Shown here: positions 1 through 64,000 of the stretch, one piece after another
How positions within the stretch are numbered: the first letter of the stretch is position 1
Layout: each line of letters begins with the position of its first letter
DNA from: Convivina praedatoris
GTDB lineage: Bacteria; Bacillota; Bacilli; Lactobacillales; Lactobacillaceae
Assembly (NCBI RefSeq): GCF_933208495.1
Contig: NZ_CAKOET010000003.1
Location: forward strand, 124,001 to 188,000
DNA: 64,000 nucleotides
Direction: 5' to 3'
Program-made: the position numbers and the translations under genes
Notes under the pieces: model-generated
Databases searched by the model: none
Seen by the model: the letters and a program-made list of their open reading frames with translations, nothing else
What the model was told of the DNA's origin: nothing

Positions 1-901
1 GGCTATTACCGGTAACTTTGATGATGCCCAGCGGGCAGTTAAATCTCTCTTAGGGCAAAAAGAGCTACAGGAGCGTTTGGCCCAACATCAGCTACGCTTT
101 TCATCAGCTAACTCGATTAATATTGGTCGGTTGATTCCACAAATTGTTTATTATATTTATGCTTATGCTCAATTAGTGAAACAAGGACAAATTCAGGCCG
201 GCCAGATGGTTGATATTGCCGTTCCAACTGGTAATTTTGGAAATATCTTAGCTGCCTATTATGCTAGTCAAATTGGTTTGCCCGTTAATGAGTTTACTGT
301 TGCTTCAAATGAAAACAATGTCTTAACGGACTTCTTTAATACCGGTTGTTATGATCGACGGCGTCACTTCAAGGTTACTAGTGCCCCGGCGATGGATATT
401 TTGGTTTCTAGTAATTTAGAACGATTGATTTATTTTGCTAGTGGGCAAAATAGTCAGGAAGTTGCTGAGTATATGCAAGCTTTGGATGAAAATGGTTTTT
501 ATCAGCTTAAAGCTACTACCCAAGCTAATTTGAATCATTTTAAGGCCGGTTATGCCAATGAAGAACAAATTAAAGCTACGATTCACAGCACTTTCCAACA
601 AGATGGCTATCTGTTAGATCCGCATACAGCAGTGGGGCGCTTTGTTATCGACCAACACAGTGATTTAAAACGACCAACCTTACTAGCCGCAACAGCTAGT
701 CCTTACAAGTTTCCACAGGCAGTTTTAACTGCGCTGGATCAACCAGTAGTTGGTGGACAATCTGGATTAGTAGCCTTAGCAACTTGTACCAACTCAAAAA
801 TTCCTGCCCAGATTCAAACCCTATTTGATCAACCAATTTTGCATAAGCAGGTGATTCAGCCCGATCAAATTCAGACCACCATTGATCAATTACTCTTCTA
901 A
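1..901 (+). CDS. thrC: threonine synthase, 5' end cut off by window
   Basis: The reading frame is open from base 2 to the stop at 899-901, so the gene begins before the window. The encoded ~299 residues match the C-terminal part of PLP-dependent threonine synthase, which makes threonine from O-phosphohomoserine. Visible family signatures are GNFDDAQ near the left edge, the phosphate-binding loop VPTGNFGNILA, and SNENNVLTDFF. A TTG at 77 is internal, not a true start. It ends 27 bases before glyA, so it may share a transcript with it. Identification is firm; the PLP lysine lies outside the window. Confidence 0.93.
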   Translation, partial: AITGNFDDAQRAVKSLLGQKELQERLAQHQLRFSSANSINIGRLIPQIVYYIYAYAQLVKQGQIQAGQMVDIAVPTGNFGNILAAYYASQIGLPVNEFTVASNENNVLTDFFNTGCYDRRRHFKVTSAPAMDILVSSNLERLIYFASGQNSQEVAEYMQALDENGFYQLKATTQANLNHFKAGYANEEQIKATIHSTFQQDGYLLDPHTAVGRFVIDQHSDLKRPTLLAATASPYKFPQAVLTALDQPVVGGQSGLVALATCTNSKIPAQIQTLFDQPILHKQVIQPDQIQTTIDQLLF

Positions 902-928
902 CCCACACTAAAAATAACGAGGTGAATA

Positions 929-2161
929 ATGTCATATCAAGATCAAGATCCACTAGTATGGAGTGCCATTCAACAAGAAGCTGCTCGTCAAAACCGTAAT
1001 ATTGAATTAATTGCTTCGGAAAACTTTGCCTCACAGGGCGTTCGAGCGGCTCAAGGTTCAGTTTTGACCAATAAATATGCTGAGGGTTATCCCTATAAGC
1101 GCTATTATGGTGGGACTGAATACGTCGATGTGATTGAACAAGTGGCTATTGATCGCCTAAAGGCTTTATTTGGCGCTGAATATGCTAACGTTCAACCTCA
1201 TTCTGGCTCCCAAGCCAATGCCGCGGCTTATATGGCCTTTTTAAAGCCTGGAGATAAAATTTTAGGGATGGATTTAGATGCCGGGGGACATTTAACCCAT
1301 GGTGCTAAAGTCAGTTTTTCTGGGAAAATCTATGAATCCCATACGTATGGGGTTGATTCTGATAGTGAACGGCTAGACTACGATGACATTGCTCGAATTG
1401 CCCGCCAAGTTAAGCCACAAATGATTGTCGCCGGTGCTTCGGCCTATTCACGGATTATTGATTTCCAAAAGTTCCGTGACATTGCCGATGAAGTTGGTGC
1501 ATACTTGATGGTTGACATGGCCCATATTGCCGGTTTAGTTGCGGCTGGGTTGCATCCTAATCCCGTTGGCATTGCTGATGTTGTGACTTCGACAACGCAT
1601 AAAACATTACGGGGACCGCGTGGTGGTATTATTTTGTCACAAGAAAAATATGCCAAGCAGCTTAATTCAGCTATTTTCCCAGGTTCGCAAGGGGGACCTT
1701 TGGAGCATGTGATTGCTGCTAAGGCTGTGGCTTTTGGGGAAGCTTTGCAACCAAGTTTCAAAGACTATGCCCAGCAAGTAATTAACAACGCCCAAGCTAT
1801 GGCTGATGTCTTTAGTGCTAGTGCTAATATTCGTGTGGTAACTGGTGGGACTGATAATCATCTCTTTAATTTGGATTTGACGCAGACTGGTCTAAACGGT
1901 AAGCAGACGCAAGAATTGTTGGATTCGGTTTCAATTACAACTAATAAGGAAGCTTTGCCAAATGAACAGTTGAGTCCCTTTGTGACTTCCGGTATTCGAA
2001 TTGGAACCCCAGCCATTACCACTCGAGGCTTTAACGAACAAGATGCCCAACAAGTAGCTCATCTTATTGAACAAGCCATCCATCAACACGATGATTCCCA
2101 AGCACTCAAAGCCATTAAACAAGAGGTTGAAACCTTGTCCATGGGTCACCGCTTTGCTTAA
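929..2161 (+). CDS. glyA: serine hydroxymethyltransferase
   Basis: Cytosolic PLP enzyme interconverting serine plus tetrahydrofolate with glycine plus 5,10-methylene-THF. It is 410 residues, the normal bacterial length. It starts with the family-typical [12 protein letters not shown] stretch, has the [13 protein letters not shown] motif, and the PLP-lysine region [14 protein letters not shown] (about residues 220-233). The start is ATG with GAGGTG six bases upstream. The next gene, a folate enzyme, begins 5 bases after the stop, indicating a one-carbon operon. No riboswitch was seen in the 27-base gap after thrC. Confidence 0.97.
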
Positions 2162-2166
2162 TTACG

Positions 2167-2715
2167 ATGGTTCAATTGAATAAAAAAGACTGGCGCGTAA
2201 AGCAAAAAAAAAGCTTAAAAAGTTATCAAGGAGTCAATCGCAGTCAAGAAGAAAGGGCATTGCGACAGCTGCTGTTACAAATGGCAAGCTGGAAAACAGC
2301 TAAGCGAGTGGCTTTGACGCTTAGTTTGCCCTTTGAACTAGATACCCAACCCTTAATTAAAGCGGCTTGGCAGGCTAACAAGCAGGTAGTTGTTCCTCAA
2401 ATCAAGAACCAGCAGATGGCTTTTGTGGAAATTACGCCACAGACTAGTTATCAAGTAGGGCCTTTGGGTATTTTAGAACCCTGTGATGTAAGCATTGTTC
2501 AGTCTGAGACCATTGACTTAGTCATTACCCCCGGTCTGGCATTTACCAAAACCGGTAAACGATTAGGATTTGGGGCTGGTTACTATGACCGCTTTCTAGT
2601 CAATTATGCGGGACCGACTGTAGCCTTAGCTTTAAGTTGCCAAATTGTACCGGATTTACCGCAAGATAAATATGATCAAAGAATCATGACGATTCTTTTT
2701 AATGACCACTGCTAA
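2167..2715 (+). CDS. 5-formyltetrahydrofolate cyclo-ligase
   Basis: Converts 5-formyl-THF (a side product of GlyA chemistry) to 5,10-methenyl-THF using ATP. It is 182 residues, normal for the family. The C-terminal motif GKRLGFGAGYYDRF (about residues 135-148) is the conserved signature of the MTHFS/YqgN family, and the basic N-terminal segment containing K and R residues fits the ATP site. It sits directly behind glyA, consistent with recycling of the inhibitory folate made by that enzyme. Its stop codon lies within the 5' arm/loop of the operon terminator. Confidence 0.93.
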   Translation: MVQLNKKDWRVKQKKSLKSYQGVNRSQEERALRQLLLQMASWKTAKRVALTLSLPFELDTQPLIKAAWQANKQVVVPQIKNQQMAFVEITPQTSYQVGPLGILEPCDVSIVQSETIDLVITPGLAFTKTGKRLGFGAGYYDRFLVNYAGPTVALALSCQIVPDLPQDKYDQRIMTILFNDHC

Positions 2716-2730
2716 AAACAGTGGTTTTTT
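2705..2730 (+). terminator. intrinsic terminator of glyA operon
   Basis: Stem ACCACTG/CAGTGGT with a 7-base loop followed by TTTTTT. The stem overlaps the last codons of the cyclo-ligase gene. Confidence 0.8.
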
Positions 2731-2733
2731 AAC

Positions 2734-2762
2734 TTGCTTATACGAACATTTGTTCGTATAAT
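2734..2762 (+). promoter_or_regulatory. SOS promoter
   Basis: -35 TTGCTT (2734-2739) and -10 TATAAT (2757-2762) with exactly 17 bases between. The LexA-type palindrome fills the spacer, so bound repressor would block polymerase directly. Confidence 0.8.
2739..2760. promoter_or_regulatory. LexA (SOS) box
   Basis: Core CGAACATTTGTTCG (2743-2756) matches the Gram-positive SOS consensus CGAAC-N4-GTTCG exactly. The dyad extends to 22 bases with TATA flanks and one central mismatch. It controls the Y-family polymerase operon that follows. Confidence 0.88.
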
Positions 2763-2786
2763 GAAAAGGTCATGGGGGTACGTATC

Positions 2787-4115
2787 ATGGTTAATAAATT
2801 TCAGGCGGTATATGCGCACGAAAAACGTCGCGTTATTTTTTTGATTGATTCTAAAAGTTTTTATGCCAGCGTAGAATGTGTTGAACGGATGCTTAATCCT
2901 CTACGGGCTTTGCTAGTAGTCATGTCACATCAAGAAAATCAAAGCGGTGGTTTAGTTTTGGCAGCTTCACCCATGGCTAAAAAACGATTGGGTATTAGTA
3001 ATGTAACCCGCCAAAAAGATGTGCCAGATGTACCGGGCCTGATTAAAGCTGAGCCCCGTATGAATCTGTATATTCAAAAGAATTTAGTAATTAACGATAT
3101 ATATCGGCAGTATGTCGATGATGATCATATGTTGCCGTATTCTATCGATGAAGTTATTTTAGATATGACCGAGTTTTGGCATCTTTTTGGAGATAGCCCG
3201 GCGGCCGTGGCTCGTCGAATTCAAACCGAAGTCCTCCAGAAAACAGGTGTTTATTTATCAGTTGGGATTGGGGATAGTCCGGTATTAGCGAAGTTAGCTT
3301 TAGATCTAGATGCTAAATCAGCACCCCATTTATTAGCCCAATGGCACTATGAAGATGTTTCTAGTCGATTATGGCCGATTCAAGATCTAGGTAAGGTATG
3401 GGGCATTGGCCATCAAACGGCCAAAAAATTACAGACTTGGGGCATTCAATCAATGGGGGATGTGGCTGCTATGGATCCTTATCAACTACGAGAGCAAATG
3501 GGACTGATGGGGGAACAATTGTATGCTACTGCCTGGGGTATTGATCGTTCTGAGTTAACAGAGGCAGTGGTGAGGCATCATCGTTCTTACAGTAATTCGC
3601 AAGTTTTACCATACGATTATCACCAATTAAGTGAGGTACAGATTGTCTTACAAGAGATGGCTGATCAAGTTGCCAGTCGCATTCGGGCGCAAAAATTGGT
3701 CACTGGCCGGGTAAATATTTACTTGGGGGCGGCTAACCAGGGCGTTAAATTTTATAATCGGCACGATCGGCGCCACAATATCCATCAGTCCTTAACTATT
3801 AGGCCGACTAATAGTAGCCAGATTTTAATGAGTATTCTAAATCAAATGTTGCGAAAAGTTTGGACAGGCCAGTCAGTGCGCTATCTTGGCGTTTCTTTTA
3901 GTGATTTACAGGATCAATCTCATCAACAATTGGATTTGTTCCAAGGCTATGAGAATGACCTTAATCAAAATCGTTTGGATACGACGATTGATCAAATTCG
4001 TCAGCGTTTTGGTAATGGGGCTTTACTACGGGGCCTTTCTCTAGCAGAAGGGGGAACGGCAATTGCTCGAGCTAATTTAGTTGGCGGTCATAACGGAGGT
4101 AATGCTTATGAATAG
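2787..4115 (+). CDS. Y-family DNA polymerase (UmuC/UvrX type)
   Basis: Translesion polymerase of the ImpB/MucB/SamB family, expected to copy damaged DNA. The catalytic palm motifs are visible: FLIDSKSFYASVECVER near the N-terminus, with the metal-binding Asp, and YSIDEVILDM about residue 115. An HhH-like segment (WGIGHQTAKKLQTWG) and a little-finger domain follow. Start choice: the ATG at 2772 lies right at the expected transcription start, while the ATG at 2787 has GGGGG seven bases upstream, giving 442 residues. It is SOS-controlled by the LexA box and overlaps the next gene, a YolD-like partner. This pairing is typical of Firmicutes mutagenesis cassettes. Confidence 0.9.
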   Translation: MVNKFQAVYAHEKRRVIFLIDSKSFYASVECVERMLNPLRALLVVMSHQENQSGGLVLAASPMAKKRLGISNVTRQKDVPDVPGLIKAEPRMNLYIQKNLVINDIYRQYVDDDHMLPYSIDEVILDMTEFWHLFGDSPAAVARRIQTEVLQKTGVYLSVGIGDSPVLAKLALDLDAKSAPHLLAQWHYEDVSSRLWPIQDLGKVWGIGHQTAKKLQTWGIQSMGDVAAMDPYQLREQMGLMGEQLYATAWGIDRSELTEAVVRHHRSYSNSQVLPYDYHQLSEVQIVLQEMADQVASRIRAQKLVTGRVNIYLGAANQGVKFYNRHDRRHNIHQSLTIRPTNSSQILMSILNQMLRKVWTGQSVRYLGVSFSDLQDQSHQQLDLFQGYENDLNQNRLDTTIDQIRQRFGNGALLRGLSLAEGGTAIARANLVGGHNGGNAYE

Positions 4116-4461
4116 GGAACAGCTATTACGGGTTAAAAGCTACTTTGAAAACGATTATCGTGAGCGTGGCAAGGTAAAGTGGGATGGCTTTTTTCTATCT
4201 GATCATACCCTGCAAATGAAAAAGCACCAGCAAGAGTCTACGATTGACTCTACTGAGATGAATTTATCAATGATTATGCAGCTTAGCCAACATGCATGGG
4301 CGAATCATCGACTAGTAACGGTCCAAATTAATAGTCAAAATTTAGATGGACAGTTTTTACCACCGGTGACGGGTTTGATTGAGGAAATGACCGATCAAAC
4401 CATTCAAATCGCTGGTCAAGCTTTGAATTGGGATGAAGTTTTAAATATTGTGGAGGGGTAG
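4108..4461 (+). CDS. YolD-like protein
   Basis: A 117-residue protein overlapping the polymerase gene by 8 bases, with GGAGGT seven bases before the ATG. The segment with YRERGKVKWDGFFLSDH, and the later VTVQINSQNLDGQ / VTGLIEEM strands, fit the YolD family, small proteins regularly encoded next to UmuC-like polymerases and thought to assist or regulate them. Its position in the SOS operon supports this. Biochemical function is not established by the sequence. Confidence 0.72.
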   Translation: MNREQLLRVKSYFENDYRERGKVKWDGFFLSDHTLQMKKHQQESTIDSTEMNLSMIMQLSQHAWANHRLVTVQINSQNLDGQFLPPVTGLIEEMTDQTIQIAGQALNWDEVLNIVEG

Positions 4462-4463
4462 AT

Positions 4464-4724
4464 ATGACAATTGATCAAATAATCCATCAATTGGCACGTA
4501 GCCTTCAGCCAGTAAGTCATGGTGAACAAAATACCATATATGAAATTCACATTATTAACCAGCGTTATAGCCAGCAACTTAACGTCTTTTTTGAGTGGCA
4601 TCGTTTGGGTCGTGCGACAATTTCCCGCCAAATCGGTACAATTCCTTTTGTTTATGTCCAAAATCTGGATCAAATTGCCCAGAAATTAACAAAAGAGACT
4701 CAGATGAACGTTTTGATTGATTAG
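4464..4724 (+). CDS. uncharacterised 86-residue protein of the SOS operon
   Basis: Starts 2 bases after the YolD-like gene, with GGAGGGG just upstream, so it is almost certainly co-transcribed and SOS-induced. I do not recognise the family. The protein is mixed alpha/beta by appearance, has no signal peptide or membrane segment, and contains no cysteine. A separate promoter begins 26 bases after its stop. It could be a third accessory subunit of the polymerase cassette, but this is only guilt by association. Confidence 0.7.
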   Translation: MTIDQIIHQLARSLQPVSHGEQNTIYEIHIINQRYSQQLNVFFEWHRLGRATISRQIGTIPFVYVQNLDQIAQKLTKETQMNVLID

Positions 4725-4750
4725 TGATTTAAAATAATCTCTAATTATAA

Positions 4751-4779
4751 TTGACATTTTTCTTTAATTTTGTTTTAAT
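4751..4779 (+). promoter_or_regulatory. promoter of the brnQ leader
   Basis: TTGACA (4751-4756), 17-base spacer, TTTAAT (4774-4779). The same pair and spacing recurs before the gshA2 leader at 7904-7932. Confidence 0.75.
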
Positions 4780-4808
4780 AAAAGCACCAAATATATAAGA
4801 GGCACAAG

Positions 4809-4865
4809 ATGTATAACTATCTAGCTAACCACACAGAAATTATTATCAGCATTATTATCCCGTAG
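4809..4865 (+). CDS. Ile-rich leader peptide of brnQ-gshA1
   Basis: Short reading frame MYNYLANHTEIIISIIIP (18 residues) ending in TAG, preceded by AAGAGGCAC as a ribosome site. Six of seven codons at positions 11-17 are isoleucine. The Ile codons overlap the 5' arm of the first hairpin of the leader RNA. This is the layout of a classical attenuation peptide: shortage of charged tRNA-Ile would stall the ribosome here. It stands upstream of a branched-chain amino acid carrier gene, which fits the sensed amino acid. There is no stand-alone function to expect. Confidence 0.75.
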   Translation: MYNYLANHTEIIISIIIP

Positions 4866-4976
4866 GGTAGGTGCTGATACTTTGTGGTGCCTATCATGAT
4901 TCTTAGTGGTAGGCAGCTGATGGTATAGAGAAGAGACCAGCTGCAAATTTTGCAGCTGGTCTCTTTCTTTATTTCT
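4845..4976 (+). promoter_or_regulatory. transcription attenuator upstream of brnQ
   Basis: Hairpin 1: ATCAGCA (4845-4851, inside the Ile codons) with TGCTGAT (4872-4878). Hairpin 2: TGCCTATC (4888-4895) with GGTAGGCA (4908-4915). Terminator: long stem AGACCAGCTGC/GCAGCTGGTCT then TTTCTTTATTT (4932-4976). GCAGCTG at 4913-4919 can also pair with CAGCTGC of the terminator arm, providing an antiterminator. A second GCTGAT (4916-4921) can compete for ATCAGC. The folds are hand-derived. Confidence 0.72.
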
Positions 4977-5037
4977 AGCTTTGTAACAGCTTTGATAATT
5001 AGACAGTAAAGCGAACAGAAATTATGAGGAATGTAAA

Positions 5038-6414
5038 ATGGAAAAACAAAAATTGACCCGGAAGCAGTTATTATTGGTTACTTCCTTAATCTTTGGGATG
5101 TTTTTTGGAGCGGGAAACTTAATTTTTCCGGTTCAATTGGGACAATTAGCAGGCCATAATTGGCTATTGGCTGTCCTTGGATTTCTACTGACTGGCGCAC
5201 TAATGCCATTTTTAGCAATGCTAGCAGTAAGTATGACTAATAGCAAAAGTGTTTATGATTTGGCTGCCCCCGTCGCCCCATGGTTTGGCACGGTGGTCTT
5301 AGTAGCCATTCACTTTACAATTGGTCCCTTATCGGGCACGCCCAGAACAGCAGCTACAGCATTTGCAATGGGGGTTAGTCCCTTTGTAGCTCCGCAGTAT
5401 CAGCAGGGGATGATGCTAATATTTTCGGCTGTATTCTTTGGGTTAGCCTACCTCTTAACGGTTAAACAAGCAGGCTTAACCAAATGGGTGGGTAAGTACT
5501 TAAATCCTCTATTTCTAATCGTTTTGGGTGTTATTTTGGTTTTAGCTTTAATATTGCCAATGGGAAATTTTAATCAAGCGGTATCAGTCACTTATCAACA
5601 AAACGCTGGTTTTCAGGGCATTTTAGATGGCTATAATACGATGGATGGTTTGGCTTTATTGGCGCTAGCTGTGTCAGTTGTCTACGCTGTTCGTGGTATG
5701 GGTTTTCATGGGCAGGCTGTTTCTAAAGTATTAGCAAAAGCTGGATTTTTAAGTATTGTTTTGGAATCTTTGCTTTATGTTGCCTTGGTTTTGTTGGGGG
5801 TATCCAGTCTCGGACAGTTTAAACCCGCTGAAAACGGTGGGGCAGCATTTAGTCAAATTGTGACTCATTATATGGGAAATTTTGGTGTCCTAATAACAGG
5901 TGTTATAGTAACTTTGGCGGTTTTCACAACCGCCATGGGATTGTTTGTTTCTTTTGCCCAAGATTTGAATCGTGTCTTCCCGAAGGTGAGCTACTTATGG
6001 TGGTTACGTGTCATTGCCTTTGGGTCCTTTGTAACGGCTAATGCAGGTCTGACTAATATTGTAAAATGGACTGTTCCTGTTTTAATGTTGCTATATCCCT
6101 ATGCCTTAGCTTTGATTGCCTTATCATTACTTAGTCCTTGGATTAAACAATCTCCTACTATTTATCGCGTTGTTATGGGGTTTGTAACCCCACCTGCTTT
6201 TTTGGATGCTTTTGCTAACTCACCAATTGCTGGATGGAAACCAATTGCAGAATTAGTTGCCAGTTATCATCAGTACTTGCCTTTGGCTGCCGATGGATTT
6301 GGTTGGCTACTACCAGCACTTTTGGGTGGACTAGTTGGTATAACTTGGCAACGAGCTCAGCAAGTTCAATTACTAAAGGATTCAGAAGGTATGGCAGATC
6401 AGGCTTTGGATTAA
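5038..6414 (+). CDS. brnQ: branched-chain amino acid transport carrier BrnQ
   Basis: Integral membrane symporter of the LIVCS family importing Leu, Ile and Val with a cation. It is 458 residues with about twelve hydrophobic segments and opens with the family-typical FGMFFGAGNLIFPVQLG stretch (residues 19-35). The ATG has GAGG ten bases upstream. It follows an Ile-codon attenuator and terminator, so uptake should rise when Ile-tRNA charging falls. A glutamate-cysteine-ligase-like gene follows after 25 bases with no terminator between, indicating an operon. Confidence 0.93.
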   Translation: MEKQKLTRKQLLLVTSLIFGMFFGAGNLIFPVQLGQLAGHNWLLAVLGFLLTGALMPFLAMLAVSMTNSKSVYDLAAPVAPWFGTVVLVAIHFTIGPLSGTPRTAATAFAMGVSPFVAPQYQQGMMLIFSAVFFGLAYLLTVKQAGLTKWVGKYLNPLFLIVLGVILVLALILPMGNFNQAVSVTYQQNAGFQGILDGYNTMDGLALLALAVSVVYAVRGMGFHGQAVSKVLAKAGFLSIVLESLLYVALVLLGVSSLGQFKPAENGGAAFSQIVTHYMGNFGVLITGVIVTLAVFTTAMGLFVSFAQDLNRVFPKVSYLWWLRVIAFGSFVTANAGLTNIVKWTVPVLMLLYPYALALIALSLLSPWIKQSPTIYRVVMGFVTPPAFLDAFANSPIAGWKPIAELVASYHQYLPLAADGFGWLLPALLGGLVGITWQRAQQVQLLKDSEGMADQALD

Positions 6415-6439
6415 AAAATAATAAAAAAGGTGCAGAATC

Positions 6440-7894
6440 ATGTCAATTTATTACTCAAATTTCGGTCAAACAATTCGTTTTAATGACCTCAGTCGTCAAT
6501 TAAGTCAGCTAATCATGGGCTTAGAAGTAGAAATGCATCGAGTTAATCGGCAGGATGGTCATTTATCAGATCAGGTATATCCTACTAGCTTGGGGGACCC
6601 TGTCCAACATCATGCCATTAAAAATGATTTTGGTTATACTCAGATGGAAGTTATTACGCCAGCTAATGTTAATGTCTTTGCGAGTTTAGATATGTTGGCT
6701 GCCCTCAATGACACAGTCCGAAAAAATCTAGCCGCTGATGAATCATTGTGGTTATATTCTATGCCACCAGTATTAAATCCTGGACGAACTGAATTTAAAA
6801 TTGCTCCAGCTGATTCAGTTAAGACCGCTTACATGGAAACGGTCGTTGCCCGTCGCGATATTGCTCGTTCAATTACCAGTGGTGTTCATATTAATCTGGG
6901 TTTGGCTTTAGATGTCTTGCATTATGTTTATCATCAATTTTTTGAAGATCAATATCAAAATGAAGTTGACTTTACCAATTCACTCTACATGAAAATTGCC
7001 CAGGGATTGATGCATTATCGTTGGGTTTTCACACTTTTGTTTGGTGAAGCTCCTGTAGCTGATGCTAGTTTTTATGAAGGGCGTGCTTCCTTGCAAGGCT
7101 ATGTTCGTTCAGTACGTAGTTCTAGTTACGGCTTTGGAAATGGTGTTACGGGATCATATCAAGATGTGGATAGCTACATTGCCAAGGTCAAAGAAGATGT
7201 TGCTGTTGGTGATTTAATTGCTGAACGCGAATTCTACGATGTGGTGCGACTCAAGGGACAGAATGAATTAGCTGATTTAGCCACGAAGGGTGTGCAATAT
7301 TTAGAGTTGCGAATGTTTGATCTAGATGCCCTATCTAAAACTGGGGTTAGTGAGGTAATGGTCCAGTTCACGGAATTATTGTTTGCCTACTTGATGATGA
7401 CTCAATCAGTAGTACCAGATGGACATGATGTTGATGAATTTTTGCAAGAAAGTCGACAAAGAAATGAGACGGTTGCCCTGGAAGATCCGTTTAACGTTTC
7501 TAAATACCAAGGGGAGGCCTTATCTCTACTAAGTAATTTAGAAGAATTTGCCTATGATAATCGCTTTAAGGCTGATTGGTTGCCGGAATTACGACGACGT
7601 TTAACTGATCCGCTTGAAAGTCCAGCAGCAAAGTTAATCACTTTCTTAACTGATGATTTTTACCAGGGAATGTTAGCCCTTTCTAACCAACGTCAAATTG
7701 GTCAATTACGATTAAGGGGATTAGCTGGTTTTAGCGATTTACCGCTAAACGAACAAAAACAGTTGCAGGCAGAATTAGTAGCCCACGGTGATGTGAATGT
7801 TGTTAACCGCCGATTGGGAACTTTCTTTGTCCAACATCAAAAGCAAGAATATCTACTGTCAAAAAAGGGTTTATTTCAAAAAAATGAGCAATGA
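6440..7894 (+). CDS. glutamate-cysteine ligase-like protein, copy 1
   Basis: A 484-residue protein of the GshA (glutamate-cysteine ligase) family as found alone or as the N-terminal half of GshF in Firmicutes. Visible family features are GLEVEMHRVNRQDGHLS (metal/glutamate site region), the NDFGYTQMEVITPA motif, FKIAPADS, and RSSSYGFGN. The expected reaction is ATP-dependent gamma-linkage of glutamate to an amino acid, cysteine in known members. It is co-transcribed with brnQ under an Ile-rich attenuator, which is odd for a cysteine-using enzyme. A paralogue lies immediately downstream. No ATP-grasp glutathione synthetase domain is fused, so glutathione itself would need another gene. Substrate is uncertain. 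Confidence 0.82.
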   Translation: MSIYYSNFGQTIRFNDLSRQLSQLIMGLEVEMHRVNRQDGHLSDQVYPTSLGDPVQHHAIKNDFGYTQMEVITPANVNVFASLDMLAALNDTVRKNLAADESLWLYSMPPVLNPGRTEFKIAPADSVKTAYMETVVARRDIARSITSGVHINLGLALDVLHYVYHQFFEDQYQNEVDFTNSLYMKIAQGLMHYRWVFTLLFGEAPVADASFYEGRASLQGYVRSVRSSSYGFGNGVTGSYQDVDSYIAKVKEDVAVGDLIAEREFYDVVRLKGQNELADLATKGVQYLELRMFDLDALSKTGVSEVMVQFTELLFAYLMMTQSVVPDGHDVDEFLQESRQRNETVALEDPFNVSKYQGEALSLLSNLEEFAYDNRFKADWLPELRRRLTDPLESPAAKLITFLTDDFYQGMLALSNQRQIGQLRLRGLAGFSDLPLNEQKQLQAELVAHGDVNVVNRRLGTFFVQHQKQEYLLSKKGLFQKNEQ

Positions 7895-7903
7895 ATTAGA
7901 TTA

Positions 7904-7932
7904 TTGACATTTGAAACAATATTTGATTTAAT
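7904..7932 (+). promoter_or_regulatory. promoter of the gshA2 leader
   Basis: TTGACA (7904-7909), 17 bases, TTTAAT (7927-7932), located 10 bases after the stop of copy 1. It has the same boxes and spacing as the brnQ leader promoter. Confidence 0.75.
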
Positions 7933-7961
7933 ATAACTAATTTATAAAAGAGGAAATTATT

Positions 7962-8018
7962 ATGATTAAGTCAGCATCAATCAAGCTAACAGTGAGCGTC
8001 AGTTCCGTTACCCATTAG
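7962..8018 (+). CDS. leader peptide of gshA2
   Basis: Reading frame MIKSASIKLTVSVSSVTH, 18 residues and a TAG stop, the same length as the brnQ leader peptide. AAGAGGAAA lies upstream as ribosome site. Aligned with the brnQ peptide, its control positions 11-17 read V-S-V-S-S-V-T, so Val and/or Ser codons replace the Ile run. The codons overlap the 5' arm of hairpin 1. The sensed amino acid is therefore probably Val or Ser, but which one cannot be decided from sequence. Confidence 0.68.
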   Translation: MIKSASIKLTVSVSSVTH

Positions 8019-8120
8019 GTAGGAGCTGATCCTTGTGTTGCCTACCATTATCTAGTGATAGGCAGCTGACTTATGAATTACTAAAATCCAGCTGCAATAG
8101 TGTAGCTGGATTTTTTATTT
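7998..8120 (+). promoter_or_regulatory. transcription attenuator upstream of gshA2
   Basis: Hairpin 1: GTCAGTTCC (7998-8006) with GGAGCTGAT (8022-8030). Hairpin 2: TGCCTA near 8039-8044 with TAGGCA near 8059-8064. Terminator: AAATCCAGCT (8084-8093) with AGCTGGATTT (8104-8113), then a T-run. CAGCTG at 8063-8068 can alternatively pair with CAGCTG of the terminator arm. The 60 bases after the peptide stop are clearly similar to the matching part of the brnQ leader. Confidence 0.72.
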
Positions 8121-8151
8121 TCTTAATATAACTCTCAAGGAGTGTGGTACT

Positions 8152-9579
8152 ATGCTTAATCAATATTTTTTACTTGGAAAAATTATTCACTCACAAAACA
8201 CGGATCAATTTATGCAGCAATTGTCTTTTGGCATTGAAGTTGAAGGTCATCGAATTAATCGTAAAACGGGGCATTTATCAAGGACTACATATCCGATTAA
8301 GTTAGGAGATCCAGTCCAACACCAGGCGATTCGCAATGATTTTGGGGATACACAAGTTGAGGTGATTACACCGAGCGGACCAAACTTGGAAGCTAATTTA
8401 GACTTATTAACCGCTTTTAATGACGTTCTTCGTAAGAATTTAGCTGCTGATGAAGCTTTGTGGCTCTATTCAATGCCGCCATACTTATCAGCTGATCGAC
8501 ATGAATTTAAGATTGCACCCGCTGACGAATATAAGCGCAACTATATGCAAACTGTGGCTTCGCGTCGGGATATTGCCCGAACTTTGATTAGTGGTATCCA
8601 CATTAATTTAGGATTACCCTTAGCATTAATGGCTGATATTTATCAGGCTAATTTTACAGATCAATTTACTTCGCCCATTGATTTTATCAATGCCGTTTAT
8701 ATCAAGATTGCCCAAGGATTTATGGCTTACCGTTGGCTATTTACACTGCTTTTTGGCGAATCTCCCTGGGCTGATCAGAGTTTTTATACTAATCGAGAGA
8801 AAAGTTTAAATCATCTGGTACGTTCGGTGCGCAATTCTAGTTATGGTTTTGGTAATGGCGTTTATGGTTCGTATCAATCTGTTGAAAGCTATATCCAAAA
8901 AATAAAAAGTGATGTTCAGAAAGGGGATTTAATTGCGGAACGAGAATTTTATGATGTTGTTCGTCTAAAAGGGGGAGAGAATTTGAATGATTTAGCCCAT
9001 AAAGGCGTTCAGTATTTAGAATTACGTACATTTGATTTAGATCCGTTAAATAAGACTGGCGTATCGGCTATAACAGTTAAATTCACAAAACTGTTTTTTA
9101 CCTATTTACTGATGAATTTTCCGGTTATTTCTGATCAAAAACAGGTAGATCAGTTTCTATTGGCTAGTCGACAAAAGAATGAAAAAGTTGCCTTAGAAAA
9201 TCCGTTTCAGGTTTCAGCTTCTCAAAGGGAGGCCTTAGCACTTTTGGATGATTTAATCAGCTTTGCCCAGGTAGAAAAAATAGCAGCTGACTGGTTACTC
9301 GATTTACGTCGTCGCTTAATTGATCCTGCTGAAATGCCTGCTGTTCAGTTATTAGCACAGTTACCAACTGATATTTATACTGGTTTAGTACAACTGGCTG
9401 ATAATCGTCAACGGGTTCAATGTCAAATACCAGCCTTAAACGGTTTTGCTGATTTATCACCAATGGTATCTCATCGCTTACGTCAATCGATTGAACAGCA
9501 TGGACAGATTAAGATTGTTGATCGTAAACAAGGAGTTTTTGTTTTACAAAGAAATCATAAAAGTATCACCTTAACATAA
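8152..9579 (+). CDS. glutamate-cysteine ligase-like protein, copy 2
   Basis: A 475-residue GshA-family paralogue of the gene at 6440, similar over its whole length. Shared blocks include GIEVEGHRINRKTGHLS, GDPVQHQAIRNDFGDTQVEVITP, FKIAPADE, RRDIAR, RNSSYGFGNGVYGSYQ and LIAEREFYDVVRLKG. It has its own promoter, leader peptide and terminator, so it is controlled separately from copy 1. The ATG has AAGGAG about 11 bases upstream. Expected activity is ATP-dependent gamma-glutamyl ligation. Retention of two differently regulated copies suggests distinct acceptors or conditions. Function beyond the family is inference. Confidence 0.82.
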   Translation: MLNQYFLLGKIIHSQNTDQFMQQLSFGIEVEGHRINRKTGHLSRTTYPIKLGDPVQHQAIRNDFGDTQVEVITPSGPNLEANLDLLTAFNDVLRKNLAADEALWLYSMPPYLSADRHEFKIAPADEYKRNYMQTVASRRDIARTLISGIHINLGLPLALMADIYQANFTDQFTSPIDFINAVYIKIAQGFMAYRWLFTLLFGESPWADQSFYTNREKSLNHLVRSVRNSSYGFGNGVYGSYQSVESYIQKIKSDVQKGDLIAEREFYDVVRLKGGENLNDLAHKGVQYLELRTFDLDPLNKTGVSAITVKFTKLFFTYLLMNFPVISDQKQVDQFLLASRQKNEKVALENPFQVSASQREALALLDDLISFAQVEKIAADWLLDLRRRLIDPAEMPAVQLLAQLPTDIYTGLVQLADNRQRVQCQIPALNGFADLSPMVSHRLRQSIEQHGQIKIVDRKQGVFVLQRNHKSITLT

Positions 9580-9602
9580 GATGGGTTATTCAGTGATTAA
9601 TT

Positions 9603-9637
9603 AAAAAGCCGCTCTGTTTTAAACAGGGCGGCATTTT
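9603..9637. terminator. bidirectional terminator
   Basis: GCCGCTCTGTTT/AAACAGGGCGGC stem (9608-9632) with A-rich and T-rich flanks, placed between the convergent gshA2 and SHOCT genes. Confidence 0.8.
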
Positions 9638-9833
9638 AATGATTAATGAAATCATCAGGGAAATTTTTCAAACCATTTTCGGCTTTTTTCATTTGATATT
9701 CCTCAACCGTGATGGCTCCTTGGCTTAATAATTGCTGTAATTCATGAAGCTCCCGTAGTTGACTTTGACTGGCCAGACTAAGATTAGCATAGCGTTGCTT
9801 GCTACTTTGAGCCCACCACTTAACTCGGTTCAT
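9636..9833 (-). CDS. small SHOCT-domain protein
   Basis: A 65-residue basic protein. Its C-terminal half, ELHELQQLLSQGAITVEEYQ followed by MKKAE, has the SHOCT pattern (leucine-rich helix, G-x-I-T-x-E-E-[FY], K), a short oligomerisation motif often found at the ends of bacterial membrane or stress proteins. There is no membrane segment or signal peptide. GAGAACGAG lies before the ATG as a modest ribosome site. It is flanked by terminators on both sides, so it is monocistronic. The role is unknown. Confidence 0.65.
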   Translation of the reverse strand: MNRVKWWAQSSKQRYANLSLASQSQLRELHELQQLLSQGAITVEEYQMKKAENGLKNFPDDFINH

Positions 9834-9865
9834 CTCGTTCTCTCCGTTTTTTATTTATTATAACT

Positions 9866-9897
9866 GAAAAAAGAACTAAATCTGATTTAGTTCTTTT
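9866..9897 (-). terminator. terminator of the PTS-IIC-like gene
   Basis: AAGAACTAAAT/ATTTAGTTCTT stem (9871-9895) with a 2-3 base loop and a T-run on the minus strand, immediately downstream of the permease stop. Confidence 0.7.
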
Positions 9898-9902
9898 GAA
9901 CG

Positions 9903-10985
9903 TTAAACAATATCTAAATGTAAATCATTTTCCTTACTTTGACCTAATTTCCGTAAAAGCCGATAAAACAATAGGCTTAAGACAGCCGGAAGGGCTGCCC
10001 CAAAGACCATCGTTAATAATAGGGCTCGCGGATTAGTCAATAAGGCGATAGGGGCGATGAAACCATTTAATCCCAAACCAGAAATTGCGTACGGCACTTT
10101 TAATTGGAAAAATCCAACTGCTAAAGTAGCAGAGAACCCAGCAATCGCAGCGGGGCCTAACCACAACCAGTAATTTTTAAGTAAGTTAGGGAATTGAACC
10201 TTGGGTGTTACCACAAATTGGGCAAAACGAGCGCCCCAATCATTTTGGGTCCAACTCATCGCTGTAAACATCACAAACCCAGCCGTAGTACCAACCAGGG
10301 CAGCTCCTGCGGAAAGGGGATCAAGCATGACCGCGATGGCTAAGGCGGCTGAAGATGCTGGAGTCATTAAAAATAGGAACCAGAAGACACCCACAATAAA
10401 GGCGCCCAAGAAAGGATTTACTTGCATGGTTTCAGCTAGTTTTTCAGAGACCCAATTTAGCATTGGGGTAGTAAAGGAGGCGAAGAATAGACCGGTTAAA
10501 GCGCCCAGTAAAGTGGCACCAAAAGGAACTAGCATCATATCAAATTTAGTCCGACCTGATAGCCAGTTTCCAACTAAGACGGCAACAATGGCAGCCAAGA
10601 TGGCTGAAATTGGTTGACCGCTGGTCATCACTAGGGAACCTGCGGGTTGATTAGCCAACCAGCCAGTGGCAGTTTTGGTACCCACCACGGTAGTAGCTGA
10701 AAAGTAGACAGCGTTGGAGCCGACAGTAGCAGAAATCAGGGCAGCCCCAGTTGTTAAAACATTAGCCCGCATGGCAATGGCAATGCCAACACCTAAGGCG
10801 GGGGCTAACATTTTTTGTCCCATCAAGCCGGCCTGGACTAGCGGTTGAAAATGAATCCAGCTACCTACTGATGCCAATAATAGTCCCATTCCTAGCACGG
10901 ATAGAATGGAATAAGAAATTCCCTGTGATACTTCATAGACAATTTCGGATTTAGTCTGTGGTCGAACTTTTGATGTGTTTTCCAT
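9903..10985 (-). CDS. PTS EIIC-like membrane permease (PTS_EIIC_2 type)
   Basis: A 360-residue polytopic membrane protein with about nine to ten hydrophobic helices. It resembles the PTS_EIIC_2 family of stand-alone IIC-like permeases: ISYSILSVLGMGLLLASVG near the N-terminus, LGVGIAIAMRANVLTTGAAL, and FGATLLGALTG. There are no EIIA or EIIB genes nearby, so classical phosphotransfer is doubtful and the substrate is unknown. The leader upstream carries an Ile/Val-rich peptide, two terminator hairpins and a cre site, implying control by branched-chain amino acids and by carbon catabolite repression. The ATG has AGGAGAG seven bases upstream. Confidence 0.66.
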   Translation of the reverse strand: MENTSKVRPQTKSEIVYEVSQGISYSILSVLGMGLLLASVGSWIHFQPLVQAGLMGQKMLAPALGVGIAIAMRANVLTTGAALISATVGSNAVYFSATTVVGTKTATGWLANQPAGSLVMTSGQPISAILAAIVAVLVGNWLSGRTKFDMMLVPFGATLLGALTGLFFASFTTPMLNWVSEKLAETMQVNPFLGAFIVGVFWFLFLMTPASSAALAIAVMLDPLSAGAALVGTTAGFVMFTAMSWTQNDWGARFAQFVVTPKVQFPNLLKNYWLWLGPAAIAGFSATLAVGFFQLKVPYAISGLGLNGFIAPIALLTNPRALLLTMVFGAALPAVLSLLFYRLLRKLGQSKENDLHLDIV

Positions 10986-11016
10986 ACTTCTCTCCTATTT
11001 GATGTGACGGACCAAC

Positions 11017-11112
11017 AAAAAAGACGCCCAAGCGGCGTCAAAATTAATTTTTACGAAAAAAATTATCAGCCAGCTTAGTAATTCTTGAGCTGGCACTCCA
11101 AAATTGACCAGC
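11017..11112 (-). promoter_or_regulatory. attenuator of the PTS-IIC-like gene
   Basis: Read on the minus strand: GATCAGC inside the leader peptide codons (11146-11140) pairs with GCTGGTC (11112-11106). GCCAGCT (11094-11088) pairs with AGCTGGC (11075-11069), followed after TGATAA by a T7 run (11062-11056), itself a potential terminator. A second, stronger terminator GACGCC-N-GGCGTC with T6 follows at 11039-11017. AGCTGG (11113-11108) can also pair with CCAGCT (11093-11088), an alternative fold. The pairings are hand-derived. Confidence 0.65.
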
Positions 11113-11118
11113 TATTTG

Positions 11119-11187
11119 TCAAATAATAATGACAATTGGGCTGATCACGATGATTTGATTCAATTGTGATTTTGAAAGCGTTTTCAT
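11119..11187 (-). CDS. Ile/Val-rich leader peptide of the PTS-IIC-like gene
   Basis: A 22-codon frame on the minus strand beginning MKTLSKSQLNQ and ending IIVISPIVIII then TGA. Nine of the last eleven residues are Ile or Val. AGGAGATGG lies just upstream as ribosome site. As in the brnQ leader, an Ile-Ser pair encoded by ATCAGC forms the 5' arm of the first hairpin. A perfect cre site overlaps the first codons. The peptide is best explained as an attenuation sensor for Ile/Val-tRNA charging. Confidence 0.72.
   Translation of the reverse strand: MKTLSKSQLNQIIVISPIVIII
11173..11186. promoter_or_regulatory. cre site (CcpA operator)
   Basis: TGAAAGCGTTTTCA matches the consensus TGWAARCGYTWNCW at every position. 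On the minus strand it lies about 20-35 bases inside the transcript of the PTS-IIC-like gene, a roadblock position, and within the leader peptide start codons. It is also about 130 bases upstream of the pox promoter. Confidence 0.75.
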
Positions 11188-11213
11188 AATCCATCTCCTA
11201 AATCAATGTAATC

Positions 11214-11242
11214 ATCTTAACTTAATTAAAAAACAATGTCAA
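11214..11242 (-). promoter_or_regulatory. promoter of the PTS-IIC-like leader
   Basis: On the minus strand TTGACA (11242-11237), 17 bases, TAAGAT (11219-11214). The leader peptide start follows about 27 bases later. Confidence 0.72.
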
Positions 11243-11312
11243 TAACATAATATTTTAGAGAGAAATTATTAATGTAACATGTGTAATTATTGAGTTTATA
11301 AGTGTCGTATGG

Positions 11313-11321
11313 TGCTACAAT
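11313..11321 (+). promoter_or_regulatory. probable extended -10 promoter of pox
   Basis: TACAAT (11316-11321) preceded by TG at 11313-11314 in the extended -10 arrangement. TTGAGT at 11290 is 20 bases away, too far for a standard -35. Confidence 0.45.
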
Positions 11322-11368
11322 GAGCTCGTAGCAAAAGAAATAAAAAAAGAAATATGAGGTATTTCCTA

Positions 11369-13189
11369 ATGACAGCAAAGAAGACTGTTGCAGCAAGTGT
11401 TGCTATGTTGAAAGTTTTGGAATCATGGGGTATCGGACATGTATACGGTTATCCGGGTGGTTCATTTAACTCTACAATGGCCGCCCTTGACCTTCAAAAG
11501 GATCATATCCAGTATATTCAGGTTCGCCATGAGCAAGTTGGTGCTTTGGCTGCCGCAGCTGATGCTAAACTAACTGGCAAAATTGGTGTAGCTTTTGGTT
11601 CAGCTGGACCTGGGGCAACTAACTTGCTGACTGGTCTATATGATGCGCGTGAGGATCATGCTCCGGTTCTAGCCTTGGTTGGTCAAACACCAAGTAAGGT
11701 AATGAACTATAATTTCTTCCAAGAATTTAATGAAGGGCCAATGTTTGATGATGTTTCGGTTTATAACCGAACTGTCATGACGCCTGAAAGTTTGCCACAC
11801 GTTGTTGATCAAGCTATTCGTGAGGCTTATAAGTACCAGGGCGTGGCCGTTGTTATTATTCCAAATGACTTTGGTTATGTTCAAATTCCAGACGAAATTT
11901 ATTCATCACATTCAGAAACCGATAATAAGCCGGAACCACAACCAGTAGCAACCGATGCCGAAGTCGATGCTTTCTTGGCGAAGGTTGCCCAGAGCAAGCG
12001 CCCAGTTATTCATGTTGGTCGTGGTATTAAGGCCGGTGGTGAAAAACTGGCTGAGTTGTCTAAGAAGTTGCAAATTCCATTGGTAATGACTGGTTTGGCG
12101 AAGGGGATGATACCTGACGATTACGAAGGGAACGTTGGTTTTGCTAACCGTGCTGCTTCTAAGGCTGCTGATGAAATCATGGCAGCTGCCGATTTGTTAA
12201 TCACTATCGGTGCTGATTTCCCATTTGCCAACTTAGTTTACCAAACTCACCAATTCGAATTTATTCAAGTTGATAATGACCGGGTAGAATTAGGTCGTCA
12301 TCATAACCTTGATATGGGTATTTGGTCTGATGCGACTGCCTTTGTTGAAAAGGCTTTGGAGCGCAGTGAAACACAACCAGCTCGTCCATTCTTCCAGGCT
12401 GCCGTAGCTGATATGAAGAATTGGCAAGAATATCTTACAATGTTGGAAAACCGTGAATCTGATCCACTTCAATTTGAAGCAATTTATAAGCAAATTAATG
12501 AAGTTGCTGATGATGATGCCATCTTCTCTATTGATGTTGGTGATAACATCATTAACAGTTTCCGTCACTTGCACTTAACCCCTAAGAATAAGTGGGTCAT
12601 TTCAGCCCTCTTTGCTTCAATGGGTAGTGGTGTGCCGGGTGCACTGGCAGCTAAGTTAAGCTTCCCAGATCGTCAAGCCTTTAATATCGCGGGGGACGGC
12701 GCTTTCTCAATGGTTATGCAAGATTTGCTTACTGAAAAGAAGTACAATCTTCCTATCATTAACATTATTACTTCAAATACAACTTTGAACTTTATTAAAA
12801 GTGAGCAAGATGATTTGCCAATGCACCATTCTGGTATTGATTTGGAAGATCAGGACTTCGCCATGATTGCCAAGGGAATGGGCGTCGAATCGGTAACAGT
12901 TACTAAGTCAGCTGATGTGCCAGCCGCCTTTGAAAAGGCTTTGGCGGTTACTAAGGCTGGTAAACCATTCTTGATTGATGCTAAGATTACGGCTAAGCGT
13001 GATTTGCCAGTTGAAGAGTTGATTTTGACTCCTACTGCTGATGGCATTACTGAGACTGTTAATCCTAACTATAACCAAAACTTGGACTTGCAACAGCCAG
13101 CCAACTTACGCGACTTCTTGGATAGCTATGATGGCCAGAGTTTGAAGCCTGTCACAGAATTCTTTGAAGAATACGGTGTGAAGTTTTAA
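11369..13189 (+). CDS. pox: pyruvate oxidase (H2O2-forming, acetyl-phosphate-producing)
   Basis: ThDP/FAD enzyme converting pyruvate, phosphate and O2 to acetyl-phosphate, CO2 and H2O2 in the cytosol. It is 606 residues from the chosen ATG, the usual length. Visible features: YGYPGGS near the N-terminus, the RHEQVGA glutamate (ThDP activation), AFGSAGPGATNLL, and the ThDP/Mg motif GDGAF...N (about residue 445). The ATG at 11369 is preceded by GAGG with 9-base spacing; the upstream ATG at 11354 overlaps that site and was rejected. With the D-lactate dehydrogenase at 29.8 kb it implies aerobic reoxidation of lactate and pyruvate. A cre site lies upstream. Confidence 0.93.
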   Translation: MTAKKTVAASVAMLKVLESWGIGHVYGYPGGSFNSTMAALDLQKDHIQYIQVRHEQVGALAAAADAKLTGKIGVAFGSAGPGATNLLTGLYDAREDHAPVLALVGQTPSKVMNYNFFQEFNEGPMFDDVSVYNRTVMTPESLPHVVDQAIREAYKYQGVAVVIIPNDFGYVQIPDEIYSSHSETDNKPEPQPVATDAEVDAFLAKVAQSKRPVIHVGRGIKAGGEKLAELSKKLQIPLVMTGLAKGMIPDDYEGNVGFANRAASKAADEIMAAADLLITIGADFPFANLVYQTHQFEFIQVDNDRVELGRHHNLDMGIWSDATAFVEKALERSETQPARPFFQAAVADMKNWQEYLTMLENRESDPLQFEAIYKQINEVADDDAIFSIDVGDNIINSFRHLHLTPKNKWVISALFASMGSGVPGALAAKLSFPDRQAFNIAGDGAFSMVMQDLLTEKKYNLPIINIITSNTTLNFIKSEQDDLPMHHSGIDLEDQDFAMIAKGMGVESVTVTKSADVPAAFEKALAVTKAGKPFLIDAKITAKRDLPVEELILTPTADGITETVNPNYNQNLDLQQPANLRDFLDSYDGQSLKPVTEFFEEYGVKF

Positions 13190-13202
13190 TTAGCATTAAG
13201 TT

Positions 13203-13237
13203 AAAAACCTGTAGTCCAACTGGATTACAGGTTTTTT
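13203..13237. terminator. bidirectional terminator of pox / thi operon
   Basis: AAAACCTGTAGTCC/GGATTACAGGTTTTTT stem between convergent pox and thiM. Confidence 0.82.
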
Positions 13238-13245
13238 GTTATGGT

Positions 13246-14025
13246 TTAATTTAATTTTATTTGCTTTTGAATTGTATCATCATCTAGCTGGTGTAATTGG
13301 TTTAGCACTGCCGGAATGAAATTCGCGGGTTGGCTAGGGAATGCTTCTCCAGCCAATTCACCTGCCAATCCAAAGATACCGGTGGCCCAGCATAAACTAT
13401 TGAGAGAACTTTCAGTTGCTAAAGCGACGCCTAAAATACCATCCAACATATCGCCACTGCCGACATTAGTCTGAAAATATGGATGGCCGTTGGTAATCGT
13501 GTGTGTGACTTCTCCATCAGAAAGATAATCAGTTGGGCCGGTTAAAACACTGTAAGTATGGTAACGTTGGGCAACTTTTTGAGCAATCAAACTAAGTTGT
13601 GATAAGTCGCCCTGGCCGGCATCAATACCTTGACTATGCCAATCAATTTGAGCTAAATAGGCTAGTTCCCCAGCATTTCCTCGAATAGCTGTAAAGTTTA
13701 CTTTCTCGCTCAATTGAACAAATGCCTGCTGTCGAACCTTAGTCACAGCAACGGCAACCGGGTCAACAATTACTGGGATGCCTAATTGATTGGCCACTTG
13801 TCCAGCCTTGATGGCTCTTTGTAGGCTATAGTGATCAACAGTCCCTAGATTTATAACCAATGCTTGAGCGATATTTAGTAGATCACTGGTTTCTTCAATA
13901 TCAGTAAACATAATTGGCGATCCGCCAAAAAAACTGACAGCATCGGCGACGCGTTGCTGGGTAACGGTATTAGAAATGTTGAGTACAATGGGATTTTGTT
14001 GTCGGACGGTATTGATTGATAACAT
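13246..14025 (-). CDS. thiM: hydroxyethylthiazole kinase
   Basis: Phosphorylates the thiazole moiety of thiamine for salvage. It is 259 residues, the family length. Signatures: PIMFTDIEETSDLLN, LVINLGTVD, VDPVAVAVTKVR, the RGNAGE motif and GSGDMLDGILG near the C-terminus, where the GSGD Asp would be the catalytic base. It is the last gene of the TPP-riboswitch-controlled tenA-thiD-thiE-thiM operon, separated from thiE by 2 bases. Confidence 0.93.
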   Translation of the reverse strand: MLSINTVRQQNPIVLNISNTVTQQRVADAVSFFGGSPIMFTDIEETSDLLNIAQALVINLGTVDHYSLQRAIKAGQVANQLGIPVIVDPVAVAVTKVRQQAFVQLSEKVNFTAIRGNAGELAYLAQIDWHSQGIDAGQGDLSQLSLIAQKVAQRYHTYSVLTGPTDYLSDGEVTHTITNGHPYFQTNVGSGDMLDGILGVALATESSLNSLCWATGIFGLAGELAGEAFPSQPANFIPAVLNQLHQLDDDTIQKQIKLN

Positions 14026-14027
14026 CT

Positions 14028-14669
14028 TTATGACTCCTTTAGTTTATTGATGTCTTGTTCTGGTTGGGGACTATTAAAAATTGCTGATATAACGGCTAGG
14101 CCAGCTACGCCGGTTGCACGAACTGCGCGTGCATTATCAGAGTGAATGCCACCAATGGCGACAATGGGTTTATTGGTAATTAGGTTTAACTGTTTTAGTC
14201 CTGTTAAACCAATTGGTGATTGGATTTTAGTCTTACTGTCGGTATTAAAAACTGGCCCAACACCAAGATAGTCAAGTTGATTTAAGATGTTTGTTGCCGG
14301 TAATTCTTGTTGATCGTGCACCGATAAACCCAAAATAAGATTCGAAACTTTGGGTAGCAGATCAATTAACGGCGTGTCATTTTGACCAAGGTGCAGACCG
14401 TCAGCTCCGATTTCCTGGGCTAACTGCCAGTCATCATCAACGATTAATGGAATCTGATATTGTTGGGTGATTTTACGGATCTGTTGTCCTAAAGCTATTT
14501 TTTCTTGTTCGTTTAACCTACTACCGTCTTTTTCACGATATTGAAAGGCAGTAATTCCTAATTGACAAGCTTGTTCGAGGATTTCTAAGAAGCGGGCTTG
14601 ATTGCCGGCTACGTTTTGACTACCTCCGACTAAATAAAGATCTAATATTTCAGGCTCAAATTTGTACAT
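14028..14669 (-). CDS. thiE: thiamine-phosphate synthase
   Basis: TIM-barrel enzyme joining HMP-diphosphate and thiazole-phosphate into thiamine phosphate. It is 213 residues. Characteristic motifs are FQYREKDGSRL, LIVDDDWQLAQEIGADGLHLGQ, LGVGPVFNTDSK and IVAIGGIHSDN. Only salvage enzymes for both halves are present in this operon; no thiC or thiazole synthase genes are seen. Its ATG follows thiD by 16 bases. Confidence 0.93.
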   Translation of the reverse strand: MYKFEPEILDLYLVGGSQNVAGNQARFLEILEQACQLGITAFQYREKDGSRLNEQEKIALGQQIRKITQQYQIPLIVDDDWQLAQEIGADGLHLGQNDTPLIDLLPKVSNLILGLSVHDQQELPATNILNQLDYLGVGPVFNTDSKTKIQSPIGLTGLKQLNLITNKPIVAIGGIHSDNARAVRATGVAGLAVISAIFNSPQPEQDINKLKES

Positions 14670-14685
14670 TAGTGTGTTCTGCTCC

Positions 14686-15471
14686 TCAGTGATTTAATGG
14701 ACCGTGTCCATGACCCACTATAATTTCATCTTGTAAAATGGTATTTAAAAATGTTTTAGCAGTTTGCAAAGTGTCAACTAATTCTTGTCCTTTGGCTAAC
14801 TGCGAAACGACTAATGAAGAAAAGGTATCGCCAGTACCATGCGTTCGACGGGTATTGACCCAGTCACCAGTTAAGGTTAATTGTCGGCCGTTGGCTAATA
14901 AAACAAAGTCATGATTGACTTGATGGGTTAAATGACCACCTTTTATGACCACATTTTTAGCGCCCATTGCTTGAATATCGGTACAAGCTCGCCAAATGTC
15001 AGCTTCCGTGGTTAGTTGTCGATTGACAATCACCTGTGCCTCCGGAAGGTTTGGCGTGATGACATCGGCTAAAGGTAGTAATTCTTGCACTAAAGTGGTA
15101 ATGGCTGCATCGGTTAGCAACTTAGCACCCCCCTTAGCGACCATGACTGGATCAACGACTAAGGGACCAAAATGATATTTTCGTAAATTTTCAGCTACAC
15201 AAGCTACTCGCTCTTGGTCAAATAGGGCGCCAGTTTTAACGGCTTGAATTGTAAAGTCATTGGCCACAGACTGGAATTGCTGGTCAATAATGGCAGTGGG
15301 TAAGGGCAGAGCAGCTTGAACACCCAGTGTATTTTGAGCAGTAACACCAGTGACCACGCCCGTAGCAAAGACATGGCACATCTGCATAGTTTTGATATCA
15401 GCCATCATACCGGCTCCGCCCCCTGAGTCAGTACCAGCAATGGTTAACACTTCAGGTACATTTTTTGTCAT
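14686..15471 (-). CDS. thiD: hydroxymethylpyrimidine/phosphomethylpyrimidine kinase
   Basis: Ribokinase-like kinase that phosphorylates HMP and HMP-phosphate. It is 261 residues. It begins VLTIAGTDSGGGAGMMADIKT, the classical N-terminal motif, with VVDPVMVAKGG centrally and the anion-hole GTGDTFSS at about residue 215. The ATG overlaps the tenA stop by 4 bases (ATGA), showing translational coupling. Confidence 0.95.
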   Translation of the reverse strand: MTKNVPEVLTIAGTDSGGGAGMMADIKTMQMCHVFATGVVTGVTAQNTLGVQAALPLPTAIIDQQFQSVANDFTIQAVKTGALFDQERVACVAENLRKYHFGPLVVDPVMVAKGGAKLLTDAAITTLVQELLPLADVITPNLPEAQVIVNRQLTTEADIWRACTDIQAMGAKNVVIKGGHLTHQVNHDFVLLANGRQLTLTGDWVNTRRTHGTGDTFSSLVVSQLAKGQELVDTLQTAKTFLNTILQDEIIVGHGHGPLNH

Positions 15472-16163
15472 GAAAAGGGCTCTCTTTCGGCTGCTGTTAA
15501 GACTTGTTTAAAACGCCAATCTTCTTGATAATAAGCTTGCTGCCAAAATTGCCACTCCAGCTCACAACTTTTTAGAAAATACTGGGTGGCTATTTTTAAT
15601 TCATTGTCAGTGGCATTTTTAGCTAATTGATCAATAAATTTAAAAATTTTCTCAGTTGTAGTTGAACTGTCAGCATAAAAATTAATCCAGTCTTGATAGG
15701 GGTTTTCACTGGTTGAATTAGCCGTTAAATGCCGTCCGATTTCCAGATAAGTCCACGGACAAGGTTGCAGGGCAGCTAAGATATTTAGTAAGCTACCAGT
15801 TTTTCCGGCACGTAACATATGTGATTGGTAGAGATAGGCTTTGGGTGAGGGGATAGCATTTTTTAGCTCTGCATAATTAAGCTGGGCTGCCTGACATAAA
15901 ATTTGATGAGCCTTGCTTTCCTGACCCATTAAAAAACTAATTTGCTCATTGAAAAACTGAGCAAATACTCGGTCTTGGCTACAGGAAATGGCTTGACCAT
16001 AGATATGAACAAATTCATCTAAATATTGATAATCCTGTTGTACATAAAAGCTGATGGCATTTTGGGATAATTTCCCAGTTTTAATTCCTTCAACGAAGGG
16101 GTGATTCAAAATTTCTTTTAAAATTGGTTCCGCCTTTTGAATCAAGTACTCTGAGTATTGCAT
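15468..16163 (-). CDS. tenA: aminopyrimidine aminohydrolase / thiaminase II
   Basis: All-helical TenA protein that recovers HMP from degraded thiamine. It is 231 residues. Features: HPFVEGIKTGKLS, FYVQQDYQYL near the N-terminus, ALQPCPWTYLEIG about residue 125, and a cysteine in KSCELEWQFWQQ near the C-terminus. It is the first gene behind the TPP riboswitch and its terminator. GGAGG lies seven bases before the ATG. Confidence 0.93.
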   Translation of the reverse strand: MQYSEYLIQKAEPILKEILNHPFVEGIKTGKLSQNAISFYVQQDYQYLDEFVHIYGQAISCSQDRVFAQFFNEQISFLMGQESKAHQILCQAAQLNYAELKNAIPSPKAYLYQSHMLRAGKTGSLLNILAALQPCPWTYLEIGRHLTANSTSENPYQDWINFYADSSTTTEKIFKFIDQLAKNATDNELKIATQYFLKSCELEWQFWQQAYYQEDWRFKQVLTAAEREPFS

Positions 16164-16202
16164 AGGTCCTCCAGATGATATTTGTCCAGATTAGGGAAAT
16201 AA

Positions 16203-16238
16203 AAAAAGCACCCACAAGACTAGCTTGGAAGTGCTTAC
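16203..16238 (-). terminator. riboswitch expression-platform terminator
   Basis: On the minus strand AAGCACTTCC...GGGTGCTT then a T7 run, between the TPP aptamer and tenA. The stem contains internal mismatches. Confidence 0.65.
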
Positions 16239-16265
16239 ACTTTTACCAATTAAAAAAATATCAGT

Positions 16266-16350
16266 ATACCAGTGCCACGTTCCTACGCTAGTGCTAACTA
16301 GAATCAGGTTCAATGGGTATAATCTCAGCCAAGTTGGCACCCCAGTGGAC
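16266..16350 (-). promoter_or_regulatory. TPP (thiamine pyrophosphate) riboswitch
   Basis: The minus strand carries the THI-box landmarks in order: GGGGTGCC, GGCTGAGA, TATACCCATTGAACCTGAT, GTTAGCACTAGCGTAGGAA and a closing GTGGCACTGG. It controls tenA-thiD-thiE-thiM by the terminator that follows. Confidence 0.95.
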
Positions 16351-16496
16351 AAATACAGTATTCAATTTTGCGGCATATTTACTACGGTCTCAGTCTAGCA
16401 TATTGATTTATAAATTGTCTATTTAATTTAATTATTAAAATTAAATGATAAAAGCTTGATATTTCTCATAATTAAGTTATACTTAAAACCAATTAA

Positions 16497-16769
16497 TAAA
16501 CAAAAGCAAAAATAAGAGCTGTCGCATGGATGAATCTTTAGCGAGTATTGGGTTGGTGGAACAATACGATTTTTCATGGTTTGGCAATCACTCTTTAGCA
16601 AGTGCACTGAATTAAGTAAGCGCACTCGGCTGCAACCGTTACCCTGCCAGCGTATCGCTTTATGCCGTACGTGAAGACCTTACGAGTAATAGTGAGGTAA
16701 AATAAGGTGGTACCGCGCGTTAGCGCCCTTATCTTTTCTACTTATGTAGAGGGGATGGGGCGCTTTTTG
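16497..16769 (+). promoter_or_regulatory. T-box leader, probable tRNA-Ile specifier
   Basis: The conserved T-box sequence AAGGTGGTACCGCG lies at 16704-16717, followed by a terminator with AGCGCCC/GGGGCGCT arms and T5 (16721-16769). Stem I can be drawn with basal pair TAAGAG/CTCTTTA, a middle helix CATGGATGAATC/GATTTTTCATG and a distal stem GTATTG/CAATAC. The remaining loop ends GGCA-ATC-AC, placing ATC (16587-16589) as specifier by analogy with the Trp T-box in this window. The UGGU bulge predicts a tRNA with A73, true for tRNA-Ile. The T-box call is strong; the Ile assignment is moderate. Confidence 0.8.
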
Positions 16770-16803
16770 TTTATAAAAATAAATATGAGAATGGGGTAGG
16801 ATT

Positions 16804-17598
16804 ATGGCTCAAACACAATTAACAGCAAATGAAGAAAAATTGGCTCAGGCCCTGTATCAGGCCTATACCAGTCAAGTAGCTTTGGATATGGCTGAATGGG
16901 AAGACTTGGTGCATGATGATGAAACTGCATACCGTGTACAGGCGCGTTTAATGGATTTAAAAGGCCAGGCAGTTGGTGGCTATAAGGTTAGTTTAACAAG
17001 CCAACAAACGCAAGATATGTTTGATTCCAAGGAGCCACTCTTTGGTGCCCAAGTATTTCAGCACTTTGTCGCTTCTCCTGCTACACTTTCTTTAAAAGAT
17101 GATTTAATGGATCCCTTGGCTGAAGTTGAACTAGTTTTTAAGGCTAAGGAAACTCTCTCTCCTAGCGATAGTTTAGCCGAATTAGCTCAAAAAACCACCG
17201 TGGCTCCTGGAATTGAGGTGCCAGACGCCCGCTTTAAAGAATGGTTTCCGTCGCTGTCCAAATATTTGGTAATGGCGGATGCAGCCGTGGGAGGTTATGT
17301 TGTTTATGGCACAGAATGCGATACAACAGATTTGAGCATGACCAATTTAACTGAAGTAACTACAACCCTCTATCATGATGGACAAGAGGTAGCCCAAGGT
17401 AATTCAGCCGAAGTATTGGGTAATCCTTTGAATTCTTTACAATGGCTAGTTAAAAAACTAGCCTCGCAAGGAAAGGAACTCACCGCAGGACAGCGTGTTT
17501 CATCAGGAACCTTCCTTTTGCCTCCACATCTAACTGTTGGAGAATGGCGTGCCAGTTTTGATCATGGATTTACGGATGTGAAATTAACAGTTGAATGA
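16804..17598 (+). CDS. 2-keto-4-pentenoate hydratase-like protein (FAH superfamily)
   Basis: A 264-residue member of the hydratase/decarboxylase branch of the fumarylacetoacetate hydrolase fold (MhpD/HpaH type), normally metal-dependent and acting on 2-oxo-alkenoates. Family features: GGYKVSLTSQ near residue 57, LAEVELVFKAKE (metal-ligand glutamates) and APGIEVPDARF. The usual aromatic meta-cleavage partners are absent. It is monocistronic, between a T-box leader and a strong terminator, so expression follows charging of a tRNA, probably tRNA-Ile. The real substrate is therefore unknown and may be a 2-oxo acid connected to amino acid metabolism. The ATG has GGGGTAGG upstream. Confidence 0.78.
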   Translation: MAQTQLTANEEKLAQALYQAYTSQVALDMAEWEDLVHDDETAYRVQARLMDLKGQAVGGYKVSLTSQQTQDMFDSKEPLFGAQVFQHFVASPATLSLKDDLMDPLAEVELVFKAKETLSPSDSLAELAQKTTVAPGIEVPDARFKEWFPSLSKYLVMADAAVGGYVVYGTECDTTDLSMTNLTEVTTTLYHDGQEVAQGNSAEVLGNPLNSLQWLVKKLASQGKELTAGQRVSSGTFLLPPHLTVGEWRASFDHGFTDVKLTVE

Positions 17599-17610
17599 TT
17601 TTGAGCTAGG

Positions 17611-17645
17611 AATTAGCATTTCATTTTATGAAATGCTAATTTTTT
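17611..17645 (+). terminator. terminator of the hydratase gene
   Basis: AATTAGCATTTCAT/ATGAAATGCTAATT stem followed by TTTT. Confidence 0.85.
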
Positions 17646-17718
17646 ATGACGGTTTGCTCGCAAAAATAAAATAAAATTTCTCATATTAGTAAATTTTTTT
17701 TAAATATGTCAAAAAATC

Positions 17719-17727
17719 TGGTAGAAT
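17719..17727 (+). promoter_or_regulatory. possible extended -10 promoter of adhesin gene
   Basis: TG (17719-17720) then G and TAGAAT (17722-17727). The -35 region is weak (TTTAAA). Confidence 0.4.
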
Positions 17728-17801
17728 ATGGAGAAGTAGATGGGAAATCTTAACAAAAAGTTAACAATTAGTTATTTCTTCTTACATAAAAAGGAGCGAC
17801 A

Positions 17802-20800
17802 ATGGGAAAATATATGAAGCATACCAGTCAACCAGTAGTTGACGGTCTTAATACTAAAACTAAGTTTGCTCTAGGGTTACTTTCAGTTACGGGTGTTACA
17901 GGGATTGGCCTATTTGGACAGAATCAAATCGCCTCAGCCGATAACCTAACATCCACAGCTGTAAATAATCAGGCGCAAAATATTGGTACTACGTCAACGC
18001 AAGCTAGCCAAGCAACTAAGCAGAATGAAAAAAGTAAGGTTGCAAGTCCTAATTTGGATCAAGCGGTTAAAAATGCACAAGATGCTGGTTTGAAAACACA
18101 GGAAGTAGCTGGGAATAACTATCCTGGTCGAATAGATGATTATAGTAATTTGGTCAATCAGGCCAACGCTGATTATCAAAAGCAGGTTGATACGATTAAT
18201 CAACAGATTAATCAAAAGCAGCAGAATCTTGCTGACCAAAAAGCAGCCCAGCAATCGAATGGCGATGTACAAGATGCAGCACAGACAGCTCAAAAGTCTG
18301 GTGTAAATGTTATCAAGGATACCAACCAATCAGTGAAAAATTTGGTGGATGTGCAAAAGGATAATGCCGAACAAGTTAAGCAAATTAAAGAGACTACGGC
18401 ACAGCAAGAACAGCAAAATCAAACTACTAGTCAGCTAAAAGAAGGTGTGACTAGGGCCAATGCTGATGTTGAAAAGGCGGCTAATGATGCTAAAAATGCT
18501 GGTGTTATTTTGAAAACGACTGATAACAAAAAAGACTTTACCTTGGCCGAATTACAGGCTGATAAAGAACAGCAACTTAACCAACTAAAAACTGCTCAGG
18601 AAAAGCAACTTGCTGCTCAAAAAGAGTACGAAATAGCTTTGGAGAAGGTTAACGCTACTAATCAAGCTAATGCTGCTGCTTATGCCAAGGCCCAAGCAGC
18701 TTACTTGGCTGCCAAGCAAAAGAATGCTGAGCTGAAGTCCGCTTATGAAAAAGCTGTAGTTGATTATGATACTAAAAAGTCTGAGCTAGTTTCTAAGACG
18801 CATGAAAAAGGCTACGCCAGCGAATTGTTGATGCAGGCACTGCACTTAGGATCAGAAGAAAATGCTAAGTCTGATTTAACTTATACGGGTAAGGTAACAA
18901 GGCCAATTGACAGTGATGCACCCAATGGACAAAAAGGCTATTATAAGACCCAATTAACCAAAGGGGATACTATTACTGTTTCCTATACCAATCTATCTAA
19001 CTCAAGTTATCGTGATCAAAAGATTAGTAAAATTGTTCGTACTTTTACCTATGGTGATAACGTCAATCAAGAGCCGATTGAAATGTATATCGGTAAAAAT
19101 CCGGTCCTGAATGTTTGGTATAACAGCTCGATTAACCATTCAAAACCGGGTAATGAAGTTTCGGGTGATTACAAGCGCCAAATTATTGAAACTGAAACTT
19201 TTTTTGATCAGGATGGTAAGCAGATTACCTTTGATAAGGATGCGATTATTACTGTCGGCTCTTTGAATAACTGGAGTGAAAATGCTGATAAAGCTCACAT
19301 CGAAAAGGTTCGGATTGAAAATGCTCGTTTCATTCCAATCACAGGTGGTAGCATTAGCGACCAAGGTTCTGGATGGGCTTTTGCTAGCAAGGATAATAGT
19401 ACTCAGGATACTCGTTGGGATGATATTTCCAGTAAGGATTTCTATGTTGGATCTTCAATTTACCAGTTAAATTCTGGTGCAACGGAGATTAAGTCTATTT
19501 TAGAAACTGATTCTGGTTCCAAGGATACTAACATCTTTACTTGGGCTCAAAGTAGTACTTTCGTACCAGTCGGGACCTTACCACAAGAGCCAGTTGAGCC
19601 AACCTATGTAGATGTACCTAAAGATGAACCAAAGGTTCCTGAAAAGGTAGCGGAACCGGTTAAGCCAACTGCTGTTCAAAGTGAATATCACCTTTATGAT
19701 CAAGCTGCGGCTAAAGATCCTTTGACTGTTCATTATCATCAAAATGATTTAGTTAATAAAGAAGATCCAACGGTAGACTATCACTACAATACAGTTGAAA
19801 TTAAGGATACTGGCTCTGAATCAGCTTCCGTGTCATCTTCAACTTCCAAGTCGGAAAGTACTGTTCATTCTGAGTCTACTAAGCAGTCTATTTCAAATTC
19901 AACTTCAATATCTACTAATCACTCATTATCTGATTCGATAAGCACAGTTACCTCTGAATCAACTTCTAAGAACCAATCAACTAGTAGTTCTCAGAGTACT
20001 TCGACTGTTACTTCAATGTCTCAATCAAAGTCAACTCATGATTCGATTTCTAATGAGGGATCTAACTCGGCCTCGAAGAGTAATTCGATGTCGACTTCAA
20101 CAAATATTTCAACCTCTAATTCAGTTTCGAGCCATGAATCAACTTCTGAGTCAGAATACAAGTCAATTTCAACTTCGACGCAACAGTCAATTTCTGGTTC
20201 AGTATCGACGCATGTTTCAATTTCGGATTCAACTTCAATCAGACATTCAACTTCAGCGTCACAGAGTGGTTCGATCTCAGCTTCGACATCAAACTCGATT
20301 TCTAATGATCAATCTAAGTCGGTTTCAACCAGTGGTTCGACTTCAGCTTCAATTTCGAATTCGATTTCTAGCGACCAGTCGAAATCTGCTTCAATTAGTG
20401 GATCAACATCGATTTCGACGCATGTTTCAACATCAAATTCGATTTCCAACAATCAATCTAAGTCGGCTTCAACCAGTGGTTCGATTTCAGCTTCAACATC
20501 AAACTCAACATCGAGCGACCAATCAAATACAGTTTCTCAAAGTAATTCGATATCAACATCAAATTATCCATCTACTTCAACGCAACAGTCGATTTCTGGT
20601 TCGATGCTCCATTCATTGTCTGATTCTTTGTCAACGTCTAATTCACAGATTCGCTCAGAATCAAATACAAATACAAATGGATCTACTTCAGAAAGTACGA
20701 TTGCTCCTAAGCCTATTTGGGATAACTTTGTACCAGTTGAACCAAAGCAGACTAGCACAGCAAAACGAACTACGGCTACTACTTTGCCAAAGACTGGTGA

Positions 20801-20909
20801 GAATACTAAGTCGAGTCAATCACACAGTGCGGACGTAGCCTTCTTCTTGGGCCTTAGTGCTGGTGTTGGCGCACTTGGTTTGATGGGTCGCCGTCGTAAA
20901 GATCAATAA
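17802..20909 (+). CDS. LPKTG-anchored serine-rich adhesin with antigen I/II-like domains
   Basis: A 1035-residue cell-wall protein. Residues 1-47 are a signal peptide (hydrophobic FALGLLSVTGVTGIGLFG, ending ASA). Residues ~80-330 are helical Ala/Gln/Lys-rich coiled coil with three copies of an A-x2-A-[KQ]-x-[AS]-G-[VL] repeat, as in the N-terminal region of streptococcal antigen I/II. Residues ~350-590 resemble the GbpC/SpaP V-domain (YTGKVTRPID, DTITVSYTNLSNSSY, ISKIVRTFTY). A proline-rich linker follows, then a Ser-rich repeat (~671-965), LPKTGE at 995-1000, a hydrophobic helix and RRRKDQ. Sortase A should anchor it; ligand binding is inferred. No dedicated SecA2/glycosylation genes are nearby. 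AAGGAG precedes the ATG. Confidence 0.9.
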   Translation: MGKYMKHTSQPVVDGLNTKTKFALGLLSVTGVTGIGLFGQNQIASADNLTSTAVNNQAQNIGTTSTQASQATKQNEKSKVASPNLDQAVKNAQDAGLKTQEVAGNNYPGRIDDYSNLVNQANADYQKQVDTINQQINQKQQNLADQKAAQQSNGDVQDAAQTAQKSGVNVIKDTNQSVKNLVDVQKDNAEQVKQIKETTAQQEQQNQTTSQLKEGVTRANADVEKAANDAKNAGVILKTTDNKKDFTLAELQADKEQQLNQLKTAQEKQLAAQKEYEIALEKVNATNQANAAAYAKAQAAYLAAKQKNAELKSAYEKAVVDYDTKKSELVSKTHEKGYASELLMQALHLGSEENAKSDLTYTGKVTRPIDSDAPNGQKGYYKTQLTKGDTITVSYTNLSNSSYRDQKISKIVRTFTYGDNVNQEPIEMYIGKNPVLNVWYNSSINHSKPGNEVSGDYKRQIIETETFFDQDGKQITFDKDAIITVGSLNNWSENADKAHIEKVRIENARFIPITGGSISDQGSGWAFASKDNSTQDTRWDDISSKDFYVGSSIYQLNSGATEIKSILETDSGSKDTNIFTWAQSSTFVPVGTLPQEPVEPTYVDVPKDEPKVPEKVAEPVKPTAVQSEYHLYDQAAAKDPLTVHYHQNDLVNKEDPTVDYHYNTVEIKDTGSESASVSSSTSKSESTVHSESTKQSISNSTSISTNHSLSDSISTVTSESTSKNQSTSSSQSTSTVTSMSQSKSTHDSISNEGSNSASKSNSMSTSTNISTSNSVSSHESTSESEYKSISTSTQQSISGSVSTHVSISDSTSIRHSTSASQSGSISASTSNSISNDQSKSVSTSGSTSASISNSISSDQSKSASISGSTSISTHVSTSNSISNNQSKSASTSGSISASTSNSTSSDQSNTVSQSNSISTSNYPSTSTQQSISGSMLHSLSDSLSTSNSQIRSESNTNTNGSTSESTIAPKPIWDNFVPVEPKQTSTAKRTTATTLPKTGENTKSSQSHSADVAFFLGLSAGVGALGLMGRRRKDQ
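19812..20700 (+). repeat. serine-rich repeat tract
   Basis: Codes for roughly 295 residues dominated by Ser with Thr, Asn, Gln, Lys and Ile, in short S-x-S units. Larger units containing SISNDQSKS/SISSDQSKS and STSGS recur between about 20270 and 20560. Serine codons TCA, TCT, TCG, AGT and AGC are mixed, so the DNA repeats are imperfect. Confidence 0.85.
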
Positions 20910-20923
20910 ATTATTAAAACGTA

Positions 20924-20952
20924 TTGACAAAGCATTAAATAAAAATTAGAAT
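20924..20952 (+). promoter_or_regulatory. trp operon promoter
   Basis: TTGACA (20924-20929), 17 bases, TAGAAT (20947-20952), 15 bases after the adhesin stop. Confidence 0.78.
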
Positions 20953-20964
20953 ATAGCTAATTTA

Positions 20965-21240
20965 ATCGTCCAATAAACCGATGAGATGGAGATCAAACCA
21001 GTTGTGCACGCAAAGGGAGCCCGGGATACTGAGAGCTGGGACGAACGCAAATTGGCAAATGGACCATCGAGGGTCTGCTGAAAGCATTATTGCAAGTAGG
21101 TTAGAACGTTACGACATACGTCAGTTGTCAGGCCTGTGTTAGCAGGCTGTGGAGAGTGGTTATCGAAAGGTAGCTGAAAACAGGTGGCACCGCGGGAAAA
21201 CCGTCCTGATTTTGTGAAAGCAATTTCTGGGCGGTTTTTT
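20965..21240 (+). promoter_or_regulatory. T-box leader, tRNA-Trp specifier
   Basis: T-box motif CAGGTGGCACCGCGGG at 21181-21196. The terminator AACCGTCC/GGGCGGTT with T6 ends near 21240. Stem I: basal GATG/CATC, middle CCAGTT/AATTGG, distal CCCGG/CTGGG with GGATAC and GAGAG loop motifs. The specifier loop then reads CAAA-TGG-AC, giving TGG (21060-21062). The UGGC bulge predicts G73, which fits tRNA-Trp. It controls the trp operon. Confidence 0.92.
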
Positions 21241-21267
21241 GTGTATATGTAAAAGTGAGGAAAACTT

Positions 21268-22458
21268 ATGACAAATGATCAACGTTACTTTGGCCAATAT
21301 GGTGGTCAGTTTATTCCAGAGTTACTAATGCCGGCAGTTAACGAAGTGGCGGAAGCTTTTCATCACTATCGTCAGGATCCAGATTTTCAATCTGAACTTA
21401 AAGATTTATTGATTAATTATGCCAATCGTCCTTCCCTGCTTTATCATGCTAAGAATATGTCCAAGGACCTAGGTGGGGCACAGATTTACCTTAAACGTGA
21501 AGATTTAAACCATACCGGTGCTCATAAGATTAACAATGTCTTGGGGCAGGCTCTGATTGCTAAAAAAATGGGGAAGACCCGTCTGATTGCCGAAACGGGT
21601 GCTGGTCAACACGGGGTCGCCACAGCGACGGCGGCTGCTCTCTTTGATATGGAATGTGAGATTTTCATGGGGAAGGAAGATACTGATCGTCAGGCCTTAA
21701 ATGTTTATCGAATGGAACTGTTGGGTGCTAAGGTTAACGCCGTCACAACCGGTACACAGGTTCTAAAAGATGCCGTAAATGCGACTTTCCAGGATTGGAC
21801 TCAGCGAATTGATGACACTTTTTATGTTTTAGGATCAGCAGTTGGCCCTTATCCATTTCCTGAAATGGTGAAATATTTCCAGTCAGTCATTAGTGAAGAG
21901 GCTCGTCAGCAGTTCTTAGATCAAACTGGTCGTTTGCCAGATGCGGTCTTGGCCTGTGTTGGTGGTGGCTCCAATGCAATTGGTTCCTTCGCTAACTTTG
22001 TCGATGATCCCGAAGTGCAGTTGATTGGGGTCGAAGCTGCTGGTAAAGGGGTTGATACCGACCAAACTGCGGCCACGATGGCCCGAGGTTCGATTGGTAT
22101 TTTCCATGGGATGAAGTCAGAATTCTTACAGTCATCTGATGGACAAATTGACCCAGTTTATAGTATTTCTGCCGGCCTAGATTATCCAGGAATTGGCCCA
22201 GAACACGCATACCTGCGGGATATTGATCGCGCCCAGTATGTACCGGCTACTGATGATGAGGCCGTGGAAGCCTTTGAGTATATTGCCAAACAAGAAGGAA
22301 TTATCGCTGCTATTGAAAGTTCCCATGCCTTGGCCTATGCCATGAAATTAGCGCCAACTATGCGCCCTGATCAACAGATTATGGTGACCTTGAGTGGTCG
22401 TGGGGATAAAGATGTTGCTGCCATTGCCCGCTACAAAGGAGTTGATTTACATGAGTAA
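21268..22458 (+). CDS. trpB: tryptophan synthase beta subunit
   Basis: PLP enzyme condensing indole with serine. It is 396 residues. Signatures: [12 protein letters not shown] at the N-terminus, the PLP-lysine motif [15 protein letters not shown] (about residues 81-95), ETGAGQHG and GGGSNAIG. It is the first gene of the operon, directly after the Trp T-box, whereas trpE usually leads and trpB sits near the end. The 3' end overlaps trpD by 8 bases. Confidence 0.97.
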
Positions 22459-23470
22459 AATGCAAGCTGCTTTAAAAACTTTATCGCTGCGACAAGATTT
22501 GAGTGCTCAAATGGCTCAAGCAGTTATGAACGAAATTATGTCGGGGCAGGCTTCAGACATTGAAATTGCTGCTTATTTAATGGGCTTGGCAGTGAAAAAT
22601 GAATCGATTCCAGAAATAACTGGTTCAGCTCAGGCTATGATTGACCATAGTATTAAAATTCCAGCTGAACTACAGGCTATGGATATTGTCGGCACTGGCG
22701 GTGATATGTCTAACACATTTAACATTTCGACAACGGCCAGCTTTATCGTTTCGGCTGCAGGAGTCCCAGTGGTTAAGCATGGAAACCGGGCAGCGAGTTC
22801 TAAGTCGGGGACAGCTGATGCCCTAGAAGCATTGGGCATTAATATTGACCTCAATCCCGAGCAGGCTACTCAGGTGCTTAAGGAAGTTGGTCAAACTTTC
22901 TTATTTGCCCGGACGTATCACCCAGCCATGAAATATGTTGCCCAGGTTCGTAAGGCGCTTGGTTTCCGAACGGTCTTTAATGTGTTAGGTCCTTTGGTTA
23001 ATCCTACTCGGCCTCAGAGCATGCTAATGGGTGTTTACTCTAAGCATCTTTTAGTGCCATTGGCTCATGTTTTAAATGAATTGGGTGTTAAAAATGCTAT
23101 TTTGGTCAACGGGCAAGACGGCTTAGACGAAGTTACCCTGACAACTAAAACCGATATGGCAATTTTGCGGAATGGTCAGGTTAGTGAAGCGGTTTTTGAT
23201 CCGACGGAATTTGGTTTTGAAACTTGTGATTTGACGGAATTGCAAGGGGGCGAGCCAGCCGATAATGCCCAGATTACTAATGCTATTTTGGCGGGCAAAT
23301 TAGCTGGCCCAAAGACTGACGTTGTCCTAATTAACGCTGCTATGGCCCTGTTAGCCGACCAAAAAGTAGCTAACTTTAAAGAAGGTTTGGCATTAGCTCA
23401 GGGCTTGCTCTACGATGGTTCGGCCTATCAGCAACTAGCTAAGCTACGCACGGCTACTAAGGAGGCTTGA
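22451..23470 (+). CDS. trpD: anthranilate phosphoribosyltransferase
   Basis: Transfers phosphoribose from PRPP to anthranilate. It is 339 residues from the ATG at 22451, chosen because it overlaps the trpB stop (ATGAGTAA) and gives the family length. Motifs: [18 protein letters not shown] (PRPP loop), [21 protein letters not shown], and [23 protein letters not shown]. trpC follows after 1 base. Confidence 0.96.
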
Positions 23471-23471
23471 T

Positions 23472-24275
23472 ATGATTTTAGATGACCTAGTGGCCGCTAC
23501 TAAAAAAAATATGGCTCGGCGCCAAGATCAAGTATCCTTAGTTGATTTAAAGGCTCAGATCGAAAAAGCAGCCAATCAACTACCAGAGTTTGTGTTAAAT
23601 CAAAAGTTAGCGCAAGCACCGATTACGGTTATTGCTGAAATTAAGCAGGCTTCACCATCTAAAGGGCAAATTGTTCCTAGTGAAGCGTTTGATTATCAAC
23701 AAATTGCTCGTGATTACACGCAGGCCAAAGTGGACATGATTTCGGTCTTAACCGAAGAAGATTATTTTAAAGGATCCTTGGATATTTTAAAGGCGGTCGT
23801 GGCCACAACCAATGTTCCTATTTTGCGCAAGGACTTCACCATTGACCCGTACATGATTTATGAAGCTAAAGCAGCTGGTGCCAGTGCTATTTTGTTAATT
23901 GTGGCAATTTTATCGGATCAGCAGTTAACCGATTACCTGGCTTTGGCGCAAGAATTAGGATTATCAGCGATTGTCGAAGCCCATGACCAAGATGAAATTA
24001 AACGAGCTGTGCAAGCTGGGGCGGAAATTATTGGCGTGAATAATCGTAATTTGAAGGACTTTACGGTTGATTTTGGCAATACACAACGTCTCCGTGAAAA
24101 TATTCCAGCCAATATTGCTGTAATTTCTGAATCAGGGATTCAAAGTCGTAGTGATGTGTTGCAGTTAGAGCAAGCCGGGATTAACGGTATTTTAGTTGGT
24201 GAAACTTTTATGAAAGCGCCGGATAAAGTTGCTGAAATTAATCATTTACGAGGCTTTAGCCATGACCAAGATTAA
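23472..24275 (+). CDS. trpC: indole-3-glycerol-phosphate synthase
   Basis: TIM-barrel enzyme closing the indole ring. It is 267 residues. Motifs: VIAEIKQASPSKG, LTEEDYFKGSLDIL, LRKDFTIDPYMIYEAKAAGA, GVNNRNLKDF and ISESGIQSRSDV, with the catalytic Lys and Glu residues visible. It overlaps trpF by 14 bases. Confidence 0.97.
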   Translation: MILDDLVAATKKNMARRQDQVSLVDLKAQIEKAANQLPEFVLNQKLAQAPITVIAEIKQASPSKGQIVPSEAFDYQQIARDYTQAKVDMISVLTEEDYFKGSLDILKAVVATTNVPILRKDFTIDPYMIYEAKAAGASAILLIVAILSDQQLTDYLALAQELGLSAIVEAHDQDEIKRAVQAGAEIIGVNNRNLKDFTVDFGNTQRLRENIPANIAVISESGIQSRSDVLQLEQAGINGILVGETFMKAPDKVAEINHLRGFSHDQD

Positions 24276-24837
24276 GCTTTGTGGCAATTTTCGTTTGGCT
24301 GATGTGACTTATTTAAATCAAGTCCGACCTGATTTTGCTGGGATTATTTTGGCTCCCGGTTACCGGCGCAGTGTCAATCGTAACTTAGCACAAGCCATGC
24401 GACAGGACTTAGACCCAAAAATACCGTTAGTTGGGGTGTTTGTTAATCAAACTTTAGCTGAAATTTTAGCTTATCAAGGGATTATTCAGTATGTACAGTT
24501 GCATGGTCAAGAAGATGAACAATTGGTCGCTCAGCTACAAGCAGCCGGACTGCCAGTGATTCAAGTCATGCAACCAAGCCAACAGGTTACTACCCAAGCC
24601 GATTATCGTTTAGTTGATGCCGGTGCTGGTAGTGGTCAGAATTTTGATTGGCAATTATTAGAAGCCAGTCCAACGCCAACTATCTTGGCTGGTGGTTTGA
24701 ACGTTGATAATTTGGTTACAGCCATTGACCAAACGCAACCAGCTGTCGTTGATATATCTTCAGGAAGTGAAGTGGCTGGTCTCAAGGACTTAGCCACCAT
24801 GCAACGCTTAGTACAAATAGTAAGGGAGTTATCATGA
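24262..24837 (+). CDS. trpF: phosphoribosylanthranilate isomerase
   Basis: TIM-barrel isomerase, 191 residues from the ATG at 24262 (GAGG nine bases upstream). It starts TKIKLCGNFRLADV, with the catalytic Cys in KLCG. VQLHGQED and LAGGLNVDNL fit the family. The usual G-[LF] after KICG reads GNFR, a small variation. It overlaps trpC upstream and trpA downstream by 4 bases. Confidence 0.93.
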   Translation: MTKIKLCGNFRLADVTYLNQVRPDFAGIILAPGYRRSVNRNLAQAMRQDLDPKIPLVGVFVNQTLAEILAYQGIIQYVQLHGQEDEQLVAQLQAAGLPVIQVMQPSQQVTTQADYRLVDAGAGSGQNFDWQLLEASPTPTILAGGLNVDNLVTAIDQTQPAVVDISSGSEVAGLKDLATMQRLVQIVRELS

Positions 24838-25604
24838 AATCATTAACCCAAACATTACAAGACAAGGGCAACTTTATCGGCTTTACCGTCGTTGGGGACC
24901 CTGATTTTGACCATACCGTTGAGTACGTAGTGGATATGGCTCAAGCTGGTGCCGATGTGGTCGAGCTAGGCATTGCCTTTAGTGATCCCAGTGCCGATGG
25001 CCCAACCATTTTAAGCGCTGATCAACGAGCTTTAGATAATGGCTCAACGACTGCTAAAGTGTTTGAAACGGTAGCTAAAATTCGCCAAAAAACCGACGTA
25101 CCGCTAGTATTTTTAACTTATACCAATATTGTTTTTAAACACGGTTATGAAAAATTTTTGGCTCAAATGCAGGCTTTTGATGTGCAAGGAATTATTTTGC
25201 CGGATTTGCCATTGGAAGAGCAGGGCGAGTTCCTAGCTTTAGCTAAGCAGTATGAACGGGATTTGATTCAGTTAGTAACTAGTCAGTCGGGCGATCGTTT
25301 GCCAGCTATCTTGAAAAATGCCTCTGGTTTCGTATATGTAGTTTCTTCGCTAGGAATTACAGGTACGCGACAAAAACTTTCAAACGAAGCCAATCAATTA
25401 ATTGAGCAAATTCGCCAGTATAGTAATATTTCGGTGGCGGTCGGTTTTGGCATTAGTCAAGTTGAGCAAGCTCGTCAGTTCCCAGCGGCCAATGCCATCA
25501 TCGTTGGTTCAGCAATTGTTGATATCATCGCCCAGCATCCCCATGATGCCGGTCCTTATTTGACTGAATTCATTATCAAAATGAAAGAGGCTCAAAATGC
25601 GTAA
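24834..25604 (+). CDS. trpA: tryptophan synthase alpha subunit
   Basis: Cleaves indole-glycerol-phosphate to indole for TrpB. It is 256 residues. Motifs: VVELGIAFSDPSADGPTI with the catalytic Asp and Glu region, QGIILPDLPLEE, and VAVGFGISQ. The common PFSDP reads AFSDP here. It is separated from trpB by three genes, so the two subunits of the complex are not adjacent. It overlaps trpE by 8 bases. Confidence 0.95.
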   Translation: MKSLTQTLQDKGNFIGFTVVGDPDFDHTVEYVVDMAQAGADVVELGIAFSDPSADGPTILSADQRALDNGSTTAKVFETVAKIRQKTDVPLVFLTYTNIVFKHGYEKFLAQMQAFDVQGIILPDLPLEEQGEFLALAKQYERDLIQLVTSQSGDRLPAILKNASGFVYVVSSLGITGTRQKLSNEANQLIEQIRQYSNISVAVGFGISQVEQARQFPAANAIIVGSAIVDIIAQHPHDAGPYLTEFIIKMKEAQNA

Positions 25605-26961
25605 AGTAAAAATCATTGACGCCGATACCACCACGGTGGTTAGTGCCTATTTCCGCCTGCGTGGTAAGCACAGCTTCATGCTGGAATCTATGGGCCACCA
25701 AGCAGAATCATCGCGCTATTCAGTAATTGCCTTAGATCCAGTGCACGAATTTGAATCAACTGGTCATACGGTAGTGATTGACGGCCAAGCCAAAACTACC
25801 GATGATCCACTGCAGGCGTTGCAAGAATTAGTTGTTCATCAGGATGAGCCGATTGAAGGTTTGCCATTCCAGGGTGGGGCAATTGGCTATGTTGGTTTTG
25901 ATACAATTGCCGTTTATGAAAAATTAGGTAAGCAGCCAGTTAATGACCTCGGTATGCCTGATACCCATTTATTCTTATATGAAACCTTTGTCGTGTTCGA
26001 TCATCAAGCGCAAACCATGACCCTAGTGGCTGATAATGTTTATTCTGGTCGGACGGATTTGAACCAGGTGATTGCAAACTTGGAAGTTAAGTTGCATCAG
26101 GTTAGTCCGGATGAAGCTCAACAGGTCTATTTACATGAGTTAAAGCCAGAATCTAATATGACGCCCGCACAGTTTGAAGCGATAGTCGAACGGGCCAAGG
26201 AGCTAATTACTGATGGTGATATGTTCCAAATCGTGCCATCTCAGCGGTTCTCTTTTGATTTTGTTGACCAGCCCTTTGACTTTTATCGTCAATTACGGCG
26301 GTCAAATCCATCCCCTTATATGTATTTTCTAGACTATGGTGATTACCAGATTATTGGTGCTTCACCAGAGAGTTTGGTAACGGTTCGAGGGGATGTTGTC
26401 ACAACTAATCCGATTGCCGGTACCCGTAAGCGCAGTGCTGATCCAATTGTTGACCAGGAAATGGCTGATGATTTGCTTAGCAATGAAAAGGAGTTAGCTG
26501 AGCATCGCATGTTGGTTGATCTGGGTCGTAATGATATTGGTAAGGTCAGTGAATACGGCTCCGTGCAGGTTACCCGTTTGTTGGATATTGAAAAATATCG
26601 CTACGTCATGCATTTAGTGTCAGAAGTCCAGGGGAAATTAAAGGCTGATACACCAGCGATTGCTGCTTTAAAGGCAACCTTGCCAGCTGGTACCGTTTCG
26701 GGGGCTCCAAAAGTACGGGCTTTGCAACGCTTGTATGAAATGGAACCAGTTAAACGAGGTGTTTATGCCGGGGCGGTTGGTTATTTGTCCCAGGATAATC
26801 AAATGGATTTTGCCATTGGGATTCGAACGATGGTTGTCAAGAATAAGAAGGGCTACGTCCAAGCAGGTGCCGGAATTGTCTATGACTCAATTGCGGCCAA
26901 TGAATATCAAGAAACGCTCAATAAGGCTCGGGCCTTGTTGCATGTCGGAGGTTTATCATGA
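25597..26961 (+). CDS. trpE: anthranilate synthase component I
   Basis: Chorismate-utilising subunit, 454 residues. The N-terminal feedback site is recognisable (MLES followed by RYS, residues ~29-40). Catalytic-domain motifs: QIVPSQRFSFDF, LRRSNPSPYMYFLDY, GASPESLV, PIAGTRKR, LVDLGRNDIGKV, GTVSGAPKVRA and QAGAGIVYDS. It sits after trpA, in an unusual late position, and overlaps trpG by 4 bases. Confidence 0.96.
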   Translation: MRKVKIIDADTTTVVSAYFRLRGKHSFMLESMGHQAESSRYSVIALDPVHEFESTGHTVVIDGQAKTTDDPLQALQELVVHQDEPIEGLPFQGGAIGYVGFDTIAVYEKLGKQPVNDLGMPDTHLFLYETFVVFDHQAQTMTLVADNVYSGRTDLNQVIANLEVKLHQVSPDEAQQVYLHELKPESNMTPAQFEAIVERAKELITDGDMFQIVPSQRFSFDFVDQPFDFYRQLRRSNPSPYMYFLDYGDYQIIGASPESLVTVRGDVVTTNPIAGTRKRSADPIVDQEMADDLLSNEKELAEHRMLVDLGRNDIGKVSEYGSVQVTRLLDIEKYRYVMHLVSEVQGKLKADTPAIAALKATLPAGTVSGAPKVRALQRLYEMEPVKRGVYAGAVGYLSQDNQMDFAIGIRTMVVKNKKGYVQAGAGIVYDSIAANEYQETLNKARALLHVGGLS

Positions 26962-27527
26962 TTTTACTTGTCGATAATTACGATTCTTTTACCTATAATC
27001 TAGCTCAAATTGTCGGTCAGTTAACTGAAGTCCAAGTTTTACGCAATGATGATCCAGAATTGGAAGCCGTTGCCCAACAGGCCGATGGCATTATCTTTTC
27101 CCCGGGTCCAGGTTCACCCGATCAAGCCGGTCAGATGGAAGCACTGATTAAAGAACATGCCGAAGATAAACCGATGTTAGGTATTTGCCTAGGCCATCAA
27201 GCAATTGGCGAAGTCTTTGGCGGTCAGGTCGCCCATGCTCCAGAAATTCGCCACGGTAAGATGTCGCAGATGAAGACTAGTCAGTCCAAGCTGTTCGATG
27301 AAGCGCCAGATGTCGATATTATGCGTTATCATTCCTTGATTGTTGATAAAAATCACTTGCCCGCTCATTTCAAAGTGACGGGCGTCGCTACTGATGATGG
27401 GGAAGTGATGGCCATTGAGCATGATAGCTTGCCAATTTATGGGGTGCAATTCCACCCAGAATCAATCGGCACACCCGCTGGTCAGGAAATGATCAAACGT
27501 TTTGTGACAGAAGTTGAAGGGAAGTAA
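26958..27527 (+). CDS. trpG: anthranilate synthase component II (glutamine amidotransferase)
   Basis: Class I amidotransferase providing ammonia to TrpE. It is 189 residues. Begins LLVDNYDSFTYNL; oxyanion motif FSPGPGSPDQAG; nucleophile Cys in LGICLGHQAIGE; catalytic His-Glu in YGVQFHPESIGTP. It is the last gene of the operon and is followed at once by a terminator. It could also serve para-aminobenzoate synthase, as in other Firmicutes. Confidence 0.95.
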   Translation: MILLVDNYDSFTYNLAQIVGQLTEVQVLRNDDPELEAVAQQADGIIFSPGPGSPDQAGQMEALIKEHAEDKPMLGICLGHQAIGEVFGGQVAHAPEIRHGKMSQMKTSQSKLFDEAPDVDIMRYHSLIVDKNHLPAHFKVTGVATDDGEVMAIEHDSLPIYGVQFHPESIGTPAGQEMIKRFVTEVEGK

Positions 27528-27554
27528 AAAACCAGCCGAGGGGCTGGTTTTTTG
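27526..27554 (+). terminator. trp operon terminator
   Basis: AAACCAGCC/GGGCTGGTTT stem with a T-run directly after the trpG stop. Confidence 0.85.
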
Positions 27555-27555
27555 A

Positions 27556-27675
27556 TTAAATTGTAGTGTGATTGTAGTGAGCCCAACAAGAATAAATCGT
27601 AACAGTCTTTGTCGCTTTATCAATGGTGTATACCACACGATGCTGACTATTAATCCGCCTAGAATAGAAGCCGTT
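27556..27675 (-). pseudogene. YoeB-type toxin, C-terminal remnant
   Basis: The minus strand reads GFYSRRINSQHRVVYTID and continues to IYSCWAHYN before a TAA at 27556. This matches the C-terminus of the YoeB/Txe mRNA interferase family (G-[FW]-x-SRRI-x3-HR-[LV]-VY ... C-x3-HY), including the catalytic Arg and the final His-Tyr. An in-frame TGA at 27678 and loss of similarity upstream show that the N-terminal two thirds and any antitoxin are gone. It is too short to be active. It abuts the HsdR remnant. Confidence 0.72.
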
Positions 27676-27679
27676 TCAG

Positions 27680-29604
27680 CTATTAATCATCAGCAAGATT
27701 TAATTAAAGTGATGGGGGATAAGGCAACTTCTAGTGATTTAGCGGAGGCCCTGGCTAGCAATACTAAAATTATTGCTACTACAATTCATAAATTTGCCCA
27801 AATTAATAAATCTGATTGGATGACTGCCGGACCAACCGCTGATAAAAATTTTGCTATTTTAATTGATGAGGCGCATAGTTCAACGACTGGTTCCTATATG
27901 AGTGCCGTTAGCCAAGTATTAACTGAAACGGATGTTGCAGATGGTAGCATTGATGAAGTTCAAGAGGTGTCAACTGGCGATGTAATTGAACAAGAAATTG
28001 CCCGTACGGGAAAACAAGACAATGTTTCGATTATCGCCTTTACAGCCACACCAAAGGCTACAACCTTACAATTATTTGGAACGACAACAGAAGATGGTAT
28101 TGGTAAAGAGCCATTTGATGTTTACTCCATGAAACAAGCCATCGAAGAGGGCTTCATACTGGATGTTTTAAATAACTATGTCACTTATGAAACTTATTAT
28201 AAGCTCAATAAATCGATTGAAGCAGATCCAGAATTTAAGTCCACCATTGCTAAACGTAGGATTGCTAAGTTCGTTGAATTATCAGACGAGAATATTAGAG
28301 GTAAGGTTGAAATTATCATGGATCACTTTGTGACCCACGATATTATGGCTGAGCTTGGTGGTAATGGCAAGGCAATGATTGTAACTTCTGGACGAGAGGC
28401 AGCCGTTAAGTATCAACAAGCCTTTAAACGCTATATGAAGGAACATCATATCACTAGTATTGAAGCCATTATTGCTTTTTCGGGTAAAGTTGATTTAGAT
28501 AACCAAGAATTTACCGAAGCAGGCATGAACGGATTTAGTGAAGAGAGCCTTAAGGATAAGTTTGATAGTGAGCAGTACCAAGTATTAATTGTGGCTAATA
28601 AGTATCAAACTGGTTTTGACCAACCAAAATTAGTAGCCATGTATGTTGATAAGAAATTAAGAGATGTTGCTGCTGTACAGACCTTGTCACGATTAAATCG
28701 GATTGTTAAGGGCTACAATAAGAAGACTTTTATTTTAGATTTTAAAAATTCTTATGATGACATTAATAAGTCTTTTGCGCCTTACTATCGGAAAACGGTT
28801 CTATCAGAAACCATTTCACCTGCTGATATTTTAGAATTAGAGCGTAAAATTGATAGTTATGAAATTTTAGATAGTGACATAGTTCATGAATTTAATAATT
28901 TTTTGTACCAACCTAAACGTAATAGTCGAGATAAACAGAAGATGACAGCCTTGTTGAATCAAGGTTATGCTAGGGTCCAACGTTTTGATGAAAAAGAACA
29001 ATTGAATATCAAAAAAGATATTCGTAGTTTCATTAGAATGTATACTTTCTTAATTCAGGCCACTGCTTATCAAAATGAAGTTCTGCACGAAAAATATAAT
29101 TATCTCCAATCATTAGTTAAAATGATTGATGTACGTTTGGGTAATGATGATTTCACTATTGCGGATAAAATTGTCGTTGATTATATGCGCCATAAGCAAA
29201 CTGGAGAATTTCATGTAGCTGAGATGCCCGCTGAATATCAGATTAAACTTAACAAACCAAGTATTAGTGACATTTCTGAAGATCAGGAGAAAAAACTTTC
29301 TGAAATTATCGAAGAAATTAATGAACAACTTGAATTAGATATTGATGGCACAGTAGGGGTCACAGGAGCCATAGCTGTCAGAGAATTGATGAAGAAAAAT
29401 CAAAAGTTGAAACAATCGGCCCAGGTTAATTCACGAGATGATTTTAAGTTTACTTTCAATGATGAGATTGATACGGCTTTAACTGACGGTTATGCTCAAA
29501 ACCAGGATTTCTTCCAGGTGTTATTAAATAACGATGATTTTAAGAAACGTGTTGCCCAAGTTTTTGTTGATGATGTTTATAGAAGTTTAAAAGAAAAAGT
29601 ATGA
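27680..29604 (+). pseudogene. type I restriction enzyme HsdR, 5'-truncated
   Basis: An open frame runs from 27568, but its first ~37 residues are antisense to the YoeB remnant, so the true homology begins near 27680. The remaining ~640 residues carry SF2 helicase motifs of HsdR: IATTIHKFAQ, LIDEAHSSTTGSY (motif II), IIAFTATPKATT (motif III), LIVANKYQTGFDQPKL (motif V) and AAVQTLSRLNRI (motif VI). The N-terminal nuclease domain and the Walker A motif are missing, and no hsdM or hsdS lies nearby. A restriction function is not expected. The intact frame suggests a fairly recent deletion. Confidence 0.85.
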
Positions 29605-29612
29605 TTTTGATT

Positions 29613-29641
29613 AAAAAACGACCTTAACCGGTCGTTTTTCT
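29613..29641 (+). terminator. terminator after HsdR remnant
   Basis: AAACGACC/GGTCGTTT hairpin followed by TT-rich sequence. Confidence 0.75.
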
Positions 29642-29758
29642 TATTTTTCAGATAACGCTTACATTTTTCACAAAATTATCACCTAAAATCTCTCAAAAGT
29701 GGCATAATGGACTAGAGGAACCATTTTGGTACTATTGAAATTTAAAGAGGTAAATATT

Positions 29759-31447
29759 ATGTCAGCAGTTGAAGAATTAACCAACGTTGTCGGCAAGCAT
29801 CACATTATCACCGACGCATCTAAGTCATTGCGCTACCGTAAGGGATATCGTAGTGGACGGGGGGACGCTCTTGCAGTTGTCTTGCCTGGTACGTTGATGG
29901 AATTGTGGCAAGTCCTCAAAATTTTGCATGATCATAACATTATTATCATTATGCAGGCTTCTAACACCAGCCTAACTGAAGGCTCAATTCCAGCACCTGG
30001 TTACGATCGTGAATGTGTTGTGGTTAATGGTAGCCGAATTAAGGGTGTACAACTTCTCAATGAAGGGAAAGAAGTTTTGGCCTTTCCTGGAACAACTTTG
30101 TACAAATTGGAAAACACCCTTAAGACTGTCAATCGTGAGCCTCACTCTGTGATTGGCTCATCTAATTTGGGTGCTTCGGTTATTGGTGGTATTAACAATA
30201 ATTCGGGTGGTGCTTTGATTCAACGTGGTCCAGCCTATACCGAATTGGCTCTGTATGCACAGATTGATAAGAATGATGAACTGCATTTGGTCAACCACTT
30301 GGGTATTGACCTAGGTAGCACACCGGAAGAGATGATTACCAATTTGGAAAATCGTAATTTTGATATCGACCATGTAGTTGATGACAAAGAACGAGTAGGC
30401 CACAACCGTGATTACGAAAAGCGTGTTCGTGATGTTGAAGCTGATACACCAACTCGTTATAACGCCGATCCAGAAGAACTTTATGAAGTTTCTGGTTCAT
30501 CTGGAAAATTGGCTGCTTTTGCGGTTCGTTTGGACACTTTCCCTAAAGCTGAAGATTCTCAAGTCTTCTACATTGGAACTAATGACCCAGCTGTCTTAGA
30601 GCGCTTGCGTCGACACATTCTAACAGAGTTCAAGCATTTGCCAGTTTCTGGTGAGTACATGCATAAGGTTGCTTATGACATGGCTAAGAAGTATGGTAAA
30701 GACTCCCTAATCGTCATTGATACGATTGGTACGAATGCCTTGCCTTATCTATTTGGTATGAAGTCGACTACTGAACGGATTCTGGACCACGTGCCAACGT
30801 TTAAGCCATATTTCCCTGATCGTGTTTTGCAGCATATGGGTCAGATTTTCCCTAATCAATTGCCAAAACGGATGGATGAATATGCTGAAAGGTATGATCA
30901 TTACTTGCAGTTGAAAATGGCTGGCGACGATGCTATTCAAGAAGCGCGTGAGTTCTTGAAGCCCTTCTTTGAAAAAGAAGAAGGGGACTACTTCGAGGCG
31001 ACCCCTAAGGAAGCCGATCGTGTTGCCACCCACCGCTATGTGACGGCGGGGGTTGCCATTCGTTATTCGGAAGTCTTCCAAGATGATAAAATTGAAATCT
31101 TGCCTTTGGATATCGCCTTGCCACGAAATGAATTCGATTGGTTTGAGCATTTACCTAAAGAAATCGAAGACAAGATTGAATACAAGATTTATTATGGCCA
31201 CTTCCTCGACCACGTTATGCACCAAGACTACATCTTGAAAAAGGGTGTTAAGGCTCATGATGTGAAGGTTGAAATGTTGAAGTTGTTGGACGAGCGTAAT
31301 GCGATTTATCCAGCTGAGCATAACGTAGGTCATTTGTACCACGCTGCACCAGCCTTGGTTGAACACTATATGCGTAATGATCCAACCAACAGTTTTAACC
31401 CTGGAATTGGTTTAACTACCATGGAAAAGTACTGGGGTAAGTACTAA
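29759..31447 (+). CDS. dld: FAD-dependent D-lactate dehydrogenase (quinone)
   Basis: Membrane-associated flavoenzyme oxidising D-lactate to pyruvate and passing electrons to quinone. It is 562 residues from the ATG at 29759 (AAAGAGG eight bases upstream), close to the E. coli Dld length. The N-terminal FAD-binding part shows VLPGTLMELWQVLKILHDHN, MQASNTSLTEGS, VLAFPGTTLYKLEN and SVIGSSNLGASVIGGINNNSGG. The C-terminal part shows AEHNVGHLY and SFNPGIG. It supplies pyruvate that pyruvate oxidase could use. A CATAAT box lies at 29703-29708. Monocistronic. Confidence 0.92.
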   Translation: MSAVEELTNVVGKHHIITDASKSLRYRKGYRSGRGDALAVVLPGTLMELWQVLKILHDHNIIIIMQASNTSLTEGSIPAPGYDRECVVVNGSRIKGVQLLNEGKEVLAFPGTTLYKLENTLKTVNREPHSVIGSSNLGASVIGGINNNSGGALIQRGPAYTELALYAQIDKNDELHLVNHLGIDLGSTPEEMITNLENRNFDIDHVVDDKERVGHNRDYEKRVRDVEADTPTRYNADPEELYEVSGSSGKLAAFAVRLDTFPKAEDSQVFYIGTNDPAVLERLRRHILTEFKHLPVSGEYMHKVAYDMAKKYGKDSLIVIDTIGTNALPYLFGMKSTTERILDHVPTFKPYFPDRVLQHMGQIFPNQLPKRMDEYAERYDHYLQLKMAGDDAIQEAREFLKPFFEKEEGDYFEATPKEADRVATHRYVTAGVAIRYSEVFQDDKIEILPLDIALPRNEFDWFEHLPKEIEDKIEYKIYYGHFLDHVMHQDYILKKGVKAHDVKVEMLKLLDERNAIYPAEHNVGHLYHAAPALVEHYMRNDPTNSFNPGIGLTTMEKYWGKY

Positions 31448-31454
31448 GCTATTT

Positions 31455-31482
31455 GAAAAGCGGCCAATTAGGTCGTTTTTTA
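31455..31482 (+). terminator. weak terminator after dld
   Basis: CGGCC/GGTCG short stem and a T6 run. Confidence 0.5.
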
Positions 31483-31492
31483 TTTGGTCAAT

Positions 31493-31521
31493 TTGAAATT
31501 TATCGTGCAATGGTGCATAAT
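31493..31521 (+). promoter_or_regulatory. promoter of oxidoreductase operon
   Basis: TTGAAA (31493-31498), 17 bases, CATAAT (31516-31521). Confidence 0.62.
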
Positions 31522-31542
31522 GGCATTTACAAATTAATGCCA
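31521..31542. promoter_or_regulatory. inverted repeat, probable operator of the oxidoreductase operon
   Basis: TGGCATT-N8-AATGCCA, perfect 7-base arms starting at the last base of the -10 box and ending just before the AAAGGAGGG ribosome site. The geometry suits a repressor site; no regulator gene is adjacent. Confidence 0.5.
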
Positions 31543-31557
31543 AAGGAGGGCTAGCAT

Positions 31558-32406
31558 ATGACAGTCATTGACTTTAATGGCATACAATTACCCAACATTG
31601 GTATTGGTACTTGGCATATGGGCAGTGATCATCGGCGCTTTCAAATTGAGCGTGACACTATCCAAACCGGGATTGAACATGGTGCCACAGTGATTGATAC
31701 TGCTGAAATGTATGGCAATGGCGATTCTGAAATATTAGTGGGCAATGCCATTGCCCCCTATAATCGTCAGCAACTGTTTTTAATTTCTAAATTTTATCCA
31801 CAACATGCATTGAAACCTTCTTTATCGCAAGCTTTAACGGCTAGTTTAGCGCGATTACAAACGACCTATTTGGATTTGTATCTCTATCATTGGCGGGGTG
31901 AGGCACCATTAAATCAGACTGTTGCTGAATTACAAGCTTTACAGGCAAGTGGTAAGATTCGGCACTGGGGTGTGTCAAATTTTGATTTGGCGGATATGCA
32001 AGAATTATTGGATCAGCCAGGTGGTAAAACAGTTTTTGCCAATGAAGATCTCTATAATTTAGGAGAACGAGGAATTGAGTATTCCCTAATTCCTTGGCAA
32101 AATCAACGGCAAATTCCTTTGATTGCCTATTCACCAATTGATGCAGGTGATTCGCGTCATCATAATTTAGCGACGAATCCCACAGTACAAACATTAGCTA
32201 GTAAATATCGGGTAACACCATATCAAATTTTACTGGCTTGGACTGTCCGTAATCAACAGACTTTAGCTATTCCGCAAACTAGCAATCCAGACCACATGTT
32301 AGAAAATATTGTGGCCGGTAATTTAACTTTAGCAGCAGATGACCTAGCCGCTTTGGATCAAGTTTTTCCCAAGCCAAATCGGAAAGAACCACTTGCAGTC
32401 ATTTAA
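31558..32406 (+). CDS. aldo/keto reductase
   Basis: NADPH-dependent reductase of the AKR fold, 282 residues. The catalytic tetrad region is visible: DTAEMYGNGDSE (Asp and Tyr), ISKFYP (Lys), and YLYHWRG (His). The cofactor motif GVSNFD is also present. It is the first gene of a five-gene run of oxidoreductase-type enzymes (31558-35509) with gaps of 9-21 bases. The start ATG has AAAGGAGGG ten bases upstream. The substrate is probably an aldehyde or dicarbonyl; it cannot be named. Confidence 0.9.
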   Translation: MTVIDFNGIQLPNIGIGTWHMGSDHRRFQIERDTIQTGIEHGATVIDTAEMYGNGDSEILVGNAIAPYNRQQLFLISKFYPQHALKPSLSQALTASLARLQTTYLDLYLYHWRGEAPLNQTVAELQALQASGKIRHWGVSNFDLADMQELLDQPGGKTVFANEDLYNLGERGIEYSLIPWQNQRQIPLIAYSPIDAGDSRHHNLATNPTVQTLASKYRVTPYQILLAWTVRNQQTLAIPQTSNPDHMLENIVAGNLTLAADDLAALDQVFPKPNRKEPLAVI

Positions 32407-32427
32407 AATATTAAAGGAATGATATCC

Positions 32428-33084
32428 ATGGAATTTCAAAAAGTGTTGGCAGAGCGTCGCGCAACTCGTGCCTTTACTGATCAACCTATTGCGCTTGATG
32501 ATTTACAGCAAATTGTTCAGCTAGCCCAGCAGGCACCTTCATGGGTTAACAGTCAGCCCGTTCGAGTAACCATTGCTACCGGAGACACATTAGCTAAAAT
32601 GCGAAGGCAACATGCCCAATTGAATCATAATCAAGAGGTACACAGTCATTCAGTGATTCCATACCGACCTAAAAATGAGTGGGATTCGGCCGCTCAAGCC
32701 AATATGGATGATTGGTTTGAAGGTAATATTGAGCAAGTCGGCATTGATTGGCGCCAACTTTCCACAGCCGCTGCCGACCAACTGTACAATGCCCAAGCAA
32801 TTGTCTACCTGACTTTGCCTAAAAATTATTCCGAATGGTCTCTCATTGACACGGGTGCTTTTAGTCAAAATATTATGTCGGCTGCTTTGGATCGAGGAAT
32901 TGCCTCAATTCCAGCCTTTGAATTTGTGAAATATGCCGATGCTTTACGTACTAATATACAGCTACCTGATGGGCAAGTGCCTATTGTAGGAATTGGTTTG
33001 GGCTATGCCGATCAAGCTGCTGCTATCAATAAGATTCATGCCAATCGAATGCCGGTGGATGAAGTCTTAACTATTTTAAAATAA
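32428..33084 (+). CDS. nitroreductase family protein
   Basis: FMN-dependent NAD(P)H reductase, 218 residues from the ATG at 32428; an in-frame ATG at 32419 lies too close to AAAGGA. Family features: RRATRAFTDQPI near the N-terminus, APSWVNSQPVRV (flavin contact) and the C-terminal IVGIGLGYAD. It probably reduces quinones or nitro compounds. Part of the oxidoreductase operon; the next gene begins 13 bases later. Confidence 0.9.
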   Translation: MEFQKVLAERRATRAFTDQPIALDDLQQIVQLAQQAPSWVNSQPVRVTIATGDTLAKMRRQHAQLNHNQEVHSHSVIPYRPKNEWDSAAQANMDDWFEGNIEQVGIDWRQLSTAAADQLYNAQAIVYLTLPKNYSEWSLIDTGAFSQNIMSAALDRGIASIPAFEFVKYADALRTNIQLPDGQVPIVGIGLGYADQAAAINKIHANRMPVDEVLTILK

Positions 33085-33097
33085 CGGAGAAATTTTC

Positions 33098-34156
33098 ATG
33101 AAAGATACAATTTTTGTTAAAGCTGGTAAAGTTGAAATTCAAGATGTTGAAATGCCTAAGATACAAGCAGATGACGATGTCATTATTCATGTCTTGATGG
33201 CTTGTGTTTGTGGATCAGATTTATGGGCTTATCGTGGTCTTGATGACAAGCAAACCAATTCTCAAAATGGTGGACATGAGGCCATTGGAATTGTCGAGGC
33301 AGCAGGATCGGCTATCAATACTGTGAAACCTGGTGACTTCGTGATTGCGCCATTTGACCATGGATGTGGACACTGTGCTGCTTGCCTAGCGGGGTATGAG
33401 GGGAGCTGCCTATCTCATTCTGATAATTTTTCTTCTGGAAATCAGGCCGAATACATTCGCTATCAACATGGTAACTGGGCGCTAGTTAAAATACCCGGTC
33501 AGCCAAAAGACTATACACCAGCAATGATTGATTCTTTCTTAACTTTAGCTGATGTTATGCCTACTGGTTACCATGCTGCTCGGACTGCTCGTGTTGGACA
33601 GGGAGACACAGTCGTAGTTATTGGTGATGGTGCTGTTGGCTTGTGTGGGGTTATTGCTGCTAAAATGCGCGGTGCTAAGCGCATTATTGCCATGAGTCGC
33701 CATGCTGATCGGCAGAAGTTGGCTTTAGAATTCGGTGCAACTGATATTATTGCCGACCGTGGTGATGAAGCGGTTCAAAAAGTTATGGCACTCACTAATG
33801 GGGCTGGTGCCGATGCGGTGCTTGAATGCGTTGGAACTGAACAATCAACGGCAACTGCCTTTGCAGTTGCTCGTCCGGGCGCCACAGTTGGTCGAGTAGG
33901 ACTTCCTCATGGTAAGGATCAGGATTTAAGTACAACCTTTAGAAAAAATATTGCTATTGCTGGTGGTCCCGCTTCAGTGACGACGTATGATAAGAAAGTT
34001 TTGTTACGGGCAGTTTTGAATGGTGAAATTAATCCAGGTAAAGTTTTCACCGCTTCGTTTACCTTGAACAAAATTAATGATGCTTATCAGGCCATGGTTA
34101 ATCGAGAAGCCATCAAATCTGCCGTTGTGGTGAGTCCTGCTGATTTACCAAATTAA
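33098..34156 (+). CDS. zinc-dependent alcohol dehydrogenase (MDR family)
   Basis: 352 residues. Catalytic zinc ligands are seen in CVCGSDLWAYRG (Cys) and GGHEAIGIVE (His-Glu). The structural zinc lobe is visible as HGCGHCAACLAGYEGSC. The Rossmann motif is VVVIGDGAVGLCGV. It acts on alcohols or aldehydes with NAD(P). AACGGAG precedes the ATG. Third gene of the operon. Confidence 0.92.
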   Translation: MKDTIFVKAGKVEIQDVEMPKIQADDDVIIHVLMACVCGSDLWAYRGLDDKQTNSQNGGHEAIGIVEAAGSAINTVKPGDFVIAPFDHGCGHCAACLAGYEGSCLSHSDNFSSGNQAEYIRYQHGNWALVKIPGQPKDYTPAMIDSFLTLADVMPTGYHAARTARVGQGDTVVVIGDGAVGLCGVIAAKMRGAKRIIAMSRHADRQKLALEFGATDIIADRGDEAVQKVMALTNGAGADAVLECVGTEQSTATAFAVARPGATVGRVGLPHGKDQDLSTTFRKNIAIAGGPASVTTYDKKVLLRAVLNGEINPGKVFTASFTLNKINDAYQAMVNREAIKSAVVVSPADLPN

Positions 34157-34168
34157 AGGAGAATTATT

Positions 34169-34819
34169 TTGCATACTACTTTAGTAATCGGAGCACATGG
34201 AAAAGTCGGACAGCTATTAGTCCGTGATTTGGCTCAAGCTGGTCATCACGTGTTAGCTGGTTTTCGTCATGAAAGTCAATTCGAGAGTGTCGCTAAGTTG
34301 GACAATGTGACGCCTGTTGTGTTTGACTTACAAGCGCTACCAACTGATATGGCTGATTTTTACCAAGAACATGATTTAGATGAAATTGTTTTCACTGCTG
34401 GAGCGGGTGGGGCTAGTGATGCCTTAACCACTCAAATTGATTTAGATGGTGCTATTAAGTCCATGGATGCAGCGCAGGTTTCCGGAGTTAAACGTTACAT
34501 TATGATCTCTGCCGCAGGTGCTGATGATCGTAATCGTTGGGTTCGATCTGGTATCTATACCTATTTCATGATGAAGCATTATGCTGACCGCTTCTTAAAG
34601 GCTAGTGATTTAGACTACACAATTGTGCGACCAACGACGCTAACCAACGAAGCTGGTGCTGGTAAGATTGAAACGACGTTTAATTTGGATCAGTCTGGTC
34701 TTGCCATTCCACGTGCTGACGTGGCCAGCTTCGTCACGGCCATCATTGACCAGCCTCAAACACAACGTCAGGTATATGAAATTTCCGCTGGGAACCAACC
34801 CATTAATCAAGCATTTTAG
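34169..34819 (+). CDS. NAD(P)-binding atypical SDR
   Basis: 216 residues, starting with TTG at 34169, supported by AAAGGAG eight bases upstream and by the immediate Rossmann motif VIGAHGKVGQLL. Resembles YhfK/YwnB-like NAD(P)H-binding proteins (atypical short-chain dehydrogenases) with YIMISAAGADD and YTIVRPTTLTNE. Typical Tyr-x3-Lys catalysis is not obvious, so it may be a regulator or flavin/biliverdin-type reductase. Fourth gene of the operon. Confidence 0.82.
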   Translation: MHTTLVIGAHGKVGQLLVRDLAQAGHHVLAGFRHESQFESVAKLDNVTPVVFDLQALPTDMADFYQEHDLDEIVFTAGAGGASDALTTQIDLDGAIKSMDAAQVSGVKRYIMISAAGADDRNRWVRSGIYTYFMMKHYADRFLKASDLDYTIVRPTTLTNEAGAGKIETTFNLDQSGLAIPRADVASFVTAIIDQPQTQRQVYEISAGNQPINQAF

Positions 34820-34828
34820 AAACCAACT

Positions 34829-35509
34829 ATGACTCAAAAAATTTTAATTGTTTTAACCAACGTCCCTACCTATGGAGAGGCTGACGATGCAACTGGGCTT
34901 TGGCTGGGCGAAGCCACTGAATTTATTGATGAATTTAAAGATAGTGAAGTTGCCTTTGATTATGTTAGTCCTCATGGTGGTTATGTGCCGGTTGATCCCC
35001 GTAGTTTAAAGTTCGCTGATGAAAATATTTTTGACTATTATCGATCAACTGATTTTCAAAATCGCGCTCTACGGAATTCCAAACGCCCAGTTGAAATTAA
35101 CCCAGCTGATTATGTTGCAATTTACTATACTGGCGGACATGGTGTTATGTGGGATTTTCCTCATGATAATGGTCTAGCTCAAATCGCCCAAACAATTTAC
35201 CAGCAAGGGGGTTATTTGGCATCAGTTTGTCACGGAATAGCTGGCTTATTGTTCTTACAAGATGACCAGGGACAATTCTTGATTGCTGGCAAAAAAATAA
35301 CTGGTTTTACCACTACGGAAGAATATCTAAGTGGTAAATTTAAAAAAATTCCTTTTTGGAACGAAAAAGTTGCCCAAGAACAGGGGGCTAGTTTCAAAAA
35401 GGCTCGAGCTTACAAGCCTTTTGCCATTCAAGATGGTCGAATTATTACTGGACAGAATCCATTTTCACCACGACAAACGGCTCGTTTACTTCGGGCTGCT
35501 ATCCAATAA
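34829..35509 (+). CDS. DJ-1/PfpI family protein (Hsp31-like)
   Basis: 226 residues with the class I amidotransferase-like fold. The nucleophile elbow is ASVCHGIAGLL (Cys about residue 134), preceded by YYTGGHGVMWDFP. SPHGGYVPVDPRS fits the Hsp31/YajL-type glyoxalase III-like subgroup, which removes methylglyoxal or repairs glycated molecules. Closing a reductase operon, it suggests carbonyl detoxification; this is inference. It ends at a bidirectional terminator. Confidence 0.86.
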   Translation: MTQKILIVLTNVPTYGEADDATGLWLGEATEFIDEFKDSEVAFDYVSPHGGYVPVDPRSLKFADENIFDYYRSTDFQNRALRNSKRPVEINPADYVAIYYTGGHGVMWDFPHDNGLAQIAQTIYQQGGYLASVCHGIAGLLFLQDDQGQFLIAGKKITGFTTTEEYLSGKFKKIPFWNEKVAQEQGASFKKARAYKPFAIQDGRIITGQNPFSPRQTARLLRAAIQ

Positions 35510-35510
35510 A

Positions 35511-35536
35511 AAAAGCCACCGCAGGGTGGCTTTTAT
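35511..35536. terminator. bidirectional terminator
   Basis: AAAAGCCACC/GGTGGCTTTT stem between convergent operons. Confidence 0.85.
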
Positions 35537-36228
35537 AGTATGTCCATGATTTCGTCAAGGGTATGAACTTCATAAGTGGGGTCAATGTTTTCTGGTGTGG
35601 AGGTACCATGATGGTTAATCCACAAGGTAGCGATACCGTAATTATTACCGCCCAAAATATCAGTATAGAGACCATCACCAATCATCATAGTGTTATCCAA
35701 GGTCATTTCAGGATTATCTTGAAAAATTTGATCAAAGAAACTGGCTTGTGGCTTTTTGCTGCCCATTTCTTCAGAAATATAAATCTGATCAAAATAGTGT
35801 TCGATATCAGTCTTTTTCAAGCGCATTCGTTGGAGCTCCGCCTGGCCATTCGTACCGGCAATTAATGTATACCTACGACTCAATTCATTTAAAATATGCT
35901 TAGCATGGGGGAGAATTCGATAATTATGCAAAATCATCTCATAATACTTGGATTCTAAATCCATCCCACTCCCTTCCAAGTTCAAGGCTTCCAAGGTTTT
36001 AGTAAAACGAACTTGAAAAATTTCGTTACGAGGAATTTTCCCCATCTCGTATTGATTCCAAAGCTTGCGGTTAATCCCACGATAGGTATCAATAGCCTTT
36101 GTTAGTTCGTTTCCAGTTAAGCCGATTCCTGCAAAGAGTCGTCGAATATTAACGGCTTCACCACCTGAGAAATCTAAGACAGTGTCATCTAAATCAAAAA
36201 TTAAATATTTATACACGGTTGTTACCAC
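35533..36228 (-). CDS. HAD hydrolase, YjjG-type nucleotidase
   Basis: 231 residues. HAD motif I FDLDDTVLDF (nucleophile and acid Asp), motif II AGTNGQ, motif III region EMGSKKP, and motif IV MIGDGLYTDILGGNN. The layout matches YjjG/YfnB noncanonical pyrimidine 5'-nucleotidases, which clean the nucleotide pool. It lies downstream of guaC and purA on the same strand, which supports nucleotide metabolism. The upstream gap is 52 bases. Confidence 0.85.
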   Translation of the reverse strand: MVTTVYKYLIFDLDDTVLDFSGGEAVNIRRLFAGIGLTGNELTKAIDTYRGINRKLWNQYEMGKIPRNEIFQVRFTKTLEALNLEGSGMDLESKYYEMILHNYRILPHAKHILNELSRRYTLIAGTNGQAELQRMRLKKTDIEHYFDQIYISEEMGSKKPQASFFDQIFQDNPEMTLDNTMMIGDGLYTDILGGNNYGIATLWINHHGTSTPENIDPTYEVHTLDEIMDIL

Positions 36229-36280
36229 CCTAAAATTTTTACAATCTTAGTATTAGTTTACCATGTCTAGACCTATTAGG

Positions 36281-37234
36281 TTAAGAGTGCAGGATAACGT
36301 AATCGACCGTACGAATAGCCGATAGATCCTTGCCACCGGCATAAGAAATTGATGATTGTAAGTCCTCTTTAATTTCAGTTAGAGTATCAGTAATTGGACC
36401 ACGATAGGGCACTAACAACTGACGACCTTCAACGTTATGGCTAGAACCTTTTTGCACAGCAGACGCTGAACCCCAGTATTTTTTATATTTTTTATGATTC
36501 TCTTCGACAACTTCACCGGGTGATTCTAAATGGCCAGCTAGACGAGAGCCAATCATAACCATGGTTACGCCAAAACGAATTGACTTGGCAATATCCCCGT
36601 TTTCTCGAATACCACCGTCAGCAATAATAGGCTTAGTGGCTCCTTTAGCACACCATTTTAAAGCAGCCAGTTGCCAACCACCTGTTCCAAAGCCAGTCTT
36701 TAATTTCGTAATACAAGCCTTACCAGGGCCGATACCAATTTTAGTTGCATCAGCGCCAGCAGCTTCAATTTCCTTAACAGCCTGAGGAGTACCTAGGTTA
36801 CCAACGATTAAGAAACTGTTAGGTAACTTTTCCTTAATATAATGAATCATGGCAATCACAAATTCGGAGTGCCCATGAGCCACATCAATCGTAATATATT
36901 CTGGGACCAAATTTTTAGCGGCCAAATCATCAATCAATTGGTATTCAGTCTTAGTAATACCGACACTGATTGAAGCAAATAAATTCTTAGCATGCATATC
37001 GGCCACAAAATTTAAACGCTCAGCGGGCTTAAAACGATGCATGACATAGAAATAATCGTTACTGGCAAACCAAGTAGCCAATGATTCGTCAATCACGGTC
37101 TCCATATTGGCCGCAACTAGGGGAAGTTTAAACTTACGAGAGCCTAAAACTACGCTGGTATCGGCTTCTCGACGGCTTTCAATAATACATTTATTAGGAA
37201 TCAATTGAACATCATCATAATCAAATACTTGCAT
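36281..37234 (-). CDS. guaC: GMP reductase
   Basis: NADPH-dependent conversion of GMP to IMP and ammonia. It is 317 residues, IMPDH-like TIM barrel without CBS domains. Motifs: [12 protein letters not shown] at the start, [20 protein letters not shown] with the catalytic Cys, and [18 protein letters not shown]. It is paired with purA upstream (26 bases), so the two reroute GMP to AMP through IMP. Confidence 0.93.
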
Positions 37235-37260
37235 TAAAATTCCCCTTTATTTTTCAGCGC

Positions 37261-38553
37261 TTATTCAGTAACATCCCAAACGTTTTTTAATACGTGGGTT
37301 TGTTCACGATCTGGGCCAACCGCAAAGGTGTCTAATGGTAAGCCGACTAGTTCACTCACCCGCTCCAAGTAATGACGGGCATTGACTGGCAAATCATCAA
37401 TAGTTTGGCAGTCAGTAATGTCTTCATCCCAGCCAGGTAACTCTTCATAAATTGGCTTACAACGAGCTAGTTCGCGATTGCTAGCAGGATAGTAATCAAT
37501 CAATTGGCCATCTAATTCATATTGGGTAGCAATCTTAATGGTTTTTAGGCCACTCAAAACATCTAAGCAATTCAATGAAAGATAAGTCAAGCCAGAAACT
37601 CGCTTAGCGTGACGCAAAACAACGGCATCAAGCCAGCCAATTCGGCGGGGACGCTTAGTTACAACACCGTACTCATGGGCGACTTCACGAATGTGGCTGC
37701 CAATCTCATCAAATAGCTCAGTAGGGAAGGGACCATCCCCTACTCGAGATGTATAGGCCTTACATACACCAATGACTTGGTTAATCCGATTAGGACCAAT
37801 ACCAATTCCAGTCACTGCACCACCAGCAATCGGATTAGAAGAAGTTACATAGGGATAAGTCCCGTGGTCAACATCTAACATAACTCCTTGAGCACCTTCA
37901 AAGAGGACCTTCTTGTTTTGATCCAAAGCTTTGTTAATTAAATAGGAAGTATCGGTTACAAATGGCTTCATTCGTCGACCGAAATCGAGGTACTGATCAT
38001 AAATAGGCTGAAATTCTAGAGGCTCTTCATCAAACAACTTAGTTAATTGAAGATTTTTAATTTTCAAGGCTTGCTCTAGCTTTTCCTTTAAACTTTCAGG
38101 ATCTAAGAGATCAGCGACACGAATACCAATTCGCTCCAGCTTATCCATATAAGCTGGGCCAATTCCCTTGTGAGTTGTACCGATTTGGTTATCCTTTAGC
38201 TTTTCCTGAAGGGCATCAAATTGAATGTGATAGGGCATGATGATTTGTGCCCGACTAGAAATCCGAAGATTTTTAGTATCAACCCCGTTTTGTGCTAGAT
38301 AATCAAGTTCGGCAAAGAGGGTAGCCGGATTGATTACGACACCATTTCCGATAACATTGGTAACTTGGGGTAGGAAAATACCCGAAGGAATTAACTGTAC
38401 GTGTAACTTTTTACCATCGATGACCAAAGTATGGCCTGCATTGTCTCCACCGGAGTAGCGAACCACAAAATCAGCTTGGCGACTAAGAAAATCAGTGATT
38501 TTCCCTTTACCTTCGTCACCCCATTGGCTTCCGACAATTACAATTGACGACAT
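37261..38553 (-). CDS. purA: adenylosuccinate synthetase
   Basis: GTP-dependent ligation of IMP and aspartate. It is 430 residues, standard length. Motifs: [12 protein letters not shown] at the N-terminus, [20 protein letters not shown] and [11 protein letters not shown]. The ATG has GAGGTA upstream on the minus strand. The 226-base gap before the divergent exporter gene has one PurBox-like sequence (ATTGTTCGTGTTT, 38702-38714) with no partner, too weak to call. Confidence 0.97.
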
Positions 38554-38779
38554 ATATTTACCTCATATCTACTATTTTTCTTTTTTGAACCAAATGAATT
38601 GTAAAGGTTTTTATGGAAGAAAGCAAGTTGAAGCCTAATAATATTCGTTTTTGATGATTTTAAAATTCGATAAAAGCTAAGATTTTATCTTTATATTTTA
38701 TATTGTTCGTGTTTTAACCACAACTTCACACGAGCGCCTTAGTTTGGTAAACTAATAAGATATGGAAGGGAAGGAAAAT

Positions 38780-39787
38780 ATGCAAATCAAAAATGGACAG
38801 TGGGTTGGTATTATTTTAGCCTTGGTACTTTCGTTAGTGGCCATGGTTCTAGCGAATTATTTACCACAAATTGGGGCCGAAGGATTGGCCATGTTAATGG
38901 GGATTCTATTAGGTAATACCATTTTTAGTGGTGAAAAATATAATAGTGGCGTTAAATGGGCCGAAAAGTATCCCATTGAAATTGGAATCGCCTTATTAGG
39001 GGCAACCTTGACGCTTAAGACGATTGCTAAGTTGGGCTGGCAAGGAATCGGCTTCATCATTTTAAACATGATTTTAGTCATTACGATTGTATATGCTTTG
39101 GGTAAGTATATTTTCAAGGTGGATATCGCTGATCGATTATTGATGGGGGCCGGTAATGCGGTCTGTGGTAGTAGTGCCATTGCGGCGGTAGCTCCAGCGA
39201 TTGGGGCACGGGATAATGACCGTCGGACAGCGGTTGCGACGGTATCTTTAACCGGTATGTTGCTACTATTAACATTGCCAGGTTTAAGTCAGTGGATTTT
39301 TGGTCAGAATAACCTTCTGATTGGTGCCTTAATTGGTGGCACGGTTCAATCGGTTGGACAAGTAGTCGGGACAGCAGCCTTGGTTAATAATCAGGTAGTG
39401 ACTTATGCAACCCTGTTTAAATTATTGCGTGTGATTATGTTGGCTTTAGTCGTAGTTGGTATGGCTTATTGGGCTCGTAAAACTAGCCATGACGAAGAAG
39501 GTATGACCGGTAAGGCAAAAATCACTTTTTTACCTTGGTATATTCAAGCTTTCATTGTGTTAATTTTGATTAATTCTTTTATCAGTTTACCTGAGCCAAT
39601 TCATCAAATATGTCACACGATTACTTCCTTCTTTGGGGTGGTTAACTTGGCTGCAATCGGCTTAAACCTAAAGTGGTCAACCATTCAAAAGAGTGGTGTG
39701 AAGTTTATTTCTTACGGGGCTTTGGTCGGTGTTATTCAAGTTATCTTAGCCTTGATTCTAATCTTTGTTTTCTTTAAAATGAAGTAA
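38780..39787 (+). CDS. YeiH family putative sulfate exporter
   Basis: Membrane protein of the YeiH/UPF0324 family, 335 residues from the ATG at 38780, which has GGAAGGGAAGG upstream; the ATG at 38762 lies before it. About ten hydrophobic segments. Family signatures: LAMLMGILLGNTIF, IGIALLGATLTLK, GAGNAVCGSSAIAAVAPAIGA and GGTVQSVGQVVG. The transported ion is predicted, not shown. Divergent from purA. Confidence 0.88.
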   Translation: MQIKNGQWVGIILALVLSLVAMVLANYLPQIGAEGLAMLMGILLGNTIFSGEKYNSGVKWAEKYPIEIGIALLGATLTLKTIAKLGWQGIGFIILNMILVITIVYALGKYIFKVDIADRLLMGAGNAVCGSSAIAAVAPAIGARDNDRRTAVATVSLTGMLLLLTLPGLSQWIFGQNNLLIGALIGGTVQSVGQVVGTAALVNNQVVTYATLFKLLRVIMLALVVVGMAYWARKTSHDEEGMTGKAKITFLPWYIQAFIVLILINSFISLPEPIHQICHTITSFFGVVNLAAIGLNLKWSTIQKSGVKFISYGALVGVIQVILALILIFVFFKMK

Positions 39788-39848
39788 AAAAAATGCAAAA
39801 TTTTTTTAATATGAGTATGAGTTGATTTAATTATCTGGGAGCGTCGGA

Positions 39849-40094
39849 ATGAAAAATAATTTAGATTCATATTTTTTTAAAAATAAGTCTCGACGGCATT
39901 CTTCTTACTGGAGAGGTTTTCAAGAAGGTATTACTGAATCTTATATATATGACGGAAAGAAACGGCATCGTTTTCGTAGGTTAGTGTATGAATTAGGTCA
40001 AAGATGGCAAGAAGCTCATGGCAAAACTACTCAAAAAGACGATGACTACTATGCTGGCTATCACGAGGGACAAAAAAGTGAATGGAGTCATTAA
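39849..40094 (+). CDS. uncharacterised small basic protein
   Basis: 81 residues, soluble, rich in Lys, Arg, Tyr and Trp. It has two similar aromatic-glycine segments, YWRGFQEGI and YYAGYHEGQ, at either end, which look like short repeats. I do not recognise the family. GGGAGCG lies seven bases before the ATG and a terminator follows, so it is probably a real gene. Confidence 0.62.
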   Translation: MKNNLDSYFFKNKSRRHSSYWRGFQEGITESYIYDGKKRHRFRRLVYELGQRWQEAHGKTTQKDDDYYAGYHEGQKSEWSH

Positions 40095-40095
40095 T

Positions 40096-40124
40096 AAAAA
40101 GCACGCCTGGGGTGTGCTTTTTTA
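40096..40124 (+). terminator. terminator
   Basis: AAAAAGCACGCC/GGTGTGCTTTTTT stem right after the small gene. Confidence 0.85.
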
Positions 40125-40133
40125 GTTTAAAAA

Positions 40134-40871
40134 TTATATGGGTAAGTATTTTTTCAAATATCTATATGCTTTTTTATAATTATATTTTTTGGCATTTAGC
40201 ATAATTTGCTTACCGTTATAATCAATTAATGCATTCGTTATGCCGTTTAATTTTTTAGAAAATAGTAAGTATGAGGCAATTGGTAAAGTATTTTGGATGT
40301 TTTTTTGCGAATGGGGTCGCAGATTACTTTGAATATGGCCGGGGTAAAATCCGTTAACCGTGGATTTTCGTCCCAATTGTTGAGCCAACAAACTAACTAG
40401 TAGACTTTTATAGGTAATTTCCCAGAGTGCCCGATTAATTAAAGTGGATTGAAAATCAAGAATAGGTGCATATTTAACTACATTGGGAAAGCCGGTTACG
40501 ATAAATATTCGACTGTTATCGGCTAAACATTGATTCAACTCGGTTAAAAAGAAATAATGGGACGTTAAGTTCACTGTAATATTAATTTCTTTATTTTTGG
40601 GATAAATACCAACACAATCAAATACGGTATCAATCTTTTTGTTATCTATAACTAATTGCTTGATTAATTCCTGACGTGACGATTCATCAGTGAGATCAGC
40701 CAAGTAGTAAGAAACATTAGCCGTTTTATTTTGAAGTTCGAGCATCATTATCTGGGCATGAAATGAATTTCGACCTAATAAAATTAGCTTAACTGGTTTA
40801 CTGGCTAAGCTTCTAGCAATAGCTAAACCTACGCCAGAAGTACCACCAGTGATTAGTATATTATTGTCCAT
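40134..40871 (-). CDS. SDR family protein, copy 1 (catalytic Tyr displaced)
   Basis: 245 residues with a Rossmann start ITGGTSGVGLAIA and the C-terminal YPGHIQSNL typical of classical short-chain dehydrogenases. The catalytic Tyr-x3-Lys is altered: the segment reads ALWEITYKSLL, with Trp five and Glu four residues before the Lys. A paralogue at 61247-61978 has the same change. The reaction is therefore uncertain. It lies downstream of a serine hydrolase gene but is separated from it by a terminator. Confidence 0.78.
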   Translation of the reverse strand: MDNNILITGGTSGVGLAIARSLASKPVKLILLGRNSFHAQIMMLELQNKTANVSYYLADLTDESSRQELIKQLVIDNKKIDTVFDCVGIYPKNKEINITVNLTSHYFFLTELNQCLADNSRIFIVTGFPNVVKYAPILDFQSTLINRALWEITYKSLLVSLLAQQLGRKSTVNGFYPGHIQSNLRPHSQKNIQNTLPIASYLLFSKKLNGITNALIDYNGKQIMLNAKKYNYKKAYRYLKKYLPI

Positions 40872-40894
40872 GATTATACCTCTTAATTATTGTA

Positions 40895-40923
40895 TAAAAA
40901 ATAGAGGCTATATCCTCTATTTT
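40895..40923 (-). terminator. terminator of the serine hydrolase gene
   Basis: AAAAATAGAGG/CCTCTATTTTT stem on the minus strand. Confidence 0.72.
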
Positions 40924-42005
40924 TACGACTCTTGCTGACTCAAATACTGATAAATTTTATCCGATAGTTTGCCTAAGGCCGATACTTGATCGGTATTAGT
41001 AATTAAGACAATGTAGGTTTTTCCAGTATGGGTAAAGGTGTTAATTGTGTTGAAACCACCCAAAATACCATGGCTAGAATAACTACTAGGGTTAACATAA
41101 AATCCCATGCCGTAGGTTGAACGACTCCCAGAATCAAACATTTTTGCTCGCTCTTGCTCGTTTAACAGGTCGCCTTGCATCAGAGCTTTATCAAATCGAT
41201 ACATATCAACGGCATTGGTATACATATCGCCAGCGCCGAACAGTTCTGACAAATCAGGAATCCGGGCCGGACTTAAATTACCATCTTTGGTGCGGTAGCT
41301 GGTCGCCAAATGATTAATCTTTTTATTAGTTGGATTAAAGCCAGAATCAACCATGCCACTCGGATTAAAGATATTTTTTTGTACGTAATCAGACAAAGGT
41401 TGCTTGCTAACCCTCTGGACAATGTCAGCTAAAATAGCATAATTACTGTCGGAGTACCGCCACAAACCGGGTTCCGGGTTAGGATTGGCATCCATGATTT
41501 GATGAACTAATTCTTTAGGCGTAACGCTTTTGCCATTCTCTTTTAATTCATTTAAGCCACTAGTGTGATTTAGCAAATTTTTTAAAGTAATGTTGACCCC
41601 ATTTGGAAAATCAGAAAAGTAATGACTAATCGGTTGGTCTACTTTTAATTTTCCATGCTGTTCTAGCTGAAGGACGGCGGTGGCAATCACTGACTTTTGG
41701 GCTGAACCAATATAGTAACGGTCACTGATTTGATTGTCCTGCTTTTCTTTTTGGTCCGCATAACCATAAGCCTGATTTAAAATAATCTTATCTCGTCGAT
41801 AAACCAGCGCTACGCCAGAAAACTTTGCACTTTTCAGTAAGTCAGAAAGTCCTTTATTATCTACCTTTGCTAGTTGTTGTTTGGGGGTGGAAGATTTATT
41901 AGTGGACGAATTAGGGTTAGACCATAATTTGCCAATTAGCAAGACCAACACGAGAATGACAGTTAAAACAGATCCGATTATGGGTAATATGTATCGATAA
42001 ATCAT
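40923..42005 (-). CDS. membrane-anchored serine hydrolase (class C beta-lactamase/DD-peptidase fold)
   Basis: 360 residues. One N-terminal membrane helix (IIGSVLTVILVLVLLIG, residues ~9-25), then a Ser/Thr/Asn linker. The catalytic SxxK is SAQKS (about residue 103) and the second motif YSDSNYA (about residue 184) has Asp in place of the usual YxN Asn. HGILGGFN resembles the HxG triad. LNHTSGL is the family landmark. It probably acts outside the membrane on cell-wall or D-amino-acid peptides. No resistance role is implied. Confidence 0.85.
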   Translation of the reverse strand: MIYRYILPIIGSVLTVILVLVLLIGKLWSNPNSSTNKSSTPKQQLAKVDNKGLSDLLKSAKFSGVALVYRRDKIILNQAYGYADQKEKQDNQISDRYYIGSAQKSVIATAVLQLEQHGKLKVDQPISHYFSDFPNGVNITLKNLLNHTSGLNELKENGKSVTPKELVHQIMDANPNPEPGLWRYSDSNYAILADIVQRVSKQPLSDYVQKNIFNPSGMVDSGFNPTNKKINHLATSYRTKDGNLSPARIPDLSELFGAGDMYTNAVDMYRFDKALMQGDLLNEQERAKMFDSGSRSTYGMGFYVNPSSYSSHGILGGFNTINTFTHTGKTYIVLITNTDQVSALGKLSDKIYQYLSQQES

Positions 42006-42119
42006 TTTGATTTCCTATTATTTCAAACTTTATACATTTAAGTCTCAGTATACTACAATTCAAATTAAGATAAATTCATAATCTAAATAGCTATTAGTTT
42101 TACTAGTTACTGACTTTAA

Positions 42120-42135
42120 GTACATAATAATGTAC
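42120..42135. promoter_or_regulatory. operator of the Phd/YafQ toxin-antitoxin pair
   Basis: GTACAT-AATA-ATGTAC perfect palindrome directly overlapping a TACAAT -10 box (42133-42138), as expected for antitoxin autorepression. Confidence 0.6.
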
Positions 42136-42163
42136 AATCTAAATACAAATGGAGGTAGCATTC

Positions 42164-42445
42164 ATGACAATTGCCTTAACTCAAAGTGATTTTCGCGAAC
42201 ATATTAAAGATTATTTAGATCAAGTCACCGACGATAATGAAACGGTCTATATTGCGCGCACGAATGGTCGGACTGCGACTGTTATCAGTCAAGAAAAATT
42301 AAATTGGTTGGAAAAGGCTGTTTCGGCGCGGGAAGATTCATTAGACTATGCCATCGCTCGAGACCAGTTGATTCAACAGGGTGTGATTGTGGATGATACC
42401 CAGGCGGTTGAATCAGATGATACTTATTGGAATCAATTCAAATGA
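42164..42445 (+). CDS. Phd/YefM-like antitoxin
   Basis: 93 residues from the ATG at 42164 (GGAGGT eight bases upstream). The N-terminal half (TQSDFREHIKDYLDQVTDDNETVYIARTNGR, given here only as a landmark by its ends TQSDF and TNGR) has the Phd/YefM DNA-binding and dimerisation pattern, followed by TATVISQEKLNWLE. The acidic C-terminus should wrap the toxin. Its stop overlaps the toxin start by 4 bases. Confidence 0.85.
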   Translation: MTIALTQSDFREHIKDYLDQVTDDNETVYIARTNGRTATVISQEKLNWLEKAVSAREDSLDYAIARDQLIQQGVIVDDTQAVESDDTYWNQFK

Positions 42446-42771
42446 AATTCAAACCTCGTAAAACTTTTGAACATGATTTAAAACGCTTGGCCAAACTGGA
42501 TAGTAGCATTGTTGATGAAGTCCGGGAAGCGATTGATATTTTGTTAGAAGCCGGTCGTTTGCCAGAAGAATTTGGCGATCACCCCTTACAACGCCGTTGG
42601 AGTAGATATCAGGAATTTCATTTACGTGATACGTCTAGGGGGACTGAGTCCAATGATATCAATGATATTTTGGTTGTTTATCGTTGGGACTATGATGAAT
42701 TAATTCTAGTCGGTGTGCGAGTTGGTTCTCATCAAACCTTATTTAATAATGCCAATCAAAAACATAAATAA
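42442..42771 (+). CDS. YafQ/RelE-superfamily toxin
   Basis: 109 residues. Starts MKFKPRKTFEHDLKRLAKL; the core LPEEFGDHPLQRRW...EFHLRD...ILVVYRW matches the YafQ group of ribosome-dependent mRNA interferases, with His (DHPL) and later His (GSHQTLF) near the family catalytic positions. The partner is Phd/YefM-like rather than the DinJ-type antitoxin of E. coli YafQ. A terminator follows. Confidence 0.84.
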   Translation: MKFKPRKTFEHDLKRLAKLDSSIVDEVREAIDILLEAGRLPEEFGDHPLQRRWSRYQEFHLRDTSRGTESNDINDILVVYRWDYDELILVGVRVGSHQTLFNNANQKHK

Positions 42772-42774
42772 CCG

Positions 42775-42807
42775 CGATACAAGTCGATTTGATTTGTATC
42801 GTTTTTA
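42775..42807 (+). terminator. terminator of toxin-antitoxin operon
   Basis: CGATACAA/TTGTATCG arms and TTTTTATTTT. Confidence 0.72.
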
Positions 42808-42839
42808 TTTTGGAAAAATACTTTGCATATTTTATTATA

Positions 42840-42868
42840 TATAGTACTATATGTTGTATAGTACTATA
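42840..42868. promoter_or_regulatory. double palindrome, probable PadR operator
   Basis: Two perfect copies of TATAGTACTATA (42840-42851 and 42857-42868), 17 bases apart centre to centre, inside an AT-rich promoter 25 bases before padR. This is typical of autoregulation by a dimeric PadR repressor. Confidence 0.7.
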
Positions 42869-42892
42869 TATAATATATTGAGGGAGCAAAAA

Positions 42893-43198
42893 ATGGCACT
42901 AAAAATACCCACGCTAGTTTTGGATGCGGTAGTACTGCAAATTTTAGACCGAGGTGAATTGTATGGCTATCTAATTTCCAAAGAAATCCAAGAAATTACA
43001 CATATCTCGGATTCGACTACTTATCCAGTTTTACGCCGACTAGAAAAAGCAGAATTGCTAGAAACTCACACAGTTATCTTTGAAGAACGCAGTCGGAAAT
43101 ACTACAAGATAACTGACCAGGGAAAGGTTCGCTTAAAAGAGTTAAAGCAAGATTGGCACGAATTTGCCACTCAGATTAATAGTATTTTGGGAGAATAA
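42893..43198 (+). CDS. PadR family transcriptional regulator
   Basis: 101-residue winged-helix protein: LDAVVLQILDRGELYGYLISKEI, SDSTTYPVLRRLEKAELLET, and SRKYYKITDQGKVRLKEL, the standard PadR order. The ATG at 42893 has GAGGGAG upstream; earlier in-frame starts lie inside the operator. It leads an operon with DUF1700 and DUF4097 proteins, a common Firmicutes arrangement answering envelope stress. Confidence 0.92.
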   Translation: MALKIPTLVLDAVVLQILDRGELYGYLISKEIQEITHISDSTTYPVLRRLEKAELLETHTVIFEERSRKYYKITDQGKVRLKELKQDWHEFATQINSILGE

Positions 43199-43199
43199 T

Positions 43200-43787
43200 A
43201 TGAAGTATTTAGAGGAATTAAAGCGACATTTAAGGGAGCTACCACAGTCCGAGCAGAACAATATCATTAATTATTATCAGGAATATATCGAAGATGCTGG
43301 TTTTAACGAAAATGAGTTAGTTACTAAATTAGGTAGTCCCAAAAGTCTTGCTCAGAAATTAAAGTTTGATTATTTTATGGATAACGATCCACATGATGAT
43401 CGACAAAGCGAACCAGTAAAACACAAAGATGTACGAGTGCTTTGGATTGTTATTTTGGGGATTCTTTCTTTGCCAATTTCTATTCCTATTCTGATAACAC
43501 TTGTTTTTGTACCGTTGATAATACTTGTAACATTGATTTTTACAGTTATAGTAGTTTCGATTAGTTTAATTTTTGCTAGTTTAGTAACAATAGTTAGCGG
43601 GCTAGCAATTATTAATCAGTCTCTTTGGGGTGGACTATTTTATGTAGGAATCGGCCTAGCTATTGGAGGTTTAATGGCTGTTATTCTGTCTTTTATGCCA
43701 ACAGTCATCAAACTAATTTCTTCATTAAGCCTAAAAATTGCCAAATATTTACAAACCAAGTTTAAAAAAGAGGGGTCTAGCAAATGA
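43200..43787 (+). CDS. DUF1700 (HAAS domain) membrane protein
   Basis: 195 residues from the ATG one base after the PadR stop. The N-terminal ~70 residues form the cytoplasmic helical HAAS signalling region (MKYLEELKRHLRELP, IINYYQEYIEDAG, LGSPKSLAQKL). Three or more hydrophobic segments follow (VLWIVILGILSLPISIPILI, VIVVSISLIFASLVTIVSG, GGLFYVGIGLAIGGLMAVIL, named separately). It overlaps the next gene by 4 bases. Likely links PadR to the envelope. Confidence 0.87.
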   Translation: MKYLEELKRHLRELPQSEQNNIINYYQEYIEDAGFNENELVTKLGSPKSLAQKLKFDYFMDNDPHDDRQSEPVKHKDVRVLWIVILGILSLPISIPILITLVFVPLIILVTLIFTVIVVSISLIFASLVTIVSGLAIINQSLWGGLFYVGIGLAIGGLMAVILSFMPTVIKLISSLSLKIAKYLQTKFKKEGSSK

Positions 43788-44551
43788 AAAAAGTCGTGAT
43801 TGCAGGTTTAGCCACGAGTTTAATTGGTATCATCATGGCAACAACCGCTTTTTGTGTGGCTCGGCCAGGAAATATTGCCTGGGAAGATGGTAAATTTGTT
43901 TATAGTCAAAATCACAAAAAGAAGTTAACAACAATTTCCCTACCGACTGAGGTAAGTACGGATCAAATTAAAAATATAGAACTATCAGTTGCAAATACTG
44001 ACGTAGTTATTAAGCATGGATCAACTTTTAAGATAGAGTCAAATGATTCCCAGTTGAAAACACCACTTATTTTTGATCAAAATTCAGGAACTTTATCACT
44101 TCAATCCCAATCCACTAAAAATAGTAATCTAAAAATCAATATTACTGGTTTTTACGATAACTCTCCACAAATTGTTATAACCATTCCGGATGGCTTTAAT
44201 GATAAAAACCTTTCCATTAGCAGTACTTCTGGGGATATTCGTCTATCCGAAAGTCAACTTGCAGTCGTGACTTTAAAGAGTCAAGAAGGTGATATTATGT
44301 TGCTCGGTAATTCCATGAAAACTGCAAATGTTTCTAACAATGATGGCGATGTCATCATTAAATCCGAGATAACAGATGGCGGTAAAATTTCCAATGATAA
44401 TGGTGATATTCATGTCAGTTCTAGCAAATTACCACCATACTCAGTCAAGACAGTTAACGGAGACTTCATGTCCAGCAAGAATCAAATTGATAATAACGAC
44501 AATGCAACATTATTCATAAATAACAACAATGGTGATATTTCCATGTCTTAG
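43784..44551 (+). CDS. DUF4097 family secreted or anchored beta-repeat protein
   Basis: 255 residues. One N-terminal hydrophobic segment (VVIAGLATSLIGIIMATTAFCV) serves as signal or anchor. The rest is beta-strand repeats with the recurring SxSGDI / NDGDV / NDNGDI / VNGDF turn pattern of DUF4097 (beta-helix). It is the third gene of the PadR cassette. Molecular function unknown; related operons respond to cell-envelope stress. Confidence 0.85.
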   Translation: MKKVVIAGLATSLIGIIMATTAFCVARPGNIAWEDGKFVYSQNHKKKLTTISLPTEVSTDQIKNIELSVANTDVVIKHGSTFKIESNDSQLKTPLIFDQNSGTLSLQSQSTKNSNLKINITGFYDNSPQIVITIPDGFNDKNLSISSTSGDIRLSESQLAVVTLKSQEGDIMLLGNSMKTANVSNNDGDVIIKSEITDGGKISNDNGDIHVSSSKLPPYSVKTVNGDFMSSKNQIDNNDNATLFINNNNGDISMS

Positions 44552-44555
44552 ATAA

Positions 44556-44597
44556 TAAAAACCCCACTACATTTCGTAACGTAGTGGGGTTTTTTAT
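44556..44597. terminator. terminator after DUF4097 gene
   Basis: AACCCCACTAC/GTAGTGGGGTT stem with a T-run. A diverged copy of similar sequence lies at 44671-44706. Confidence 0.85.
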
Positions 44598-44668
44598 TAT
44601 TTAGACTTAAGTTGACTAGCCATAAAGTAAAATGGAACGGCAATAACAACCATCCAGAGGAAATGAAT
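44597..44668 (-). pseudogene. possible C-terminal remnant of a membrane protein
   Basis: The minus strand encodes a hydrophobic tail WMVVIAVPFYFMASQLKSK ending in TAA, with an in-frame stop 6 codons before the Trp and no ribosome site. It sits between the two related terminators. It looks like the last codons of a lost gene; too short for identification. Confidence 0.3.
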
Positions 44669-44670
44669 TT

Positions 44671-44706
44671 AAAAAACCACTACATTTTTGTTATGTAGTA
44701 GTTTTT
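44671..44706. terminator. terminator of uppP
   Basis: AACCACTACAT/ATGTAGTAGTT stem with poly-T and poly-A flanks, bidirectional in form, directly downstream of uppP. Confidence 0.75.
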
Positions 44707-44710
44707 GCGT

Positions 44711-45538
44711 TTAATGTTGAATGAAGAGGGTAATTAAAACAATAGCTCCTAAGATGATTCGATACCATCCAAACGGCTTGAAGTCATGTGATTGCACAAA
44801 TTTCATCAACCACTTTATCGTTATAATCGCAACTACAAACGATACTATCGTTCCGGTTGCCAGAATTAACATTTGTTCTCCAGTAAAACTATTACCCTTG
44901 AGTAGAAATTTACCGATTTTAAGAATCGAAACACCAAACATGGTTGGAATAGCCAAGAAAAAACTAAATTCAGTGGCAATATAACGGCTAGCGCCAAGAA
45001 TAATAGCCCCTAGAATCGTAGCACCAGAACGGCTAGTGCCTGGAACAATTGATAGAGCTTGGAAGGCACCAATAAATAGGGCAGTTTTATAACCAATTGA
45101 GCTAAAATTTGTAAATTGTGGCTTTTTGTTACGGTATAAATTTTCAATGACGATGAACAAAATACCATATAAAATCAGCATACTTGCTACAACAAGTGGT
45201 GTATGCAAATGCTGATCCATCCAATCGTTGAGTGGCAAACCAATAATAACAGATGGTAAACAAGCAATGGCCACTTTAAACCATAATGACCAGGTTTGTG
45301 ATTTTTCAGTTGTCGTTTTTTTAGGACTAAATGGATTTAGTTTGTTGAAGTACAGAATAATCACGGCCAAAATGGCACCAAATTGAATGACATACTCAAA
45401 CATCGACATAAAGTCAGCATTTTGGTTGATTTTGACAAATTGACTAACTAAATCAATATGGCCAGTAGAACTGATCGGAAGAAATTCAGTAATTCCTTCA
45501 ACAATACCAATAATAATGGCCTTTAAAATATCTAACAT
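44711..45538 (-). CDS. uppP: undecaprenyl-diphosphatase
   Basis: Polytopic membrane phosphatase (BacA family) that recycles the cell-wall lipid carrier. It is 275 residues. Motif 1 [23 protein letters not shown] (start [17 protein letters not shown]) and motif 2 [14 protein letters not shown] are intact, with the catalytic Glu, Ser and Arg. The ATG overlaps the stop of a 39-codon frame (TAATG), so translation is probably coupled to it. Confidence 0.95.
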
Positions 45539-45657
45539 TATTTAAATTCTCCTAAGGTAACAGCGTTTTCCAATTGTTTTGTTTCCGACTCATAAAGATC
45601 AGCAAAACCTGGGTCAGTTAATTCTTTTTCGATATAACTATCTAATGTATTAGTCAT
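45538..45657 (-). pseudogene. truncated HTH-antitoxin N-terminus (39 codons) coupled to uppP
   Basis: Minus-strand frame beginning MTNTLDSYIEKELTDPGF and ending with LGEFK then TAA. The start closely resembles the N-terminus of HigA-type XRE antitoxins (TLDxYIxxxLxDPxFxxxYExE). Full proteins continue for about 60 more residues with the helix-turn-helix, absent here. A ribosome site AGGAG inside its last codons serves uppP. It is either a relic or a short peptide keeping uppP coupled. Confidence 0.55.
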
Positions 45658-45734
45658 TGTATCCGCACCGTAATTTTGCTTATGTTTAATATAATACTAT
45701 TCAATTATTGATATAAAAAGGAATTTATATATAA

Positions 45735-45881
45735 ATGATAATTGAAAATAACAATACGGACGGCAGAAAAAAGACCGGCTCTTTTAATAACCGGTCAGGG
45801 TTATCACTGGTGGAACCTAATGGTTCAATTAAAGAATCAAGCCAGCACATGGTTAAGGAACTCAAAGCCCGCTCGTTGTAA
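45735..45881 (+). CDS. possible 48-residue protein
   Basis: Frame beginning MIIENNNTDGRKKTGSFNN and ending ELKARSL. AAAAAGGA lies 12 bases before the ATG, a wide spacing. The protein is hydrophilic and unrecognised. It sits at the left end of a gene-poor AT-rich stretch. It could be a relic. Confidence 0.35.
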   Translation: MIIENNNTDGRKKTGSFNNRSGLSLVEPNGSIKESSQHMVKELKARSL

Positions 45882-46769
45882 TATAAAAATCATAAGATGT
45901 ATAGAGCCATTTGTAATGGTGCTGTAACATTCTTGTGCTTTTTCTATATATAGAGAGGCATAGGATATTCACTCAAAACTAATGCAAATGAATGCATCTT
46001 ATACCTCTTTTCTTTTTGAAAAGAAAAAAACAAGCGTAGATTCAATCAGAGAGAAAAGTCTGTTCTACAATAAAAAACAATCAATGTTCATAAGTGTAAT
46101 GGAGTGGCAAACCATTATGCAGACGAGGATATTTAATGCTTCCGATGCTGGTAAACTCGTGGTACATACGCTCCTTGAGGAATGGATCACGCCTTTAAGA
46201 CGATTAATGAGAAAGCAGGTGCCGAGGTAGAGACTACCATTGATTGAGGCAATTTGGATTTAACATACTATTACGTATTATTGCTAGTTGTACGGAACTT
46301 ACCTAGCTGTTAATAATATTATTTTAAAAAACTCCTATAATTCCATTTTAGAAATGCTATTGGCGATTATTTATATAATGGGAGCGACTGAATAATCAAA
46401 GTAAACAAAAAAGCTTTATGGTTCCTGTGAATTTTTGCTCGTGTTATGTTTCAAGTTTGTTTAAATTATTATGATTTTGTTGTAAATTAATTCAATCTTT
46501 ATCTATGACTAATGAGTTTCAATTACTTTTGTCATTGATGGTATATCCGTGTTGGTCTATTGTTTCATCTTGTTATGTTCCTTAATACAATATTGAAAAA
46601 GGTTTTAAGCTTAAGTATTTTAATTCAAATTACTGTATAATTAAGAATCGTTTAGAAATGTGTACGTAACAGCCATTTGATTTAGCATGTGAAGTATCAA
46701 AATCTCTTATATGTTGGGTTGTGGGGAAGGGTTTATAGGCAGCACTAATAAACGATATGAGAGATTTAG
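45882..46769. other. gene-poor AT-rich stretch with decayed coding sequence
   Basis: No convincing gene. Between about 46100 and 46245 coding-like peptides appear in different frames (NASDAGKLVVHTLLEEW in one, HAFKTINEKAGAEVETTID in another), suggesting a frameshifted relic of an unidentified protein. Beyond 46250 I see only AT-rich sequence. A short minus-strand frame near 45980-46030 (MHSFALVLSEYPMPLYI) has an AGAGG site but no other support. Confidence 0.4.
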
Positions 46770-46880
46770 GTGAAAGGTTTTTTACTGTCAATATTGGGTG
46801 TATGTTCGGTTCTCGCAATGCTGTCGTTAGGACTCTTTGTTCAGTCAGTTGAAATTCGGTGTAGATATAGATATGGTTAA
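46770..46880 (+). CDS. small single-span membrane peptide upstream of the TIR-like gene
   Basis: GTG-start frame of 36 residues: M-K then a hydrophobic helix GFLLSILGVCSVLAMLSLGL (residues ~3-22) and a basic tail ending RCRYRYG. GAGAG lies about 6 bases before the GTG. Its stop TAA (46878-46880) overlaps the ATG of the next gene (46873), so the two could be coupled. It may equally be the leftover signal segment of a lost gene. Confidence 0.42.
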   Translation: MKGFLLSILGVCSVLAMLSLGLFVQSVEIRCRYRYG

Positions 46881-47724
46881 AGATAAGTTGGAAAATATTA
46901 AGGCAAGCAATAACGTCATAGAAAATAATAATGAGGGTACTTTTAAAATTGGTATAGTGGCTCCGATTTCACAGTTAAAGGGAAGCTCTGTATACACAGA
47001 ACAACATTGGAAAGATGTGCTTTTTCTTTTAAAACAATCAATTGAAATACCTATGAAATTAGTAAGTGAATCTGATGACTCTGGGATCATTATTTCAAAA
47101 ATTGTTACTAACTTATCTACTTTAGATTTGGTAATTTGTGATGTGAGTTCTAAAAATCCTAACGTTATGTTTGAGTTAGGCCTGCGTTTAGCTTTTAATA
47201 AGCCAGTCATTTTAATTAAAGATGAGTTGACGGACTATTCATTTGATACCAGTCCAATAAAGCATTTGGCGTATCCTTCAAACTTGAATTATCATGGTTC
47301 TGTGAGGTTTCAAGAGGAACTTGCCCAAAAGATTCATGCAGTTAAAAATGGAAATGTTGATAAGTTTTTGGATCATTTCACGGTGAAAAATATTGATAAT
47401 AAGATATCTGAGGAAAATATTTCTGATGTTGATGCTTTACGTGGGCAAATGAAGGAGCTTTCTGATTTAATTCAAAATAACAGTAAACAGAAACATTCCA
47501 ATTCTCAGTCTTACGTACCAACTATGCAGGAGATGTTACCTTCTAGAAAAGCTATGAAAGAACTTCTAGAAGAGTATTTTCCTCAACAATTCAACGTGGA
47601 TCCTGCAATGATTGAGGTAGTTGGACACGCGTTTCAGGTAGACTCATATTCAGATGAAGCATTGTATTCATATGTTGCGTCAGTGCTTGATGAAATGAAG
47701 CGTTATGATGATCTCCCATTTTAG
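46873..47724 (+). CDS. TIR/NDT-like domain protein, possible defence effector
   Basis: 283 residues from the ATG at 46873; a TTG at 46837 gives a longer form, and neither start has a strong ribosome site. Residues ~25-145 form an alpha/beta domain with FKIGIVAPIS, LDLVICDVSSKNPNVMFELGLRLAF and KPVILIKDE. The D-x(n)-NPN-V-x-x-ELG pattern is shared by nucleoside 2-deoxyribosyltransferase-like and TIR-like domains, where the Glu is catalytic in NAD or nucleotide cleavage. The rest (from ~170) is helical and variable. AT-rich base use and a setting of toxin-antitoxin genes and gene fragments suggest horizontal acquisition. Enzymatic activity is inference. Confidence 0.6.
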   Translation: MVKDKLENIKASNNVIENNNEGTFKIGIVAPISQLKGSSVYTEQHWKDVLFLLKQSIEIPMKLVSESDDSGIIISKIVTNLSTLDLVICDVSSKNPNVMFELGLRLAFNKPVILIKDELTDYSFDTSPIKHLAYPSNLNYHGSVRFQEELAQKIHAVKNGNVDKFLDHFTVKNIDNKISEENISDVDALRGQMKELSDLIQNNSKQKHSNSQSYVPTMQEMLPSRKAMKELLEEYFPQQFNVDPAMIEVVGHAFQVDSYSDEALYSYVASVLDEMKRYDDLPF

Positions 47725-47745
47725 TAGGCATAATTCATTATATTA

Positions 47746-47785
47746 AAATGACACGTTAGTATTGATTTGCTAACGTGTCATTTTT
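47746..47785 (+). terminator. terminator of the TIR-like gene
   Basis: ATGACACGTTAG/CTAACGTGTCAT stem with TTTTT, 22 bases after the stop. Confidence 0.85.
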
Positions 47786-47968
47786 CCTTATTTTATATAT
47801 TTGGCGATCTAGGCCTCCTTCAGATAAATATTCGATATGATGACTGTCAAAGTTTTTTAATGTCTTGATAGGTAATAACTCTTTAGATTTTGTTAATGGA
47901 TATTTGTTGAATTCGAGTAGTGCTTTTAGTTCACCTTGTTTTAATCTTAGTGTTGGTATATTGATCAA
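47756..47968 (-). pseudogene. fragment resembling a beta-family protein
   Basis: Minus-strand frame with only a TTG start and no ribosome site. It begins INIPTLRLKQGELKALLEF then KSKELLPIK, like the N-terminus of phage-related beta family proteins (PF14350-type Y-[IV]-P-x-L-x3-x-GE-x-KAL ... LPLIE), which are ~350 residues. Only ~70 residues remain and the stop lies in the terminator stem. Likely a relic. Confidence 0.38.
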
Positions 47969-48077
47969 AATTGGTTGGCGAGTTCTATTTATTTACAGAT
48001 ATCGTTTTAGGGTTGAAATCTGCTTTGCATTATTAACTTTCGATAATATATATTATGTAAACTAAATAAAAATTATT

Positions 48078-48629
48078 TTAATCATTGTTTATACTTGATT
48101 CATATTCATCCAACAGACTTTTACGTTCTTTTCTATCAAGAAAGAAATCTTTCTTCATTTTCACATACTTATTCACCTCTTGCATATACCGTGTTTGAAT
48201 TTTTTTAACAATATTTGTCGTTTCCTGATTTTCTAGATTCAAAATTTTCTGATCAACAACGTTTAGATCACGAAATGGAAACACAGAAATAATATCGGCA
48301 GTCACTTGTATAAATGATAGTGTAAATTGTGCTAAACGAATAAATTTAATTTGGTTAGTATAATTAATATATTGTATTTCATGATTAATTAAATAATTAA
48401 GTGATTGCTCATTGCACCTCAATTGATCTTGAATATATTTCTTACTGCTATTATCTAAATATAGATTATCAACATAGCAAGTTTGGATCATTTTTTTAAA
48501 ACATCGATATTTGTACTCAAGATAATACCAATTTAAGAGCCACACTATAAAACTCACTAGCAATCCCAAAAGAAATGGGAGCAACACGGCTAATACTTTC
48601 AAACTAAATAGGTTACACAACGTGAACAT
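48078..48629 (-). CDS. uncharacterised membrane-anchored helical protein
   Basis: 183 residues. One strong N-terminal membrane helix (LKVLAVLLPFLLGLLVSFIVWLL begins at residue ~10; core LLPFLLGLLVSFIVWLL), then a long, charged, mostly helical cytoplasmic region with several cysteines and tyrosines and a Lys/Arg-rich end. Family not recognised. GGAATG is the only weak ribosome site before the ATG. AT-rich composition matches the neighbouring accessory genes; it could be a phage- or defence-related protein. Confidence 0.55.
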   Translation of the reverse strand: MFTLCNLFSLKVLAVLLPFLLGLLVSFIVWLLNWYYLEYKYRCFKKMIQTCYVDNLYLDNSSKKYIQDQLRCNEQSLNYLINHEIQYINYTNQIKFIRLAQFTLSFIQVTADIISVFPFRDLNVVDQKILNLENQETTNIVKKIQTRYMQEVNKYVKMKKDFFLDRKERKSLLDEYESSINND

Positions 48630-48783
48630 TCCTCCGTATCTGGTATAATTTTTTCACTCGTTTATTAAATTATATTATTTATTAACTCATTAGTTACGTT
48701 ATTTACGAGATAAAATATTTACAAGATAAAATCTAAAAAATTAGTATTTACCCCATTTTGAAAATAAGGAACAATTTATCAAT

Positions 48784-48812
48784 TTGCCATACATTGTATT
48801 ACAATGTATAAT
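48784..48812 (+). promoter_or_regulatory. mazEF promoter with internal palindromic operator
   Basis: TTGCCA (48784-48789), 17 bases, TATAAT (48807-48812). The spacer holds the palindrome ATACATTGT-N3-ACAATGTAT (48789-48809), the likely MazE(F) binding site. Confidence 0.75.
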
Positions 48813-48844
48813 TTAATTATTCAAAAGAAAGTGGGCCCATTTCC

Positions 48845-49072
48845 ATGACAATTACAACAATTAGAAAATCTGGTAATTCATATGCAATTCATCTTCCTAA
48901 AGTGCTTGAACCAGAAGCTGGGAAAGAATATATCGCAGTTAAAAAGCAAAACGGTACGTTAATCTTTGTACCAAAGTTGGCAGATAAATTTCAAAATGTT
49001 GCCGATAAATCGCAATATGAAGCCGAAACTAACATCACTTATACTGCTGAAGAAAGCGCAGGAATTGAATAA
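48845..49072 (+). CDS. mazE: MazE/PemI-type antitoxin
   Basis: 75 residues. The N-terminal half TTIRKSGNSYAIHLPKVL has the AbrB/SpoVT swapped-hairpin pattern of MazE, binding the upstream palindrome. The acidic tail (ETNITYTAEESAGIE) should neutralise the toxin. Stop and toxin start overlap (TAATG), so the pair is coupled. Confidence 0.9.
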   Translation: MTITTIRKSGNSYAIHLPKVLEPEAGKEYIAVKKQNGTLIFVPKLADKFQNVADKSQYEAETNITYTAEESAGIE

Positions 49073-49407
49073 TGTATCAGGCGCAGCAAGGAGACCTTAT
49101 TTGGCTAGATTTTGACCCCTCTAAGGGGAAAGAAATTCAAAAAAGGCGACCAGGCTTAGTGATTAGCGGCAATAGTTACAATCGAGTGACCGGTTTTGCC
49201 ATCATTGTACCAATTACTAGTCAAACTAGAAGTTGGAGCTCTAGATATGATTTAATTGATTATGATATTAAGGGACAGATTAATACTAATCAGTTGTATT
49301 CTTTTGACCTAAGCCAGCGAAATCCAGAATTTATTCAAAAATTAGATGATAGTGATTTTTTTCAAATTGCTCAGATGATAAATCAAAATTTTGATTTTGG
49401 TTTATAA
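49072..49407 (+). CDS. mazF: MazF/PemK mRNA interferase
   Basis: 111 residues. Begins QQGDLIWLDFDPSKGKEIQKRRPGLVIS, the MazF core with the catalytic Arg in RRP, and PITSQT (catalytic Thr). Cleaves mRNA when the antitoxin is degraded. Complete in length. Confidence 0.92.
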   Translation: MYQAQQGDLIWLDFDPSKGKEIQKRRPGLVISGNSYNRVTGFAIIVPITSQTRSWSSRYDLIDYDIKGQINTNQLYSFDLSQRNPEFIQKLDDSDFFQIAQMINQNFDFGL

Positions 49408-49435
49408 CTAGTACGTTACCAATTTATTCAATTAC

Positions 49436-49477
49436 AAAAAGGCAGAGAAGACTCCTCAAAGTCCCCTCTGCCTTTTT
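49436..49477. terminator. bidirectional terminator
   Basis: AAAAAGGCAGAG/CTCTGCCTTTTT stem between convergent mazF and the CPBP gene. Confidence 0.82.
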
Positions 49478-49484
49478 ATTTAAC

Positions 49485-50345
49485 TCAAATATTCTTTTTA
49501 TTTTTCTTCAAAATAATGATTGCACCAACTAGGAGGCTTGAAAATGCTAAGGTACACATGAGTGAACCCTCCATTCCAAACATACCACCGTTTAACAAAG
49601 TTTTACCAGCAACTGGATTGGAGGTGAAGACACTAAATGACGGCGTCAATCCTGATACCATTACCCCAGTGATGGTCCCTTGAGTGAAATTCCAAGCACT
49701 GTGAATACCACTAGACAACCAAATATTATTGGTTGCAAATCGCAGAATTGACATTCCTGTAGCAAAGATCAATAAATTAATAAAAGCCAATGGTGTCAAT
49801 CCAGGATTGAAACTGTGAAATACGGCAAAGAACAAGACTGAAACAATGATACCGACTTTGTTACCACTAATTTTTGATATGGTACCTTGTAAGAATCCAC
49901 AACAAATGATTTCCTCACTCATACCTTGCAACACGTAGCCACCCATGAAGAGTAGTAGAATACCGATTTTTGAAGCATGCCAGTTATTCGTAACATTAAA
50001 GGCATTCATCGAATTAGCAATTAACCAAATAGCCACAAAGGCCACAATTCCAACACACCAGCTAATTAAATATTTTGGCATAAAGTGATCTGCTGAAAAT
50101 GGCATTACCATCTTAAAATTTTCTTTATTCCGACGAATAGCATAGTAAATCAAAAAGATACTAGGTGTGAGTACCATAGCAAACGAGCCTGCTAAATCTG
50201 CTGCAATATTCTTCTGTAGTCCAAAAGAAATCAACATATCGGTAATCGGGTCAAGAAAAATTGACCCTGAAACAGCTAATGCAAAGGACAAAATACCCAT
50301 TAATATAATTAATAATACTCGTTTTAAGCGATTATTTGTGCTCAT
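49485..50345 (-). CDS. CPBP family intramembrane protein with altered active site
   Basis: 286 residues from the ATG at 50345, which has GGAG six bases upstream; earlier in-frame ATGs overlap that site. About eight hydrophobic segments. CPBP (Abi/Rce1) motifs: motif 1 reads EEIICCG instead of EExxxRG, so Arg is replaced by Cys; motif 2 FFAVFHSF and motif 3 GIHSAWN keep their His residues. It may be a protease with modified activity or a pseudo-enzyme. Such proteins in lactic acid bacteria are linked to peptide maturation or immunity. Confidence 0.85.
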   Translation of the reverse strand: MSTNNRLKRVLLIILMGILSFALAVSGSIFLDPITDMLISFGLQKNIAADLAGSFAMVLTPSIFLIYYAIRRNKENFKMVMPFSADHFMPKYLISWCVGIVAFVAIWLIANSMNAFNVTNNWHASKIGILLLFMGGYVLQGMSEEIICCGFLQGTISKISGNKVGIIVSVLFFAVFHSFNPGLTPLAFINLLIFATGMSILRFATNNIWLSSGIHSAWNFTQGTITGVMVSGLTPSFSVFTSNPVAGKTLLNGGMFGMEGSLMCTLAFSSLLVGAIIILKKNKKNI

Positions 50346-50551
50346 GTGCATCTCCATAACTGAGTATTCATTTATATTTTCGTAACTGTTAAGCACCAAT
50401 TGATTAGAGTTTGCCTAATAAATATAGTGTGCAACAATTGACTTTATTGTCTTAATGATTAGCAATAATAAAAAACCTCAAAACTTGGTTGTATAAGCTT
50501 TAAGATTTTTATTCATATAAAGACACTTTATACTGTCGCTATTTAGAAAAA

Positions 50552-52234
50552 TCACTTTACAAAGTGGTAAACTTTTGCTTCATAAGGCCGTAGTGTCGAC
50601 TTTGCATCATCTTCATAATTACCAATCAAAATTGTTGCATTTGCTGGCACCTGATAATCTCGGGTTATTGTTTCGTTAGTAAAATTGTTAATAATCAATA
50701 ACTCTTCGTCTGCACTCACACGGCGATAAGCATAAACTTGTTCATCGTTTGGATCTAATAATTGATAAGTGCCAGTTGTGATGATTGGTAGCTCATGGCG
50801 TAAGCGGATTAACTTTTGATAGTAATAAAAGACTGAGTTTGGATCAGCTAATGTATTTTTGACGTTAATGGTCAAATAATTATCGTTCATCTTCAGCCAA
50901 GGTAAACCAGTTGTAAATCCAGCATTCTTACTATCATTCCATTGCATTGGCGTTCGCGCATTATCACGGCCTTTAGCATGGACATATTTTAGCATGGTCG
51001 CTTCATCAACTAAATGATCCTTGTCAACCAGATATTTGAAGGCATTTTTGATTTCAACATCATCAAAATCATCACGCTGAAGGTTATAGGCATTTGTCAT
51101 GCCAATTTCTTCACCTTGATAAATATAAGGCGTACCCTGCATAAAATGAAGTAAAGTAGCCACCATTTTAGCGGATACAACACGATATTCAGGTCGATCA
51201 CTACCATAACGACTTACCGCCCGCGGCTGATCATGGTTATCCCAGTATAGTGAATTCCAAGCTTTTTCAGCCAAATGATTTTGCCATTTTGAGAGATTAG
51301 CCTTTAAGTCAACTAGGGAAACTTTTTTATCATACCATTTACCAAGGGCTGGATTAGGGTTGTTGTCAAGACCCATATGTTCAAATTGAAAAACCATATT
51401 TAACTCAGAATTATCTTGATTGGCATACTTAACAGCATTCTCGATATTCACCCCAGAAGCTTCACCAACGGTCATCATATCAGCCCGATTTAGAACCTTT
51501 TGACGCATTTCTTTCAGATATTCATGCACGTGTGGACCATTAGCGACGGCCTTATCCGAGTTGCCATATTGTGCCCCTTCTGGTACCTCCCCATCCGGCA
51601 AACCATCGGGCTTAGAGATTAATGAAATAACATCCATTCGAAAGCCATCAATTCCCTTATCGACCCAGAAGTTCATCATATTAAAGACTGACTCACGCAC
51701 AGTAGGGTTTGCCCAGTTCAAATCCGGCTGGCCCTCGACAAATAAGTGTAAATAATACTGTCCAGTTTTATCGTCAAATTTCCAAGCTGGACCGGAGAAA
51801 AATGAACCCCAATTATTGGGTTCATGTCCATCCACCGGATCTCGCCAAATATAGAAATCACGTTTATCGTTATCCTTTGAACTTCGGCTTTCAACAAACC
51901 AACGATGTTGGTCCGATGTATGATTGACAACCAAATCCATCAAGACTTTGATACCCTTTTCATGTGCTTTGGCCAGCAAACTATCAAAATCAGCCATGGT
52001 ACCAAATTTTGAGTTTATATCTTCATAGTCTGAAATATCGTAGCCATTATCTTTATCAGGTGAAGCATAAACTGGATTCAGCCAAATAACATCTGCACCT
52101 AATTTTTTAATGTAATCCAAGCGCTGTTCAATGCCTTTTAAATCCCCAACACCATCTCCGTTAGTGTCCTGAAAAGACCGAGGATAGACCTGATATACAA
52201 CCGCTTTTTGCCACCATTTAATTGATTTTGTCAT
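50552..52234 (-). CDS. GH13 alpha-glucosidase, oligo-1,6-glucosidase type
   Basis: 560 residues, cytosolic. Catalytic Asp in DGFRMDVISL, Glu in VGEASG, transition-state Asp in WDNHDQPR. The Val after the nucleophile Asp (MDV) is characteristic of alpha-1,6-specific enzymes such as isomaltase. The calcium-loop-like DTNGDGVGDL is also seen. GGAG precedes the ATG by eight bases. It lies just downstream of a sugar MFS gene and opposite a LacI regulator, indicating import and hydrolysis of isomalto- or malto-oligosaccharides. Confidence 0.92.
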   Translation of the reverse strand: MTKSIKWWQKAVVYQVYPRSFQDTNGDGVGDLKGIEQRLDYIKKLGADVIWLNPVYASPDKDNGYDISDYEDINSKFGTMADFDSLLAKAHEKGIKVLMDLVVNHTSDQHRWFVESRSSKDNDKRDFYIWRDPVDGHEPNNWGSFFSGPAWKFDDKTGQYYLHLFVEGQPDLNWANPTVRESVFNMMNFWVDKGIDGFRMDVISLISKPDGLPDGEVPEGAQYGNSDKAVANGPHVHEYLKEMRQKVLNRADMMTVGEASGVNIENAVKYANQDNSELNMVFQFEHMGLDNNPNPALGKWYDKKVSLVDLKANLSKWQNHLAEKAWNSLYWDNHDQPRAVSRYGSDRPEYRVVSAKMVATLLHFMQGTPYIYQGEEIGMTNAYNLQRDDFDDVEIKNAFKYLVDKDHLVDEATMLKYVHAKGRDNARTPMQWNDSKNAGFTTGLPWLKMNDNYLTINVKNTLADPNSVFYYYQKLIRLRHELPIITTGTYQLLDPNDEQVYAYRRVSADEELLIINNFTNETITRDYQVPANATILIGNYEDDAKSTLRPYEAKVYHFVK

Positions 52235-52251
52235 GTTGATGCTCCTTTTTT

Positions 52252-53597
52252 CTAATTATGATTTTCTTCTTTAACAATCCAGATTAAGCATGCCCCTACC
52301 ATTAAAAAGACACCAGCAATGGCTAACATATGAGCCATAGACTTGCCAACCATTGGGAAAATTGCAAAACTTGCAACTGAAGCTACAATTTGAGGGATAC
52401 AGATGAAACAATTAAACAAACCTAAGTAAACACCATCGTGTTTACCATCTAAAGCATTGGTTAAGATGGTAAATGGAATAGAAATTAAGGCAATCCAACC
52501 AATTCCAATCAAAACAAAACCAATTAGTGATGAAAGATGGGTGTGACCGTAGGCTACTACCATGAAACCAATCCCTCCAGCTAACAAACTAAGAAAAAAG
52601 GCCCCTTTCCGTGTTTTATTATTCAAACGTTGAAATAAAATACCCACTACAATAGCCACAATGGAATAAACAGCCTGTAAAATACCAAACCAATTACCAG
52701 CAGCCTGATAGCCAGCCGATGCAGGATCGGAAACATGCCAAATATTTTCTGATAAAGCCCCAGTGGAGTATGTCCACATATATGGAATGCCAAACCAAAC
52801 AAAAAATTCAACTACCCCTAGGAAAATACTTTAGGTGCACTTTTTAAAATTTTTATAAATGATTCGTGCTGTTTACCCTCAGCATTATAGCCATGATAGT
52901 ATGCTAGCGTTTCAGGATCATATTCCTTGACATTCATAATAGTAAAAATGGTTGATATTAATAAAATAGCAGCTGCCACGTAAAATGAAATTTTAACAGA
53001 ATCGGGTACAACACCGCGAGCAGCAGTGTTAGCCATCCCAAAGGAGGTTAAGATAAATGGGAACACAAACGCAATCACACCGCCTAAGCTTCCCCAAATA
53101 TTTTGTAAACTCCAAGCTTTATCAGTTTGTTGTTCATTAACCATGTCCGGGATAATCATCTTAAATGGCTGCATAGATACATTAGCAGACAAGTCCATAA
53201 ACAGAACCGTTACTGCACCAAACCACAAAGCTGTCATTGAACTGTATCCGAAACCAAATGATCCAGTATTGGGCAAAAGTAATAAAACAATCAAAGAAAC
53301 CAGACAGCCCCCTATCAAATAGGGTAATCTTCTGCCCAACTTGGGCAACCAAGTTTTATCAGAAAAATAACCTATCAATGGTTGGGTGACCATACCGGCC
53401 AAGGGCGGTAAAATGAAAAAAAAGCCCAATTTTGTTGGATCCGAACCCAATGTCTGAAATATTCGGCCCATATTACCAGTTTGTACTGAGAAAGCTACCT
53501 GAACGCCAGCATAGCCAAAGGTCATTAAGAATAACTGTAAACTACTTAGTATCGGTAGCTGACCCCTTTTTTGCGTCTTACTATTTAACATGTTCAC
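52252..53597 (-). pseudogene. MFS oligosaccharide transporter broken by a one-base deletion
   Basis: Two frames on the minus strand form one ~448-residue transporter. The first 259 residues (53597-52818) run from LSSLQLFLMTFGYAGVQVAF through LKSAPKVF and stop at TAG. The next frame continues FLGVVEFFVWFGIPYMWTYS to the end at 52252. Adding one T to the T4 run at 52826-52823 restores V-F-F-L-G-V-V with no lost residue. Family: GPH/SLC45-like major facilitator for maltose-type sugars, about twelve helices. It may be a true mutation or a sequencing error. The alpha-glucosidase follows after 17 bases. Confidence 0.85.
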
Positions 53598-53764
53598 TCT
53601 CCTTCTAAGTGATTTTTGTTAAAACTTTAGATTAAAATATTCGCTTACTTTTACGGACAGCATATTACGTTACCTTTAAGTTTTGCGAATACTTCTATGT
53701 GCAGTTTTTTAGTATTCGATGTTTGTATTTATTCTCATAATTTTAAGACTTTCTTGTTTTTTGA

Positions 53765-53776
53765 GTAAACGTTTAC
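53765..53776. promoter_or_regulatory. LacI-type operator
   Basis: GTAAACGTTTAC, perfect 12-base palindrome with central CG between the divergent sugar operon and lacI-type gene. Confidence 0.62.
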
Positions 53777-53787
53777 GCAATAGTTAT

Positions 53788-53801
53788 TGTAACCGCTTTC
53801 A
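53788..53801. promoter_or_regulatory. cre-like site
   Basis: TGTAACCGCTTTCA, one mismatch (position 6) from TGWAARCGYTWNCW. It could be bound by CcpA or by the local LacI-type regulator. Confidence 0.5.
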
Positions 53802-53839
53802 TTTACTGAGTCAAATCATTTTAGGTTATAATATAAATT

Positions 53840-54832
53840 ATGACTATCACAATCAAAGATATTGCAAATAGAGCGGGTCTTTCTGCCGCTTCTGTTTCCA
53901 GAATTTTAACCAATCGTGGGCGCTTTAGCGAGAAAACAGCACAACACGTTCGACAATTAGCAGATGAGATGGGCTATTATAAAAATCAATCAGCTGCCGA
54001 TCTATCGCAAAAAGAAAGTCGTGTTATCGGTGTACTAGTACCAATTACTCACACTAACTTTGCTGACGAAATCATTAAAGGGATGCAAGGCAAAGCCACA
54101 GAGCTAGGTTATGAATTATTAATTGCTTTTATTGCCTCAGACAACCAACAACAACTCAAAACTATTAAATCACTACTCTCACGACAATTATTAGCAGTAG
54201 TCATGTTGGCTATTGAAATTAAAGATAATACTTTTAAGGTTTTAGAAAATGCTGATATTCTACTCCTCAGTGTATCGAATCAACTTAATAATGTAATGCC
54301 ATCAATTTCGTCCGATAACTATTCAATGATGTTCACTATTGTTGATTATTTATACCAAAAAGGACATCGACAAATAGCCCTAATCGGAGCTTCTGATCAA
54401 CATTCTACGGTAGCAAATTTAAGACGCCAAGGTTTTATTGATGCATTATTAAAGCATAAAATTAACTATAATCCAGACTTTATTTACGGAGATGAGAATG
54501 CATATCAAACTGGATTAAATGCTATTCAAAAATTTGGTAAGCCTTTACCTTTCACTGCTGTCATTGGCTCAGCGGATATTATTAGTATTGGCTTACTGAA
54601 TGGCGCTAAAGATGCTGGAATAAAAGTTCCCGATGACTTATCAATTATTACGATTGATGGCACCGAGTTAACTGAATTAACACGGCCAATCTTAACGGCT
54701 GCACAACAAAACTTTGCAAAAATGGGTGAATTGGCTATTACAACTCTCGCAGGTCAAAAATTGTCACCAGATACTGTTGTTTTTACCAATATCACACTTA
54801 AACAGGGTGGAACAGTTGCACAACTTGATTAA
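53840..54832 (+). CDS. LacI family sugar regulator (MalR-like)
   Basis: 330 residues. N-terminal HTH TIKDIANRAGLSAASVSRILTNRGRFSEKTA then hinge ADEMGYYKN (the HTH core is IANRAGLSAASVSRIL). The sugar-binding domain follows: VIGVLVPITHTNFADEIIKG, ALIGASDQHSTV, TIDGTELTELTRP. It should repress the divergent transporter/alpha-glucosidase operon through the palindrome and release on a malto- or isomalto-sugar. Confidence 0.92.
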   Translation: MTITIKDIANRAGLSAASVSRILTNRGRFSEKTAQHVRQLADEMGYYKNQSAADLSQKESRVIGVLVPITHTNFADEIIKGMQGKATELGYELLIAFIASDNQQQLKTIKSLLSRQLLAVVMLAIEIKDNTFKVLENADILLLSVSNQLNNVMPSISSDNYSMMFTIVDYLYQKGHRQIALIGASDQHSTVANLRRQGFIDALLKHKINYNPDFIYGDENAYQTGLNAIQKFGKPLPFTAVIGSADIISIGLLNGAKDAGIKVPDDLSIITIDGTELTELTRPILTAAQQNFAKMGELAITTLAGQKLSPDTVVFTNITLKQGGTVAQLD

Positions 54833-54835
54833 CAC

Positions 54836-54870
54836 AATAAAAAAGGCACTCAATATGAGTGCCTTTTAAA
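54836..54870 (+). terminator. terminator of regulator gene
   Basis: AAAAGGCACTCA/TGAGTGCCTTTT stem. Confidence 0.85.
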
Positions 54871-54971
54871 AATAAATAACCAATATCAAAAAAATTCTTA
54901 CTAAGAACCATTAATGGCGGTAGTATTGTTCGCCTATCTCATATTTCGGCTATTTCCCTGCAGTTTCCAAC

Positions 54972-55511
54972 TTAAATATTTATTAAATGACCTTTTTTAT
55001 CTTTAGCAATTAAATAGTACACTGTAGCTGCAATCGACCAGGCCCACACAATGTGGCCGAAGAACTCTGAGAAGTGTTCGTCAAATGGTTGATTCCATGG
55101 TGCCGGCACTGTTCCAAAAGCTGGCATTAAGACAACATGCCACACAATCCATAAAACAATACCATAAGCAGCACCCTGCCATAAGCCAACACTAGGCCAA
55201 TACTGAGATACAAAGACATATAAAATTGAAAAAGCAATGGCGAAAGAAAAATGCAAAATCAATGTGAACCAAAATACCTTTTGATCTTGTGAGAAGTAAA
55301 CATATGATTCAACTAATTTCTTGGGAATGCCCATTTGCATAGCCATATGTTGTGGTGGATTAATTAAATTACGGGCAATGGTACGTGGTGGAAATATAGC
55401 TTCCCATCCAATTTTTACCATTCCTGAAATCATTCCAGCAATCAGGCCGTACCAAACACTTTTAACAATAATTTCTTTTAAGCCAGCTTCTGGCTTAGTT
55501 AAAGAAAACAT
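54972..55511 (-). CDS. YagU family membrane protein
   Basis: 179 residues of the DUF1440/YagU type with four hydrophobic segments: YGLIAGMISGMVKIGWEAIFPPR at the N-terminus, FWFTLILHFSFAIAFSILYV, GAAYGIVLWIVWHVVLMPAFG and IVWAWSIAATVYYL. PPRTIARNLINPPQHMA and PAPWNQPFDEHFSE are family landmarks. In E. coli the relative contributes to acid resistance. Monocistronic. Confidence 0.86.
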   Translation of the reverse strand: MFSLTKPEAGLKEIIVKSVWYGLIAGMISGMVKIGWEAIFPPRTIARNLINPPQHMAMQMGIPKKLVESYVYFSQDQKVFWFTLILHFSFAIAFSILYVFVSQYWPSVGLWQGAAYGIVLWIVWHVVLMPAFGTVPAPWNQPFDEHFSEFFGHIVWAWSIAATVYYLIAKDKKGHLINI

Positions 55512-55588
55512 AACAATCTCCTATAATGTGATTTTTTGTACAATGAAAAGTATAGTCTTTTATTCCTGAATAATCAATAGATATTAAA

Positions 55589-57640
55589 CTATTTAAAACC
55601 AACAAAGGAACGCTTTCGATAAGTCTGTTTAGCTAATTTACCTGATACATGATAGTTACTTCCTCGCTTACTACGGGCATCAAAGCTAATCGTCTCCCCC
55701 TGTAACAGTTGTGCAACCTCTGTTGGTGTGAACTTATGACCTGAAAATTCAGCAGTAAAGGAAATTTCCTCGCCCCGCCATTGACCGGTTACTTTGTCTT
55801 TCGTCTTTGCTGGTACCTTTTTAGTTTGCTTTGGTTTACCTAACTGCCCCACCAAAAGTTGGGCATTGGCCTCCATGACCGGAATATCATGGGCAACCGT
55901 TTTAACAATTGAGTCGAGCGCCTGGTCAGCGGTCATTTCAAACTTACCAACCTGATCAAAAATATCAAAAACTCGTTTCGTTGTTTTGGGATGAGCTAAC
56001 CAGGTCCCCTGGGCCATAATGGCGACCGCTTTCCCGTCCGTGGTTAAATCAATCTTTCCTTTTTTATCGATGATATAGGCATTTTTACCACTAGATAGCT
56101 CCCCATAAGTACTAGTTCGGGTAGCTCCGGTTCCAATATTATTCTTTTCAAGAAATGTTTTGAGCCATTTCCAGGTCGGTGCTGTTGGTTTAGGATTTTG
56201 CCCCTCATGAACCTGTGGCTTAGCCTGCTTACCTAATTGTTTAATCGTTTGACTGTCGTCCGATTCATTATCCTGATCTTGATAAACAGCCTTCCACCCC
56301 ATTGAAATTGGTACATTCAACGTAGTTTTAAATGTTGGATATTCAGCGATTGATCCTTTAATTTGCCGGTAACGATAGTCTGGAGCAAACATAGCTAAGA
56401 AATTCTTAGCCAATACTCCATAAATTCGTTTAGCAGAAGGACCGTATTTACTTAAGGTATCCAAACTAGTTGGCACCTTAGTACCGGGCCGATTGGCTCC
56501 GTGGGCGCCCTCTTCTTTGACATGAGAAGAACGAGGCTGTCGATGGGTTAACAAACTTGTATCGGTACCTACTAGTTGCGCAATATCGTCGACTAGTGGT
56601 GCCATATCATGAAACTGTTCGGGGGTAATTGTTTTATCTTCAGTACGGGGATAAGAAACAAGCTGTGCTTCGTAGAGTTTTTGATAAGTTGATAGCACTT
56701 CTTTCGCCTTATAATCCTCTTTCGCTAAGATGGCTGATAAGGAAGACAAATCTAATAATTTCGGTGGCTTCGTTGTTTTTTCACTAATTGAGTCTTCTTG
56801 TACATTTACATGGTCGGGATATGATTCAGCCTGTTCCAAGGCCTCTTTTGTGGGATAACGAAAGGGCACTGACTCTTGCTTGGCCTCAACCGGTCGAGCA
56901 TAGATGTTGCCTTGATCATCTTTAAAACGATATTCAAAAAATGGGATTTTTTTGTAATTTTTAATCGCTTCGAGTTGCTGATAAATTTTTAATAACATGG
57001 CCGATTTTAATCGACCTTGCCGCGAAACTAGGGCATAGCCCTCTTTTTTCGTCAAAGTCGTGGCCGCTCGCGTAAGCTGCATGGAGGCAAAATCCCATTT
57101 GTTACGGGTTAGTCCCTTTTGATAAGCCCCGTGCTTGTCCTTACTTTCAATCGCCACTAAGTGATTTAAGGCTTTAACAATACTTTTTTGACTTTCATCA
57201 GCAAAATTAGCTCTAAAAACCGGCCCTTGCCATTTGATAGCATCAATGGCTTCCCAAGCTAATAGATCTCCTTCCCCTGACGGGTCGGTATCAGTAGCAA
57301 TCACCAACGCATCAGCCCGTTTAGCCTGAGTCTTTAATTCATCAACTAGGCTTTTAGTACTTTCTGACTTTTTACTGCGAGGATTCCAAGCTCTAATATA
57401 TGTCCGTTTCCAAGCTAAATCATGTAAATCCCAGGGTAAATCTTGCAGTTTCCAGGATTTATATTTAGCTTTTAAGTCGGCTGGTACCTGATCAGCTGGC
57501 TCTTTTAGGGTCATTACATGCCCACGTAAATTAGCCAGTTCATAATCATAGTTACTAATATGTCCATTCGCACCACCCAATGCTTTTTCAAAATTACGCT
57601 TAGCACTCGGTTTTTCAGTAATAATTAGATACTTTGGCAC
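55589..57640 (-). CDS. topB: type IA DNA topoisomerase (TopB-like)
   Basis: 683 residues from GTG at 57640, chosen because AAAGAGG lies five bases upstream; the upstream ATG at 57655 overlaps that site. TOPRIM domain begins YLIITEKPSAKRNFEKALGG; the acidic motif ATDTDPSGEGD is present. The active-site Tyr is in QLVSYPRTEDKTI. The SRQGRLKSAML region and GTGATRTSTYGEL are typical of topoisomerase III. Relaxes or decatenates DNA. Stand-alone gene; related copies occur on plasmids and conjugative elements. Confidence 0.9.
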   Translation of the reverse strand: MPKYLIITEKPSAKRNFEKALGGANGHISNYDYELANLRGHVMTLKEPADQVPADLKAKYKSWKLQDLPWDLHDLAWKRTYIRAWNPRSKKSESTKSLVDELKTQAKRADALVIATDTDPSGEGDLLAWEAIDAIKWQGPVFRANFADESQKSIVKALNHLVAIESKDKHGAYQKGLTRNKWDFASMQLTRAATTLTKKEGYALVSRQGRLKSAMLLKIYQQLEAIKNYKKIPFFEYRFKDDQGNIYARPVEAKQESVPFRYPTKEALEQAESYPDHVNVQEDSISEKTTKPPKLLDLSSLSAILAKEDYKAKEVLSTYQKLYEAQLVSYPRTEDKTITPEQFHDMAPLVDDIAQLVGTDTSLLTHRQPRSSHVKEEGAHGANRPGTKVPTSLDTLSKYGPSAKRIYGVLAKNFLAMFAPDYRYRQIKGSIAEYPTFKTTLNVPISMGWKAVYQDQDNESDDSQTIKQLGKQAKPQVHEGQNPKPTAPTWKWLKTFLEKNNIGTGATRTSTYGELSSGKNAYIIDKKGKIDLTTDGKAVAIMAQGTWLAHPKTTKRVFDIFDQVGKFEMTADQALDSIVKTVAHDIPVMEANAQLLVGQLGKPKQTKKVPAKTKDKVTGQWRGEEISFTAEFSGHKFTPTEVAQLLQGETISFDARSKRGSNYHVSGKLAKQTYRKRSFVGFK

Positions 57641-57689
57641 AGCAACCTCTTTCATCGTTTAATCCGAATTTTTTACCTATTTACTATAG

Positions 57690-57740
57690 CATAAAAAGCT
57701 GTTGAAACCCTTGTCTATGGGCGTCCCAACGGCTTTTTGT
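57690..57740 (-). terminator. terminator of ClC gene
   Basis: AAGCCGTTG/CAACAGCTT arms (one G-T pair) on the minus strand with a T5 run, between the ClC stop and topB start. Confidence 0.55.
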
Positions 57741-57794
57741 CATTCCAAATCATTCCAGAGGCAGCCCACGCCGATGAACTATTAAAATCATTAT

Positions 57795-59327
57795 CTAATT
57801 CAGTTCATAACCAAAACTTTTTATTTTTTCTAAATTAGATTTTTCTAAACGTAGATACACCAGATCACCTGGACGTAACACCAAATCGCCACTAGGAATC
57901 AGAACTTCATCGGCCCGTTTTACTAAAGTAATTAATGCTTTAGGTGGTAATGGCAAATTTTGAATCAGACAGTCTTCCATCAATCCGCCAGCTAATACTG
58001 GTATTTCAATCGTGACGAGGTCATTAACCGATAATTGTTGGTTATTATTTTTTAATAATCGTTGCAAAAGCGAAGTATAGATTGGCGCTCCATTTAACAC
58101 GTCAACAACTAAATAAGCAATTAAACTAACCAGCGCTAGCGGTAAAATATGGGTTATACTACCGACCATTTCAACAATTAATATAATCGCTGTGAAAGGT
58201 GCCTTTCCAATACAAGCAAAGTAAGCTGCCATACCAATTACAATAAAATTCACCATGTATGTAGCTGGCATCCAACTTAATATGATAAAAATGTGACCCA
58301 TTAATGCGCCGTTCAAAGCGCCTAAGGTTAAAATCGGTAAGAAAATACCACCTGGCAAACCAGATCCATAACTAATCATCGAGAAGATAAAGCGCAAAGT
58401 GACTAAACTAAATAGTAAAGGTAAACTAAATGATACTTTTTGGAGGGATAAGATAATACTATTCCCTCCACCGAGAGTAGTTGGCCAAAATATCCCAACT
58501 GGAATGATTAATATTAGAGGAATTAGGCCATACCAATATTTAGGTAATTTCAACTTACTATAGGCAGTCAGACTGAATAACAGTGTTTTTTGATAGAGAA
58601 ATCCTAAACATCCTAGTATAATTCCAAACACGACTAGTAGGCCATATAACTTAACCGGTAAAATTGGCAAATACCCTAAGGCTAAAACTGGCTTTTGACC
58701 AAAGACAACCGCAGATACAAAATCAGCCACACTGGCTGCAACTAAAGCCCCTACCCAAACAAAAGGTGAAATACTGTGATAAATTTCTTCCAAGACAAAC
58801 ATGACACCAGCCAAAGGTGCATTGAAAGCAGCAGCTAAGCCAGCTGCTGCACCACTAGCAATAAAAACTTTAGATCGATTATGACTTAAATTCAAGGACT
58901 GAGCTAGTCCTTGTCCAATCGAAGATCCTAATTGAATGGAGGGTCCCTCCCGCCCGAGCATTAGACCACTACCAATAGCTAAAATACCAGCAATGAATTT
59001 ACGCCATAAAGTTGACCACCAGTTAGCCTTGATATCCCCCATTAATTGTCCTTCAACTTGAGGAATACCGGATCCTGAAATATTCGGTTCCTTTTTTAGT
59101 AAATAAGCCACAATCAGGCCAATCAGTGGATTCAAACCTAAAACTAATAGTAGCGCTGTTAGATGACCATGGCGAATAGAAATATAAAGGATCTGAAAAA
59201 AATATAATCCTTTTTCGATGGAGAAGCGAAATAAACTGACCACTAAGCCAGTTAATAAGCCTATTATGATAGTGTAGACAACGATTGATAATTTATCGGT
59301 TTTTAATTGAAAATGTTTTTTTATCAT
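57795..59327 (-). CDS. ClC family chloride channel/exchanger with TrkA-C domain
   Basis: 510 residues from the ATG at 59327; a TTG at 59342 is contiguous with the AGGAG site, so the start is uncertain. Selectivity motifs: GSGIPQVEG, GREGPSIQLGSSIGQ with the gating Glu, and GSGLPGGIFLPIL. About eleven membrane helices. The last ~75 residues (DCLIQNLPLPPKALITLVKR ... LRPGDLVYL) form a RCK/TrkA-C ligand-binding domain. Probably a Cl-/H+ exchanger aiding acid tolerance. Confidence 0.92.
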   Translation of the reverse strand: MIKKHFQLKTDKLSIVVYTIIIGLLTGLVVSLFRFSIEKGLYFFQILYISIRHGHLTALLLVLGLNPLIGLIVAYLLKKEPNISGSGIPQVEGQLMGDIKANWWSTLWRKFIAGILAIGSGLMLGREGPSIQLGSSIGQGLAQSLNLSHNRSKVFIASGAAAGLAAAFNAPLAGVMFVLEEIYHSISPFVWVGALVAASVADFVSAVVFGQKPVLALGYLPILPVKLYGLLVVFGIILGCLGFLYQKTLLFSLTAYSKLKLPKYWYGLIPLILIIPVGIFWPTTLGGGNSIILSLQKVSFSLPLLFSLVTLRFIFSMISYGSGLPGGIFLPILTLGALNGALMGHIFIILSWMPATYMVNFIVIGMAAYFACIGKAPFTAIILIVEMVGSITHILPLALVSLIAYLVVDVLNGAPIYTSLLQRLLKNNNQQLSVNDLVTIEIPVLAGGLMEDCLIQNLPLPPKALITLVKRADEVLIPSGDLVLRPGDLVYLRLEKSNLEKIKSFGYELN

Positions 59328-59363
59328 AATTTTAGTATACAACTCCTATGAGTCAACCAAAAT

Positions 59364-59392
59364 AAAAAGACCTCCTAAATGGAAGTCTTATA
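59364..59392 (-). terminator. terminator of LysM hydrolase gene
   Basis: AAGACTTCC/GGAGGTCTT stem with a T5 run on the minus strand. Confidence 0.7.
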
Positions 59393-59411
59393 AATTATTA
59401 TCTAAATTTAA

Positions 59412-60695
59412 TTACTGACGATAAACGTATGAGTAAGGGTTCCCGTTAGCTGAAGCATAAGCATTGTAGTTATGTTCGCTAACAGCAGAGTTGGCAGCTC
59501 CACCAGTAGAATAATCAGTTGAGATTTCCTTAGCACCATTACCATTAGCATCATCGCCTTGGCTGATAACCATTACGTGACCAGCAGCTCCGGCTGATTG
59601 ACCTTTTTGACCCCAGACAACCACGTCACCACGTTGAGCATTCCAACCTTGGTTTTCAGCAATCAACTTGTAGCCGTTTGAAGTAAGATAACCATGCAAA
59701 CTATCCGTATTATACAGATAAGCAGGCTTAGAACCACCAGCCTCGTAGATAGCTTCAGTCATTGAACCAGAACAATCAGCAGTACCATCTGATCCGTTAC
59801 GTGAACCATTCATTGAATAAGTCAACTTACCTTGGTTATTAGTAAACCAATTAACAACCTTTTCGCTGTTCACACCGCTTTGTTGTGAGCTAGGAGTTTG
59901 AACAGTAGGCTGTGGTTGAGCAGTAGCTTGACTCGTGGTCTGTGATGACTGTTGAGTTTGTCCTGGGACAGCTTGACTTTGAGTTGTTTGTGGGCGAGAA
60001 ACCACTTGTTCAGAAATAGCATTAGTTTGGCTCTGGCTAGTTGAACTAGTTAGGCTAATACCATGATTTTGGCTTTCAACTTGACTAGTTGAAGCTGGTT
60101 GCACTTGCGTAGCAGCACTTTGACTCTGAACTGTTGAAGTAGCGGCTTGACTAGTAACTTGTGATACCAAGCCTTGAGTTGGTTGGTTAGTCGTGCTGAC
60201 TGGGTTCATATCATGTGCAGCTACATCAACAGTTGGATAAGGAGTCTGTTCATTAGTAGGTCCTTGTTCAGGTGTTGGTACAGCTTGCATAGTTGGATCA
60301 GTACTAATAATTGGCGCACCAGCACTATAAGTTTGTGTTGCTTGAGGAGTAGGGAAAGTAGTTGCAGCAACACCCTCAATCTTCAATTCTTGACCAGCAT
60401 AAATCAAGTTGGCATCTTGAATGTGGTTAGCAGCAACCAAGTCAGTTGTCTTTACATCAAAAGCCTCAGCGATTGCGTTTAAGGTGTCACCACTTTGAAT
60501 TTTGTAAGTTTTTGTCGCTGCATTGAAAGTCTGACCCTTCTTAGAAGAAATCGTATCGGCACTGTTACTCTGCCAGTCAGCAGCCTGAGCACTTTGTTGT
60601 GCCGACAAACCCATCATTCCTAGCAAAAGCATCGACGACATAATCTTAGAAGTACGGTGTTTAGGTTGATTATTTACATTGTTACTTTTTGACAT
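59412..60695 (-). CDS. secreted LysM peptidoglycan hydrolase
   Basis: 427 residues. Signal peptide 1-39 (MSSMLLLGMMGLSAQQSAQA, cut after AQA). LysM domain at ~66-111 (TYKIQSGDTLNAIAEAFDV ... LIYAGQELKIEG). Residues ~115-275 are a low-complexity Gln/Ser/Thr/Pro linker. The C-terminal ~150 residues resemble phage-type amidohydrolases (NlpC/P60-like fold): catalytic Cys in GTADCSGSMTEAIYE, then AQRGDVVVWG and His in GHVMVIS. It should bind and trim the cell wall. GGGAGACG precedes the ATG. Confidence 0.88.
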   Translation of the reverse strand: MSKSNNVNNQPKHRTSKIMSSMLLLGMMGLSAQQSAQAADWQSNSADTISSKKGQTFNAATKTYKIQSGDTLNAIAEAFDVKTTDLVAANHIQDANLIYAGQELKIEGVAATTFPTPQATQTYSAGAPIISTDPTMQAVPTPEQGPTNEQTPYPTVDVAAHDMNPVSTTNQPTQGLVSQVTSQAATSTVQSQSAATQVQPASTSQVESQNHGISLTSSTSQSQTNAISEQVVSRPQTTQSQAVPGQTQQSSQTTSQATAQPQPTVQTPSSQQSGVNSEKVVNWFTNNQGKLTYSMNGSRNGSDGTADCSGSMTEAIYEAGGSKPAYLYNTDSLHGYLTSNGYKLIAENQGWNAQRGDVVVWGQKGQSAGAAGHVMVISQGDDANGNGAKEISTDYSTGGAANSAVSEHNYNAYASANGNPYSYVYRQ

Positions 60696-60862
60696 TGAAA
60701 ACGTCTCCCAAATATTTAGTTCTGACTCAATCTTAATATACTATTTGATAATATGGACTCTAATATCTGAATCCAATTCTAACATAGGTTTATTCTAACA
60801 TAATATTAAGAAATTCTTAAGCTATGCAGGTAAATTTAATCAAGTGATAAAAATTATTCCGT

Positions 60863-60895
60863 AAAAAAATCCTGAAATGAACAGGATTTTTAGTG
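60863..60895 (-). terminator. terminator of SemiSWEET gene
   Basis: AAAAATCCTG/CAGGATTTTT stem just after the gene. Confidence 0.78.
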
Positions 60896-60902
60896 AATTA
60901 AA

Positions 60903-61163
60903 TTACAAAGCGGTGATGAAAGTCAATAATCCAAACAAAATCCCTGGCATGTTCGCAAAGGCAACTGGTAAATCTCGGGGATTTTTAAACAAACCATAAA
61001 CGGTCCACAAAGTACAGTTAAGAGCCGCAACTAGCGGCTGCAGTGGTTCTGCCTTATGCCCAGCTAAGTTAGCTTGTATCTGTGGTATGTATGAAACGTA
61101 CATCATGACTGCCAAAACAGTCGCCACCCAACTTAAATATTTAATAAATGTTTGTAATTTCAT
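60903..61163 (-). CDS. SemiSWEET sugar transporter
   Basis: 86-residue three-helix membrane protein of the bacterial SWEET family, acting as a dimer for facilitated sugar movement. The PQ motif is in MYVSYIPQIQANL, followed by PLQPLVAALNCTLWTVYGLFKN (core LNCTLWTVYGL with the conserved Asn and Trp). AAAGGAG precedes the ATG. Monocistronic. Confidence 0.88.
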   Translation of the reverse strand: MKLQTFIKYLSWVATVLAVMMYVSYIPQIQANLAGHKAEPLQPLVAALNCTLWTVYGLFKNPRDLPVAFANMPGILFGLLTFITAL

Positions 61164-61246
61164 AATTGTTCACTCCTTTACAAAGTAAATGATACTCACT
61201 TGAGAAGTTGATAACAATACAAAATGATTACAATTATTTTAAAGTA

Positions 61247-61978
61247 TTACATTTTATGAAATTTTAAATAGTTTGCTAAATGGATTTCAGCCTGTTGGAT
61301 GCTATATTTATTCGAACTTAGTGTTACAAGCTGTCCCCGATCGTTAAAAAATTGTCCCGTTACATGCGCTAACGACTGGTCTAATGCTAAAAACCTCCCC
61401 ACTGGTACCGTATTTTGCATGAGCCTTTGAGTATAAGGCATTAAATTACTCTGAATATCACCTGGGAAAAAACTATTAACTGTCGTATCATTCTTAGCCA
61501 GCATCTCACTCAATAAAATTGTCAATAAGGTTTTGTGACTTAATAACCAACTTGCCCGTTGCATTGTTGTGATTTGCTGCTCACAAATTGGTAAATTATG
61601 GATTGCCATTGGATTACCAGATACGATTAAGACTCGTCCATGCTTTAATAGTTGGCTTAACGCCATGGTAAAAGCATAATGAGACCGTAAATTAATCGAA
61701 ATATTATCTGTCGCATTCTTAGGCCAAACACCAGCGCTATTAATTAGTACATCAACTTTGTTCCATAATTTTTCAATGGATTTTTTAATTTTTTGACGAT
61801 CATTTTCGATACTCAAATCTCCCGCGAAAAAATGAGCATGGTGTCCCAGTCGGCTTTGAGCTTCTTGTCCCCGACGATGGTTTCGGCCAATAATAATAAC
61901 GTTATTATCTTGAACTAAGTCTTTAGCAATCGCGTAACCTACGCCAGATGTGCCACCAGTAATAACAATATTTTTCAT
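61247..61978 (-). CDS. SDR family protein, copy 2 (catalytic Tyr displaced)
   Basis: 243-residue paralogue of the gene at 40134. Shared blocks: TGGTSGVGYAIAKDL, GVWPKN-like strand, LRSHYAF, VSGNP and FFPGDIQSNLMPYTQ. The catalytic region reads RASWLLSHKTLL, so again Trp stands five residues before the Lys and the Tyr is missing. It lies 61 bases downstream of an ArsR gene and has a copy of the putative ArsR operator in front of it. Likely controlled by that repressor. Confidence 0.8.
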   Translation of the reverse strand: MKNIVITGGTSGVGYAIAKDLVQDNNVIIIGRNHRRGQEAQSRLGHHAHFFAGDLSIENDRQKIKKSIEKLWNKVDVLINSAGVWPKNATDNISINLRSHYAFTMALSQLLKHGRVLIVSGNPMAIHNLPICEQQITTMQRASWLLSHKTLLTILLSEMLAKNDTTVNSFFPGDIQSNLMPYTQRLMQNTVPVGRFLALDQSLAHVTGQFFNDRGQLVTLSSNKYSIQQAEIHLANYLKFHKM

Positions 61979-61991
61979 TCTCTCCCCTTAT

Positions 61992-62011
61992 ATATCTATA
62001 TATAGCGATAT
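61992..62011. promoter_or_regulatory. putative ArsR operator, copy 2
   Basis: ATATCT-N8-CGATAT, in the arsR-SDR gap. Same arm sequence (one mismatch) and 20-base geometry as the copy at 62370-62389. Confidence 0.55.
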
Positions 62012-62039
62012 GTGTTATAAAAAATAAAAATAAACAGCG

Positions 62040-62360
62040 CTATAAATCACGCTGGATATTCTTACCTAAATTTTGAATCATTGACTCATTTCGACGATAA
62101 TAGGTCCACTTGCCATGTCGTTCTGTCTGTACTAAATCAACTTGCACTAATATTTTTAAATAATTTGAAATAGTTGATTGGGACAAGCCGGAACGAATAA
62201 CAATCGAAGAACCACAAACACCGCCAAAATGTTGCAGCATATATCGGATATTTTCAACCGGCACATCGGTAAATTCAACTTCTGGTTTTTTTAGCCAAGC
62301 AAGTATATCAATTCGAGTTTGATTAGCTAAGGCTTTAAATATATTTTCATCTAACTTCAT
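62040..62360 (-). CDS. ArsR family repressor
   Basis: 106-residue winged-helix protein: FKALANQTRIDILAWL, then SGLSQSTISNYLKILVQVDLVQTERHGKWTYYRRNE. A GVCGSS segment replaces the typical ELCVCD metal site, leaving one Cys, so metal sensing is doubtful; it may sense redox or another ligand. It precedes an SDR gene on the same strand and both have matching inverted repeats upstream. Confidence 0.9.
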   Translation of the reverse strand: MKLDENIFKALANQTRIDILAWLKKPEVEFTDVPVENIRYMLQHFGGVCGSSIVIRSGLSQSTISNYLKILVQVDLVQTERHGKWTYYRRNESMIQNLGKNIQRDL

Positions 62361-62369
62361 ATTCCTATT

Positions 62370-62389
62370 ATATCGTTATTTAGCGATAT
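62370..62389. promoter_or_regulatory. putative ArsR operator, copy 1
   Basis: ATATCG-N8-CGATAT, perfect 6-base arms, 9 bases upstream of the arsR ATG. Confidence 0.58.
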
Positions 62390-62397
62390 GTAAATAT

Positions 62398-63426
62398 TTA
62401 GTATTTATCCCAGCCAGTTAAGGTTACCTTGCCCATCATTTTACCTGACTCAACATCGGCGTGAGCCTTTCGTAAATTAACGGCATTGATGGGCTGGTAG
62501 TATTTAGTCTGAATTGAAACCAGTTTTTCTTGATCATAGAGTTGGGTTAAGTGATTTAAAATCTCGTGTTGGGAAATCATGCTATCGAGTTGATAGTAAG
62601 ACTTGCTGTACATCCACTCCCAAGCAAAGGTTACCCTTTTTTTAGTCAATTTCTGTAAATCAATCAACCGATGATTTTCGGTAGTGGCGGCAACATGACC
62701 ATCGGGTTTAATTAACTTAGCAATCTCATTCCAATGGGCATCCAAATTATTCAAGTTCAAAATATAATCTACATATGGCATCTCTTTAGTTCGAATTTGA
62801 TTAACTAAATTCTGATGGTGATCAACGACTTGGTCAGCTCCAAGCATTTGAACCCAGGCAATTGAATCTGGACGTGAGGCAGTGGCAATCACTTTAAGAC
62901 CGGCTAGCTTGGCTAATTGGATTGCCATAGAACCCACACCACCAGCCCCATTAATGATTAAAATAGTCTGATTATGGTTATCCCAACCAACCTTTAGCTG
63001 TTCAAATAGTGATTCGTAAGCGGTTAGACCTACTAGCGGGATGGCCGCTGCTTGCTGGTCATTTAAAGACTGAGGTGCTGAACCAACAATCCGTTCATCA
63101 ACAACTTGCTGCTGGGCATTACTACCACTTCGTTTAAAATCTCCGGCATACCATACGCGGTCACCAACTTTAAAGAGGGTCGCCTGCTCTCCGACTGCTA
63201 GCACGCGACCAACTGCATCCCATCCAATTACCTTTGGATGGACAAAACGCGTAGATCGACCACTTTTTCGGACATAGGTATCAACCGGATTGACAGACAC
63301 ACCATCCACTGCAACTAATAGATCATGGGGCTGTAATTTTGGTTCATTAATTAAAACATTCTGAAAACTATTTTCATTAGAAATTGGTAAATGTTGGTAA
63401 AAACCAACCGCTTTTATCTTTGTCAT
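62398..63426 (-). CDS. zinc-independent quinone oxidoreductase / MDR family
   Basis: 342 residues from the ATG at 63426 (AAGGGGTG upstream). Features: DGVSVNPVDTYVRKSG, VIGWDAVGRVLAVGEQATLFKVGDRVWYAGD, and the NADPH motif ILIINGAGGVGSMAIQLAKL. No zinc-binding Cys cluster. Matches ZADH/quinone-reductase proteins that detoxify quinones or electrophiles. A divergent HxlR regulator lies 149 bases away and likely controls it. Confidence 0.9.
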   Translation of the reverse strand: MTKIKAVGFYQHLPISNENSFQNVLINEPKLQPHDLLVAVDGVSVNPVDTYVRKSGRSTRFVHPKVIGWDAVGRVLAVGEQATLFKVGDRVWYAGDFKRSGSNAQQQVVDERIVGSAPQSLNDQQAAAIPLVGLTAYESLFEQLKVGWDNHNQTILIINGAGGVGSMAIQLAKLAGLKVIATASRPDSIAWVQMLGADQVVDHHQNLVNQIRTKEMPYVDYILNLNNLDAHWNEIAKLIKPDGHVAATTENHRLIDLQKLTKKRVTFAWEWMYSKSYYQLDSMISQHEILNHLTQLYDQEKLVSIQTKYYQPINAVNLRKAHADVESGKMMGKVTLTGWDKY

Positions 63427-63575
63427 TTTATGGCACCCCTTTACAATTAGGTTAGACCAATCGTAGGCCAAAAAGAAGACGTAAATTTAAAAACACCAGG
63501 TGCACTTAAATTCACCCTAAAGTTTCTTCTTATGAATGATAAAATTAGGCTTAATACAAGTTGGTTGAGGTTTAT

Positions 63576-63923
63576 ATGCGTAAAATTTATGACTGTGATC
63601 GTGGTTGTCCAGTACAAAATACCCTACAATTTATTGCGGGCAAATGGAAAAGTGTTATCTTATATCATCTATTTAAGGCGGAAGTGCTACGTTTTTCCGA
63701 ACTGCAACGGAGACTCCCCTATGTTTCTAAGCGCATGCTAGCTAAACAGCTAGCTGAATTGGAAGCTGACGGTCTTATTATTAAGAGGATTTATCCAGTG
63801 ATTCCAGTAAAAACCGAGTACCGTTTAAGTGACTTCGGTCAAAGTTTTCAGCCCGTGATTTTTGCCATGGAAGCTTGGGGAGAAAATTACATAAAAAAGT
63901 CATATCAAGGCTCATCTCGATGA
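63576..63923 (+). CDS. HxlR family regulator
   Basis: 115 residues from the ATG at 63576 (GAGG five bases upstream). CPVQNTLQFIAGKWKSVILYHL, FSELQRRLPYVSKRMLAKQLAELEADGLI and TEYRLSDFG are the ordered HxlR landmarks. The N-terminal CDRGCPV holds two Cys, as in redox- or electrophile-sensing members (HypR/QorR/YodB). Divergent from a quinone oxidoreductase, which supports an electrophile-sensing role. Confidence 0.92.
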   Translation: MRKIYDCDRGCPVQNTLQFIAGKWKSVILYHLFKAEVLRFSELQRRLPYVSKRMLAKQLAELEADGLIIKRIYPVIPVKTEYRLSDFGQSFQPVIFAMEAWGENYIKKSYQGSSR

Positions 63924-63940
63924 GCCTTGATATGACTTTT
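63897..63940. terminator. long bidirectional terminator
   Basis: AAGTCATATCAAGGCTCATC/GATGAGCCTTGATATGACTT arms, 20 bases each with a 2-base centre, then TT. Separates hxlR from the convergent gene entering at the right edge. Confidence 0.85.
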
Positions 63941-63952
63941 GCTGTTAGTATT

Positions 63953-64000
63953 TTAATCAGACAATTTCGAGTGTTTAATTCCATAAGCAAAGTAAACTAT
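63953..64000 (-). CDS. C-terminal end of a probable amino acid permease
   Basis: The minus strand at the window edge encodes IVYFAYGIKHSKLSD then TAA. This resembles the end of the last helix and tail of APC-family amino acid permeases ([IV]-x-YF-x-YG-x-KHSKL). Only 15 residues are visible, so the call is tentative. Confidence 0.45.
   Translation of the reverse strand: MVYFAYGIKHSKLSD

Follow-up and report, generated by a model that had tools for sequence, protein, structure and literature searches.

In front of brnQ in Convivina praedatoris lies what is, with a probability that we put at about 90%, a ribosome-mediated transcription attenuator through which brnQ responds to the level of charged tRNA-Ile. 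The better-supported form of the switch would be a cascade of six RNA segments, in which pairings 1:2, 3:4 and 5:6 terminate transcription and pairings 2:3 and 4:5 allow read-through. The reading is strongly supported computationally by the parts present, by their conservation, by co-variation of five helices and by the dependence of 2:3 on ribosome position; termination and read-through themselves, the response to Ile and the kinetic trapping of 2:3 are what we infer. The whole stretch that we analysed (64,000 nt; hereafter the window) had received an initial annotation that placed an Ile leader peptide and attenuator in front of brnQ at positions 4751-4976. All the parts that it listed there (promoter, ribosome site, 18-codon ORF, hairpins and terminator) are present in the sequence, and its coordinates are right:

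4751-4779, + strand: promoter of the brnQ leader, with -35 TTGACA at 4751-4756, a 17-nt spacer, -10 TTTAAT at 4774-4779 and a TG preceding the latter
4797-4802, + strand: ribosome-binding site of the leader ORF, sequence AAGAGG
4809-4865, + strand: leader ORF MYNYLANHTEIIISIIIP, with ATG at 4809, stop codon TAG at 4863-4865 and 18 codons, six of them Ile
4844-4860, + strand: segment 1, containing the Ile-Ser-Ile codons
4865-4879, + strand: segment 2, predicted to pair with segment 1 in the terminating form or with segment 3 in the read-through form (4866-4876 with 4885-4895)
4885-4897, + strand: segment 3, predicted partner of segment 2 or 4
4906-4924, + strand: segment 4, of which 4906-4914 can pair with segment 3, and GCAGCT at 4913-4918 with AGCTGC at 4939-4944 in segment 5
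4933-4946, + strand: segment 5, the 5′ arm of the terminator
4950-4973, + strand: segment 6, the 3′ arm of the terminator and its T-rich tail
5038-6414, + strand: brnQ, branched-chain amino acid carrier (TIGR00796, E 2.9e-95, above the cut-off)
6440-7894, + strand: glutamate-cysteine-ligase-like gene (PF04262), starting 25 nt after brnQ

This layout has the features of the attenuator class. Judged from sequence only, the leader ORF has both a start codon and a ribosome site, and its regulatory codons form a run; an intrinsic terminator sits between the ORF and the gene (a terminator scan reports it at 4933-4963, with a 17-pair stem and a T-rich tail); and the product matches the amino acid of the codons, as does ilvD in homologues. 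The leader TAG lies at the loop end of hairpin 1:2. Folding the region, as the initial annotation had suggested, gave a structure far more stable than shuffled sequences (-78.8 versus a mean of -46.3 kcal/mol; z -7.9; none of 200 shuffles as stable). An ATG-initiated ORF of 8-40 codons with six Ile in eight codons arose in only 3 of 20,000 dinucleotide shuffles of positions 4725-5037, and the brnQ leader is the sole such Ile-run ORF on either strand of the window. The promoter at 4751-4779 was absent from a simple promoter scan, which accepts a -10 only if its second letter is A. Among 56 homologous elements, a promoter-like site matching at least 11 of 13 positions was found within 100 nt upstream in 42, and one matching at least 9 of 13 in 53, as raw counts without a shuffled control. 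The BrnQ protein shares 96% identity with BrnQ of C. intestini DSM 28795, and brnQ is probably transcribed together with the ligase-like gene at 6440-7894. In the computed fold, segment 3 (the TGTGGTGCC region) has a possible partner in AGGCACA at 4800-4806, next to the ribosome site of the leader, perhaps as an extra layer of control, perhaps as a mere competitor.

With Ile plentiful, the ribosome would pass the six Ile codons and arrive at the stop codon at the loop of 1:2. While there it would cover segment 2, and after its release 1:2 would form; in either case 3:4 would pair, leaving segment 5 free for segment 6, and the terminator would end transcription. With Ile short, the ribosome would halt on the Ile codons and cover segment 1, so that 2:3 would pair before segment 4 exists and segment 4 would be left free for terminator arm 5. 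Once 4:5 had formed, polymerase would continue into brnQ and Ile uptake would rise. Hairpin 1:2 would likewise stay intact, and termination follow, if the ribosome halted at an earlier point of the leader or if there were none.

Related leaders precede brnQ at 29 of 63 BrnQ loci; model R1, built from brnQ leaders, was run on 49 of these loci, and the other 14 were assessed solely by an ORF scan that seeks Ile runs and is limited by a few short upstream stretches. Two of the 29 score weakly with the model and are also based on reading (L055, 28.4 bits; L056, 25.6 bits). At seven loci of Leuconostoc, ~800 nt separate the leader from the brnQ downstream of it, and in both that we examined (L044 and L050) a hydratase-like ORF lies between the two. 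The brnQ ORF of another locus, L063, is short and looks broken. From 61 rows we curated 56 elements, having dropped five without a leader (four palindromes or terminators on the minus strand and a single match on the plus strand). In 54 of the 56, the end of the stop codon falls between -2 and +5 nt from where segment 2 begins, and in 53 the terminator arms align, the exceptions being L033, where the sequence reads N, and L055 and L063, where the model misplaces the arms.

We compared the pairing energy of each element's own segment partners with that of partners exchanged among elements in 10,000 permutations, for 26 clade representatives that we chose from the 56, relatedness among which stays in the test. 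Pairings 1:2, 2:3 and 3:4 co-varied, with no permutation as good as the observed pairing in 26 elements. Two representatives have no aligned terminator and were omitted from tests involving segment 5; among the other 24, 5:6 co-varied (0 of 10,000 permutations as good) and 4:5 did so more weakly (6 of 10,000). The control pairs 1:3, 2:5 and 3:5 showed no co-variation in the same test on representative elements. Absence of covariation, which the initial annotation had named as one result that would refute its reading, was thus not observed.

Column by column, in an alignment of 46 sequences that was fitted to the terminating form, 91.2% of the cells of that form are paired, 33 of 38 pairs have changed on both sides, and the covariation score is 0.499, versus 0.212 when shuffled and at most 0.124 when slid. 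For the read-through form in the same alignment, 79.8% of cells are paired versus 76.7% when shuffled, the score is 0.204 versus 0.159, and the number of pairs with double changes, seven, was matched by 203 of 500 shuffles. We attribute these modest counts in part to a pairing register that differs between subtypes. Taken together, the comparisons indicate that two mutually exclusive sets of pairings have been kept, 1:2, 3:4 and 5:6 on the one hand and 2:3 and 4:5 on the other. Such opposed sets are what defines a six-segment (his-type) attenuator, and one of the two conserved structures would disrupt the terminator, with the case for 4:5 being the weaker part.

Equilibrium folding up to segment 5 with a stalled ribosome yielded no dominant 2:3 in the window element, and for this reason the RNA was also folded as made up to segment 3 with a ribosome footprint on each codon in turn, a scheme that assumes co-transcriptional order. 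The placement of the regulatory codons is such that a ribosome there is predicted to free the read-through pairing: of 26 elements, 25 had more 2:3 with the footprint on Ile/Val codons than on early ones, as did 24 when the footprint was longer, the exceptions being L128 with both footprints and also L125 with the longer one. The mean number of expected 2:3 pairs was 8.5 at Ile/Val codons, 1.9 at early codons, 0.2 at the stop codon and 1.2 without a ribosome; the highest value at the stop was 3.4 pairs (L059). The brnQ element of the window was the weakest responder of the 26 (mean 2.0 pairs, maximum 6.3), an effect that we ascribe to RNA near its ribosome site competing for segments 2 and 3. 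Once the RNA upstream was masked in full, the optimum for this element at the segment-3 stage was 2:3. In five elements the predicted switch is not a clean one, since 2:3 was not confined to ribosomes on Ile/Val codons: it formed even without a ribosome in L128 (8.5 pairs), L132 (8.4) and L050 (5.3), and with a ribosome on early codons in L128 (8.6), L127 (6.1), L132 (5.6) and L125 (4.6).

When four elements were folded to equilibrium up to segment 5 with the ribosome on Ile/Val codons, 3:4 won or tied in three (the brnQ element, the second window copy, described below, and L131), and 2:3 won at two Ile codons in L129. Read-through would therefore need co-transcriptional, that is kinetic, trapping of 2:3. 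In the brnQ element, this calculation also gave ~5-7 pairs of 4:5 for a ribosome placed on early codons; the presence of 4:5 is thus not diagnostic by itself.

The initial annotation had proposed a simpler switch, in which ATCAGC in segment 1 (4845-4850) pairs with either of two GCTGAT copies, at 4873-4878 and 4916-4921, with no 2:3/4:5 read-through form. Both copies are indeed present, and own 1:4 partners beat swapped ones (1 of 10,000 permutations as good). However, co-variation of 1:4 is expected as a by-product of pairings 1:2, 2:3 and 3:4, the probability of 1:4 in the window element is near zero at every ribosome position computed, and a choice between 1:2 and 1:4 offers no way to disrupt the terminator once a ribosome covers segment 1. 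In single ribosome positions of other elements, expected 1:4 pairs reach 2.2 (L129) and 3.9 (L131). We rejected a plain 1:2 or 1:4 choice as the main mechanism on the near-zero value in the window element; the repeated motif is real, and that it is the main switch is quite improbable. It is highly unlikely that the peptide itself acts, as effector or arrest peptide, or that control falls on translation rather than on the terminator. The Ser of IIISIII is kept in most of the listed homologues, which could reflect a constraint on peptide sequence, but its codon sits in helix 1:2, which accounts for the conservation; moreover, the core shifts from Ile to Val runs with the helices unchanged, and the terminator arms are alignable in nearly all elements, as given above.

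A T-box or other ligand-binding riboswitch is an extremely remote alternative, even though T-boxes are common in the Convivina genome (20 matches at E 0.001 or better, five of them over the cut-off) and one lies just upstream of its second brnQ, with a specifier that reads, uncertainly and by eye, as GUA (Val). In Rfam 15, no family reaches its gathering score over 4751-4980, where matches up to E 5 are far under their cut-offs, and there is no T-box core; we therefore rejected a T-box, a riboswitch or any Rfam family as the identity of the element. The T-box core GGTGGNACC occurs within 400 nt upstream in 12 of the 63 BrnQ loci and in none of the 29 that carry the leader. Equally hard to credit is a chance meeting of an upstream gene's terminator with an accidental Ile-rich ORF. 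An upstream ORF on the same strand does end at 4724; against this stand the leader's own promoter, the stability of the fold, the rarity of such an ORF in shuffles and conservation with co-variation in several genera. We also counted in favour of the attenuator reading that leader residues fit gene function, in BCAA carriers and ilvD. Elsewhere in the window, a TPP riboswitch at 16262-16354 (- strand) is the only Rfam match at gathering score, and two T-box matches under the cut-off lie at 16500-16733 and 20972-21211 (both + strand).

The window contains two further attenuator copies:

7904-7932, + strand: promoter of the second copy (TTGACA, 17 nt, TTTAAT)
7962-8018, + strand: second leader MIKSASIKLTVSVSSVTH, ending in a stop codon, with Val, Ser and Thr codons
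7980-8124, + strand: second six-segment attenuator (R1 70.8 bits, R2 95.4 bits, fold z -6.3)
8152-9579, + strand: second glutamate-cysteine-ligase-like gene, downstream of the second attenuator
11187-11119, - strand: third leader MKTLSKSQLNQIIVISPIVIII, ending in a stop codon, with Ile and Val codons
11120-11023, - strand: hairpins and terminator (11039-11023) of the third attenuator, diverged, with the same six-segment logic
9903-10985, - strand: PF13303 (PTS_EIIC_2) membrane protein, behind the third leader

The leader of the second copy (7962-8124) has no Cys codon. Read against Val leaders, it keeps Val at -8, -6 and -3 from the stop and has Ser or Thr in place of other Val codons; with Val partly replaced in this way, the specificity of this copy may have changed. 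Both tandem ligase-like genes, at 6440-7894 and 8152-9579, score under the cut-off of the GshAB model; they may make gamma-glutamyl dipeptides. With R1 the third element reaches only 22.4 bits, and it is missing from the R2 matches. Its five pairings can form (-9.2 to -13.7 kcal/mol, for hand-picked segments and without a shuffled control), and the ribosome scan gave 6.6-6.9 pairs of 2:3 at codons -11 to -2; at earlier codons the value was no higher than 1.3, and at the last Ile codon and the stop it was 0.1. Homologues of the PF13303 protein elsewhere also have Ile/Val leaders (L133, L213 and L224).

The covariance model R2 found matches at E 0.001 or better in 106 of 397 Lactobacillaceae genomes, in a search whose strict filter misses some members and whose weak matches include chance terminators. 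Outside the family, no match exceeded 40.4 bits in searches of the order (295 genomes, which include some Lactobacillaceae) and of the class (299 genomes), and matches of 30-40.4 bits occurred in 20 order and 4 class genomes. The four of these 24 that were read (L217-L220) have no leader rich in BCAA codons. Within Lactobacillaceae, some matches of 35-36 bits are true leaders. We conclude that strong covariance-model matches are restricted to Lactobacillaceae among the genomes searched, and that rare members may occur outside it.

A convincing BCAA-rich leader was recognised by eye at 65 of 78 places read in the family and the order, a set that leaves out L144, which repeats L058, and L143, which has no leader. 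The downstream protein was assigned for 72 of the 78: 32 MHS-type MFS proteins, nine IlvD, five BrnQ, four XRE-like regulators, three hydratase-like proteins, three PF13303 proteins, one YkvI-like permease and 15 that are none of these, with the reference proteins for IlvD, regulator, hydratase and permease drawn from the same set. The labels XRE-like and YkvI-like are our assumption, made without family-search support. Among representatives checked, IlvD was clear, the MFS protein scored 415.3 bits against a TIGR00883 cut-off of 443.45, and the hydratase-like protein was far under the cut-offs. BCAA-rich leaders also stand before proteins that we take to be regulator-like in L176, L188, L199 and L200, of which L176 has no NCBIfam or Pfam match and L199 no Pfam match. 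Single places show further peculiarities. In L169 the leader precedes a beta-glucoside PTS gene, which may be a chance neighbour. Three Leuconostoc leaders of the LILSVIVIIT type (L130, L135 and L136) have no ORF downstream in the fetched stretch, and that of L136 looks frameshifted. In L139 the IlvD-like ORF ends early and, by eye, looks broken.

To place the Ile and Val leaders on a phylogeny, we used a tree of 36 chosen BrnQ proteins, leaving out L036b, a row with internal stops, L063 with its short ORF and the seven Leuconostoc Ile loci. The Val-leader label requires five changes on this tree, all five forced by well-supported branches; shuffled labels need 9.6, and one of 500 shuffles was as low as observed. 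Leaders with different codons also precede paralogues within single genomes: Ile in L034 and Val in L033 of F. ficulneus, mostly Ile in L056 and Val in L058 of Weissella minor, and Ile in L063 (outside the tree) and Val in L055 (a long branch of unsure place) of L. fallax. Tandem copies in Fructobacillus provide further Ile/Val examples. We conclude that, on this tree, brnQ leaders appear to have undergone at least five changes between Ile and Val, in one direction or the other. Exchange of leaders between paralogues may be an alternative to re-coding.

Attenuation by leader peptides is a classical mechanism, as is its six-segment his form. In the his attenuator of Escherichia coli and Salmonella, segments A-F pair as A:B, C:D and E:F to terminate and as B:C and D:E to read through. 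In his, and as we propose here, a ribosome stalled on the regulatory codons covers the first segment; the brnQ leader differs in its Ile/Val codons, its occurrence in Lactobacillaceae and the transporters among its main targets, and the likeness is one of logic.

Rli60 of Listeria monocytogenes is also a Firmicute BCAA leader peptide, for which ribosome-mediated transcription attenuation of ilv-leu was tested with mutants; it differs in having four described segments, a 13-aa peptide and biosynthesis genes as targets (PMC5864092). The Staphylococcus aureus ilvD leader also combines a BCAA-rich peptide with a terminator, in this case a Leu-rich 26-aa peptide before a biosynthesis operon, and the same source cites predicted attenuators in Lactococcus and Streptococcus (PMC5794164). 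Terminator, antiterminator and anti-antiterminator hairpins together with a BCAA leader peptide are described for Corynebacterium glutamicum ilvBNC; this system differs in its three hairpins, its 15-aa mixed BCAA peptide, its actinobacterial host and its biosynthetic target (PMC11857589). Lactobacillar LIVCS (BrnQ) carriers are under T-box control, which shares with the brnQ leader the kind of gene, the input (uncharged tRNA of one BCAA) and the antitermination output; there the tRNA is bound directly without a leader peptide, whereas the brnQ leader has no T-box motifs (PMC2494555). In bacilli, His leader peptides replace T-boxes before hisS paralogues, so that a leader peptide again stands in the T-box's place in Firmicutes, although for His and in bacilli; neither brnQ nor isoleucine occurs in the main text of that paper (PMC2965389). 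His T-boxes are listed for Lactobacillales and His attenuators for other orders in a further source (PMC9413887).

Among the matches listed in a search of open-licence literature, there was no account of a six-segment attenuator family in Lactobacillaceae; an earlier prediction elsewhere is possible. The mechanism is known, and what appears to be new is the family, within a classical kind of attenuator. We lean slightly towards a broader reading, taken as a whole: that the window element belongs to an undescribed six-segment attenuator family, which has turned up to date in Lactobacillaceae only and works as a re-codable sensor of amino acids; that its leaders before brnQ have gone from one of Ile and Val to the other five times or more; that the scaffold also stands before MHS-type MFS, ilvD, PF13303, regulator and ligase genes; and that the Convivina copy at 7962-8124, with its Val, Ser and Thr codons, may have a new specificity.

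In the usual view, T-boxes and CodY are the means by which lactic acid bacteria sense amino acids. The leaders described here suggest a parallel, family-wide sensing of Ile and Val by translating ribosomes, in a genome that has a T-box on a paralogous brnQ. Since the amino acid can be read from the codons, the leaders give a hint of what the MHS-type MFS, PF13303 and ligase-like genes do, and, if the re-codable-sensor reading is true, it should be possible to predict from leader codons which substrate or pathway several uncharacterised transporters serve. Repeated re-coding between Ile and Val would amount to a natural codon-swap experiment, which would make the evolution of sensor specificity directly testable.
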